Shown in pieces: positions 1 to 64,000 of a stretch of 64,000 nucleotides of DNA. The stretch lies in the NCBI GenBank assembly GCA_021904315.1, contig CM038908.1, positions 18,620,501 to 18,684,500 of the forward strand, in the 5' to 3' direction. Source of the DNA: Sphagnum magellanicum (Eukaryota > Streptophyta > Sphagnopsida > Sphagnales > Sphagnaceae). The notes under the pieces are model-generated. The model searched no databases, was not told where the DNA came from, and saw only the letters and a list, made by a program, of their open reading frames with translations. Position numbers and translations under genes: made by a program. Positions within the stretch are counted from its first letter, which is position 1. Each line of letters starts with the position of its first letter.

Positions 1-3000
1 GTAGTTCCAAAAGAAATGAAAATACCCACCAAAAATAGTTAGAAGACTATGGGAAATATTTATGAAAATAGTTGGAGACTACCAAAAATGATTATTGGAC
101 TTTATTTTATTAATGATTTCAAAAGTCAAATCAACTCCAATTGAGGAGCATGATATGGTGTTGGGAAGCTCTTTTTAAGAGTTACAAAATGGACTCTTTA
201 AATGTTAAATGTAGAGTTTTTTTTTGAAGAAATTATGAATTCCCAAAAATTTTATATTGAAATTTGTTTTGTATGTTGACACCGACATAGTAGGATGGCT
301 TTGCCACTTCAATTGGGGCATGAACCTCATAACTTGGTTATAAGCATTAGTTTAGTAACACTAGATGTAAATTATAGTTATGAATTGCCCCTTGAAGAAG
401 TTAAATTAATTCTTAAATAATAAAAGTGGGGGGGGGGGCTATTCTACCATTTAGAATCATCTTTTTCTTTTGATTTTCTTAGGTGTTCTAAGAAAAATCA
501 CTAAGTGATGTATTCAAGTGAGTTTTTAAAAGTTGATGTAATTTTTTCCATTTGAAATGTAGAAATAGACTTTAAAAAAATTAAAAAATCAATATTTGTT
601 TTCTTTTGACCTTTAAACTCAATTGCATAGATTTTTAAATCTATTTGATCATTACCACAATTAGTGGTACTTTTGCAACAAAATTAGATTAATATTTGAG
701 TTACTTATCAAAATTTGTTTTTGTAAAAACTTCCTTGGAAGCTCATTTAGTAAATTTATTGAATGGATTTATCAATAACAACATTCTATTTGCAACAATG
801 TATTGTTAAAAGATATACTAGATTTGTTGGAAATAATTTTGAAAAGACAAAAAATAAGTTAGAATATTTTGAGAAAACCCCCTTTTAAAAAAGTAATTAA
901 TAGTTATGTTGTTGGAATGGTTTCAAAGTTCAAAGAAAAGAAGGATCAAAAAATGCAAAATACACTAAATGTGATTAAGGTTTATAGATTGATAACCTAC
1001 CTAAATTCTAATGATTTAAGTAGGTTATGAAAATTTAACAATTCAATACAAGTAACCCATAAACCCATGAAGGTTTGCTAGTTCTTTGGATGTTATTAAC
1101 CAAGTGGGTAGATTTCCTAACAAGTTTTTAGAGAATTCAATAATTGGTAGGTAGATTATTAAATTACCTTATTGATAATCGAATTATTTTCAATAACTAA
1201 CCAACACTTGTTGGGACCCTTTTGGTTTGCCCAATATGTCCATATAGGATGAACAAAACTAGTATACGTTTCATACTAAGTTTTAAATGAATTAACCCCA
1301 TAATTTGGAGTTAACTTTCAAAACTTTTTATAACATTAAATTTCAGCACAAAACTATATAATTGAATTCATATTTCACTTTTCAATCATTTTCCAATAAA
1401 TTAGAATTCATTACATTATGACCAAAGATTTTAAAATTTTCCATTCAATTTTGTGATAGAGCCAAATTGGCATTCATCCATAAGAAGATTTAACCAAATC
1501 TGGACCATATATGGAAGAAGAAAACATTAAAGATCCTTGTCTATTTTGGAAATCTATTAGAACTAGTTGCAAATTGGTGATTAAAAAAGGTAAAAATTTT
1601 GCAAACCCCCCCCCCCAAATTGGTAAATTAGTTTCAATTTTTCACAAAAATCCCTTGTATGTGTCAAAATTAAAAAAAAAGAAAAACTCTTCCAAAAAAC
1701 TAAAACATAGCTACTACTTGACCTAATATGCACCTTCAATAATGATGAATGTCATCACTTTGATTTAGCTATAATATCAAACACACATTGTGAAATAGAT
1801 AATATTTTTGGATTTTATGAATCATGCTAAAAGGGGTTGTGTAACCCATCAAAATGAAAAGAATTTGGGGCTTCACACATTTTTAATGTAGGTTCATGCA
1901 AGCTTGCCTTGTGCTCCCTTTTTAGGAAATTTTATTTGTGTTTTATAATAAAAAGACCGCATCCTCATTGAAAGTGTCTAAATTGAAAAAAATTGACCTT
2001 TAGAAATTGGAAGGTAAATGCCTATAAGGAGGATGCCACATAATAATGGGGATATCATTTGGCAAAAAAAAATCAATATAAAAAATGTTGTTTTATGGAA
2101 TGTGTGTATATGTGTGTGAGAATCATGGTATTTCTTCATTTAATTTTATGGTGGGCAATGTACAATCTATTAGGTATTGAATCACCAACATTCATATTAA
2201 CACATATTGTTTAATTTCTTATATGCCCATTTATAAATTTGAGAAATGCATTAATATGTGAAAAAAATTCCATCATCCTAAATTCTATTCATTTTATGAA
2301 AAGAAATATTTGGCTATTTAATTATTAGGGAAAACATTCAAATTGAAATATTTCACACGATCTTTTCATACATAAATTTAAGTTAACATTATACACCATA
2401 TTATGAAATAGCTTTTCAAAGTTTTTTATAAACGATTTTGAATTTCCTCCCGATTGATTTTCAAGTTAATTTAAACAAAGATCCTACCTTACAAAATATA
2501 ATTACTTTAAATTATAAGCAAGAAATTTACTTCAAGAGAAAATGATCAAAATTTTAACCATCAAATGTGGGGACGTGGGTCTAAATTAATCTAAATCATG
2601 CGCTTTGCTACAAACAAGATAATCTCATTTTTGATCATGTAGTAAAATGATTATTTTGGTTAATCTTGGTAGTAGTTGCCCTTAACCTTAAACCCTACCA
2701 AATTAATTAATAACCCTTTTTTTAGGGGTAAAATTAAAAACCCATTTCAAAGAAATTATTAATTTTTATTATGCATCATCTTTTCACCACAAATCTTTGA
2801 AATTTTTTCACATATTAGGGATAAATGGTTTAATGATCTTTGCAACAAAGAAACAAAAAAACTTCATGTAAATCATTCAAGGTTTTAGGCTAAAACCTTA
2901 GCTCAATATTCTCTCTATACTAGGAAATGAATTTCAACTACATGCATATCATAATAGCTAGTTCAATTAGGCACTAATCAATTACTTTTTGGAATTGTTG

Positions 3001-4200
3001 AAAATTCTAAAAAAAAATGCTTGCCATGCCAAAAATATGAATAAAACTTTCAAGCGCAATAACCTCGTTATTAGTATTATGCTAAATTAGAAATTATTTT
3101 TATTTGTATTGCCTAATATGACTAACCAATATATATATATGTTAGGCATTGGTTAATTGCTAGGGTTTAGGGCACCATCTGACAACATATTAGGTAACCA
3201 AGATGAAGATTAAAAGGACTATAATTTTTCAAATTAGACATGACCTTGCAAACATTGTTAATTATCCAAAAACTCCATTTTATGTCTTTGAAAAGTTTTT
3301 TAATTCATTAAGTGGTTGGTGTTTTATGATTGACATTTTGGTTTTTTTCTTCCCAACACCTATTAGATTTCCAAAAGATTGTTAAATTTGTTTCCAAAAG
3401 TTGTGAAACTATAATTTTCTAATAAGTTCCAAGGTTTGTGTTCCCATGAGGAACAAATTTGCCAAAATTCTCTCACATATGATCATCATTAGTGCAACAA
3501 CATGAATGTCATAGAATCACCCAACTTAAATACATGAGAACATGGTGGTTTGGAGGAATTTAAAAAATAAATAAAATGATCCAACAAGCTCTTTCTTGTA
3601 TTATAGACCATGCAATTGGGGTTTGATAGTTTAGAAAAGTAGGAAAAAACTCATGTTGTTATGGTACTTAATCAGGTTCAAGCCTATTCTAAGCCCAATT
3701 CTAAACATTTGTTTGTAGGAGGTTATGTATTTTATGACTTGGCACCCATTAGTCCTTTTTTCTTTTTATTTTCATTGAATTTTGGCATTAATTTGACATG
3801 GAAAATGGTCATTTTCCCTACTTAAAATTAGGGCAATTTTTTATTTTGTTTGTCGACATGCAAGTTTTGTGTGAATTACAAGATTTTTGTTAGTTTCAAT
3901 GGTGTTTCAAAGTTCATGCAATGTCTGTCCCTTTTGAATTAGTGTTTCTTCAAGTGTTAATACTTAGGAATCAAAAAGTTAATTCTAATTTATTGTTGAG
4001 TTTAGTTTTTCGTGTTTTCTTTTTGTTGCATTTTGAGAGCTTGTCAATGTGCAAAGGAGAAGAACATGCCTATTTTGAAATTGCTAAACAACTTTAGGTG
4101 CAAATGATTATTTTATTATGGTGCACATGAAAGAGGTTTTGGTAATAATGGGTGTTCGTTTGAATCTTCTTGTGATCCTATATTTGAGGGTTCAATTGTC
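1..4200. other. AT-rich gene-free DNA
   Basis: Very AT-rich sequence with homopolymer runs (G run near 426-438, C run near 1606-1616) and only short chance ORFs. I see no coding region, RNA gene or clear promoter. A stretch near 1450-1500 resembles dispersed sequence found again near 27100 and 38700, so part of this is probably old mobile-element debris. Confidence 0.6.
2966..3092. repeat. Dispersed non-coding repeat, copy 1
   Basis: About 125 bp that aligns by eye with 41785-41927. Both copies share the blocks TTAGGCACTAAT, TTTTTGGAATTG, TTGCCA..AAAAAT, AAACT.TCAAGC and TCGTTATT/TCATTATT in the same order. There is no coding potential. It is likely a small non-autonomous element or a fragment of one. 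Confidence 0.5.
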
Positions 4201-4319
4201 AAGGTTTCAAACTTTATAGAAGGTGTTAGAGGTGCTTTAAATTCAAGTACTACTATAGAAGATTACCTTATGGAAGTTCCACATGCAAGCGCCCTACACA
4301 TGAAAGAGCTTGAAAAAAG

Positions 4320-5870
4320 GATTCATGGAAGTTGAATTGAACATTCCAAGATGTTTGGGCAACAAAATTGCCATGGGCAAAAGCTATGGTCAAGGAAAAT
4401 TGTAGGTTGAATATGGTAAGGTGCAAGATTTGCATTGTTGTGGAATGTTGTGATACATTGTTTATTCCCAAATTTGATGGTTTGCAAAAGCATGTTGGTC
4501 ACCAGAAAGCCAAGTTTGCACATCCTAAGGTGCATGTGAGGGAATATTTCATGAATTTTAAAAATCAATATGTTAAAAAAAAAGAAAGGATCTATCATTC
4601 AACAAGTTGTTAATGATGCTTGCCTTACGAAAAAATGTAAAATTTGTTTAGTTTGTTGTAATATTCCTTCTATTGAAGCAAGGGCAATCGATGACAAACT
4701 TGAAAGCATGAAAGATTTTTTCCAACTTCATTCAAATGCCCAATCATCCTTGGAATTAACACTAGTTAGATTTTTCTAGTTGGACTATGGTAGAATGTAT
4801 GCATAAGGTGATTTTGTAGTCCAAGCACATGTTGATATAAAATGTGTGGTTTATTACTATGAATTGTGATAAAGTCACAACTATCAATTGTTAAAGTTGG
4901 GTAAATATGCATGTGTTTGTGGTGGAAGGGTGGAAATAGATCCCCTTTTTATTAACTTTACAACAAGTTGTGAATGGTGTTTTTGTAAAAAGTCTCACCA
5001 AATTAATTATGGATGCCTTATTACATTATGGAAGGCTTTTTGAATTAGAAATGAGTTCAAAATAAATATGTTTTGGTGTAAATGGTGTCAAAGTTTTTTA
5101 AGGTTCTCAATTGGGTGTTATTAAATAGTTGAAAGAGAAACATGCCCTTTTTAATGTTGGGGCTCCAAAATTTTAGTTAAGTTTGGATTAAATTATCAAT
5201 TTTGGACTTTTTTTAACCTATTGGTTAGGATCAAATTTGAGACAAAACATTGTTAACATTTATTTATTGGATCATTTAGTGAGGAAAAACATTATTAATA
5301 TTTATTGTTACATCAATTGATGGCCCCAAATGAAAGCTTTTCTTTAATTTCCAACTTTCAAATGGTCAATTGTTAATTTTGAACTTTTCAAAAAGTCCCG
5401 AATTAACTAAAAACATGAATATGTTATGCATAAAACTAACATAACAATTCAAACATTGTCATGTTTTGCTTTGGTTTTTAATATTAAAACTCTAGTTTAG
5501 TCTATGTACACCTTCTACTCATATAACTTGAAATGCCATATGGAAAGGTGCAAATTTGCTAAGTTTTTGGAGTTGAAACCCTTGAAATTTTTGAAAAATG
5601 TGAAAATGTTGTCCCTTGTAGAACAAATTCTAAGTAAGTACATGAGCTTGGTAGTGAATATGTTTGAAAACCATCCAACATATGTTACTACCAGAGCTAA
5701 TTTGGAACTTCTTTGTGATGTTGAAACCTTTTTAACTTTGGCTTGCATAATTCCTTTGTTGGAATGTGTTCAAAAGCTAAACAAGTTTTGTCAAACCCAA
5801 GATGTCTTCACATGTGATTTTGAGACCACAATGAAGGTATGTAAGGTTGTTCTATATTAGATGTATTATG
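4320..5870 (+). mobile_element. Degenerate hAT-like transposase relic (zinc-finger/ZNF862-like plant family)
   Basis: The plus strand encodes broken blocks of a transposase-like protein. The first block (about 4350-4610) has a W-A-T-K-L-P-W-A-K-A segment followed by a CxxC finger-like motif (VRCKIC) and a K-H-V-G-H motif, as in the N-terminal zinc finger of plant hAT-type proteins. A middle block near 5000-5150 reads LMDALLHYGRLFELE and LKEKHA with in-frame stops. A third block (about 5504-5860) contains LKFLKNVK, then RANLELLCDVETFLTLA and CDFETTMKVCK, resembling the catalytic-core region. Stops and frame changes separate the blocks, so it is inactive. No terminal inverted repeats or target duplications could be fixed by eye. 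Family assignment rests on remembered conserved blocks. Confidence 0.6.
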
Positions 5871-8800
5871 ATCTAGTCATTCAATATTCACCTAAACATT
5901 TCAATATTTTTTTTATATTGTTGAACATTGTAATGAAGCTTTGAACATTAGTCAGGTTGTTAGTTTTAACTCTCTTTTGGAGTATGCAACATTTCAATTT
6001 TTTGAATGTACTATCATGGTGCATAAGCGATATTCACTAATGAGGGTTTTCAATTTAGTTTTAAAGGTTGATTAGTTGAATGGAGTTGGAAATGTGAAAA
6101 AAGTAACGTATTAATGTTATTGTGGGTGTCATTAACAATTTAAAATATAATGAATGCCACAAGCATTATCTACCCATAGTTTTGGGTTTAGCCACAAGTA
6201 GAACACTCATTTCCCATGTAACCAAACACTTTAAAAGCCCATTATTGCTATCGAAAAAATATTGAGATGAATCAAGTTTTCATCCATCCTATCCTTAATG
6301 AGGAATTCTTGGATCAATATATATATATAAATATTACAATGTAGAATAATTCCCAAGTTGCCATGAAGTTACTTCGTGACAATAATCCATGCACCCTAGA
6401 TTTTTCGTTTTGTAAACCCCGCATTGTTGCAAGTTGTTTAATATGTATGTTATGTTATAAGGTTCTAACTTCTATTTTTATAGGTTGGTACATTCCTATT
6501 GCAACATGGGCATAGTCCATAGTGACCATGGCTGAATTCCCTTAAGAAAGACAATGTTGAAGGCACTATGTATTGATTTTGCTACATTAAAACAAATAAC
6601 ACAAAGTTATGTTGAATTTTTACTTAATTATGGTTAAGGGTGCCTAAATGTTACTTTGTTCATGAGTTGGTTGCCAATTTTCTTACTACCACTTGAATGT
6701 GGTTGCTTGCAAAATTTACCATAGTTATAATTGTGTAGCCACAAGTTTTGTACACAACAATAAACTTGATAACCAGTATTCCTCCCTTTCTAAACCTAAG
6801 TAATGTGTTATTTACCCCTTAAACCACATATGGTTGCCACTTGTGAGAAGTACATTGGGCATAAATAACAACCTAGGCTATTTAAAAACACTTGGAAAAA
6901 AAAGGTTGGTATGTATATGTTAAATGATGAAATTTACCTTTATCCTTACCTTGCAAATAAGGTGAATGTTGATTGTTTACCTTTACATTTATACAAATTG
7001 ATAATTTTGCAGAGCCTCAAAACCCTTACTGGGTTTGGAACTATTTTGAAGCATATTTACCTTTACATGGCTAGTATATTTTTTTGAAATTTTATATTTA
7101 CCCTTTTTCAACATAAATATTGGTAAATACTTATGGATGCTTAATATATGGCCATGGGTTAGGAATACACTATAATTTTTTTCTTGTCCTTGTAGTTCAT
7201 CCATCTTACATGGTGCAAGATGTATATATAATTTGTCTTGCATAATGCATGTGGGTGTTGGTTCATTTTGCCAGACATTGTACCAAGGTTTAACTTGGTT
7301 CATTTTAACCATGCATTATTAAAGTTGAAATTTGTGAAGCTATTAGATTCTAAATGGGAATATTTTTAAGACCATATAAGTATGTAGTACCATAATACAT
7401 GAACAACTTCAACACTAATTATATTATTTTTAGAAATGTTGAAATTTCAAAAGAAATTTCAAAAAAAAAAATTTGTGAAGGAAAACATTGAATGTTGAAA
7501 AATATTAATGTGACATGTGCCATTGGTTCAAATGTGAACTCATTACCCAATTAATTTTTCCTTGTAAATCAATTTTGTAATATAGTTGAATTTTCAATGA
7601 AAAAAATGACTCAAATTACAATACTTGTTGTAGGCTAGGTTTAGATTTTTTGAAATTACTTCCATAGAATCCTACTCATTGAGAGTTTTCCAACAATACC
7701 AAAAATAGGCCCCAATTTCCCTAAGGTTTTTAGTTTTGATTTTATGAAATTGTTTCTGAAAAAAATATTTAGTTTTCAATAATTCTTACATTGTAATTCT
7801 AAACATTATGAAACCACCATGTTTTAAGGTGGTAAGGTATTATGAAATAATACTTATCAATTAGTGTTATTAAATGTGTGGGCTTGGTATTGACTTTTGA
7901 ACAACTATTGTCAACTTAGTTCTAGTAAGGGGGGTTTTTTTTCCCTTTCATACCAAGCTAGTATTAATATTGGGTTCTTTATAAAGCTATCTTAAGTACC
8001 AAATTGCTCCTATTGGTATTTCTATCACCTAATTACCTAATTGGGGTTTACATCCCTCCCCTTTTTTTTAATGAGCCACTTTAATTGACCCATCACCAAT
8101 TTTTTGGAAACATTGAACATTTCCCAAAATAGAAGCACAAAGATGCTTCCCATTCGTTCACCTTTATAGTTTATACCTATATGCCTACATGAAAGTTCAA
8201 TTTTGGCCAAAGCATATGGGATAAAAGCATGGTGCTATTAGGAACAACTTGAGGAACACATTGGAAATTTGATTAAAGACATTAGGAACAACAAGAAAAT
8301 AAAATCCCTCCCCTACACCCTCAAAACCCAAAATAAAAAACATGGGCACTCTTGATTGCATGTTGAGCCTTTTGATTTGTTGCATGAAATTTAAATAATT
8401 GAAAAAAAATTTGTCATCATTTTCAACTTGGGTTAATACCCTTGATTAATAGCACGGGTATGCATTTGGGTCTTAGGTTTTTTATTGGTTAATATGAAAT
8501 AGGTATATACCAACGTTGTGTCAATATTGGAGTTTACACATACTAATTTAGTCTTAGTATGTCCAATTTAATGGAGGTGGAGATACATGTTTGGTTCAAA
8601 TATGTCATTGAAGTGATTAGAAAAGGTATAAATTTGGTTTAAAAACCAAAAATGTGACCTTGATTATAAATGCGATAACAATCTTAATTTTTGAAACTTG
8701 ATACTTGGGGTATATAAGTCCTAGTCTTGGTATGTCTTTGCAATAATGAAAAACTTCCAAACTTTAAACATGGCTAACACATGAAAACTTCAAACTAGAA

Positions 8801-9479
8801 CTTTCACTTCATGAATCATCCATAATGATGAGTATGTTCAAGTAAAGATTAAAAACAATTAAACATGCACAAACACAACCAACATGGAAATGATGATGAT
8901 CAATAGATAAATAAAAGTTAAAAGTTAATTTAAGTATAAAGCTAAAACCTAATTGAAATTTGAATTCATCTTCAAAGTCTAAGGAATTAATATATGAAAA
9001 CACAACAAATCAACATGATGGTAAAATTCTACAACATGTGAAATATATATATTATAGCAAATGAATGGTGCAAAATGTGAAGTGAAAATAAAAAAACTAA
9101 AATAAAATCCATGTTTGTAAGGACTAAAATGTTAGCCATCTGATTTTTTTTCAAAGTAGCAAAATTGGTTTAATTTGTTTTTATAGACTTCTAGAATATC
9201 TATTTGAAATAAAAAATTTCCAACATCCTTGCTTGCAAAGTGGAAATCGACTTGTGCATTATTGAACCAATTATTATATATCATGACCAAGGCAATTAAT
9301 TTTGTGAGTGCAAGTTCACAATGATGTAGATTAGTTAAAATTCCAACCATGTCAAAAAAAAGATTTTTGTTTCAATTTGGGAGCCAAAAATTACCAAGGT
9401 ATGTCTAGCTAAAAAAACCACATTCAGGTACAACCTAGCATGTTCCTTCCATCAAAGCATAGGGACCTTGCATTGCTAT
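5871..9479. other. AT-rich intergenic DNA
   Basis: No gene is supported here. Some hAT-like debris may continue to about 6500. A segment at about 7585-7705 resembles the tandem unit found at 58626-59065: both contain GAATTTTCAATGAAAAAAATG, then a TTGTAGG block, then TTTCCAACAATACC. The remaining ORFs are short and unconvincing on both strands. Confidence 0.5.
7585..7705. repeat. Single dispersed copy of the 58.6-kb tandem unit
   Basis: The order of short conserved blocks (TTTTCAATGAAAAAAATG, TTGTAGG, CTCATTGAGAG, TTTTCCAACAATACC) matches the repeat unit near 58626-59065. Identity is partial, so this is an old copy. Confidence 0.4.
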
Positions 9480-11225
9480 TCAAGTTCACAAGACAATGGT
9501 GGAAAATATTCATCTTAGCTACAAGTAATCCTTCATTGCTTTTACACCAAAAAATGTAATATCAAAAAATGAATCAATCGGATAATGTGCAAGTGGAATA
9601 GAAGTATGTGCAACATGTGAGTTCATGAAATGATTGCATTTCACAAGCAAGGGGATAAAAAAAAATTTGTTGTACTTTGTTGGTAGAAGTTTAACCTTCT
9701 CATGGCTAAAAGAATCAATGACACATTTTAGCCCTTTGAACCTTGGGTTCAACATCGAAGTCAACATGCATGTTATGAGCACATGGAATTATAAATGTTT
9801 CTAAAAATGATAAAAAAGGGCTAACACACCCATTGTCTCTATCCATACATAATTTTCAATTCATCATCAATTGTCCCATACATAAAAGGAAACATTTGCA
9901 CAACTTGATTGAAGTCAATATTCAATTTCATGCAAATGGAAATGGCAACAATCAAGGCATTGAACAAGAGCCAATAACCTCTTGCCTAATTTAAAACACA
10001 TTGTTCCACAATTGGTTTCAAAATTTCCATCACAACACATGTGATGGCCCATGTAAATCCATTGGCACTTTTGCTTGCAAATGTAAATATTGTTTATTAT
10101 AACAAGGGTTAATTGCATCTGCATGTTATAAGTTAGTTTTTTGGAAAATGATAGCTTTGTTTTCAATTCTTGTTTGAACATTGGGGTTTTCAAATTCTTT
10201 ATTGGCAATCTAGCCTTACTGCAAGCCTTATCCCACTCTCGTTGACCCTTTTGGGACTTCTTTGTTAAAGTTATAGTTTTTCATATAATTTGTTGGGCAT
10301 TTTTCAATGTCATTTCTTTGATGCCAACACAAAGTTTAACATCATTGGTAAAATATTGACAAGCTTTGGACATCGCATGTCCCAAGCAAGTCCCTATAAA
10401 TGGCACATCCAATTGCAATGATTCACAAGAAAATGCAATGGAATGGGCAAAAACTAATGTGTTCAAATTCAAGCTTTCATTTTCCACATATGTCAAAATT
10501 TTATTTGTCAATTTGAATTGGGCTAGAAATGGTTTCACAATTTTTACCAAAGTAACATAAGTAGTCTAGGTGTTTTTTAAAAGACCAACAATAATGTGTT
10601 TAGGAACCAATGCATCATTAATGAAATTCACAACTAATGCAAAAATGTTAAAACCACTTTGACTCATTCACAAATCAAAAGTGTCACTAATTATAACACA
10701 AATAGACATGATAGGCAACACATATGCATCCATGGTCTTTTGTAACATGGGAGGAATATGTTCCTCCATTAATTGCCTTCAACATGGAAACTTCATTTTT
10801 TTGTCCCTATTCACAACAAGATGGTGAAACCATGTCAATTCAACATTAAACATTTTTATGAAGCCTTTGCCAATATACAAAACCGAATCTTTGATGAACC
10901 TTAGTTATGCATGGCCATCTTTTTCTTGGCAATTTCTCTTCAAATTGTTTTTTGTGATTGTTATGCAATTGTTTTCCTCTTGTTTGTTGACCTCCAAAAT
11001 CCCCATTTTCAAGTTCATTCACACACCTTTGTACTTCATCAACTTTGCAAAATGTTCATGCATATAATTTTTTTCATATTAGTCCTACCATACAAGGGAT
11101 TGTATTGAACAAGTCCCTTTCTATGGCATGTGGTGCTTTGAAAACTTGGTATAGATGTAAACCAATCATAGATGCTTGATTCGAGGTGGCAAATGACGCA
11201 CCTCATCATTTGGAACCTAGCCATT
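9480..11225 (-). mobile_element. Degenerate hAT-like transposase relic, minus strand
   Basis: Reading leftward from about 11.2 kb, the minus strand gives a CxxC segment (MMRCVICHLES), then a DTFDL.MSQSGF segment near 10.65 kb. Next is an 89-residue open stretch (10550-10281) with KPFLAQFKLTNKILTYV and GTCLGHAMSKACQYFTND. A segment near 10.0 kb carries the motif EQCVLN, and 9782-9519 carries LNPRFKGLKCVIDSF. This order matches the core and C-terminal part of plant hAT-family transposases. Several frameshifts and stops show that it is dead. It lies in opposite orientation to the relic at 4.3-5.9 kb and preserves different parts of the protein. Termini are not recognisable. Confidence 0.62.
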
Positions 11226-12454
11226 TCAGGTCCCTAGTCCTTCTCATAAAACAAAAAAAAACCCAAACTACATTCCATTTATACAACAATAGTTAATATC
11301 TTTGGTTGACCTCCAATGTAAATAATGACACTATCCATTTGGTTTGTGCTTTAGTGGTTAGTGTTTCATCCCAGGTTCAATGATGTCAAACACATATGTT
11401 TTTCCATAAGATTTTTCCTACTCCTATTGCAATTCAAAGGTACAACCTATTTCCCCCCTTCATCCCCCAAACTATATTCAAATCCAAAATTTGAGATCTT
11501 GTTCATGATTCCATGACCTTAAAAATTGCAAACTATAAACCTTTGATGTTTATGCACTTGAGACACAAGACTTGCAAAGTAAAGTACCCACAAATTATAA
11601 ACTAAACTTCAATTTGATTGATAATTCCAAACAAAAAGGAACAAAACAAAAGTCAAGCATGAACTCTAACATCATCAAACATGAGCATGTGATTCCTTAT
11701 TAAATATGTAAACATTTTTTTCACATAGTAAAATTTTGAACTTTGACAACACTTTGTTGAATTTGGGAGCAAATTGTAGCCTGATCTTGAACACATAGTT
11801 TCACATATTTAGTAATTAGACACACAAAGCAAAATTGCAATGATCATAAAAGCAATGACACTAAACGAAACTGTTGACATTAAGCATCATGCACACACAC
11901 AAAAAAAAATCACATATCAATGCATGATTGTGCATAACTAGCCAAAATTTCATTCATCCATTTTTATTCATGAACATATACAACCCTAACAACCATTAGA
12001 CATTAAACAACTACATCGACTTTGAAATAAATACAACAAACAACAAATAATTTTTTTTGGCCAACCTTTGATGTTTTATGTTGCCATTGCAAATTACAAG
12101 TTCCAAAAGATGTCCACTTTGTAGTTCCAAAATCCTTTTTTATTACTTAGGTTATGAGCTTTGTGCTTTGTAGTTCTGCCCCCTTTCTCATTATTTGTTA
12201 TTCAATATTAATCACTTAACCCTATTGAGCAATATCTAGGATGTAGGAACTCGTTGTGCAATACAAAGCAAGTTCCTAAATATCGAAGGCGATATAATAC
12301 CCATGACTTAGGCGTAACATGAAAAAACAACCTAAGTCTAAGTACCAATTGCAATATCATGGATGTCGAGACCTAGGTGGTTTGTTATGAGTCAGGATAT
12401 AGTTAATGGGAAGACGAGATTAGTTTGATATGAGCTTGCGTATTGGCAAGACCT
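11226..12454. other. AT-rich intergenic DNA
   Basis: I see no gene. A weak tRNA-like pair of motifs occurs at about 11352-11382 (GTGGTTAGTG followed by AGGTTCAATG) but is too degenerate to call. The segment from about 12230 onward has more mixed base composition and leads into the palindromic repeat at 12455. Confidence 0.45.
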
Positions 12455-12680
12455 TATACCAAACTGGTAGGGTTTTTAACACCAGGGCATATACCCAAGT
12501 TGATACACGGATTTATCCCTATATATTCACACAACACTAGTATATACCTGATATTGTGATTAATACACAAACTAATACAAGGTGATTATTATCTCAAGCC
12601 CCTACCAGGCTAGTATTGGTATAATACAGCTGGTATTGCTTCAGCTCATACCAGACTGGTAGGGTCCTTGCCACCAGCCT
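12455..12680. repeat. Direct and inverted repeat cluster
   Basis: The motif ATACCAAACTGGTAGGG near 12467 recurs as ATACCAGACTGGTAGGG near 12649, in both cases followed within about 10 bases by a CACCAG. Between them, CCCCTACCAGGCTAGTATTG near 12599 is the inverted form. The 12599 and 12649 copies therefore make an imperfect palindrome of about 70 bp. This could be the end region of a small transposon. No coding content. Confidence 0.5.
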
Positions 12681-13485
12681 TTTTGTTCTCGTAAACTGGT
12701 GCAAAATTAAAAGAAGAATCTTAGAGTTAAGAGTATCCATAAAATAAGGAAAACACAGCACCAGAACCATGAGTTTGGAAATAAACAAGGTGAGATTACG
12801 AAAAAAAAAACCTGCAAAAATTGCATTAACATTTAAGGAGGGTGAAACTCAAAAAACCCATCAAGTTTTGCGATCTTTCCTTTTTCCTGAGCACCTCCAC
12901 TGTTGCTACATATATTTTCACTCGTCTTACTTGTGCAGCTACTATAATTAGCCTCGAACCTTGTGCATTAAATGCTGAGTTTCAGTTTCGTACCATATGT
13001 AATAAAATTTCCTTACTTTACAGATACCACTGAAAAAAGGGTTTGGGGGTGAAAGGAGGCCCAAAGACAGGGTGAAAGACAGGGTGACTTATATAACCAG
13101 TGTTGAATCTTGATACACTAGCTGTGCATTCATTCGGTTCAATTCTTCTGTCGATCTCGATCGATTTCCAAGGATTTGCAAGTAGCCATTGTGATGGTCC
13201 CTACCAACTAGTTGTTCTCCATAGATGCGATCGGAAGAATTGTGTAGTCTTTCCGTCTTCGTCATTTCCAGCTTTTGAGTGAAGTTGAAGAAAAGAGCCG
13301 GTGTTGTTTTTGAGAGCCGGATCGCCGAAGTTGTAGCTGCAAAGGTGGGCGGAGTGGGGACCACTACTAGTTCGCAGGACGGATGTCCGTCGGTACAAAG
13401 AAACACAAAAGGTCTACTTTGTTGTTGTGCTGAAGCTTCTCCTTGACGCAACTTTCAGTATACATACAAAGACTGTGTTTTTCTC

Positions 13486-13492
13486 TATAAAC
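13486..13492 (+). promoter_or_regulatory. TATA-like box upstream of a small ORF
   Basis: The sequence TATAAAC lies in a relatively GC-rich setting. It is about 290 bases before the ATG at 13777, and the stretch between is pyrimidine-rich and leader-like. Transcription would be expected to begin near 13515. A second candidate, TATATAA, lies at about 13089-13095. Confidence 0.35.
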
Positions 13493-13776
13493 GGAGCTGC
13501 AGCTTCATTCCCAAGCTGCAATCGTTCTTGCCCACCCTCGCTTTAATTTTCTCTCGTCATGTCCTCATAAAAACTAGCCACAAAAATCCTCCTCCTCTTC
13601 TGTCTGCACTGATTCTTCCTTCCCTGAGGAATCACTAGGATTTAACTCAAAGATTGCTGTACAAGAACGTAATTTGCAGTTATCAAATCTGAGCTTTCTG
13701 TACAGCAGCAGCTTGTTTTTGTTTAGAACTTGAGTTTAAAGCTGATCAACTTGAGATCTTGTCGTCGTTGAATTCA

Positions 13777-14211
13777 ATGGATTCAAGCTGCGCCATGACT
13801 GATGCAGCCGGGCAAAAGGTCATGTGCAGCGCTCATGCCTGCAACTTCCCAATGCCGGTCATGGGTCTGAAATCCCTGAACCAGAACAGGATCAGGGCAA
13901 GATCAAGGCTGCAATGCAAGAGACAACTGCGTGCTATCAAACCAAACCAAGCAACTAGTGCAAGGAGAGCAACAAGGCGGAACAAAGTCCACATGATCAC
14001 AAATACCACATACAAAAGTTGCTGCAAAAAAATTCCATTTACTCCTTTCAATAGCACTTCGTTTCTGATGAAAGAACACTGGAAGAAGAATCAGGTAAAT
14101 CTTCAAATGGAAATGATCTCCCATGAGCTACAACAACAGATACATCAATATGGATCCATGATCAGAGTCTTGAGTCTCCATTCTTTTGCTGCACATCATT
14201 TATGGCACTAA
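13777..14211 (+). CDS. Hypothetical basic protein or first exon of an unrecognised gene
   Basis: An ATG at 13777 opens a 144-codon frame ending at 14211. The product is rich in Ser, Gln, Arg and Lys. It has a short Cys-containing N-terminus (KVMCSAHACNFPMPVMGLK) and a basic central part (RARSRLQCKRQLRAIKPN). I recognise no domain, signal peptide or membrane segment. A possible splice donor (CAG/GTAAAT) at 14094/14095 would end an exon in phase 0, so this may be exon 1 of a longer or truncated gene. No downstream partner exon was found. Support is a better composition than the surrounding AT-rich DNA and an upstream TATA-like box with a leader. It could still be a chance ORF. Confidence 0.33.
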   Translation: MDSSCAMTDAAGQKVMCSAHACNFPMPVMGLKSLNQNRIRARSRLQCKRQLRAIKPNQATSARRATRRNKVHMITNTTYKSCCKKIPFTPFNSTSFLMKEHWKKNQVNLQMEMISHELQQQIHQYGSMIRVLSLHSFAAHHLWH

Positions 14212-17200
14212 AAGAGCTCGACATCAAAAGTTCTAAGAGGTCTCGAGAGCTTGAAGCTAACAATTGTAATAATATCAAGGCCTCCTCCCCCAAAACCACA
14301 AGGCAATGAAATCGGTGACAAAATTCTTTGCAAAAATTTCACATTCTCCTCGCCTCATTTGGGATTTGCTTCTCCCACAACAACAACAAATTGATCAAGA
14401 AATGTCTCCTTGATCTAGAGAGAAATTGTTGGTGCTACTTTACATCCAACTCTAGCAAGGTATTGTTTACTATGCTTTACTTCGCTTCCACCCTTCAAGT
14501 ACAATTGACCTAACAAAAATTCTTTAGCAAAATTGTTGTGCATCTCAATCTTCTTTGTTTGTTGTGTCCACGACACAAATGGATCAAGAATTTCTCATTG
14601 ACAAAGCTTGTACAAAGCCCACCCAAATCTATCACATGTATATCCAATCTACCCTAAATTGTAGAAGATTAGATCATATTCGATTTTTGATCAGATATTA
14701 AAAGAGAAATCATACCTGTATTCTTTCTTAATTCAACCATATGATGATCATCATTTTGTGCATTTTTGAAAGGAGAATATAAAAGGTTATGTTGAAGGTT
14801 TGGGTTTTGGTTTTGCTCTTTTGATGTCTCTTGAAGAGATGTAAAAAACGTAAACCCTAAATAATCCCAAAAGGATGTAAGAATTGGGTGCTTTTGAGTT
14901 TGATACTTTGCAAGTGCAAATATGTCAACCATGTTTGTCAATCTCTTGTGAAGAACTTATCATCTTGTATTTCTTTGAAAATTTTTAAATTAAAAAACTT
15001 AGTTTTCAAGGGATTTTCAACTTCAACTTGTGAATTGTATTGTTTGAAATATTTTTTAAACATAATTTCAAATGACAAGGTGAAAGCGTGGTAAAATATA
15101 CAAAGAAAATAAATCGCAACAAGTTATTATTTCTTGCAACATTGTTTACAATGCTTACAAGATCAAATGGTTGTTGATAATTAGGAAAATGCATGATCTA
15201 TGTAAAAAAAGGTGTGTCATGATGCAATGTTATTCTATTGTTGTCCCATGGTAAAATTTTCTATTGTCATACACATGATTCTCTTCAACAAGGATGCATG
15301 TTGTTCAAAAATTTGAGAACATACATTAAGTTCATTGAGATTAACCATTATAAGCACATGCCTAGAAATATTTTTTGGTAGTTGAAGTTTACAACTTAAA
15401 AACAAGAAACGAAAGGAAGGGGCAAGGATGCTTGCTTGCTTATTTGTTTGTGTGTTATTTTTAAAACTCATATTCTATTGCCAATCATGTCAATTGTAGG
15501 CTTTAATTAATTGGATGTTGTTTTTGTAACCCATATTTTAAAATTTTGCTTCAATCAATTTAGTGGTTTTAAAATGTTCATGAGAAGTGGTTCAATGGCA
15601 AAGTAAATCTATTGAAACATTATGTGAATTTTCATGCTTTGATATGTGGGTGATTCTATTGAATGCAAAATATGTGTTTTTTTGTTCATTATGGTGAGAG
15701 TTAAGAGGTTCATTGTTTGAAAAATAGTCATCAATAATTTTTCAAAGATAATTATACTTGAAAATAGTTAACACTAATAAAAAAATTCATAAAATTGAAT
15801 GAAAAATGAATTTCATTGTGAAACTATTATAAATCAAGTGTGTTAACACATGATACTTTCTATAACTGTTATGAATAGTTATAAGCTTTTTACATGTGAT
15901 TTTTGAACTAAGATAGCATGGGTAGATATTATTTGTGATAATTGGGTTTCAACATAAGTTAAACATACCATAAAACTCTTGTAATAAATATTTGACAAAT
16001 GCTTTTAGCATTGGGGTGTTTAAACATGGAAATTTTGTATCAATATAAAGGTACATAAATTGTAACAAGACCTGTAATGTGGTAACATTAGTGTAAGTAC
16101 CTTGATTATGTGAACAAACTATTTTTTTCTTTTTAATTTTTTTATTTCATTAATTTTTGTTGCATATGGCCTTAAGAAAAAGATCTTTTTGCCTCACCAC
16201 CAATATTGACAATTTAGATATTATCACCAAAAAAATCATACAATATCTTTTTAAAAGTGTTATCCATAGAAAAACTTAACTATCAATTTGGCAGGCCATC
16301 TTACAAATAACTAATTTTTTTATCGAAAAGACCACAAGAATTTCAAATCAATTCATATATTAAGCATCTTCATTTCCATTTTGCAATCATGTCACAAATT
16401 CAAGTTTGATTTTACAAGAATATTAAGTTAGTATCTTTGCAAAGATTTTTTAAAAATTAAAAAAAAAATTGCAAATGTGCAATTTGGAAGGCAAAAAGCA
16501 AGGAGGTTAAAAATTGAAAGCTTGTTTCTCAATTTTACTTGAAATTCTAAAGCTACAAATTATGTGGAAATCACAAAAGTTGTTATTAAATCATGTTTGA
16601 GGTGGAAAAACCAAGTTTTTATCCTTGGAATGCAAATAGTTAGCCTCAAACATATTTGGAATTTTTGAACATGATTTCAATGTACACATTAAAGTTGATC
16701 TCCTCATTCATTCCTATTCACATTATTGTTTAAATTACACTAGAGTTAAATGTAGACATACACATTCAAGTTGATTTCTTCAATACTTGTTCAATCAAGC
16801 TCTTTGTTCATTATAGATATATATATATTAGAATCCATTTTCCCTAGTCATTTCTATTCACAATTTACATGATTGAGGTAAGTTAGAGTTGAATTGTAAA
16901 CATTCGTAGAGAAAATTAGCTTCAAGGCTACTCTTTCACATGCAAACATGTCAACTCTTCATCACCAAAGCCTTTGTACTAAAACCTCTTGTGATGATTT
17001 CCTTACTATCCCGTGTGAATCACAAATCCTTTTGACCTCGTTCTCAATCATTCATTCATAATTTGTAACCCTTCCATGTGAGAAATTAGAAGAACGAACT
17101 AAAATCTTCAATCAAAAGACCACACACTTTGAACTACTCAAATGATGATGAAAATTTTCAAAAAGGTCATCTCCAAATGTGAGACAAACAAGTCGGAAGT

Positions 17201-17700
17201 GGGGATGTTTGGGATGCTTCATGTAGAAGCAAGTTGCAACCCTAAAGTCCAACCAAACCCAAAAATTTGGGTCGATGGATGGATGATTTCACATGAGCCT
17301 CACACGAAGGTTGATTTAAAGTCCAATCACATTCATCCAACGAAAGATAGTGAAAAAAAATGCTGAAGATTGAGCTCACTAAAAGCTTAATAGAATTTTA
17401 ATTTTAATTTTTTTATTATTATTATCACTTTTTGTCAACTTAATTTTTCTCAGAGCATCTTTTAATTGACTAGAAACTGCTTCTTCTTATTATTACTATT
17501 ACTTTTGTCACACCCTAACTAATTATTTTTATCTAATATTTTTTTTTCTTTTTTTGACAGAAAATGGAAAAAAATGGGTTTTTTTTTCTAGTGTAATTTC
17601 GACTTATTTTTGCTAATTTTCAGAAAAATTCGCCAAACACAAACCCCAAAAGTTGGATGCTTTTTCTGGCCCAGAAACTCATCCATTTTTTGTTTTGTGT
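14212..17700. other. AT-rich intergenic DNA
   Basis: No gene supported. The ORFs here are short, AT-driven and lack recognisable domains. Composition becomes more balanced after about 16900, approaching the transporter gene. Confidence 0.55.
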
Positions 17701-17712
17701 CTTGACGTGTCT

Positions 17713-17753
17713 CATCCATCCATCCATCCATCCATCCATTCATCCATCTATCC
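17713..17753. repeat. CATC microsatellite
   Basis: About nine tandem CATC units with two single-base variants, in the probable promoter or leader region of the downstream transporter gene. Confidence 0.9.
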
Positions 17754-18158
17754 CTGTTGCATCTCTCTCTTTCCTTGCGGTTTGTTCGTTGTTCGTGTTT
17801 TCCTCGTGCTTTCCTGGACATCTCCAGCTTCTCGCGGAGATCGAGCTCTCGTTCTGCGTTTTGTGGGATCTCTTTCTCTTGATTTCGAGCTCAAAAGATA
17901 TCTGTAAATGTTGTTGTCGATGTTGGGTCCTTTTTTTCAAGTGCAAAAGTCGTTGCTTTTGGTCTCTGGAGTGGGAAAAAGTGAGGTGAGAAAAAAGGGA
18001 GCAGAACAGATTCAGCCGCACCAGCAGCTAGGATCGACTTTTGCTAGGGTACTAGAGAGCGAGAGAGAGAGAACTACTCCTGAACAACAAGCAAGCATCA
18101 ATGATCATGCCTGCTGCTTTTATTTGAAATAGGGGTTTGTTGGGTGTGTAATTTAGGC

Positions 18159-20288
18159 ATGCCTATTTCGCAGCAGAGCTCGCAGCAGGATCCGAAGCAA
18201 CAGGCATGGGTAGAGCTACAAACCTACGACGATGATACGGAGCTTCTTCACTCTTCCACCTCTCGCTGGCGGCAGGATGGAACTAGTGAGCTGCAACATC
18301 ATGGCTCCATCCAACCGGCATCTTCACAAACCGCAGATCTGACATCAGCTGGTAAGCTAGCTACATACTTGAGCTTCAGATTCTAACGAGACTCCCAAGC
18401 TGTTGCACCACTGCAGGCATGCCCATGGCTTTTCTTCTCTCTCTCTTTCTCTCTCAGTTGCAGCTTTAGATCACTGCAGACTGCACGTGTCAGTAGTAGG
18501 TCAGATCCTCCATCTCCATCATCTCTTCCCATCTCCTGCACCTCCTCCAGCAAGATATTGTAAGGAATATGTACTATGGAATGGTCAAGTCCCTGCCCAC
18601 TATGTTCGGTAAGGCACCTGGCAAGTCCGTAAGGGCTGCAAGCTAGGCAAACACACTGCCCAACATAATTGGCAATGTTGAGGCCATTCCATGACATTGG
18701 GGTGGTGGCAGAATCAACAATTTTGAGGAAAAAAATCATGTTCAACAGACATTTGCTTCATCCAGTAACCAGTTCCATTTCTTTATGAGTGAATCTGCTG
18801 GTTCTGGATGAGGATAATTGCATGGCCTGCTTTCTGACAGATGCAGTAATCTGACAAAGAAATCTCATGGCAGCAGGTGTCTCTTTGATTGAAATTTCTG
18901 AAAATATGCACAAAGTGCCAGTTGATGAGCTTCCTCTGCTCCCTCAAAGCCCTCATTTAACAGGCACAGATGACAAAGAGAGACTGGTTAAACAGGAGAG
19001 GCTTGAACAGCTGCCGGATACTGCAGGCGCCAGTGTTGGAAGTTCAGTGTTCAATCTGGCAACCACTGTCATTGGAGCAGGGATTATGGCACTTCCAGCT
19101 ACCATGCGCGTTTTGGGTGTGCCAATTGCCCTCCTCACCATGCTGCTTATGGGTGTTCTTTCGGAGATCAGCATTGAAATGATTGTCCACTTCTTAGATC
19201 TTATGGAGGTTCGGACATTTGGAGATATGGTAGGGAAGGCATGTGGCTGGCCAGGCCGTGTGGCAGCACAGATTTGCATCATAGTGAACAACACAGGCAT
19301 TCTCATTGTGTATCTGATTATTCTGGGCGATGTTCTTGCTGGGTCCCTGAATCACAGTGGTTTACTTGAGGACTGGGTTGGTGCCAGCGGGTGGTGGACC
19401 AATCGCACACTTATTGTGGTGCTGCTGATGGTGTTTGTGCTTGCTCCCCTGTCAGCATTGAAGCGAATTGACTCCCTCAAATTCTCGTCGGCAGTGGCTG
19501 TTGCATTAGCCTTAGTCTTTGTCATCCTAGCATCTGCCATTGCTGTTGTGAAGCTGGTGGAGGGAACACTGGAGGTGCCACGGATGCTTCCATCCTTTGG
19601 ATCCAAAAGAGCAATTCTGGAGCTCTTCACTGTGATACCCATCATGTCGAATGCCTTTGTGTGTCAATTCAATGTCCCACCTATATATACTGAACTGCAG
19701 CACCGCTCACCGGCCAAAATGTTCAAAGTGGGGAGAATCAGCACATCTGTGTGTGTGCTGGTGTATATGGCCACTGCCCTCTCTGGCTATCTTCTTTTTG
19801 GAGACCTCACAGCCTCTGATGTCCTTGCTAACTTTGACACCAACCTGGGCATTCGATTTAGCCATGTCTTGAATGACGTGATCCGAATTGTCTATGCTGT
19901 TCACCTAATGCTCGTCTTTCCAGTAATTCACTATTCCTTGAGGCAGACAATTGACAGTGTGTTTTTTCCTCGGGCACTTGCACTGGCTGAGAGCAACTTA
20001 AGATTCACAATACTTACATCTCTGCTCTTGACATTGGTTTTCATAGGATCAACTGTGGTACCCAACATATGGATTGCGTTTCAATTCACAGGTGCTACAA
20101 CAGGACTCTCACTTGGTTTCATGTTCCCAGCATTGGTTGTGCTGAGGAGGTCTACTTCAAAATGGAGTACCAAAATCAGTCATGAGAACCATGCACTTGC
20201 TTGGGGCATGCTTATCATGGCAATTGTGATCAGTATCATTGGCATAGCAACACAAATCTACAATCTCACAACTGGTGAAGACTCCTGA
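18159..20288 (+). CDS. Vacuolar-type amino-acid transporter, AVT6-like (AAAP/SLC38 family)
   Basis: Membrane amino-acid/proton transporter of the plant AVT6 group, expected to export neutral or acidic amino acids from the vacuole. The main exon (18877-20288) has the family signature after a hydrophilic N-terminus: GSSVFNLATTVIGAGIMALP, numbered 58-77 from the Met at 18867. About eleven hydrophobic segments follow, ending with one at about 444-466. An upstream exon 18159-18351 is proposed: it ends at a GTAAGC donor in phase 1, and the only in-frame acceptor (GCAGCAG/GT at 18876/18877) restores the frame. This gives 534 aa. If the upstream piece is only leader, translation starts at 18867 and gives 473 aa, nearer the usual family length of about 450. 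The intron contains a CACGTG G-box (18484-18489). CT/GA tracts flank the leader. Family call is firm; the N-terminus is not. Confidence 0.88.
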
Positions 20289-21590
20289 CACTTAGTTCAG
20301 AAATGATTCTTTGAGTGAATTTTCATTATGCCTCCCCTTCCTGGGGGCCCCAATTCTTTTTTCTCATGTCCTTAAAAATGGCCAGAGTTGCACTGGCTGA
20401 AGGACACAAGAAAGCATATGTAAGACTGAATCAAGTGGATTGAGTGAGAGTGAAAGGCAGGGGACTTACTGGTGACAACTGAGAAAAATCTGCCATTTGT
20501 TACATGCTCAGCATGATGAGTGAGATATTGCTGCTGTCTTTGATGAAATTGCTTACTCTGAGGGTGCTCTCTGATGCCCTTGTTGTGCTGATCTTGGACA
20601 ACAAAACCCATCTGGCACCTTGAGAATTGTGTCTGTCTCTGATCCTCCACACCCTCCCATGGAATCAGCAGAATTAAGAAAAACATTTAGATTGATTGTG
20701 AGGAGGCAAAATTCTCAACTCTTGGGGAGCTACATGTACTAGTCAGAAAGACTGGCAGCCATATTTTCCTCATGTAAGGAATAATCTCTGCAAGGTGTTG
20801 CTGCATAAGATATCTTTTGCCATGATTTTGTAGCCTCCTCTGCTAATGGTCTCTGTAATCTGTAACAAGCTATGAAACTAAACAGTTATGCAAAGATGGT
20901 GGATCAAGCTTTGGTGTTGCATGCAAAGGAACCTATTATCAGAACTGTTTGCATGCAACTTCAAGAATGTACATTGTAAAATCTGGACTATGCTGCTTGA
21001 TGAAGCAGCATAACCTACTTTTCTTCTACAATGATGATGATGATCTGCATCTTGCTGCAAGAGCTGAATCAAGATAGTAAAATCTGTGCAACAGATTTTG
21101 ATTGTTCATATACAATTTTTGCTTGCCCACACATCAACCCTAAAACATCCATAACAACACCATCTTCAGGAGTATACACCAAGAATTCTAAATTTCCACC
21201 ACTGAGAATGCAGAATTTCTACAATTGAGGTATTACAAGGCTTTAGGGTTATGTTGTGTGGCTCACCTGAATGTTGAGATGGTTTCCAATAAAGAGACAT
21301 TCCATCAAAGAAGAAGATGATGATGAGCTTGATGAGAGACCGTCCATGCGGAGGAAATGTGGTCGCATCTGCACCACGCATCATTTATTTGTAGCCCACT
21401 TTTCAGAGATTTAGAGAGACAAAAAACCACACCTTAAAGTGTTGGGAAAATGCAACAAAAAGAAGAAAGACCCAGCAGGAGAAAATGCGCAATTGGCACT
21501 AGTGTCTAGTGGCATTTGTGGATAGAAAATCTGGAAGAAAGAAATAGGTACGCGGCTCCTGCTCCTCACTACTGTCAGATTGTTGAATAG

Positions 21591-21593
<3 letters not shown>
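20289..21593. other. Transporter 3' region and promoter region of PSB33-like gene
   Basis: The first few hundred bases probably hold the 3' UTR of the transporter; no canonical AATAAA is obvious close to the stop. No domain-bearing ORF was found. The second half leads to the CT tract and leader of the next gene; no convincing TATA box was seen. Confidence 0.5.

Positions 21594-21622
<29 letters not shown>
21594..21622. repeat. CT microsatellite in leader
   Basis: About 14 CT dinucleotides lie roughly 80 bases upstream of the PSB33-like start codon, so probably within the 5' UTR or core promoter. Confidence 0.95.
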
Positions 21623-21625
<3 letters not shown>

Positions 21626-21703
21626 AAAGAACTCTTTGAAAAATTCTTTGGTGCTGCAACAGAAGAAAGCAAGCATCCAACAAGCGATCGAGCGAGAGAG
21701 AGC

Positions 21704-23405
21704 ATGGCCACCGGCGCCATAGCTACCTTGAAGCCACTGGTAGGAGCAATTTCAGCACCTAAAACAACAACAGCAGCAGCAGCAGCAGCAGCAGCAAGAA
21801 CAACAACAATAAGAGGCAAGTCCCATTCATCGCTCCTTCTGGCTCCAAGCTATGGCAAGCTGCCATCCTCGGGCAGCAAGTGTTGTTGTGGCCAGAATTC
21901 GCGTCTGAGGAGATCGAGGACATCGGAGGAGAGGTTGCGGCAAGTGCAGTGCAATGCTGGAGAAGTATCCGTATCCGAAGCCTCCTCCACGGAAGAGACC
22001 TCCGCAGCAGCAGTCGTAGATGATGACGCCGGGAACTGGTTGCCCGTCATCCCTATAGACGCGTTGCCGAAGGGAGAGCGGCGCCTTGTGAGGCAGGACG
22101 GAGCCACTGTCCTGTTGTTGTGGTACAAGAACGATGTCTACGCCATTGAGAACACATCGCCTGCGGAAGGCGCTTACAGCGAGGGTTTGGTGAATGCGCG
22201 TCTCACACCGGTAGTTCTCCTATTCGTACTCCTCCTCCCTTTGCTTCCCCTCCTCCACGCTTGATTTGCAAGCAAGCCAAGCATCCAGCTCTGATGATGG
22301 CTTCAGAGTTGTTCATTCAGCATTCAGGTAAAGAGAATTGATGACTGACTGGCTCTTCTATTGTTGGTTTAGGATGGTGCGATTGTTTGTCCCTCCACGG
22401 ATACGACGTTCGATTTGAACACAGGTAAGGTGAAAGAATGGATGCCGAACAATCCAGTTCTGCGGTTCCTGACACCGCCTCTGAGAGATCTTCTGACCTA
22501 TCCTGTGAAGAAGGATTCGGAGTACATCTACATCAATGTCCAAGGCATCAAATCTGGCAACTCTGCAGAAATTGTGTTCGGCGGTGCTACTCAAGCTGGC
22601 AAGACAGCCAGTGATGTCAGTGTTGATGAGGTACTACGGAAAGATTCGGGTTTTCTGCCATTCTCTTTCCTTCTTAAAAATCTGTGCTCTTATACGCTTT
22701 ACTTGCTCCTTCGCTGCACCACCAACAGAGTGGAATTGCTTGCCTTGCAAAAAAACTTGTGCAAAACCCTATTCTGCTTTACTATCCAAACCATTTCCAC
22801 TGCAGATGGAATGGAGTGCATCTGTAAATTTTGCAATCTCTCTGCAGGAAGTTGTAGATCTCTTTGTCTTTCAAACAAAATTTTTCTAACTTCTCCAAGC
22901 CATGTAGTAGAGTCTCTGTGCATATATCAGATTCCTCCTCCTGAGTCATGATTATGGATCCTCTGACAGAGGAGATTATCTGCAGCAGGAAGAGTATGAA
23001 GGCTAATTTGCAATTTGTGAAATGCTTTCAAATGAATCTCTCAGCAGGCGGTCATCAGGTTATATTATGAAAGCAAGTCCTGGATACCCCAACTGTTGCC
23101 AGGCTGTTGTTAAGCTTTTATGATGGAGGATCTGTTGGGAATCACCTAGCTAATAACGCATATATAAACCTTCTCTTGTGTGTGTGTGTGTGTGTGTGTG
23201 AGAAATTCAGGTACGGATGGTAGTTGATGAGAATGAGAAGGGTTTCGGATTCACTCCAAAGAATGAGCTTATCAATGGCAGAGCAGCAATGATCGGCTTT
23301 TTGATGATTGTAGTCCAAGAGTTGGTGAGTGGCAAAGGTTTCTTGAAAGGAATTGGGTTCTTAGATTTCTTGTACCAGTATGTCTTCCCAGGATACTCTC
23401 CTTAG
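21704..23405 (+). CDS. PSB33: PSB33/LIL8-like thylakoid protein (Rieske-like fold plus LHC-like helix)
   Basis: Chloroplast thylakoid protein associated with photosystem II organisation (Arabidopsis PSB33/LIL8; TEF5 in green algae). Three exons join in phase 0: 21704-22210, 22373-22630 and 23211-23405, giving 319 aa. Residues 1-80 look like a transit peptide, rich in Ala, Thr, Ser and Arg, with an Ala run from a GCA repeat. A Rieske-like domain spans about 112-245, with LVRQDGATVLLLWYKNDVYA and the pair CPSTDTTFDL; the usual His of a CxxH cluster site is absent, as is the first CxH, so no iron-sulfur cluster is expected. The C-terminus carries KNELINGRAAMIGF (272-285), a chlorophyll-binding-helix-like motif, followed by one membrane segment. 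Splice sites are standard GT-AG. It appears intact; length is slightly above the usual about 290 because of the longer transit peptide. Confidence 0.9.
23177..23200. repeat. GT microsatellite in intron 2 of PSB33-like gene
   Basis: Twelve TG units directly before the exon 3 acceptor, which lies 10 bases downstream at 23209-23210. Confidence 0.95.
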
Positions 23406-25200
23406 GATATACCTACCCAGCAATTTGCGAGGTGTCTTATTACCTCTTGTTGGAGTTTTAGCACAGCTTTGTAAATTACCTGTCTGCCTGGACAACAAGC
23501 ACAACAGATCAGCTGAAAGTGCTTATCATCATCAGATCAATAAGAGATAATTTGTTGTGCCTTTTTTTTTTTTTGGTCTAGAAATTTGCATGAATGATCT
23601 GCATTGTGTTTGTTGAATGATGCCCAATACATCTTGAACACATCCCTAGAGGCTTCAAGTTTGAAATGGGTTAGCAGCTCTGTAGAGGATAGGGATATGG
23701 CAGATCTTCTTTTCCTGTGATCCAAGTTTTCAAAGGCAGAAAAGAGAACACCCTTTGTCTCACCACTATCTGTTCTGCCTTCCTTCCCTTCTCTTTCTGT
23801 CCACCTGAGGCGATTGTACAACAGATAGCAATGTCAGCAGAAAGCTTGGACATTCTCAAAAATCAGTTGAGAAGAGCAAGAAGGGCAAGTCATGTTAAAA
23901 CCATCATGCTCCATGTACACTCCAGGATTGTTCCTTCTATGCTTCCTTCACAGGTGATATTGGTTGCTGGAATCCACAAGGCGTGAAAGCCAGTGATCTG
24001 TTTTGTGATGTATGTAAAAGAGGCTGGTGACATTCATGTTTGTGCTGCTTGTCAAAGACAGATCGACTTGCTGCTGGTTGCTGGTTGAACACTTCTACTG
24101 CAGTCTGACAACCTTCTTGGCTTCAAAATGGCCACAGATTTGGCATGGTTTGAGCTTCGTATGATTGAGGGATTGATCATTGGCACACTTTTCAACAGGT
24201 TCCTGGTGTGCTGCCCTGTCTCTGTCATCTCTTTCCTGTTTCTTGCAAGTCCTTTGGCAAGGTGTCAACAGAAAATCTCCAGCGCTGCTTGTCTGCAGAG
24301 ATGGCTTAAGAACGGACTTGCATCTACTGGAACTGCTTGACTGATGATCCTACGAGTGTACTGTGTTGCTTCCTTAGTCCTGTAGCATCATCACAGATCA
24401 CTAAGGGATTCATTCCAGTTTCTGAGAAGAACAGCCTCTCTCCCTGTCAATGCTTTTTGAAGCTTGAGCTTCATAAACTATTGTCATGTTTGTGAAGGAT
24501 TGCCACAGATAGTTCACCTGCAAAAACCGGGAGTAAAGTCTTCCTTATGATTTTGCTGTATCTATGGGGGAATCAGTCACAATGGTGCTTGAATGAAAGA
24601 GTGACACCAATTGCAGGCAGTGGCACCTCTTCTCAAAGTCTTTTAGCTTTTAACTTCTTCTTCCATAGCCAACCTGTGGTGAAGTGCAGCAAGCAAGCTC
24701 CCCCTTTGAGTTCAACCAGATCAGATTGCAAGCTTGACCCTTTTCTCTCAAAAGAAAGCTTCTCCCAGTTCTGCACTCTGATGAAGCATTTGTAGAGCAA
24801 TTTGACATGCGCACAGCAGGCGCTCACCTATGATCCAGGCATTGTAACAACCCAGCAAATTTCTTTCAGTGTATTTGGATGGCATGTTCGGCACTGAAAT
24901 TTGACTTCTGAGAGATCAAAGCGCATTCTGTTTTACTGGGGCATCTCCGGATTTTTCAGTGGGAGTCTTTTGGTTCTTAATCATCTCCCCACTTTGAAGC
25001 TCACTGCATTCTGGAACTGGACAGCTAGAGATGCTGGATGAAAGGACCAGTGATACAGGTATAGGTATCAATGTAGGGCCTAGCTTTCCTACTGAGGGCC
25101 CTTGTCTTTTTAGGACCTATTGAATGGCCTAGATTTTTATTTTTTTGTAGGACCTAGGTTTGCAGTAGTACCTAGTAAGTATACACAATTTTAACTGGGT
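23406..25200. other. Intergenic DNA of mixed composition
   Basis: Probable 3' UTR of the PSB33-like gene (an AATAAG-type signal occurs near 23540), then about 1.7 kb without recognisable genes. ORFs near 23717-23986, 24128-24340 and 24547-24795 match no family I know and lack splice or start context. A poly-T stretch sits at about 23562-23574. Confidence 0.5.
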
Positions 25201-25640
25201 ACCTTATTTTGTCCAAATGCTGACTTGAATTTGGGCTTGGCATTTAGGCAAAACAACACTTTGTCCTTGCAAATAATTAATAAATAAATAAATATTTTCA
25301 ATGATGAATTGGGCACAATTTGAAGGTTGGTGTCCCAACAATTTACACACCCTTTTTCTTAAATAATAATACTTATTTATTTCACACATCATGATGCTCT
25401 TCTTGACTTTCCTGCACCTCCTTACCAAAAGAAAATAACTCAAAAAAGAAAGTGGTGAATTTGTGGGGGCCAGTGCAGGGTTTCTTTTTTTTTTCCTTTT
25501 TTGCAATTTTTTTTTCCAAAACATTAGCAAAATTAGTCTACTTTTAATGAGGGGTACCTCATTTTCAAACCTAATTATTTCATTTTTTTCCTAAAAGAAT
25601 TGCTTCCTTTTTCAATTGCACAATGACATAAATTGAATTT

Positions 25641-25890
25641 AAATTAATATACATTTCATGGACATGAAAAGATGCATGTTAATTTGATTTTTCATATCCA
25701 TGTTGGTGAATGGGTGAAAAGAATGAAGTAGTTATAAAATGGATGTAATTCTTAAGAAAGGTGGGCAGATAGTTATTAAAAAAGTTAATGAAAAAAAGGA
25801 AGTAGTTATTTTTTTTAAAAATGAAATAATTAGGTTTAAAAATGAGATAATTATTTTTTGAAATTGTCTTCGGAATGGTCCATGGACGAC
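25641..25890. repeat. Dispersed non-coding repeat family 2, copy 1
   Basis: Aligns by eye with 38812-38996. Shared ordered blocks include TTTCA(T/C)G(G/A)ACATGAAAA, CATGTTGGTG, ATAGTTATTA, GAAATGAAATAATTAGG and AATGAGATAATTATTTTT. No coding potential. Both copies sit in gene-free AT-rich DNA. Confidence 0.6.
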
Positions 25891-27094
25891 CATTTGAAGG
25901 ATTCCCAAAAAATTCCCCATATACCAGTTTTGATTACTTGTCACTGAAATTTGGCAATTGAGAAAGTATGAAATAATTGTAGAGTATCCATAAACACATA
26001 AATACAATATTAAGCCAATTATGAGTATACCATACAACCTTGACCACTTCAACATATATTTGTCGAATAATTAAAAAATCAAAATATACAAAGAAAAAAA
26101 ATGTGACGATGCTTTGCGTCCTTTTAAGGACATTCATTTAAGCACAATTTAACATTATTTGGTGGTTGATGATAAGCAACATATATTCTTTTTTTGGCAC
26201 TAATGTGTATAATTTTTATAATTGTGGCTATATATATAACAATTCAATCAATTTGAATTAGTTTTCATCCGTCATGGCCCATTTCATCAATGTTCATCAA
26301 TTTGAGTGAAGTCATTTTTCTTCTCTTTTTTTTCTTGTTTTTTTTAATTATTTTTTTTCCGCACCAATTTGCCATACTTATAAAAAATTATTTACATGTC
26401 ATTTTAACTTATGTGCACAAGACTAATACACACCTTTGGAGTTCGAATTTACTTTATATTTTATAATTTATATTTACCAATTTGTCATGCTATTATAAGA
26501 ACTATTAGTGCACACAATTTGGTGGTTTAAGTAATTATCCATTCAAGTTTTTACATCAATCTAAACTAGGGGTTCCCCCCCCAATTGTAATTTGGCAAAT
26601 TTTTTTGAAAATTTTAGAAAAAATAGTCAAATTTAAGCTAGAAGAAAAGGGGGGGGGGGGATCCAATAATTTCCCAAATTTTTGGTTGAAAAAGTGAGAA
26701 AATGTGTGGGAAACAAAACAATACTGATTTACACGTCATGTGCCATTACCCATTCTAGAATCGCTCTCTCTGTCTCTCTCGTCCATTCCATTCCATTTTG
26801 GAACGGGTCGCCGACAGACGATTCTTCCATAATCTGATCTGATGCGAACAGACACGAAAGAATGTTACAAATGAGCACTGATTACAAAGAATAATCTGCA
26901 AGTTGCCGGGGTATTTTCTGCTCTTGTCTGTATGCAATTAAACCGTAGAATTGACCCCTCAAGCTCATAACGTCAACTACATAGCCGCCCTGTCCCTCCC
27001 CTTTCCCATGGTACTGTAGGAATTTTCCCCAAGTGTTTTTTCCAGGAATTTTTGTTTGTAGCCAAAATGATAATCATCCAAAGGAAAGGCGATG

Positions 27095-27185
27095 ATCAAT
27101 CATCCCATGGAAGATTTAGCCAAATCTGGCTAAATGCCAAATATGAAAGAAAAAATAAAATGTAATCATTCTTCTATAATTTGCC
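27095..27185. repeat. Dispersed non-coding repeat family 3
   Basis: Shares CAATCATCC, then TTTAGCCAAAT.TGGCTA, then CTATAATTTG with 38690-38780. A weaker copy lies near 1470-1500. Probably fragments of one old element. Confidence 0.45.
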
Positions 27186-27323
27186 TACAGACTGGGGGGA
27201 AAAAAAACATACAAAACAAGTATAGAAGAAATCTGGCGACATTTTTCTCACTTCTGGCGATTGAAAAACTCATAAATCACTGAATTTTCGATTTTTGGCG
27301 AAATTTCACCGTCTCTCTCCTTT

Positions 27324-27324
<1 letters not shown>

Positions 27325-27357
<33 letters not shown>
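27325..27357. repeat. CT microsatellite upstream of syntaxin gene
   Basis: Sixteen CT units in the promoter or leader region of the syntaxin gene. A CACGTG G-box follows at 27440-27445. Confidence 0.95.
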
Positions 27358-27360
<3 letters not shown>

Positions 27361-27599
27361 GTGCATTTCTGGGATGCCGTGTTTTGCAGCGCTTCCTCTC
27401 GTCAACGCGGCCATCGCTTCTGCTGCACCGCTGTTGATGCACGTGCTCTTGTCCTTCCTTCGTTGATTGTTTTTTCCCTTCTTAATTACTATATGTTCTC
27501 TAGCGTGCAGACAGAAAGAAAAAGAAAGGGAGAGAGAAAGAGAGCAACACACAGAGCTCTGAATTGCACGTTATTGAGAGACTAATGCAGGTTTTTTGG

Positions 27600-27818
27600 T
27601 GAGGAAATTCTTTTCATTGTGATTTGTTTAGACTTTCTCACATGTATCGGTTTTCTCTTCACTGAAATCGTTCTGCAGTTGCTGTTGTGTTGTCAATTTT
27701 GTGACACAGACTCAATCCTGTTTCGTTTTGTGCTTGTTTTTTTTTTTTTTTTTTTTTTAAATTTAGCTAGAGAAATTGGCAACCTCTCTCTCTGTCTCTC
27801 TCTGTGCTTCTGTCTGCA
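27600..27818 (+). other. Possible intron in syntaxin 5' leader
   Basis: A donor-like GTGAGG near 27600 is followed by T-rich sequence. An exceptionally pyrimidine-rich tract (about 27782-27815) ends in CTGCAG at 27818. This looks like a leader intron ending about 100 bases before the start codon. No transcript evidence is available. Confidence 0.4.
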
Positions 27819-27920
27819 GTTTTGTTGAAGATTTTTTTGTTTCCTTTTTTTTTCGTTTGTGGAGTGCAATATCTATCATATGCCTTGCTTGAGGGAAAAA
27901 AAACCTGCAGTTGGTTCATC

Positions 27921-29376
27921 ATGAATGATCTTCTTTCAAAGTCATTCGGGAAGAAGAGCAGCCGGAATTACGTGGGTCTGAAGCGGGATGCGTTCCGACG
28001 GGATGATGATAATGGTGTGGAGACGCCGACGACAGGAGGCGAGAGAGAGATGGAAGTCCTGGGAGCTGGAGGAAGAGATACGACACAGTTCTTCCAGGAG
28101 GTCGGGGAGATGAAAACCGAGATGGAAAGAATCAAAGAGTTTCTGACCAAGATACAAGGAATGAACGAGGAGAGCAAGATGCTGCACCAGGCGCAGGCGA
28201 TGTCAGTTCTCAGAGATCGAATGGATGCTGATATTGCTCAAGTCACCAAGATTGCGAGGTCTCTCAAAGCAAAGCTTGAAAATCTGGACAGAGCAAACGC
28301 TGCCAATCGGCGCATGCCCGGTTGTGAGCCAGGCTCCACGACTGACCGCACCCGGACATCCATCACCAGCACTCTGCGGAAGAAACTCAAGGATCTGATG
28401 GGAGACTTTCAGCTCCTGCGTCAAAGAATGATGGGTGACTACAGGCAGACTGTTGAGCGCAGGTCAGTCAGTGCAACTCCACAATTTCCCTTGCAATGGT
28501 TTCTTTCACCAGGGGATAGCCTAGTAGTCTTTCTTTGCAACCTTAGAGCATCAGCCTCAGCAAACTGTGCAAAATTGCTTGGCCAAAACCATTTTGCTAA
28601 GCCAAGCTGGCACGTTTTGACTTTTCTTCCTCCAATTTTAATCTCCAGCGTCACATACTGAGCACCCATGGAGTTGCTCTCACACATATCTGCAGGGGCT
28701 TGTAGTTGTACATATTCTTTAGGTCTGCTATGCTTTGCATGTTCTTGTAGCGGAGCTAACATGATTAGGGTGTGGACTGCCATGCAACGATGATCCCCAC
28801 AACTCCATTGATCCATCAAATGAATTTCAAACCTGTCTGAAATGATATCATGGTGGCTTGATTTACATTACAATTGAGTACAATCTACAGAAATATCTGT
28901 CCCTGAGAGTAGCTCTGAAAAGGGTTAAGCCTGTGTGATTTTATTCTAGGTTCTATACAATCACTGGAGAACATCCAGATGAGGAGACCATTGAGAGCAT
29001 CATCGAAACTGGAAAAAGTGAGTCCTTTTTACAGCAAGCCATCCAGTATCAGGGGCTGAGGCAGATTACAGAGACAGTCCAAGAAATCCAGGAGCGTCAC
29101 AATGCGATGAAGGACATTGAGAAGAATCTACTGGAGCTGCATCAGATCTTTATGGACATGGCAGTGCTGGTCGAAAGTCAGGGAGAGCAGTTGAATGATA
29201 TCGAGCAACAAGTGAACAAGGCAGATTCATTTGTGCAGAGGGGTACTGGGGAATTGAGGATTGCTAAGCAGCACCAAAGGAGCAAGCGCAAATGGATATG
29301 CTTTGCTGTCTCCTTGATCATCATTCTGCTTCTGATTATCATCCTCCCCATTCTGCGTAGCACAGGTGCAATCTGA
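27921..29376 (+). CDS. SYP1-class Qa-SNARE syntaxin (SYP12/SYP11-like)
   Basis: Plasma-membrane target SNARE that drives fusion of secretory vesicles with SNAP-25-like and VAMP partners, in growth, cytokinesis or defence. Exon 1 is 27921-28462 and exon 2 is 28950-29376. The junction splits an Arg codon in phase 2 and gives 322 aa. The N-terminus MNDLLSKSFG is typical of SYP1 proteins. The helical N-terminal domain spans about 54-170, with LDRANAANR (122-130) and PGCEPGSTTDRTRTS (133-147). The linker motif RRFYTITGEHPDE precedes the SNARE motif (about 220-280), with the zero-layer Gln at residue 246 (ELHQIF). One C-terminal membrane anchor runs from about 296 to 316, followed by six residues. 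The features favour the SYP12/11 branch over SYP13. The in-frame extension upstream of 27921 has no ATG, so the start is well placed. The gene appears intact. Confidence 0.93.
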
Positions 29377-29450
29377 GGTGATGACAATATCTGGAATCAT
29401 GCGGTCATTGCAATGATATCTGGAGTTGTGCAACTATTATTGTGTGAGTA

Positions 29451-29456
29451 AATAAA
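29451..29456 (+). terminator. Putative polyadenylation signal of syntaxin gene
   Basis: AATAAA, overlapping a preceding TAAATAAAT context, lies 75 bases after the stop codon. Confidence 0.4.
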
Positions 29457-32400
29457 TCACACAGTCTTTCCCCCATGGATTGCCCATGTATCTAGTACCT
29501 TCAGATTGGCCGTGTGTCTCATGAAGGAAAGAGTGTGTGGGTTTCATAGCCTTGTGACAGAAAGACTGTGGGTTTCATAGGCCTGTTCAGAGAGACTCCT
29601 TATTCTGCTAAGTCTCAGGATCCTATCTGCACCTTGGATCAGATGCTGCTGAATAGCATGTACATTATCTTTTTCTGTATCTTTTGTTGTTCTGAATAAT
29701 TTCTGAATTTACAGTTCAAGCCTCAAGGCAACCTCTGTGTTCATCCCTTCGCTGCCATCTATTGCTAAAACACAATAGTTCTTGTAGTGCTGACTTTGTT
29801 GAATCTGAACAGAAGTTGTCATGTGCATACATTCTCCATCGAAGCAATTATTTACTCCATTTTCTGAGTTTTGCATTTCACTGACCTCTGATGATGGCAG
29901 AAAGCAGGTGATTTCAAATGGTACTGGCTCTGCATCACAAGGTTTCTGTGGTATGTGGGTCTTTTGCAGCCACTGGTGATGGTGCCCATTTCACTGGACA
30001 CTGCTTGTGGAGGTTGGAAGCTCAGTGCAAATGAAGGACATCCAGAAATGGGCACTGCTTTTGCTCGGGGGGCAGGTGGAGTAAACTGGTAACTCTTTGG
30101 CACCAATAGCCATGTTTTTGACAGAATTCTTTGCAGTAAGAATGCAATTTTGGTTGAAGGAGATGCTGATAACAAACAAAGACCAATTACAAGCAGCTTA
30201 CAAGCTACCAACCCTTTCAGACGGAGATGAAGGAAATGATGCAAACAGCCTTAAAACAGGAAGCATTGTAACTCTGACATTGGAACTCCAAGCAGGAAGA
30301 AAACCCAGTTTGGACCTAATTATGAGCTGGGGGCAAAGGGAAATGCAGAATTTGAATGACTGGTCCTCAGCTTTTGCTTTTCAAGCGTGAGCAACCTGAA
30401 TGCACTGGCAGGTTATCATAACCTGCCCTGCTGATGATTTCTGTACATGTCATAAAAAAAGAAATCTTTGTCAGAATCTTTGTCACAATGATTCTGACAG
30501 AGAAATCTCCATTTGTCAGGAAGAACAAAATACATAATTTAAATGTTCCACCACAAAGTGCACTTTTGGTGCAGAATAATTAAATACATAGCATCAAAGC
30601 AAGTAATTCCAGAAATCTGTGCTAAAATATCTCCGTTTAAGGAAAATCATTGTGACATTTCCAAGCAGGATGCCCGTGCTTGGAATGCCTATGACACATA
30701 CATTTGGGATAAACTGAATCTGTATTGAATTTCCTAATTCCATTAAAAAGGAGTTCATGACTTGTGAACAACATGAGGTACCTCTGATATTGCAATGAAA
30801 ATTTTCCTTGTTCAAATTGATACCTAAAGCAATGTAGTTGTTGTGGGCAGTTCAAAGTTTAGGGTTTAGAAAACTGTCAAACAAGAAAACCTGAAACCCC
30901 CAAAACATGAACCCGAACTTTAAGCACAGCCCAAATTTTGGCTCTCAGTGGTGAGCTTTGTTGCATCAGCACAATGGAGATCTGTAAAACCACTTCTGAT
31001 AATATGTGATTTCTATATTGTGCAGAACTTGCGTAATGGAAAAAGGGTCAGCATCAGTACTCTTACAAAAGTTCAGCGCAAGTTATGAGCTGCAGGAATG
31101 GGATCGCTCAAATGAAGAACACTGCTGATAAACTAGGTACCCAGAAGAGACAATAATTATGCAGCCAGTAATCAAGGAATGGAAACTCGAGTTGAAGTTT
31201 TACATGATTTTCCTGATGTTTTTAGCTGCTCTCAGGTGGTCTGGAGTGATGAATTTCTTGGATGTTCAACACAAACATTTCCAGAACAGCTGCAATTTCC
31301 TACTTCATCAGTTTAGCAGCTAGCATGCCTGCAAAACAATTCAATTAAACAAGCTCAGATGTTTGGACATAAATGAGAATGAGCATAGAATGAGAGTTTC
31401 ATTGTGCAAATAACTTTGGGAGAGAGCTTGCTCACTCACGCTGTCATTAAGGTGTATTATGCCAGACAACACCGCATAGCTACCCCTTTCCTATATACAG
31501 AACAAGAGAGAATCCAGATTGCTCTAGAGGCAGCTGAGGAGTCTTTTCAGATCACTCAAGGTCAGAGGTAAGAAATCACACTTTTCTGATGCCATCTGTA
31601 TCTGCTCTCTTATGATGTAACAACCAGCTCATGTGGATAATGAAACATCAAGTTGGGCCAGAACTTGCCTCAAAGAAAAGGGATTTCATCCACATGCTCG
31701 AGCAAGATTGGCACCAATGCAAACTCATGCAATAGTTGTAATTTACAATCCACTCCCAATTTGGACTACCGGCAGCCATCTCAAATGCAGAAACTTTTCT
31801 TGTTCACATCACACTAGGGATGAGCTTGACAGTCTTACAAAAATTGTGCAAACTTAAAACTCCAAGTACTGCTGGAAATGTCATGTGTTGGGTTTCACAT
31901 CATTTGGTCACTGCTTGCAGGTGCGCCACATGCTTGGTGTACCAAAATACATACGAACATACTACCAACATAGTAGGTTGCCAATGTGGCTACATCACAA
32001 AATTGAAAACCAAAAAAAAAACCTACTATGCACATGCAAGATACAGAAAAGACCCCAAAAAAATTTCTTGCTTGATCAAGGAATGAGAGAATAAACAATC
32101 AGATGCCTCATGTTGTGGCATATGTAGATATCCATGTTTATTGCTGGATCACAGAATCACATAAGTCCTGGGCCTCGATAAGTAACCTCTACAAAAGGGA
32201 TTGAGACCTTGAGACCCTTCTTCCCTTCTGCAAACCTTGAGCATTTCAGCAGCAGCAACAACTGCACAACACAAGAATGTCAACATTGGTGTCCACCAAC
32301 ACACTTACATGCATCAAGAATTTTGAACCTCAAGAAACCCATGAAGCAGATGTAGACTGAAAATGTACAAAAATCTGATGTTTCAGGGGCATTCACAATG

Positions 32401-32700
32401 TGTTGTTCAACAGTGGGTTGTGAATGTCATGCCTGCTTGTGAAACACCAGTCTTCTTGCACAATGGACCCCATTAATACGAAAGTGAATTGGAAAAGGAT
32501 GTCAGGATAGAAAGGAAAGATTGAATGGTAACTTCAGAGTTTGATCTGTGTGCTGGTGAAACCAAAAGGATAGTCTCCTTACAGAATTGCTTGCTGTCTT
32601 TGATGTTTTTCTTTTTGCTGGCCCCTTCCTTCCTGCTGCCAGGTTTTTGCCTGAAACTCTGATACGCTCCAGGCAGACAGAGAGTATTTATACCTTGAAA
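29457..32700. other. Intergenic DNA of mixed composition
   Basis: No recognisable gene. Several 60-130-codon ORFs occur on both strands without known domains. A segment ending at a GTAAGA donor (about 31430-31568) stays open for 45 codons and could be an orphan exon, but I cannot assign it. I looked for the N-terminal DNA-binding domain of ligase 1 upstream of 32724 and did not find it. Confidence 0.45.
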
Positions 32701-32723
32701 GTGATGATGTGACTGGGGTGCAG

Positions 32724-33773
32724 GCAGAGGAAATTATGAAACACACATATTCAGTGCTCCCCATTTATGAACAGATAATAGATGCAGTGTTGAAATTTGG
32801 AATTTGTGAGTTGTCAGAAGTCTGTAGCTTCAAACTGGGTGTCCCTGTGGGACCCATGCTCGCAAAGCCCACCACAGGAGTCTCTGAGGTTCTCAACAAG
32901 TTCCAGGACATGGACTTCACATGTGAATACAAGTATGATGGAGAGAGAGAGCTCAGGTTCTCCTTATCTTTCCCCCATTCATGTTTCTTTTGTGATTGAA
33001 GTCTTTTATTAGACCTCTTGTTATTAGGGGGTGTTGGGTTAGCTGTCACTCCTAGCAAACCATATCTAACATGATTGTATTCCCATTCAATTTTTTTGTC
33101 AGAGTTGGTATGATGACAGTGGATACATCTCTTGGAGAGATTGCAGATACATTATATGGAAGATGGAACTATACAGATTTATAGCCGAAATGCAGAACAC
33201 AACAGTGGGAAGTTCCCTGATATTGTAGCTGCAACACCTAGGTGCGTAATGGATCTTTTAGTCGTCACCTTCAACTGAATGAACGGAAGCCAAGTTTTGC
33301 CATCTTGCATCTTCTATGAGCCTTAAATCAGACCACTGGATCTGTGCTATTCAAGGAGCTTAGTCCCTGAGCATTTGGAAGGACCTTTTTTGGACTTCGT
33401 ACCTCTCCTTGCAAAACCAAAATCCGTAATTTTGGCCTAATCTCAGCAATGCAATGTGCAGTTTATGTGCTTCTGATATTCTTCAATCCATAGCAAATTA
33501 GCTCTCCATAGTCTGATGGTGTTCATCAAAGGAGTTCTAATCCTTTTCAAGATCTGCTGTGGACCTCATTCTTGTATTTTGTGGCTGGGTGCAGATTCAT
33601 GAAACCAGGTGTGACATAGTTTGTTTTGGATTGTGAGGGGGTAGCTTATGATCATGAAAAGAACAAAATTTTGCCATTCCAGGTGAGTGCTCAGAAACAC
33701 ATCAGCATAGTTTCTGGATTCTTGGATGCCATCCTAAATTTGGTTTCTTCTGAATCTTGTCAATGATTTTGAA

Positions 33774-33816
<43 letters not shown>

Positions 33817-36800
33817 TCAGGTGATCAGAGATGCTCATCCAGGATCATGTCAATTTTTTGGACAATATGGGGTTCCCTTGTCAGGAAACAAATTGGGTCT
33901 CCAGGTTCTGTCCTCAGATGGTGGTAGATGTTTTGACATGGCAATTTCATGCAACAGGCCTCAAGTGTTGGTAGGAGAAGAAAGATGTTGAAGGTAATGA
34001 GGAAGAGTTGAGCTGATTTGAAAACCTGTAATTTGGATGCAGATCCTGAGCACAAGGGCAAGAAAAGGAGTATCACTGAGCACTATTAAGGTTCAAGTTT
34101 GCTTGTTTACATTTGACCTTTTGTATTTAAATGGTCATCTGCTGCTACAGGAACAGCTCAACATACGAAGAGAGGATAATTTTCTTGGCCTTCAGTTGTA
34201 GGGTCTTTCCTGGTACTCCTGCAAATCTGTGTTCTTTCTTTTTGGAGTAAGTTTGGAGTTGGTATTGTTTCAATGACTTTGGATGGGTTTGCACCATCTT
34301 GACATCTTGATATCCCTGGTGATGTGTAGCACTTATATGCATCCTTCTTAGAGGTGGATGGAGAGTTCAGATTTGCAACAGCCAAGAATTCAAATGACCT
34401 GGAGGAAATTCAGAAATTCCTTGAAGATGCTATTGATCACAGGTCTCTCTCCTACTCACTTCTGTTTTCAGTCTTTAGCTAGAAGGTAGGGTACCATGCC
34501 ACATGTTTGTTTCCTTTTTTTCCTTCATCTCTGATCTCTAGACTGGATGTTAGCTGATTGGTTTTTTTCTATCTTCATTCTTTCATTCGTCTTGCTATGT
34601 GAAACATGTGGAAGGTGAGGAAATGATGAATTTTCTCAGGCATCGATACCATGAGACTCAAGCAAAATGGCTACATCAAACAACAAACTGCTTTGGGAAA
34701 GCATTTCCAACTTTGTTTTAATTGTTGGAATAGAAATGGGGGCCTAGTGATGGACAGTTACGAGGGACTTACAGTGAAGACATTGACAAAGGATGCAACA
34801 TACAAGCCTGCCAAGCGATCCAACAACTGGCTCAAGCTCAAAAAGGATTATATGACATCATAACTTTTCCCCAACCCCCCTGCATTCCTAAGATCTATGA
34901 ATGTCTGACCTTTCTGTTGATTGCAATCCTTGCGTTTTCAAATTGCATGACTGAATACACCACTATGTATGTGGGCTCCAAATAAGTTGGTTGGGAGCCT
35001 CCATTTTTCAGTGAGCTGCAATTCTTTGTTGTGTAATCTGAGGTGTTTTGTTGCAGCCTAGCAGTTCTAGTATACAGGGATTTTCAATTCAAGCAGCTTT
35101 AATTTCCTTCTTATAGCAAATTCCACCACAGGACAGGGGACTCCCTCAATCTTGTGCCAATTGGAGCATTTTATGGCCATGGAAAACGTGTGGGTGAGTG
35201 ACACAGTCCTAAAATTCCTTCAGAACTTGTATACCTGTTGTTTGATACTTTGCTCTAGAAAATCATTGATAGTTGTCTGTGTAATCATACCTGGATTCAG
35301 TCCTGTCTCTGAGCATGCCATTATGTTGTTGCTGGGACTGAAGTGTTGTTGGTGAGTGGTGTGGAGCAGGGGTATATGGGGCATTTTTGCTGGCATGCTA
35401 TGATGAAGATCGTGAGGAGTTTCAGAGCATCTGCAAAATTGGTGGAACACACTGAATCCAAAACTGGAAACTTTTTGCCTAGTGTTCTGCTACTGTGTGA
35501 TAAGTTTGCTGAATAGAAATGTCTTCATTGTCACTTCGATTTTGAGATGAGCCTGTCTGACAGATGAGCATATGCCAGATGCTTTTGTTGTAACTTTTTG
35601 CATAAATCTAGTGAAACCCCTTACATAATAGCTACCAATTGATGACTGTTCCATGCTTTGGTGCTCTTTGAAGACTTGAGCAAATGTTGTGTAGTCATAA
35701 TCATGTTTGTCCTTTTCCACCTTCTCAGGAACGGGCTTCTCAGAGGCAGTACTGGAGGAATGCTCCACCACATTACAGAGTCGTGTTATTGACCAGCCTA
35801 AGGTGCTTTACATGGGAATGACCATTTGTTTTATGATACTATGTTCCAGGACTGCTGTAGCCCAGTCACATAAGAGAATTGTGTGCCTTGCATGAAGAGG
35901 AATTTCAATCCAGGATTAACAAAATAATCCATGGGTCATTTCCTGCTAGCCCCACTTTTGTAATATTACCATCTACACACTATCACAATTGTGCAGAAGA
36001 CCTGAAAACAGGATCTAGGCACAGCAGCACTTCAGTGGTAGCTTAGTTATTACATGGTCTTTTCTGAGCTAGTTTGTTCAACAGTGCATAAAATTGGGGT
36101 CTAAACTTGACGATCTCATCTTTGGGTATTCTCAGATCTGTCTCCTCTTGGTGTGTCTCTGAATCCGTAATTGGGTGGTGCTACAGAGTTACTATCGATA
36201 TGGGGAGACCATCGCTGTTGATGTGTGGTTTGATGAAGTTGAGGTATAGCACTTTGTTATTGCTTTACTCATCTTTTTCTTTCCCAAGAGTGGTAGCTCA
36301 GAGAATAAAGGGTCACCTTCTTAAAAACAATATGGAAATCTGGACAGATTTGGGAAGTGAAGGCAGCAGATTTGAGCATCAGTGCTGTTCACTGAGCAGC
36401 AATCAGCTTGGTTGACTCCAGCAAGGTACATCAATATTTCTACAGAGTTCTCTTACAGTGTGTAGTGTTGAGTTTTTCTGTTTGCAAACCACATTGAAGA
36501 GTTTGACATTGCCAAAACACTCTGCCAACAGATTTCTTCTAGTTTATGCAGCATACTGACACCTCATGTCAAATGTTTGCCAATGAAGGGTATCTCCTTG
36601 CAATTTCCCAGACTGGTTAGACTCCATGAAGACAAGACTCCAGTGGAGGCCAATTCAGCTGAGCAGGTGACAATCTTAACCATTCCTAACAAGTAGGAAA
36701 CAAGAAAGACTGTTGTTAATTGAAGCTATCTTTTGTTTGCTGTCATTTTAGATTGCTCAGATGGAGGAAACCCCACTTTCTAACAAGTGTTATCAACAGA

Positions 36801-36835
36801 TTGCTGTGAACATTGTTTTGCAATGTATGTATTGA
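32724..36835 (+). pseudogene. LIG1: Unprocessed, 5'-truncated DNA ligase 1 pseudogene
   Basis: Thirteen exon remnants in order, still bounded by GT-AG sites, cover the catalytic and OB domains of replicative ATP-dependent DNA ligase. They begin at about 32724, 33147, 33595, 34044, 34352, 34758, 35137, 35370, 35729, 36187, 36348, 36589 and 36752. Landmarks: LGVPVGPMLAKP and the nucleotidyl-Lys motif EYKYDGER in exon 1; [64 protein letters not shown]. Damage: an extra GA in a GAGAGA run at 32943-32950 shifts the frame after the active site; in-frame TAG at 33617-33619; TGA at 36393-36395 in the conserved VH-R position; and no visible donors after exons 4 and 6, the latter running into TAA. The N-terminal DNA-binding domain is absent. 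Retained introns mean it arose by DNA duplication, not retroposition. Confidence 0.88.
33777..33816. repeat. GACA microsatellite
   Basis: Ten tandem GACA units inside an intron of the ligase pseudogene. Confidence 0.95.
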
Positions 36836-37620
36836 TATTTTGAACAGCCAAATATGAAAGGAAATCATGCTTGAATTGAATTGAATGGTAAGCCTTCAAG
36901 TGTTACCACGTTTCTCAACTGATTTTTCCTTCCAAAACCTGGTTTTTTGGAATTTATTTGAATTTCCAGTGGCAGAAATCACTTAAAAATCAATATCTCC
37001 CACACTTTGAATCCAAATCTTACCAAATTAATCCCGTTAAAATCCTGCTCATCAAGATCTTTCTAACAACACCAAAGGCAAATTCCAATTCCTCCGAAAT
37101 TTTCAGCTACGATTTAATTTAAGTTTCAGTGAAAAAATCATTCAATATTCAAGAACTTTTGCACTGCAATGGTATGGAACCAAAGCCCATGCACCCCTCC
37201 TCCTTGTCAAGAGCTTTTCAAAGACACCAAGAACACGATCTGAAGCATCCCGGTTTGGTGGAACTCATAACTACAAAACAAAACAAAACAAACTACCTTC
37301 CTTCATAGAGATAGATGGGTCATGGTTGTTTCACACAAATACCTTGTCTAGTGCTTTTAGATTATTCTTTGAAGACTATTTTGGCTATGGTTTTCATAGC
37401 TCCAAGGCCACTTTGAACTGAAACACACTTGTCTTGTGATGGGGCCTCATTGATTGGCCCATTACAAGAAAAAAACATGCTTCTAAACTTATGACACTCT
37501 TGACATAGAATTTGTTTTACCCTCTCTCCATTTGGCCCATGTATGTAGGTTAAAAGGATCTTTGGGCAAAGTAATTTTATATATTAATTCAGCAAGTCTG
37601 TTTGTGACAGTGACTCTGGA

Positions 37621-37735
37621 TGGACAATGATTTTATCGCGTCGTTATTTGTAAGGTAGGTAGTAGGTACCTCCGGACGAACAGTGATTTCATCGCGTTGT
37701 TATTTGTAGGGTAGATAGTAAGTATCTATTAGTCT
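37621..37735. repeat. Twin 55-bp direct repeat with an inverted flank
   Basis: Two head-to-tail units share GATTT(T/C)ATCGCGT(C/T)GTTATTTGTA and a GGTAGGTAGTAGGTACCT-type block; their TGATTT blocks start at about 37628 and 37683. About 80 bp further on, AAGTACCTACCACCCTACCT (37772-37791) is an inverted version of the second block. This suggests the end of a transposon with subterminal repeats. Confidence 0.55.
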
Positions 37736-38689
37736 AAGTCACAAAGCCTGCTGAAATTACAAGATCATCCTAAGTACCTACCACCCTACCTAGACCGGAC
37801 CAGACAAGGCCCTGTAGGCAATCAACCCGTCTCTCGAAAATGGCACCCGGGTCCGGCGCCCGGGCCATGGACAGTTGTTTGAAAAGAAAAGCTTTTTTAA
37901 AAAACCAAAAACATCAACCAAACACACCTGTGCATTATGCACAGGGTTCACATTAGTATGGGTTTAAAAGAGAATCTACTGGGAACAAGGTGAAAGGAAC
38001 TATGGGAACAATGTAAAGAACATGTGATCAAGCAAAGAGGATGAATATTAAAAGAACATATATGCTTTGGGAAAAGATTGATATCATCGATTGGGAACTT
38101 TATTGGGAACAGTTGGGAACATAACCGTCCCTTGGGAGCATCTTGACATTCTGATTGGCTGTTAGGTCATAAGTTATAACCCATAACCTTTGACCTCCAT
38201 TTCACTAGTGAGTTACTAGTTATCACAAGGTAACCAACTTGAGGTCTCATTCGCCCAATGCTTCTGTAACCCTTTGCAGCTTGGATGAAAGTTTGATAAT
38301 CACCTTCTGTGTGGATGAAAAGAGATTCTCATGAGGGATGATTTAGTCTGGTAACCAGCTCACATGTGTTGGTTACCTAGTTCAAAACCCCCTAAATTGG
38401 GGAAATTTTTTGAATTCCCCAATGAATGTTTTTTTTTTTTTTTTTTGGGGGCGAGTTTTTGCACTTTACTGAAAAAAATATATATATATCAATTCTACTG
38501 GGAATTTTGCTCAAAGGGTTTATTTGGAAAAAAATACACCAAAATTGCCATATTTTGAAAGAAAAAAGTTAAAAGTTTGCCAAATTTAAACAATGAGTTC
38601 TGGTAGGTAGCCAAAACTAGGCAGGATTCCAAAATATTTCTACTCTCCTCTCTGACCTCTAATCTTGATAATTGATTGGAGCCACACTA

Positions 38690-38780
38690 GCAATCATCCA
38701 CAAAAGGGTTTAGCCAAATTTGGCTACATTGTCAGAGAGGAAACTATAAACATTTGAGAAACTTGCTATAATTTGGCGAC
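38690..38780. repeat. Dispersed non-coding repeat family 3, second copy
   Basis: Matches 27095-27185 in block order: CAATCATCC, TTTAGCCAAAT.TGGCTA, CTATAATTTG, followed by a CGAC.TG segment. Confidence 0.45.
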
Positions 38781-38811
38781 CTGTTGAAACATATTATCTG
38801 AATATGGTGAT

Positions 38812-38996
38812 TTTAAATTATTATAGATTTCACGAACATGAAAAAATACATGAATTTGTTTTTTTATATTCATGTTGGTGGATTAAAAAAAAATAGTTAC
38901 AAGATGGAGATAGTTATTAGGAAAGAAATGAAATAATTAGGCTTGGAAATGAGATAATTATTTTTGAAATTATCTTTGGCAATGTTCAGAGACAAC
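38812..38996. repeat. Dispersed non-coding repeat family 2, copy 2
   Basis: Counterpart of 25641-25890, in the same orientation and block order and about 60 bp shorter through internal deletions. Confidence 0.6.
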
Positions 38997-39469
38997 TTCC
39001 CTTCCCAAAAAAACTTGAGCCCTTCTTGGAGGAAAGTTCATTGTTCCCTAAACAAGTTGTCTTTTTCTTGAAGGAACTCTTACTCATGAAAATTGTTTTT
39101 TGGGGAAATTCTTAGGGAAGTTAATCCCTTGTTCCTTTAAGCACATGATTACCTTTAGGAAATAACCATGTTGCTTTGGGGAGTAAGGGGCTTAAATTGC
39201 CCTAGGGAACAATCATGTGCCCAGAGAAGGAGCTTAAGTTACCTTGTGGAACAACTTCAGCCTTTGCTCCCTTGAGAATATAGTCGTTCCCTGATGATTA
39301 ACTTAAATCCATTTCTCCCTTGAGAACATGATTGTTTCCTAGGGCAACTTACATCTTTTTTTTGCAAACATGATTTTTTTTAAAAATATTGTTCTTAAAT
39401 AACTAACTTTAAAAAATTGCTCAAGGACAATTTATTTTCATTCATTTTTTTCATGGATGAAAAAAAATT

Positions 39470-39540
39470 CAAAAAAAGATTTGAACTTAGGACTTTTAGG
39501 TTGTGAGGGAACTTAACCATTGCATTAGTTTTCTTCCTTT
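39470..39540 (-). repeat. tRNA-like (SINE-like) relic
   Basis: On the minus strand, TGGTTAAGTTC resembles a Pol III A box (39509-39519). GTTCAAATC (39478-39486) fits the B-box consensus GWTCRANNC about 25 bases downstream, and the sequence then ends in a T run. No full cloverleaf can be folded, so it is a degenerate tRNA-derived element and not a tRNA gene. Confidence 0.35.
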
Positions 39541-41757
39541 GAAAATAATGTAAGAAAAAACTATTTCAACCATTAATCATTGTGCAAGTAAAATAAAAAG
39601 AAAGTATGAATTATTTTTCCTACTAAGCATTGTACTATATTGTACTATAATTGCATTGAACTCAATGTACTATTTAGTTTGCCCCCTACAATGCCAATAA
39701 CATCAATTAGATGACAACAATCATTATTTACAATTTCTTTCAAAAATGTTGAATACAATAATTTTCAGATTATTCAAAACTACTCGCACCAACTCACCCA
39801 TATAACCATATATGCTTCCTCCAATTAATTTTTGGCAAACATATTTGCAGGTAATTTAATCACATTTTTATTTAGAGTTCAGAGTTTGAGAGTTTTTTCA
39901 AGTCTTGAGATCAAGGGCAACTAAAATTGGTTGCTAGTTGGCTCATGCCAAAATACATATGAAAATTTTACATGAATCATGTTCTTTAATTTATGACACA
40001 TTTCCCATAAGATTCACTTGTGAAGTTTTTTTTTCTTAGGAATTTTCTCCTAGTGCTTTAAGTTGTTTGCAATTTTTGAAAACTAAAAGGATGTAATAGT
40101 GCATGATAGTAAGTTTTGTCTTTGATCCCTTTCCAAACATCAGATCAAGACCTACCCTCCATAACAAAGGATAATAGCATGAGGACATAGGTGCGAGAAC
40201 ATCAAGATTTAGATGATAATTGGACTTTTTTTTTCTTGATATACTACACATAAAATGGGACTTAGCTCTCGTGACAAATATTGGATTCCATGTGACCTCC
40301 CCTCCCCCAAGTTAAGAGTTAAAACACACAACTTGGTAGGAGAAATAGATTGAGATGGATGACCTTACAAATTAACAAACCCACAAACATGTTTCAATCA
40401 CACCTACCTTCAAAAGGAAGCAATAGTACCTTCACTTATAATAAATTATTAAAAATGGTTTTGTAGTCTCCACTTGCTTGCCACCCATCCCTTGAGAGCC
40501 AATCTCTTGTCTTGGGGGTGAGCTTGGCTTTTTCTTTTGCCAATGAATTCCCTTCATAAAAACCCACACCATTTTATTTTTTTAGTGTTTTGCACATAGT
40601 CTTACCTAGAGTAATACAATGGCAAGCTTTTCAAAAACACAATTGCTTGATTTCACGGCATTACATTTTTGAAAAGCTCGTTATCATTTTTTTTTGCAAT
40701 ATCCAACATGTATCATGGGAATTTTTTTAATTTTAAAAAAGTGCTAATTTTATTATGTGTAAAGCCCTCAAGGGTGAGCTTAATGAGAATTGAGGCCACA
40801 CTCAAGACACAACTAGCTGTAAACAAGTTGCATGCAAGAAGCAAAAAAAAAAAAAAAAAATGCGACAAACATAAAAATAGAACATGGTTGTTCTTATTGC
40901 AGTAGACATTAGCCTCACAACAAACATGTAAGGTAGATTTTGTGGTTTCATCCATTATTACAATGTAAAAAATGTGATGTTCATTGTGACACATATTACA
41001 TTAATATTCCAGTTTGACATTAGTTTTTAACACAAGTTAGAGTAATGCCAAGCTAATCTCAATCTAGGCCCTTCCTTCTCCAGTGGTGCTCAGTATGTGA
41101 CCTTGCAAAATTATTTTTCACCTCCAAGTTTAGTTGTTTACTTTTTTTGCCACCTCACCCATAAAAACTGAAACTGGTAAAGCAAATAGGTGGGGGACTA
41201 CTAATAGCAAACTACCTGGACCAACGACTGCGATGGGCCAATGAGAAACACTCAACAGAAGTCAGATCAGATTTATTACACTCTTCTCTAGCAGGCGAAC
41301 ACCTCTCCTATGCCTCGTACGCGCCTCAGCAAACTGTGCACATAAGCAAGAGCAAAACTGTTTTCCTGTGCCAAACCGCCATGTGACTCACATCATTTTT
41401 TTTATTTAATTTTTTTTTTGGGGGGGGCGAATTTCACACTGTGACAGCAAAAAAAATAATTTGGAGAATGTTTTTATATATTCGAAAATTTTGGAAAATC
41501 TCACAAAACTTTCAAAAATGCACAAGTAATGTGCAAAAACCAAGTCCCTTTCAACCATTTCCATTGGTCCTTTAAAATTCTTGCAAATCTACCAAACCAT
41601 ATTACACATCTAAAACTTTTAGTTTACTCCAGATTAGGGGGAAAAAAAAAGGGAGGAAAAAAAAATCAGATCACCAAATCCAGCAATTTCATTGGCTATA
41701 AACTTTTTTTTTCTGCACACCTAGACATAAGCCTAATCAATTCAACACCCTATGTAT

Positions 41758-41927
41758 AGGGTATTACCCTAGTACCTAAGGCCTGGTTAGGCACTAATTA
41801 ATTATTATTTTTTGGAATTGCCAAAAAAATTTGAAAAATGCGTGTGCCTGCCTACCGTTGCCAAAAATCGCAAATGAAACTCTCAAGCACAAATAGCTTC
41901 ATTATTTAGTATAGCCTAATACCCAAA
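41758..41927. repeat. Dispersed non-coding repeat, copy 2 (MITE-like)
   Basis: About 170 bp homologous to 2966-3092. Its outer ends are partly inverted: GGGTATTA near 41759 against TAATACCC near 41918-41925. That is compatible with a small miniature inverted-repeat element. No coding potential. Confidence 0.5.
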
Positions 41928-41994
41928 AGAAGAAAGAAATTGGCACTTTTGTTCAATAATAAAACAATGTTGTTTCGTCGTCTTTGTTTGTTTG

Positions 41995-42006
41995 TTGTGT
42001 GTGTGC

Positions 42007-42060
<54 letters not shown>
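41995..42060. repeat. Compound TG/GA microsatellite
   Basis: About 33 bases of TG units switch directly into about 34 bases of GA units. Confidence 0.95.
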
Positions 42061-42062
<2 letters not shown>

Positions 42063-42223
42063 CGCAGAAGGGGAAGTTGGACGGCGAGAAGATGCGGAGG
42101 AAATCGATCGTGTAGCATGTGTTATTGTTGCCTTCTGAAAACAATTTTTTTTGGTTGAAGAAGATATCGTTCATCGAGGAAACAATCGGAAGAGAACTGA
42201 GCGGGAATCCAAGAATTGAAGAC

Positions 42224-42420
42224 AAGGATTTGTGGAAAGCTTTTGATTCTTGGTGAAGAAGAAGAAGAAGAAGAAGGATTTGTGGAAAGCTTTTGATTCT
42301 TGGTGAAGAAGAAGAAGAAGAAGAAGGATTTGTGGAAAGCTTTTGATTCTCGGTGAAGAAGAAGGGGAAGTATTTGTGGAAAGCTTTTGATTCTCGGTGA
42401 AGAAGAAGAAGCACAAGAAG
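42224..42420. repeat. Four-copy 50-bp minisatellite
   Basis: The unit contains GGATTTGTGGAAAGC, TTTTGATTCT(T/C)GGTGAA and a GAA run. Copies start at 42224, 42274, 42324 and about 42368. The first three are exactly 50 bp apart. It lies just upstream of the Rab-like pseudogene, in what would be its leader. Long antisense ORFs across it simply reflect the repeat. Confidence 0.9.
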
Positions 42421-42481
42421 AAGAATAAGAAGGAGAACAAGGATCCGAAAGTGTAGGCATTTGAGGTCCGAGCAAATAGCG

Positions 42482-43126
42482 ATGGCGGCAGGAGACGGGA
42501 GGGGAGTTCGATCATCTCTTGAAGGTGCTCTTGATCGGCGATTCGGGAGTCGGTAAGAGCAGTCTGCTTCTCCGTTTCACATCCGACACCTTTGACGATT
42601 TGTCTCCTACAATAGGAGTGGATTTCAAGCTGAAGATGATGTCGCTGCAAGGGAAGAGGCTGAAGCTCACGATCTGGGACACAGCGGGACAAGAACGTTG
42701 ACGAGCTCTTATTGCAGAGGAGCACAAGGAGTGATACTGGTGTATGATGTGACAAGACGAGCGACGTTCACGGATTTGTCAGATGTATGGCTCAAGGAAG
42801 TGGAGCGATACTGCAACAACGAGGATTGCATCAAGATGTTGATCGGCAACAAAGTGGATCCGGAAGAATCCGAACGTGGAGTGAGCGAGAAAGAAGGAAT
42901 TGCTTTCGCCCGCGAACATGGATGCTTGTTCCTTGAGGCTAGTGCCAAGACCAGCATCAATGTGCAACGCTGCTTTGATGAGCTTGTTCAAAAGATTTTG
43001 GATACTCCTAGCTTGACTGCAGATACATCATCATCATCATCACAGCAGATGAAGAAGAAGAATTTGCTGAGACCAGGCCAAACTCCAGGCCAAAATCCAA
43101 ATGTCTCTGGGGGCTGTGGCTGTTGA
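42482..43126 (+). pseudogene. RABC1: Intronless RABC1/Rab18-like GTPase copy with two frame breaks
   Basis: A complete small-GTPase sequence without introns, in two frames. Conserved elements: P-loop GDSGVGKSS, switch [22 protein letters not shown], a SAK guanine motif, and a C-terminal CGC geranylgeranylation signal (ends GGCGC). The family call is RABC/Rab18, from YDVTRRATFTDLSD and DCIKMLIGNKVD. Break 1: the ATG at 42482 is one base out of frame with the P-loop, consistent with loss of one G in the G-rich stretch at 42497-42504. Break 2: after GAACGTT at about 42694-42700 ten bases are missing, removing the residues normally following QER in switch II (FRTL-like) and shifting the frame. 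The usual SYYRG reads SYCRG. Lack of introns suggests a retrocopy, though no poly-A tail or target duplication is visible. Assembly error is the main alternative. Confidence 0.82.
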
Positions 43127-44744
43127 TTCTGTAAGATGTACCCTAGGTTTGTATCTACCATTGTGCATTTGATGGGTGCTTCTGTCCGAAAACTCTCTCT
43201 CTCTTCCTAAATTTGTAGGTTGACAACACAATTTGATCCACTGAAATTCTTCAAGGTTGTTTGCTTGGTTATTTCACTTGTTTGCTCTTTTGAGTTTGAG
43301 AAAAAGGTTTTTTTGCTGACAAAGAGTCTGTCTCGCAATGCTTGAAAGCTCTTCACTCTTATGATCACCTCCATGCTGGCAACCTCAAGTTGAATTAGGG
43401 TTTTTCTCAACGCTGGCAAGCTCAAATTGAATTTAGGGTTTGGTAGTTTGATAGTTTTGTCTCTGATCAGTTGCTTCTTCCATCCTGAGTTGTGACCATT
43501 TGAGGATAAGAAGAAGAGAATTCGGATCTATGAGAATATGTATCTGCTCCCTGGGTTCAGTCCTGCCATAACTCAAGGACTTGGGAAAGAGTATGTAAAC
43601 CCTAAACCCTATCCTATGCATGATTGGTAGTAGGTCATCTTGAAACACTGTTTGGTTTGTTGAATTGATTTTTCAGCAGGCAAGGTTGCAGTGGTTGGGA
43701 CGCATCCTCAGTACATAGTCATCTTCAGCTATGTCAGCTCGCATCCCTGACAAGACATTGTGAAAGTAATTTGTCTATGTTTTGTTGCATCACATGATGC
43801 AATTGAAACTGAAAAAGAGAAAATTAGCATTAAGATCTGAGAGTTGAATGCACTTTTTTTTCTTTTGTTTTTGTACCAGGTATTTCTGGTAGTTATACCA
43901 GTGGGATCCTACAGTCTTTTGTTCTCAGATCAGATTGGCTATGGTGACAAGCATCCATTTACCAGTCAATAACAGAGATCAAAACATCATTCTAACATCT
44001 CAATCTACATCAACAAGTTTTGTTCAATGGAAATAAGGTTTGTTACATCTCTCTGTTGGTCTTCAAGCAGTTCTTAAGGATGGCATCAAGTGTCCACAAT
44101 TTGGAAGTTATATTGTGCTATCCAACAGATGATCTGTTGTTATGTTGTTGAAAGCTATGTACCATGTCTATGAACTTGAGAGACATGGTAAGCCTTCAAC
44201 ATAAAATTCATGATTCAATGTGGATTAGGACTACTTTCTGTTTAGTGTTCATGAACAGGCTGCATGTATCTCCAACAAATACAGGGAATTCAGACAACTT
44301 TCAAAGTAATGGAATGATAGGGTACTTGCAGCTGATGGGTGTGATTGAAAGCAAAGTAGCTATTTTACAAGCTTCAATCTTGCTTTGCTGTCAGAGGCCT
44401 TTTGGGGACTCACTCTTGAATGAAGCTTTTGGGGGACTCTCTTAAATGCAGACTCCTGCAAAATGAAATGGTGATAGTCTTGTATTTCACTTCAAGTGCC
44501 TCAGTGAAAAGGAAACAAAATTAGAACTACTTTGTGCATCATTGGGGTGAGTGTTTTTGCAGGAGGATAGAACTGTGGATACTTGGGTTTTCACAGAACA
44601 AACGGTTCAATCTATGCCTACTCCTCAAGAGTGCAATGAATCTTATGCCTACAAGCATGAGAAGGAACCCTCCTCTTTTCTAGGAAGGATATTCACGGAT
44701 CTAAGGTGCTCTCCAAGTACACTTTAGAAATATTTTATGCTACT
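43127..44744. other. Intergenic DNA downstream of Rab-like copy
   Basis: No gene recognised. Composition is intermediate until about 44700, then turns almost entirely A and T. An ORF at 44164-44445 has no known domain. Confidence 0.5.
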
Positions 44745-45845
44745 TTTGATTATTTTAGCTTAAATTATTTTTGACTATTTTTTTTGTTTTAAATTATTTC
44801 ATTTTAGGTTACTTGCAATTATTATAATTTATTTTTTATTATTTTGAATTATTTCATCTTAGATTATTTTCAATTACATGAGGTTATTATTGGTATTTTT
44901 GATTATTGAAGGTTATTTCACTTTATGTTATTATTGATAATTTTAAGTCATTATAAGTTATTTCATCTTAAGTTATTGTTGTCTATTATAAATTATTTCA
45001 CCTTAGACTATTTTTGATAATCCTAAACAATTTTAATATATGATCATTGATTATTTTTTTATTGAGATTATTGATGGTTATTAATGGTTATTGTTACTTA
45101 TTATATTGATGATTATTGTTATCTATTCTATTGATGGTAATTAATGGTTATTATTATTTGTTCTATTGATGGTTATTAATGCTTATTTTATTAATGATTA
45201 TTAAAGGCTATTAGTAATTATTATATTGATGGTTATTTTATTAATGGCTATTGTTAACTATTCTATTAGTGGTTATTAATGATTATTGTATTACTAATTA
45301 TTGGTGAATATTAGTGGTTATTAATGGTTATTGTATTACTAACTACTGGTGAATATTTTATTAATGGTGGATATTAGTGATTATTAATGGTGATTGTATT
45401 ATTAACTATTGGTGAATATTCTATTGATGGATATTGTGGTTATTAATGACTATTATATTATTAACTATTGGTGAATATTCTATTGATGGATATTGGTGGT
45501 TATTAATGACTATTATATTATTAACTATTGGTGAATATTCTATTGATGGATATTGGTGGTTATTAATGTTATTATATTAGTGGTTATTCTATTAATGGCT
45601 TTTGGTGATTATTTCATTGTAAGCCATTGGTGGTTATTTTATTGGTGCCTATTGATGGTTGTTCTATTGGTGATTATTGGTGATTATTTTATTAATGGTC
45701 ATTGATGGTTATTATATTATAAATTATTATTGGTTATTATATATTATATTATGACTATTAATGATTATTCTATTATCAATTATTATTGGATATTATAGTA
45801 TCATAAACTATTGGTAGTTATTATTGTAAGGTATTTTAAATTATT
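44745..45845. repeat. 1.1-kb AT-rich minisatellite
   Basis: Built from permutations of TTATTAATGGTTATTGATGG-like words. The left part (to about 45060) is a TTATTT(C/T)A-type array. At 45421-45560 a unit of exactly 60 bp occurs in just over two near-identical copies (GGATATTGGTGGTTATTAAT..). Nearly free of C on the plus strand. No coding content. Confidence 0.85.
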
Positions 45846-48112
45846 ATACTTAGGATAAAATAATTTATAATAACATAAAGTAGAATGACCTTGAATAACT
45901 TAAAGTATAATTTGAAATAACATATATTTATTTAGAAATAAAATAACGTATAGTTTAAGCTTATTTGAATAATTAAAATAGTTTAAAATAATATAAAATA
46001 TATCATAAAATAGCATATATAAAATATATTTAAAACATAGAAATAAATCTATTTATTACAATAAATTATAATAGTGAATCATGTTAATTAGTAATGAAAC
46101 ATGATGTTTACATAATGATATTATAATGAAATAATTTTCATTAGGGTGAAATCAATAAAATGCAATGAACTTATTTCACTTTTAAAATCCCATAGTGATT
46201 TAAGCTAATGAATTGCACCCCACTTTTATAATAGTGTGCCCAATATTTTATGTAGTTATATATGTAATCGCAAGTGATATGCAACTACCATTGTGACTGT
46301 ACATGCCACATGGAGTTTTTTGCGATTGGTTTTTTTGGCCACTTGTCCAAGGTGACTACAAGGTTTGTATTCGCATGTGTCCCTTATGACTAAATTTTTT
46401 TCTTTTGCAATTAAAATTATATTCATTTATTTCCAAATTTTTTTTAATAAAAAAATCAAAGAAAATCATTAAAACAATGTTATTGTGCCATGTATAAAGG
46501 TTTGCATCTACAAAAAAAAATCAACTACCATCGTCCCATTTAAACATTGATGTGCACATGATGTTGCATGGGAGGATGGTTGTTGAAATATGTTTTATTC
46601 AATTAATACTCCACCATGGAAATGGTTAATTAAACGTAGATATTACATGCATTTCAAGTTTGTACATGGAAGTCTTAAAATCAAATTTTGGACATGATGT
46701 AATCACAAGGAATTACAAATGCATTAAAAATACACAAGAAATTTATGTAAGTTCACTTAGCAACTTCAATGATGTACTAACTAACATCCCTATGATTGAG
46801 AAAGATGCCCAAGAGGAGCAAGTGGGTAATGAAGGGCTAAAAGAGCAAGAACGCATAGGGAATTTATATGATAGCAACTTTAGATCACCAAAAGATGTTA
46901 GTGATGACAATCTTGAACATGACCCTAATAAGTGAACTTGTTACAACAAGATTTTATGAAGGAAGTGGTATTGCCATATTATCAGCTATTTTTTTATTTT
47001 AAACCTGAAAATGATCCATGGGTGGAACAATATTAGTTTTATTGTCCTATTTCAATAAATGTTTGTACACTTTAGTACTTAAGAAGTTGGATTTTCCAAG
47101 GAAAAAAATTTGACATGTTGTTCTTAGATTTAATAATCTTGAATAATTCAAAAGATGAAAATTTTGAAATTTGAATGTTTTACCACAAAAATAAATTAAA
47201 CCCTAACCTTGTTAAATCAACTTATAAATGTTGATGCAATGAACATGTTTTGAGAACCATAGATTTGATTTTTTTGCAGACTTTTAAAAGATAACTTACT
47301 ACCCCCGAATACCTTATTACCCAAATTTCATCAAAAGTAACAAAATTCATCTTTGAAATTAGCCAAAAGTCACAATGGATTCATGCATGTGTGAATGAAT
47401 ATGTTATTTATGGTGACTTAAGTATGAGTTATTAAACAATTGCCCTATGTGTGGAGAAACAAGATATTGACAAAATCTTATTGGATTTTCTATTCCCCAA
47501 AAAATATTAAATAAATTTCAAATTTTCATTTTTCTACTTTATTTTCCAAACCCTAAAATCAAAATAGTAGGTATTATAAATTCCACGTTTTCATTTTGAA
47601 GTTTTATTTTGAAAACCTTAAAATTTGAATCTTTTCTACTTATGTAAATTGGTCAAAGTTTTCACATCAATTTGTTTGTTTCCGAAACCATAGGACTAAA
47701 GTCTCAAATTTTTTGAATTTTTGCATATGCATTTTAGTTATAAATCTTACAACGCTTGCCACTTGTTCCACGGATTAAGAATTTTTTTAAAACTTCAAGT
47801 TTAGTTGTTTGGATGGATTTGCATAAAAGAACCATAATTCAAATGGGATGATGAAGGCTCCATGTGATTCAGAAGCTTAGCAAAAAATAGAAGGAAAATG
47901 GCCTAATTTCCAAAATGAGCCTTGTCATTTGAGGTTAAGGTTTGGTGCAAACAATAGGAATCCTTTTTCCAATCAAAACACAAATTACTCATTTATGGCA
48001 TGTGTGCATTTTTAACCATAACATCCCACCATGGATGAATACCAAAAAAACATTCATTTATTTTGCTTTGATTGTACTTGGAAAATCACAAATGAAGAGA
48101 TGACATTTTTGC
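45846..48112. other. AT-rich DNA between minisatellite and copia relic
   Basis: No intact gene. A 91-codon ORF at 46660-46935 lacks known domains; it could be remote debris of the retroelement that follows, but I cannot show it. 47800-48110 may hold the decayed 5' part of that polyprotein. Confidence 0.45.
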
Positions 48113-49270
48113 CCAATACAAGATTCAGTTAATGGCACATGGTTTCATCCAAAAACCCAACTTTGATTATAAAGAAACTTTCTTTTTTTTTCCAAAGTTG
48201 AACAACTAGAAGGTTATGTCCCACCATGTGATGAACTTAAAGTATGTCACGTGCTCAAGTCATTTCATGGGTTCAAATAAACCCCTCATGTGTGGTATGC
48301 TTACTTCAATGGTCATCTTTTGAACATTGGATATATTTTATGTTCCTCTAACGCAAATATTTATGTTAAACGTGTTCACATGTTTCTTATTGGCATTGGG
48401 ATATATGTTGATGATCTTGCTATTGTCTCAAATGACTTACCATACTAAAAGAGTGGTACAAGAATTTGCTATGATAGATAATGACAAGATTAAATATTGT
48501 TTGGGTATTCAAATCAAATGTGATCAAGCTAGCAAAATATTTTTTCTTTCTCAAGAGAAATATATTTATCATATTTTGCATAAGTTCCACATGGAAATTT
48601 GTAAACCTACATTGCCATTTTTCTTCAAGTAGGCACTTATTATACTAAAAATATGATGCCCACAACCCACTAAGAACAAGTGATATTGGTTTCAATTTTC
48701 TATGTTAATGGCATTGGTAGTTTAATGTGTCTTACTACTCAACTAAGCCTAACATTGCTTTTCTAATTAGTAATTTGACTCAATTTATGTCTAATATCAA
48801 TTTAGTGCATTGGTCTAATGCAAAATGCCTTTTGTGTTATTTTCAAGCAACACAACATATGGGCATTCAATATTCTACATTCTCCATTTCATCTTAACCT
48901 TTGTTTCTTCAAAGCTAATAAATATAAACTGGGTGGTCAATGGTTTAAATTTAGTTATGTATTCCATATTGGTGGTGGTGTCATTTCATGGCAAAGTCAT
49001 AAACAACTTATTGTGGCTCTCTCTTCTACTAAATATAAATATATTACTACTAACGCTTGTGCCCAAGAAGCTTTATGGTTGTGGCAAATACTTAAGGACT
49101 TAAGTTTTCCTCGAGATGGTCCAACATGTCTTCATTGTGATAATCAATCTTGCATAAAATTCACTCAAAAGGTTCATTTTCATGAGCATTCCAAGCACAT
49201 TGAGTTAGATCTCACTTCTTGTGAGACAAAATTGATTTCAAAAAATTGGAATTTCATTTCACGTTGATAA
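48113..49270 (+). mobile_element. Ty1/copia retrotransposon relic (reverse transcriptase and RNase H)
   Basis: Broken plus-strand polyprotein. Reverse transcriptase pieces: YKIQLMAHGFIQKPNFDYKE near 48117, then in another frame a K-S-F-H-G-F-K segment, then the catalytic YVDD at 48404-48415. LGIQIK, FLSQEKY and CKPTLP follow (to about 48630). RNase H is an open stretch up to 49267 with GGGVISWQSHKQ, ALSSTKYKYI, ALWLWQIL, HCDNQSCI and KHIE. Frameshifts and stops (for example the T run near 48182-48190 and a TAA near 48277) make it non-functional. No long terminal repeat, primer site or polypurine tract could be fixed, so element boundaries are unknown. Confidence 0.8.
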
Positions 49271-49659
49271 TTTTACAAAATCTTTGCCCAAGCCCATGTT
49301 TAAGAAACTAAAGATCCATTGAATGAATGGAATGTGATTTTAATTTATTATGTTATGGACTTTTTAAAGTCCAATATCCCAAAGTTTCAAACACATAACA
49401 CTAACACATAGTAAGATAAAAATCCATATCCATGAGTTTTGCAAGTATGACAAAAAGTCTAGGTAGAATTCAAAAGTCCATTATTTATTAGTTATCCATA
49501 ATTTTGATTTGATTTGTTTCATTTTTGGAAGGTTGATTACGATAGATTTAGATAAGTGAGTCCTTTTTTATTATTTCAATGAATTTATTATTATTATTAT
49601 TTTTTGTATCTAAGGAATACATGACAAACTATCATTATGACATCCATATAAGGTCATCG

Positions 49660-52600
49660 TAGTGTGCAAACACCCAATATAACCACCCCTTAAACAATGC
49701 TTGAAAGAAACAACAAGGTTATAAATGTTAGGAAAATTTAGTTCATAGAACTTGTCCTTGATGTGTTTTAGCTACTCACCATTGAAAACCTCCACTATGC
49801 CATTGCTATAATCATCAAACAAATGCCTAACCAAGAAGGTCTTGTTAGCACTTAAGGAAATTGTTGATATTTTTACATCAAACATGCAATCCACTTCCTT
49901 TGCGATCAACCTTCAGTTTTGTCCATAGACTACTTACACTTTCCATCCCCAATAGGATGTTTGTGGACCCCAAGATGAATCTATTTTTCATGAAATAGAT
50001 TGGAGTCTATGCACAACATAACATAATAGATTCGTCCATTATAATATCTGACATAGAAAGGAGGAGCATGAAAAAATTTGCATCTAAGCAAAGAAGCCAA
50101 TAAGGTAAATGTCATTTGACCTACGAAACTTGGAAATGTCATTTGACCTATGAGCCAATTTGATGTGTCCTAGCATGAAGATGGTTTTTTGTGAATCATG
50201 AATCAACCTATCGCCAACAATGCGATAACAGTCACAACCAACCACCCAATGTTTCCCTTAAGAGAAGGTTGTAGGAATTTAGAACACATCACATGTTCCA
50301 TCTTAAGCATCATGACATCGTTCTTCAATGCGAAGTGGATTATGGGCATTGAAATAATTATATAGAGAACTATATTCATAAGAGCTTTCTCTTTGGGATG
50401 AATCTTGTGTTTCTCCATGACCTCCATTGTCTTGAATTTTTTGTTAATTTAAGCTTGTGGAATGCCTTACTTTAAAGATATTGCATCCAAGTCCACAAGG
50501 TTTAAAGGATTCAAATATAACTTGTCCCCTAGAAGGACATTTCATGATGAACCTCATGAAATGTGTGACAAAAACAATAATTGAACCACATCAAAACAGA
50601 AACAATTTTTGAATGATAGAAATTAAATGGATTAAAACATTAAAACATGTATGATAATTGAAAACAACGATGTGTTGACAAATGAAGGAGGACCCAAAAT
50701 CACATTCTTTACATTAAATTGTGGTTCAATAGACGTGTTAACATGAATATTTGTTCATAGTACGTGCTTTTAGAAGGAGATATTCAATTATGAAAAAAAA
50801 AAAGGTTTAACTTGAACATAAGTTGTTTGTTGAACAAATTTGTTGTGATTCTTGAAACAAACAATCACTGAAAATATCATATCAAAGCAATAAATGATTA
50901 TCATAAACAAACAATGAAATACATGATTTGTGGTTATTTAGACACATGTAATTGTTTTGCCATTTGGAACCATTATGCCATGTCATCAACCATGCCACAT
51001 GGCATTCCTAGGGCCAAAATTGCAACAAATTAAATGCCTCCAATATGTATAATATGTAGTTCCAAGCTTTAAATTACACACAAGTTTAAATACTTACCTA
51101 TTTAAATTGTTCACAAGATGGTTTAATTGCTCTCACTACATAATTAAAGATCTTTTTGACATCCTAAAATCAAGTGAAACTTGGAACTTGATGTGAGGGT
51201 TGAAGTAAGAATATAATGAAATATAAAAGTCCTATTGGCTAGAGGCCATATATTGGACACATGGCATGTAAATAAGAATCTCAACCAAAAATGACATTAA
51301 CCAACATTAAACTGAAGGGGTTGTAAAACACTCATAATTATTTGATTACCCATAAAATTCATGATAGGATTTGGAAACATATTTCTTGGTTCTTAAAAAT
51401 TTTCTAATTGTTTTGCCATTTATAAACATTCTAAAATCCTTAATCCCATGTACAAACAATCCAATAGAAATTAAATAACTTTCAAGAGGCCATTGAATGC
51501 AAAAATTAAATAATGACCTTATAAAATTATCTTTTTTGGGAGATGTTTATAACTATGTATGATTGAATGAATAGAGTTTAATTTCTTTCAATGAACATCT
51601 AGGTAGCAATCAAAGTAATCATATTCTAAGTTGAATTGTTCATTTGCACCATGTCACAATATCCATATTTAAAACATTCTTGCCAAACACCATGAAACTT
51701 GGACTTGTACCCATCTATAGAAATAAGAGAACTCAAGACTATAGATGTAGAGTTCCAAGCAATGGTTGGGTACGAAGCATCTTCTAACCACTTGTAAGAT
51801 TACAAGATATACAAAATGGTGATAAAAATGTTTTTCCTGAAATTTCAAAACAACTTGTGACAACCTCCTAAAAAGAATCCATGGCTAACACATTTAACAA
51901 ATCAAAATTATAGAACATTGTTTCATCAGTAGTGTGACTACCTCCTTGAATTTCAGGTTGATTACAAAATAATTGAATCAATCTTGTAATGAAAGTGGCT
52001 AGAGAACACTTTTGACGTTGAAGATGATGCATATGAAACTCCAAAACTTGCTTAAAATAGAGAGATGGATCAACTAGTGTTGGCTAATAGTATTACCACA
52101 AGCAAGGTGGAAAGGAGAGCTCCCCACCATGCTCGAAAGACATAATGACGAATTTGGAAGGAAACAATGGATTTGGAGGACACCACATCAGTGGCTACAC
52201 CAAACTCCACAATGGGTCCCAATGAAATGAACAACCCACCAATGGCACTCAACTAGGCTTAATATATTTGAAACAAAGTTTCACAACATCATTTAAAAGA
52301 ACTGGAAAACCTAACAAGAGAAGAATTTGGAATAAATATGGGTGAACAACTTTGTGTAAACAAAAAACTTCAAGGCTTTGATGCCCATGTAGATAATTAT
52401 TGTGTCATGAAAATGTTCATTGAACGACAATGCGTTTTTGAATAAAAATAGTAATGTGTTCATTATCAAGTGAATATAATATAGGTGGAGAAAACAACTA
52501 GTGGACAATTCATTGGTTTTATGAAATACAAGGATATTGGTCTGAAAATGGGCATCACATTCTAAGATTATTGACAAAAATGATAACCCAAATTTTGCAT

Positions 52601-54171
52601 TTTATTTCAATTATAGGAATACATGTAGTGCATGAAATAAGTGAGTGTTATGTATGTGGGATAAAATGAAAATGTTAAGGAGATGAAAAAAACAAAGGAG
52701 CTTAGAAGCAATGATCATATCAACATTTTGACCAATTAAAAAAATGATTACAAATGTTTTTAAAACACCATTATTAGGTTAGTTAGGCATCTAGAATTGA
52801 GGAAAAAATTTAATTACTTTTGAAAAACTTAATATGGTTTATAAAATAATAAGAAGAATTGGGTGCAAAAAAACAATAAAATCTCCTTTGAATTTTTTCA
52901 CTATGTGAAAACCTACAAATACGAAATATTTAACAATTATATCCTGGAACATAACATAGACTAAATATTTAAAAGATTGATGTGGTGAATATGGAACACT
53001 TGATTTCAAGTTCTGCTCTATAATGAATTGTATTTGATGACACTGAAATTGAATGGGAAAGCCCATAGAAGTCAAGATAAAACTCAAGTGAGCAACAAGT
53101 GATAATGATAGAAAATTAAAAATGCATTGATAAGTATGTGGGATTGTTGGAAACTGGGAGAACAATTAGAAACTTGGGGAATAAAACATAACTCAAATCG
53201 GGAAATATGTTGAAACATTTGGGACTATTGCTAGATACGTTGCACTTGTATTATGCAAGATTCTAAAAAATAAGTCACACGACATGCAATTGCAGGGTTC
53301 AAATATGAAAACACATAGAACAATTTTATGATGTTTATGAAACAATGGTGTATTGCATATAGAAATGGTAGTTAATTTGGAGAAATGTCCATTGATAGGA
53401 AGAACTTGATATGTTCAGTGGACTTGTAGTACATGAAAAGGAAATTGAAAGTCTTCGTAAAATCATCAATTTATTGAAGATTCTATATTTGCTTTGGTAA
53501 TTCATTAAAAAAATGTAGGTACATTCATCGAGTTAATAGATGATTAATGATATGATGTTTCAAAATAACTCCTTGAATTGTTTGAATCTAGGGATCAATA
53601 TTCCACTTTTAATTATATTTCAATTAACATCCGTATATTGAAATCATTCTTGATGTTTATCATCCTGACCTTGCACCAAAAATGGTTGTCATCTAGCCAA
53701 GATGGCCATTTGGATTATCAACAAGGGGGAGTTCAAAGAAAACATCACCATCAAAAGTAGATGGAATGTTAGGAGCATTTTCAATCCAAAATGTATCACA
53801 ATGTAATTATCTCGACTCCAAGGTGGCATGGAGGGCAAAAAACATTGCCTTAAAGCATTCCACGACATTGAGAACAAAAGGATGAACTTGAAGCAACATG
53901 TGGAAAGGATTTGAAGAGAACATGTTAAATTCAAAAGTGAAGAATTAAACAAGTGTACAAAGATTGGCAACATTCCATCCTCGTCGAAAAAATCACACAA
54001 GTTTATGAATGCAATTTTATGATTTAGAGTAACATCGATCAGTTTGTCGTTGCCCTGAAAATCATTCGCAATAAACGGAATAGTGCCTAGCATTAAGACC
54101 ATGTTTTGGGAATTTTTGGGGAGATTTTCGCCAATGATATTGAGTTTCCTGGTATTGAAAGTCCATTGCAA
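49660..54171 (-). other. Unrecognised degenerate coding stretch(es), minus strand
   Basis: The minus strand has several long open or nearly open protein-like stretches in AT-rich DNA. 54171-53692 is 160 codons, containing NMVLMLGTIPFIANDF and FFDEDGMLPIFVHLF. 53165-52842, 52252-52073 and 50427-50206 are also open. 49887-49660 reads MFDVKISTISLSANKTFLVR with one TAG, then continues in the same frame with LKHIKDKFYELNFPNIYNL. The amino-acid texture (balanced charges, stops rare on one strand only) suggests decayed coding sequence, probably from a large mobile element. I recognise no domain. The 54.1-kb stretch loosely recalls a methyltransferase-like strand order, but that is speculation. Confidence 0.35.
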
Positions 54172-54579
54172 TCCTTGTGTAATAGTAATTGAAGCTAGAA
54201 ATCAAACATTGCACATAAGCATTTTTAAGTTACATGTGGAATTCTAAACAATACCCATTTATTATCGACCAATATTGGAGGGTGTTAGATTGGTCATCAT
54301 AAATCTAATGTCCTTGAATAATGCAAGATCTTGTTTTTTGAAAAATCCATAATCTATTTTTATGACTTCACAATTATAAGAAGGACCATTTTTTCAAATA
54401 GGGTTTCAACTATTGTTTCATTCTTCTATTATACAAGTAATAACATCAATGTGAGATTGCAAAATGTATTTAGATATGAAATTAGAAGCCACAAAACCTA
54501 ACATTGATCCAAGATTGCTCTATTTGAGCTTGAAACATTAAACTGTGTAAAAAACATTTTTGAATGAATAGATTGAGAA

Positions 54580-57080
54580 AAAAAAATTGCTCTCAACCTC
54601 TTAGTTTCAACATTGAAAGTAGGAGGTTGAAAACACAAAAAAAGATTTCAACCATGTTGAGAGGTTTAAAAACAAAGCTTGGAAGTTCAAAGCATGGACA
54701 AGGCAAAACATTTTACGTTTAACCTCTTACTTATGGCACTAAAAGTAAAAGTCCAAAATCAATTTTTTTTCTTTTAGCCATGCATGGAACTCCAAGTGTA
54801 AAGCTTGGAAGCTCAAAGCATGGCTCATGCAAACTTTTTGGTTGTCAACTTCCTACTTTCAAAGCTGAGAGTAGGATGCTAAGAGCAAATTTTTTTCATT
54901 TTTGGCCATACCTAGAGCTCCAATGACAAATCTTGGAAGCTCAAAACATGGTTGAAACAAAAAAATTTGTGTTCAGCCTCCTATTTTTAGTTCCAAAAGT
55001 AGGAAGCCAAGACAAAACAAAATTGATTTAGGCCATGCATAAAACTCTAAGAATAAAACTTAAAAATTCAAAGCATGGCCAAGACAATTTTTTGTTTTTT
55101 GCCTCCTACTTTCAGCATTGAAACTAGGAGACCAAGAACAAAAACATTATTTTCAACCATGTCCAGATCTCCATGGAAAAAATTCGAGCAATTTTTTTTC
55201 GCACTTGCCCTCCTATTTTTGATGTCGAAAGTAGGAGGGCAAGAGCAAATGTTTTTGGTCTCAACCATGCCAAGGCTTTAAGCATGGAACTTGGAACCTT
55301 AAAACATGGTTGAAATAAGTTTTTTGCACTCCACTTACTACTTTCAATGCCAAAAGTAAGAGGCTAAACACAAAAACAATTGTTCCAACTTTATGCATGG
55401 AGATCTGGGCATGATTCAAAACAATTTTTTTGCTTTCAATCTTCTATTCTTGGCTCCAATAATAGGAGGTTGAAAGCAAAAAAAATTGTTTTGGCTACAA
55501 TTTGAGCTTTTAAGCTTTGTGCTTAGAGTTTTAGGCATGGCTGAGATTTTTTTTTTGGTCTTGGCCTCCTATTTTTGACATTGAAAGTAAGAGGTTGAAA
55601 GCAAATTTTTTTGTCTTGGCCACACTTTGAGTTTCTAAGCTTTGTGTTTATAGTTTTGAGCATGGCTGAAATCATTTTTTGGCACTCCACCTCCAAAAGT
55701 AAGAGGCCAAGACCAAAAGAAATATATTTTGGCCATGCTTAGAATTCCAAGCACAAAGTATAATAATTCAAAGTGTGGCCAAGGCAATTTTTTTTTGCTT
55801 TCAACCTCATACTTTTAACGTCAAGAATAGGAGACCGAAAGTAAAAAAATTGCTTTAAATCATGCCCAGATCTCCATGCACCACGAATTGTGGAAAAACT
55901 TGATAATTACATCTCATGCAAAATCAAGAAGATATTGAAAAGTTAGAACAATTTTTTTTTTAAGCCTCCTACTTTCGATGCCAAAAGTAGGAGGCCAAGA
56001 ATAAAAAAATTTAATCTTGGCCATGCTTAGAATTCCAAGCACAAAGCTTAGAAACTCAAAATGTGGCCAAGGTAATTTTTTTTCCTTTCAACCTTTCACT
56101 TTTGGCATCAAGAATAAGAGATTAGGAGCAAAAAAATTGTTTTGAACCATGCCCAAATCTCCATGCACAAAATTGGAACAATTTTTTTGTGTTTGACCTC
56201 CTACTTTTGGTGCCAAAAGTAGGAGGTCAAAAGCAGAAAATTCAATCTCGGCCATGACTAGAACTCCAAGCATAAAACTTAGAAACTTGAAATGTGGCCA
56301 AAGCAATTTTTTTGCTTTCACCCTCCTACTTTCAACATTGAAAATAGGAAACCAAAAGCAAATAAATTACTTTGAACCATGCCCAAATCTCCATGCACAG
56401 AATTGGAGTAATTTTTTTTGTGTTTGGCCTCCTACATTTGATGCCAAAAGTAGGAGGCCAAGAGTAGAAAAAATTGCTCTCAGACATGCCTAGAGCCCCA
56501 AGTAAAAAATTCTAATCGGCATCTAACTTTCACCAAAAGTAGAAGGTCGAGAATAGAAAAATTTGTTCTTGGACATGCCTAGAGCTCCAAGTAGAAAATT
56601 ATAATCAACATCTAACTTTTGACACCAAAAATGGAGGTCAAGGAGAAAAAAAAGAAAAAAAGAAAAAAAAATTAAAAGCTTTTTTTCTCTTCAGCATTCA
56701 ACTTTCAACGGCCTCCAACTTTTGGCACTAAAAGTTGGAGGTCAAGGAGGGGGAAAAAAATCAATTATTTTCCTCCCCAGCTTGCAGCTTTTGGTGGCAT
56801 GCAACTTTCAACATTGAAAGTTGGAGCTCGAAGACAAAATTAATTAATTAAAATAAATGAAAAAATTCAAAGATTTTTTTCCTCCCTAGCCTCAACTTTT
56901 GGTGCCAAAGGTTAGAGGCAATATCAAATTTTTTTTTTATGCCATGCATGAAGCTCCTTGCTTTGAGCTTTGAAATTGATGGAAGGCAATACAAAAATAG
57001 ACAATTTGTTCCCAACCTTCAACATTGGGTTCTAAAATTTAGAGGCCAAAAGCAAGAAACTTACTTTCAACCCTTCTTCA
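54580..57080. repeat. Array of about 20 diverged palindromic units
   Basis: A head-to-tail array with spacing of about 80-165 bp, mostly near 115. Each full unit has two self-complementary segments. Palindrome A is exemplified at 56192-56231: arms TTTGACCTCCTACTTTTGG and CCAAAAGTAGGAGGTCAAA flank a two-base centre. Palindrome B is exemplified at 54776-54825: AGCCATGC.. pairs with ..GCATGGCT, with an inner CCAAG/CTTGG pair. A-type segments occur near 54617, 54735, 54860, 54991, 55103, 55212, 55330, 55440, 55565, 55690, 55803, 55966, 56090, 56197, 56321, 56428 and, more worn, to about 57050. Poly-T and poly-A spacers separate them. Complementarity between arms is kept in many copies despite differences between copies. 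No protein-coding role is apparent. Confidence 0.88.
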
Positions 57081-57369
57081 AATTTTTAACTTTGGGGTTG
57101 AAGTTTGATAATGGGCATGAGGAATTTTTTTCTTCTCTTCATAAATTTTCTTTTCCAAATACATTTCATTTCCAAATCTTTAGATTTGTAAATATTTCCT
57201 TTTGTTTAAAATATACTTTGATTATAAATTCTTACATGTGGCAGTTTCAAGGTTAGCCCCATCATTTGACGATTCACAAAATATTTTAACAATTTGTTCT
57301 TAAATTCTTGTGGCACCTAAGCTTGCCTACCTAGAATTACATAGAGTTGTTTTTGAGGTTTCATAAATT

Positions 57370-57839
57370 TTGTTGATAGTTGGTTGCCAATTCTTTTATC
57401 AACAAATCGTTGAATGAACTTGTGAAAAAATATTTTGGAATAAGCTTCTTCAAACTTGCATGTTCTTTGAAAAAATCCATGGCATGTGTAAACATCACCC
57501 AATTGCAATTTTCCATATCTTCCTTCGAAATATTTACAATTTGTTTCAGTAATGCAAAATTTTTTCTATCTATCTTTGCATTTGCCCATCACCATGTCGC
57601 CCATTCATTTATTTTCTCAATTGCCACTACTTTGTCAATTGCCAATTTCCATTTTGTTCCCCATTTTCTAATTTCCAACAAATGTTGAAAGGGAAATAAC
57701 CAAATGTCATATCTTGGATATTCCCAAGGTTTTGCTTTCATTCACATATTCTATCTAGTATGTTGGAGATTAATGTATATTCAATCATCAATTCCAAGGT
57801 GTTTAGTGTGAAAATTGGTGTCAATTTTCCTCTTGCCAT
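57370..57839 (-). pseudogene. Unrecognised broken ORF, minus strand
   Basis: From an ATG at 57839-57837 the minus strand reads MARGKLTPIFTLNTLELMIE. It shifts frame near 57740 and continues with MKAKPWEYPRYDIWLFPF, then RKWGTKWKLAIDKVVAIEKI. After one TGA near 57588 it continues in frame to about 57370 with NFALLKQIVNISKEDM, FTHAMDFFKEHASLKKLIPK and FNDLLIKELATNYQQN. The total is about 155 residues with one frameshift and one stop. It is rich in Lys, Trp and aromatic residues, helical in texture, and has no membrane segment or known motif. It lies immediately right of the palindromic array and has the same strand as the broken stretches left of it, so both may belong to one element. Confidence 0.5.
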
Positions 57840-58625
57840 TGTAAAATAAAGGTTTTAGGATTGCAAGCATGATATAGAGGTAAAAACGGTGCAACTAGGC
57901 AATATTAATGGAAAAAATGCAAACTGTTGTATAGATTTGGCAAATTAGTAGTAGAAGAAGAAAAATGCAATTTGATTCTATAAATAACAAGAATGGTGCT
58001 AGATGCAAGAGGTTGAAAGAATGAATGAAAATAAAAAATAACTTGAAATGGTGTAGACAATGTAAACTATCATGGGCTACCTCATATTGTTTCTCTTCCT
58101 AATGGGCACATGCCTATTGGTGGTGAACAAGGAATGTGTGGATTGACATATACTTCTTGGTGGGTCAATTGGATTTAATTTAACATTCTATATGGTTTGG
58201 ATGCTACAAAACTTGAATATATTTCATATCAAAGAAATATGAAATATAACTTTGAAATGTGATTTGAGTATTTCATGTGTCAAATTGTTTTTGAAAGACA
58301 CCAACATAAATTGTTTCCACCTTGTTTCTTTTGTTCAATAATTTGCAAAAATAGCGTTTTGTGCCAACGTTCAGAATAAAATTCATCCATTTTTTCATCC
58401 ATAAAAATCATTCATCCATGGACATGTGGTAAAATATTCCTCCATGTCAACAAATATTTTTTCTTATGTGTCAAAAAATATTCTTCTAATATTTTGTCAA
58501 CATAGACATAATATTTTAAAAAAGATTCAGTCTTGCCCATGCGCTCATACGTTCATACTCGCTTGTTTATGTTTATGTTCACAAGCTCGTGTACTAGCAT
58601 CCTTGCTACTATGTGTAACAACTTT
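57840..58625. other. AT-rich intergenic DNA
   Basis: Nothing gene-like seen on either strand. Confidence 0.55.
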
Positions 58626-59085
58626 TTCATTGTAGGTCAAAACATTATGAAACCAACTCAATGCACATTTCCTCATTGAGGGCTTTCCAACCTTACCAAG
58701 AACATGTTTTTCTAATTTTGATTTAAATGAATTTTCAATGAAAAAAATGTTAAATATTCAATTATTTTTCCACTGTAGGTTGAAAATTATGAAACCAAAT
58801 TAATGCATCCTCATTCATCAAGGGCTTTCCAACAATACCAAGAGCGCAACTTTTTCTAGTTTTGATTGAAATGAATTTTCACTAAATTTTTTTGTGAAAT
58901 ATTCAATAACTTCTTCATTGTAGGTTGCAACATTATGAAACCAACTCCGTGCATGCTTCCTCATCGTGGGTTTTTCAATGGTTCCAAGAGCATGACAAGA
59001 GGTCCCAAAGGCCTTCCAATAGTATCAAGAGCATGACAAGAGGTCCCCAGGGCTTTCCAACTTACCAAGGGCATGACAAAAGGTC
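58626..59085. repeat. Three-copy tandem repeat of about 144 bp plus a shorter trailing repeat
   Basis: Units are marked by TGTAGGT at 58631, 58773 and 58919, each followed by ATTATGAAACCAA and a TTTCCAAC..TACCAAGA block. After the third unit a roughly 45-bp motif GCATGACAAGAGGTCCC repeats three times (about 58990-59085). Confidence 0.75.
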
Positions 59086-59126
59086 CCATGATTTCGGAGA
59101 CCTCAATGTGTCAAACAAACAAACAA

Positions 59127-59215
59127 ACAACCTTCCTTCATAAATAGATTTGTAATAATCCTCCAACAAAAAAACAACCCACCTTCCTTCATAAATAGAT
59201 TGGTAATAATCCTCT
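59127..59215. repeat. Two-copy 49-bp direct repeat
   Basis: CCTTCCTTCATAAATAGATT followed by GTAATAATCCTC occurs twice, preceded by an AACAAACAAAC run. A related CTTCCTTCATAGA fragment lies near 37299. Confidence 0.75.
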
Positions 59216-59279
59216 TGCTAAATTTTGATTAAGCTACACTAATCAGCTGTACTTAACTGCAGCTTGGTTAACTAACCAT

Positions 59280-60915
59280 GGTAAAAAGTACGCCGGAGGT
59301 CGTCATCGCATTCCTCGCGAGTCGGCGTGCGGTCCTCCCGAGAGAGCGCGCAAAGTGTTGAGAGTGCCGGATTTTCCCGTGCTCTCAGAGCGGAAAAATG
59401 GCAAGAATCACGCTCTTACTACCACGGTTGCGATCAAGGTGCTGGTATTAATTTCAGTTGGACTGTTTCAAAGCTTGAAATGAAAAGCTTTTGAGTCTCT
59501 TCTTGAGCAATTGAGCTAGAAAATGGAAATCTAGAGGGAACATTATGTAGAAATTTTTTTTGAGAGAGAAACAAACAGACAGAGAGAGCGCGAGTGTTTG
59601 CAGCAGCGGTATTGAAAAAAAGAAACTGAAGAAGAAAGCTCAGGTGGGTGTGGGTTGTTCCTACTAGATTCAGAAAATGAGAAACTTCAAGCTGCGATTA
59701 GGTACCGAGAGTGGGTATCTATTGGGAGCTTCTGATCGTGAACTATGTGTGCAAGGAATTCGATTTCTTCGCTGGGCTGACGCCTCCATCTCTCCCTCCC
59801 GCGAAGGTGAAACCTTGAATCTAGTCTGCAGTGCAGGCTCCCCCCAGCACAGCAGCACAGAGAGAGAGAGAGAGTTTGGGGACCTCATCCAGATTTCGAA
59901 CTCAGAAGCCAACCAACCATTGGCACCTGGATCCGTAGGTCCCATCACCTGGATTTTGTTTAGGGGGCACAAAGGGAAGGCTACTAGTAGGCGCGAGGTA
60001 GGTAGGTAGGTACCTAGTCTTATGAGGGGCTCCGGGATTCGGGACCTGAGTTTTGGAGACCTTGAGACATGTGGGGGAACCTCATCCAGATCTCGAACTG
60101 GAAAGCCGAGCAAACATTGGGACCAGTGTTTTTTTCTTTTATGGCGAATTGTTTTTGGTGGTGACCAAAAAAAAATCACTGGTCAAAAATTCGTGAACTG
60201 TACAAATGGTTTCTTGGGATTTTTTTCTGGCGAAAGTTGGCACTTTTTGAGGAAAAATAGTTAGAAGTCGCCACATTTAGATGCTGAGGTCATTAGGTAC
60301 TCTTCTGGATGGTCGCCAGTCCACCTACTTGATAAAATTTTAATTAAATTTTTTTTTAAAAAAGGGCAAAAAAAAACCCTGCTTGGGACCTGGATCCGTA
60401 GGCCCCATCACCTGGATTTTGTTAGGAGGAAGAAGGGAAGGCTAGAGTAGTAGGTGCTAGGTAGGTACCTAGTCTTACTAGGGGGCAAGGCTCCGGGACC
60501 TGAGTTTTGGAGACCTGGATATTTGGGGACCTGGAAATTTTGGAGACCTGGAGTTCGGTCGTTCCTAAGCCGTAGCGATGGAGAAGATGAGGAGGATGAA
60601 GCTCCACTGCAGCGCCCACGAGGAGAGTACACACACGGACGGATTGCAAGCAGAAGAAGAAGAAGAAGAAACAGGATGCAAGAATGCATTTTGAATGCAG
60701 CTTGGAGAAGAAGAATAGTCTGACTACACTCTGGAAGTTGTAGCGGGAGAAGAGGTTTAGGAACGGAACTGTACTGGTCTGGTGAAGCTCCGGAGGTCGG
60801 GTACCAAGTTCTGCTTGCTTGCTGCATAACTCCTCCGAGCTTGGAATTGAAGTTCGTTGGCGGAGCTGAGTTTTTGTGAACGGATTGGGGAGTCTGGAGT
60901 AGTGGAGCGCAGGAT
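59280..60915. promoter_or_regulatory. GC-richer promoter/leader region of the B-box gene, internally duplicated
   Basis: GC content and CpG frequency rise sharply at 59280, with a GA tract at 59861-59876. About 135 bp (59924-60063) is repeated at 60387-60519: both contain CCTGGATCCGTAGG, CATCACCTGGATTTTGTT, GGTAGGTACCTAGTCTTA and GGGACCTGAGTTTTGGAGAC. A shorter segment, ACCTCATCCAGAT.TCGAACT, occurs at 59882 and 60079. ORFs on both strands here cross the duplicated DNA and look non-coding. Transcription of the downstream gene probably starts in the right half. Confidence 0.45.
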
Positions 60916-60973
60916 GTAAGTGCGGATTTGAGGTTTTTTTTTTTGGTTGGGTCTCCCCGGCTTTGATTCTTAG
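60916..60973 (+). other. Possible 58-bp intron in the 5' leader of the B-box gene
   Basis: A consensus donor GTAAGT at 60916 is followed by a T-rich tract and an acceptor CTTAG at 60973, six bases before the start codon. It is short for a plant intron, so uncertain. Confidence 0.35.
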
Positions 60974-60979
60974 TAGAAA

Positions 60980-63916
60980 ATGGACGCAGCTTGTGATTAC
61001 TGTGAACAGGGTCGAGCGACAGTCTATTGTAGAGCAGACTCGGCGCGTCTTTGTTTGTCTTGTGACCGTCACGTACACAGCGCCAACGCGCTCTCGTTAC
61101 GGCATGTGAGAACGCTTCTTTGCGACGGATGCAATCTTCGACCTGCAGTGGTTCGATGTCCCGTGGAAAAATTAGCCTTCTGCCAGAGCTGTGACTGGGA
61201 TAGTCATGGGAACTCTCCCATCGCGTCGCAGCATCGCCGTCATGCGTTTGACTGTTTCTCCGGCTGTCCATCGGCGGCGGAGCTTGGTAGCCTTTGGGGT
61301 TGTGACTTGGTGCCCACTAGTGTCGAGTCTCGTGGTGTGTCCACCGCCACTAGAGCAGCAGCTCCTCGAAATCTCCAAGGATTCGTCAACAGCAACGGCA
61401 GTAGCTATGGAGGTCCTGGAAAAGTTGCAACGTTTGCATCCATGTCTGCAGCTGCAGCTGCTGGAGGACCTCCGCTCCTTGCCAAGGTCTGTTCTATGCT
61501 CTCAAAGTCCATGGTCCTTTCAGATCAGGAGTGTGTTCTGTTGCAGGAGAAACCCTGGGAGCTCCCATTTCTGGCTCACGTTTGGGTTTTTACATCTGAG
61601 GAGAGACTAACCTTAGAATCACAGAAACCCCTCTTCTTCTTCTTCCAATTCTCAACCTGGAGAGCTTGCTGTGTTAAGGTCTCTCATTATAGCAAGCTTC
61701 CAATGGACCAGCACAAGCAAGAGAGGCAAGCTGGACAAGCCCTAGCACAGTCTAGGGTCTGATCAGCACCTCGGAGTGTCCTTGTTATCTATCAAAGGGA
61801 GGTAGATGTTCAGACACCTTCGTTTGGGTTTTCACATCTGAGGAGAGACTAACTTAGAATCACAGAAATCCTTCATCGTCTTCTTCTTCCAATCCTCAAC
61901 CTGGAGAGCTTGCTGTAGTAAGGTCTCTCACCATAGCAACCTTCAGATGGACCACCACAAGCAAGAGAGACGAGCTGCACAAACCCTAGCACAGCCTAGG
62001 GTTTGATCAGCTCCACATAGTGTCCTTGTTATCTATTAAAGGGAGATAGATATTCAGAAACCTTCATTTGGGTTCTCACATCTGAGGAGAGACTAACCTA
62101 GAGTCACAGAAATCCTTCTTCCAATTCTCAACCTGGAGAGCTTGCCGTACTAAGCCTCTCATCATAGCAACCTTCAGATAGACCAGCACAAGCAAGAGAG
62201 ACAAGCTGCACAAACCCTAACACTGTCTAAGGTTTTATCAGCTCCAGAGAGTGTCCTCATTATCAAAGGGAGATAGATGTTCAGAAACTTTCATTTGGGT
62301 TGTCACATCTGAGGAGAGACTAACCTACAATCACAGAAGTCTTTCTTCTTCCACTTCTCAACCTGGAGAACTTGCTGTATTAAGCCCCTCATCATAACAA
62401 CCTTCAGATGACCAGCAAAAGCAAGAGAGACATGCTTCACAAACCCTAGCACAGCAGAGGGTTTGATAAGCTCCGCAGAGTGTCCTTGTTATCAAAGTGA
62501 GATAGATGTTCAGAAATGTTCAGTTGGGTTGTCACATCTGAGGAGAGACTAACCTAGAATCACAGAAATCCTTCTTCTTTCAATTCTCAACCTGGAGAGT
62601 TTTTGCTGTATTAATTTTTGCTGTTCAGAAATCTTTGAAAAAATCTCAAGATCTGTTGTTTGTTTCTGCAGCATCCAGTAGTGTGTAATGTTTTACTAAT
62701 ACTGAAGCTCCCCCCACCCCCCCAAAAAAAATCATCCATCCTCTCTTGCACAAGATTTTCAGTGTCAACTAGGGTTCCTTGCACAAGAGCATCATCCTCT
62801 CTTCAAGGCAGGTCCTTGCTCAAGAGCATCATCCTCTCTTCCAGATAATGGGAAGTTTGCACAGAGAGAATTTTGGTGGCCGTTTGGTTTCTTTCCATTT
62901 CCTTTTTTGTGGCAAGAGGCCTTTCTGTTTAGTGATGGGGAGGCGTGGTGGTGGTGTGGGGCCACAGAGTCCTGTGCCGACAACAGGCCCAGTGGTGATG
63001 GGGAAAGAAGGAGGAGGAGGACAAGGAAGTAAACAACAATCCAAAGAAGCAGTAGTACAGCAGCTTCACAAACTGCAAGTTCTAGACCCACAGGTGCAGA
63101 TGCAGGAGGTGCCTATGTCATTGTCGTTGCACTTATCAAAGAAACCTCCAAGCTCTTTGCAGTCTTCTGCTTCAGAGCCTTTGACAAGAGCATCATGTGT
63201 ATCTCAGATACAGGAGCAAGAGCAACAGCCAAAGGCATGTACAAATCAACAGCCACACTCAAATCATCATCAACAACAACAACAACAACAGGCAGCAAAT
63301 CTGCAGAATTCACGATCTTTGGACTCTCAGATATTAGCTGTGTCTGAAACACTGCAGCTGAAAACTGAAGTTTGCAGTGATGGTCTCATGCAAGGAGGTG
63401 ATGCTCTCTGGCATTCCAGCTCCTGTCAGGTGCAATTCTTCTGGACGTTCAAAAAATTTCTTCTTCAAGATTCAGGAGCATTGCATCTTCAATACCAGTA
63501 GCAGGACATATGGTAGATCTAGTGTTTCAGTAGAACCATGAAACATATACAGTTATCATCATGTTGTTGCAGATTTGTGAATTGAAGGAAAGCTTATGCA
63601 ATGTGGCTCATGAGCATTCGTATCTGATGTTATTGTGCGTGCTTGTGGTGGACAGCTATGGGGACAAAATATGCAGGATCTTGGAATTTGTGGAGGAGAA
63701 GGGGATCCATGTGAGGGTTTCAGCATGGCAGACATTGATCTTTCATTCGATAACTACAAGGACATTTTCTCAAGCACACAAGGTCTTTCATCTTGGTCCT
63801 CCAATGACATAGAGGCTGCTGCCAGCTGCACACCCATGGGCCAAGACACTGTTGGCGAGAACCAGTGTGAACATATGCAAAGCATCCCAGAGTTGGAGCT
63901 TCTTGAAGTGAACAAT
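60980..63916 (+). CDS. CONSTANS-like double B-box protein (COL9/COL10-like), 3' end beyond window
   Basis: Zinc-finger transcriptional regulator of the BBX/COL family, expected in the nucleus in light, clock or flowering-type control. Exon 1 starts at 60980. B-box 1 has C5, C8, C17, D20, C25, C28, H33 and H42; B-box 2 has C48, C51, C60, C68, C71 and H76. [18 protein letters not shown] follows, characteristic of the COL9/10 branch. A donor at 61487 ends exon 1 in phase 0 (169 aa). Exon 2 ends at 63429; its start is either 62845 (phase 0) or 62933 if exon 1 ends at 61412. It is rich in Gln and Ser, with a CAA repeat. Exon 3 is 63656-63916 (phase 0), with [20 protein letters not shown] and [15 protein letters not shown], another family block. 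The CCT domain must lie beyond the right edge. The first intron is filled with a satellite. Confidence 0.85.
61575..62650. repeat. Five-copy tandem repeat of about 235 bp in intron 1 of the B-box gene
   Basis: The motif TTTGGGTT..CACATCTGAGGAG starts at 61582, 61823, 62067, 62294 and 62523, giving periods of 241, 244, 227 and 229. Units also share CTCAACCTGGAGAGCTTGC, AAACCCTAGCACAG followed by CTAGGGTTT (a small inverted repeat) and GTGTCCTTGTTATC. The first unit lies partly in an open frame continuing from exon 1, which makes a misleading 260-codon ORF ending at 61762. Confidence 0.9.
62773..62846. repeat. Two-copy 40-bp repeat at the presumed exon 2 acceptor
   Basis: CAAGAGCATCATCCTCTCTT occurs at 62782 and 62821. 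The second copy ends in CCAG at 62841-62844, a candidate splice acceptor. The duplication makes the exon 2 start ambiguous. Confidence 0.7.
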
Positions 63917-64000
63917 GTAAGGTTCTCCTGTCTTACCGTTGAATCAATTTGTTTGTGTTGCATTTCTGTTTCATTTTTTAGGTTAATGTGTAGCACCAAG

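Follow-up and report, generated by a model that had tools for sequence, protein, structure and literature searches.

The array of palindromes at positions 54580–57080 of the window (a stretch of 64,000 nucleotides of the Sphagnum magellanicum genome, C2:18620501-18684500) is probably the internal tandem block of an old, dispersed and decaying transposable element. Within an ancestral element, a palindromic founder, consisting of a palindrome A together with a segment B, would have been amplified to about 20 units; the element would then have carried the block to at least nine places, where it would since have decayed without detectable constraint, largely via transitions at former CpG sites. 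The units were presumably made by tandem or by fold-back copying.

An iterated profile (E under 0.01) detects 22 palindrome A units on the + strand between 54587 and 57062, each of which also matches on the opposite strand. The core of palindrome A is CCTCCTACTTT...AAAGTAGGAGG and its outer arms are a run of T and a run of A; by profile and alignment, a unit measures up to about 66 bp when these T/A-rich outer arms are included. The A-to-A spacing is 103–133 bp in 14 of the 21 intervals, 80–101 bp in five (towards the right end of the array), and 136 and 162 bp in the remaining two. The A units are separated by long B segments with inverted ends (e.g., 56250–56299, GGCCATG ... TGTGGCC) or by shorter B segments. 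The sequence-only reading of this DNA had described about 20 units made of two alternating palindromes. These are real, with B present between many of the A units: the inverted repeat A that it placed at 56192–56231 has 19-nt core arms which are fully complementary around 2 nt, and there is indeed an inverted repeat B at 54776–54825. The last four units (56709–57062) are of the AACTTT/AAAGTT type and differ from the main units by a two-sided change from T-A to A-T. The region 55073–56489 contains an inverted copy within the array (55073–55600 against 55959–56489, 72%).

A strict definition of a palindrome (arms of at least 10, at most one mismatch, arm GC of at least 30%) gives 11 palindromes in the array; 60 dinucleotide shuffles contain 0.95 on average and never more than 4, which excludes a chance origin. 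The longest arm is 20 in the array and 13 in the shuffles. Counted in bins of 2.5 kb, the array bin contains nine strict palindromes and the other bins of the window at most three.

The genome (438,994,042 bases in 31 contigs) contains at least ten blocks of this array in nine copies of one element: the window copy, one copy each on C20, C16 and C8, a second place on C2 (C2b, 30 kb from the window copy), three copies on C19, and one on C1 which has two blocks and is counted as a single interrupted copy from the order of the matches. The ten blocks measure about 0.6–2.5 kb and contain 127 A units in total, according to the profile. The comparison of the surroundings (10 kb around the places, and further flanks for five of them) shows that element sequence, 75–89% identical among the matches listed, adjoins every block on at least one side, and that the array sits at the same place in these dispersed copies. 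The whole-genome search thus shows that the unit is not unique to the window but lies inside an element with dispersed copies. Judged by eye, the order of the B types is much alike in the window, C2b and C16. The array is therefore older than the copies.

The element body that carries the array extends from 50645 to 57239 (+ strand). It is flanked by the segments 49675–50641 and 57244–58605 (both + strand), which belong to high-copy families (300 and 299 first-look candidates, respectively, 40 scored in each case), while the body next to the array belongs to a smaller family (38 candidates). Sequence matching the window extends over about 10.7 kb in the C20 copy, an insert included. Relative to C16, C20, C2b and C8, the body of the window copy is inverted with respect to its own flanks. 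At one breakpoint of this 6.6-kb inversion there is a 6-bp match that is itself palindromic (ACATGT); the other breakpoint lacks about 330 bp of the C20 sequence. The inversion leaves the main reading unaffected.

Other features of the copies and of the window were observed along the way. The three C19 copies (L014, L015 and L016) are mostly 91–95% identical among the matches listed; the similarity extends several kb into their surroundings, as if they had been duplicated as a segment. The C2b copy has about 820 bp inserted at the place of window 51144–51147, with a 4-bp overlap at the edges, and a stretch 87% identical to this insert lies near the C20 copy (C20 local 20684–21499). The window also contains, at 44780–45800, a very AT-rich tandem array (20% GC) in which several periods are nested; C1 has a related array (L012:1693–2909, pieces 66–72% identical) that directly adjoins a hairpin-array block. 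A 244-bp tandem repeat (61581–62614, 4.4 copies) overlaps the end of a B-box zinc-finger frame (60977–61759). The open frames of the window match plant-type genes: an amino-acid transporter, a Rieske protein, a syntaxin, a Ras-type GTPase and the B-box protein.

The sequence-only reading had also noted that the arms of a copy often still match although the copies differ, and had raised the question of compensatory change. The statistics on the arms are based on 100 units from seven aligned loci, obtained from the 127 A units by dropping nine that score under 20 in the orientation of the element and 18 near-duplicates from C19b and C19c. In this set, 75.3% of the cells are paired, compared to 73.8% in shuffles (1 of 500 as high), and the raw covariation score is 0.215 compared to 0.191 (0 of 500). 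This excess was set aside because kinship among the units inflates an unstratified count.

The comparison of orthologous units gives a different picture. Over 168 orthologous pairs from the seven loci, with 200 permutations stratified by column pair and by locus pair, a change on both sides is seen in 232 cases for 232.5 expected (sd 9.9), and a Watson-Crick pair has become a different Watson-Crick pair in 96 cases for 94.8 expected (sd 8.6). A disjoint subset of 26 pairs from three locus pairs (400 permutations) gives 37 for 39.3 and 15 for 15.2, respectively. Nearly all arm substitutions between orthologous units are independent, with one position excepted, and the reading as compensatory RNA fails. 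The stratified measure is noisy, since an excess appears at a wrong register (slide −2), with 230 for 198.3 and 45 for 31.9 (0 of 200 permutations for both), and 39 for 31.4 in the disjoint pairs (7 of 400). An unstratified ortholog count (232 for 163 at the true register, 230 for 175 at slide −2) was superseded because the columns differ in rate.

Tested position by position in the 100 units, one of the 21 arm positions shows a strong association and 18 show none at p 0.05; the other two have nominal p values of 0.037 and 0.031, uncorrected, among 21 tests. The strong association is that of columns 24–43, where 78 units have T-A, 13 have A-T, three have one letter switched and six are of another kind. 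The A-T form is that of the 13 units of the tail type (AACTTT/AAAGTT), which are present in four of the seven aligned loci. Joint change of the arms is thus real at this position, while the rest of the 21 positions are not strongly associated; the compensatory base-pair change between copies that a functional structured RNA would show is otherwise not seen. The sequence-only reading had itself named three results that would speak against it; two of them, independent substitutions and a transposon context, are largely what is found.

The similarity of the arms within a copy appears to have another origin. The ten letters at the centre of the palindrome have the skeleton YYRRYRYYRR in 63 units, and the next class has eight. 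At the three centre sites where a perfect palindrome would have CpG, the letters are CG, TG, CA or TA in 86 of 95, 81 of 98 and 97 of 100 units. The same holds further out, for 92 of 100 units at columns 50–51 and for 75 of the 94 units listed at columns 16–17. Transitions make up 86% of the differences between orthologous units in the centre and 84% in the core arms. The observed/expected ratio of CpG is lower in the array (0.17) than in the element body (0.29) or at 18–33 kb of the window (0.34). If a perfect ancestor had CpG at mirrored sites, deamination on either strand would turn these into TG or CA independently in each arm, and the counts at columns 30–37 (28, 24, 20 and 17) are those of independence. 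We infer that a perfect ancestral palindrome decayed by deamination, and that the matching arms mainly reflect C-to-T and G-to-A changes at its mirrored CpG sites. Each arm independently takes one of two decayed states at such a site, and the arms match about half the time. The array illustrates clearly, in a natural sequence, that palindromic repeats can give the impression of compensatory change when no selection acts.

The arms are no better kept than the element. The divergence of the core arms between the window and five copies is 0.127–0.201, which is not below that of the body (0.118–0.149 for two stretches in four copies); the 395 bp directly before the array diverge by 0.072–0.110 in five copies. 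The comparison covers dead copies, and it says little on selection during the mobile phase. The B zones (0.185–0.274) and the palindrome centres (0.265–0.500, both for the window against five copies) diverge faster than the body, so that a single neutral rate does not fit all the parts.

The hairpins themselves could suggest that the array is a source of small RNAs, whose putative transcripts would fold into a row of hairpins and then be diced, like the hairpin siRNA and miRNA loci derived from transposable elements. Such miRNA hairpins have been described in plants (PMC3086885). Single strands of the array are indeed predicted to fold as a row of hairpins, as first proposed: 16 of the 20 A units that were folded (out of 22) have z values of −2 or lower relative to shuffles, the other four being between −0.31 and −1.60. 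The best fold energy is −35 kcal/mol. The best-folding palindrome is that at 56183–56240 (z −9.80), which contains the perfect 19-nt arms, and an imperfect palindrome of 60 bp including the T and A runs (55425–55484) reaches −9.00. However, compensatory change is confined to one arm position, RNAalifold finds no consensus structure in the alignment of the A units, and the Rfam scan of the window gives no match at gathering scores; ARAGORN also returns none. Selection for pairing in transcripts of the element strand would predict more G-T than A-C mismatches, but there are 214 G-T and 309 A-C. A surplus of A-C would mean G-U on the opposite strand, and the two counts are nearly equal at columns 20–32 (127 and 144). 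A small-RNA source therefore seems very unlikely, and a cluster of structured RNAs is an unlikely annotation for the array. The array could also be a stand-alone satellite, or result from repeated insertions of a MITE-like unit, and lie beside the element by chance: it is tandem and palindromic, and its units end in A/T runs. This reading is disfavoured, to the point of being extremely improbable, because each of the ten blocks has sequence of this one element next to it on one side or both. Moreover, a genome search with a 361-bp array query gave 10 first-look candidates, all scored and all among these ten blocks, even if diverged arrays could escape such a query.

Diverged relatives of the element bear on the idea that the palindromes are a cis-acting module, in which putative dyad sites for a dimeric protein (a transposase or a host factor) would be selected only in the active lineage and decay in each dead copy. 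A palindromes are present in every array block found. A copy on C17 (L045), whose body is only 68% identical to that of the window, keeps four A-type palindromes detected by the profile, about 50 bp apart, between which B is not seen. The best of them is GGCCTTCAACTTTTGATGTCAAAAGTTGAAGGCC, with arms GGCCTTCAAC...GTTGAAGGCC, and both of its core differences from the main type are mirrored. This diverged block carries the A-T form of the two-sided change, and the AACTTT/AAAGTT form is itself common to the 13 tail-type units of four aligned loci. On the other hand, the copies compared show no constraint, and a copy on C9 that follows the body as far as 54195 lacks A units in the next 3.07 kb; the array was either gained or lost within the family, or this copy is broken there. 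The array side of five further body-positive regions (L041–L045) was searched at E up to 0.1: A units are present in L045 and absent from the other four. Of these four, L044 alone can be followed along the window as far as the edge of the array, which leaves the other three with little weight. We consider the cis-acting module unlikely. Short repeats of a GGAGTTGCATGCGAC-like motif were also seen near the C17 array (L045:1760–1850).

Several observations count against purely neutral decay: the two-sided change at columns 24–43, the raw excess of covariation, the two nominal positions, and the closeness of the two arms of a unit in the window. In the window, the distances are 0.409 between left arms, 0.353 between right arms, 0.389 between left and right arms of different units, and 0.347 between the arms of the same unit. 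This last value is matched by 33 of 2000 permutations in the window, compared to 112–1370 of 2000 in the six other arrays. Since these distances are similar, either arm could almost stand in for the other, and the array amounts to a half-unit of about 62 bp repeated with its orientation alternating. It might be a concatemer of such half-units, resulting from the rolling copying of a hairpin-closed (dumbbell) DNA or from repeated fold-back synthesis, with new unit families born with both arms from one; we consider this possible but not likely. Differences that are mirrored between unit families, and independent within them, are what one would expect if one arm of each new unit had been copied from the other. 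Such births of unit families would have left the T-A/A-T switch, as well as the mirrored changes of the C17 palindrome, as their footprints, with neutral decay in the intervals. A perfect palindrome duplicated in tandem would explain the data almost equally well. If the fold-back reading is true, the array would show how arrays of palindromes get built inside transposons.

The class of the element is suggested by its terminus. The flanking segment 57244–58605 ends at ...TACTAGCATCCTTG (reverse complement CAAGGATGCTAGTA). The high-copy relatives were sampled at this terminus (12 copies) and in L028. Judged by eye, the shared sequence of the 12 other copies ends at ...GGACTAGCATCCTT, close to it or at a variant of it, and what lies beyond is unrelated; the shared part of L039 ends a few bases sooner. 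The terminus is CAAGGATG in the window and C2b, CAGGGATG in C16 and GAGGGATG in C20, the last of which is not YARNG. Transposons of the hAT superfamily have ends of the form YARNG and 8-bp target-site duplications. The terminus CARGGATG presumably resembles this form, and the element looks like a DNA transposon by its terminus; the likeness to hAT is limited to this one end. A Pfam search of open frames in L009, L014, L028 and the window, 16 in all and each of them only a fragment, gave no hAT family; the ten that come from the element region showed no match to a transposase. One of them (L014:3127–3489) gave a weak match, below the cut-off (E 7.6e-4), to DUF4216, a family known from CACTA elements. 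This match was set aside because it precedes L014:3615, the point from which copies outside C19 align. Six fragments of the high-copy relative L028 gave a chromodomain match above the cut-off and a weak integrase match, which we read as a probable nested LTR element. In Sphagnum divinum, CACTA elements are reported to be the most abundant named repeat (PMC9946827).

No description of the array was found in open-licence papers on palindromic, dyad, foldback and internal tandem repeats in transposons and on Sphagnum. It is established that tandem arrays inside transposons are able to seed satellites (PMC4079207; PMC12628747) and that some satellites have dyad symmetry (PMC13081366). Tetris/TIR-220 of Drosophila virilis (PMC4079207) and the MITE and Helitron arrays (PMC12628747) resemble the present case in that a tandem block is carried and spread by a transposable element. 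In contrast to them, the units described here are palindromic and of two alternating kinds, and stand-alone arrays were not found. TmSat2 of Tribolium madens (PMC13081366) has inverted subunits, theoretical hairpins or cruciforms and inverted sub-blocks, as does the present array, but dyad satellites of this type form megabase (peri)centromeric arrays, whereas the blocks found here measure about 0.6–2.5 kb and lie inside an element. The Foldback-type element Tm1 is also rich in inverted repeats (PMC3169594), but these are composite terminal inverted repeats, while the palindromes are internal here.
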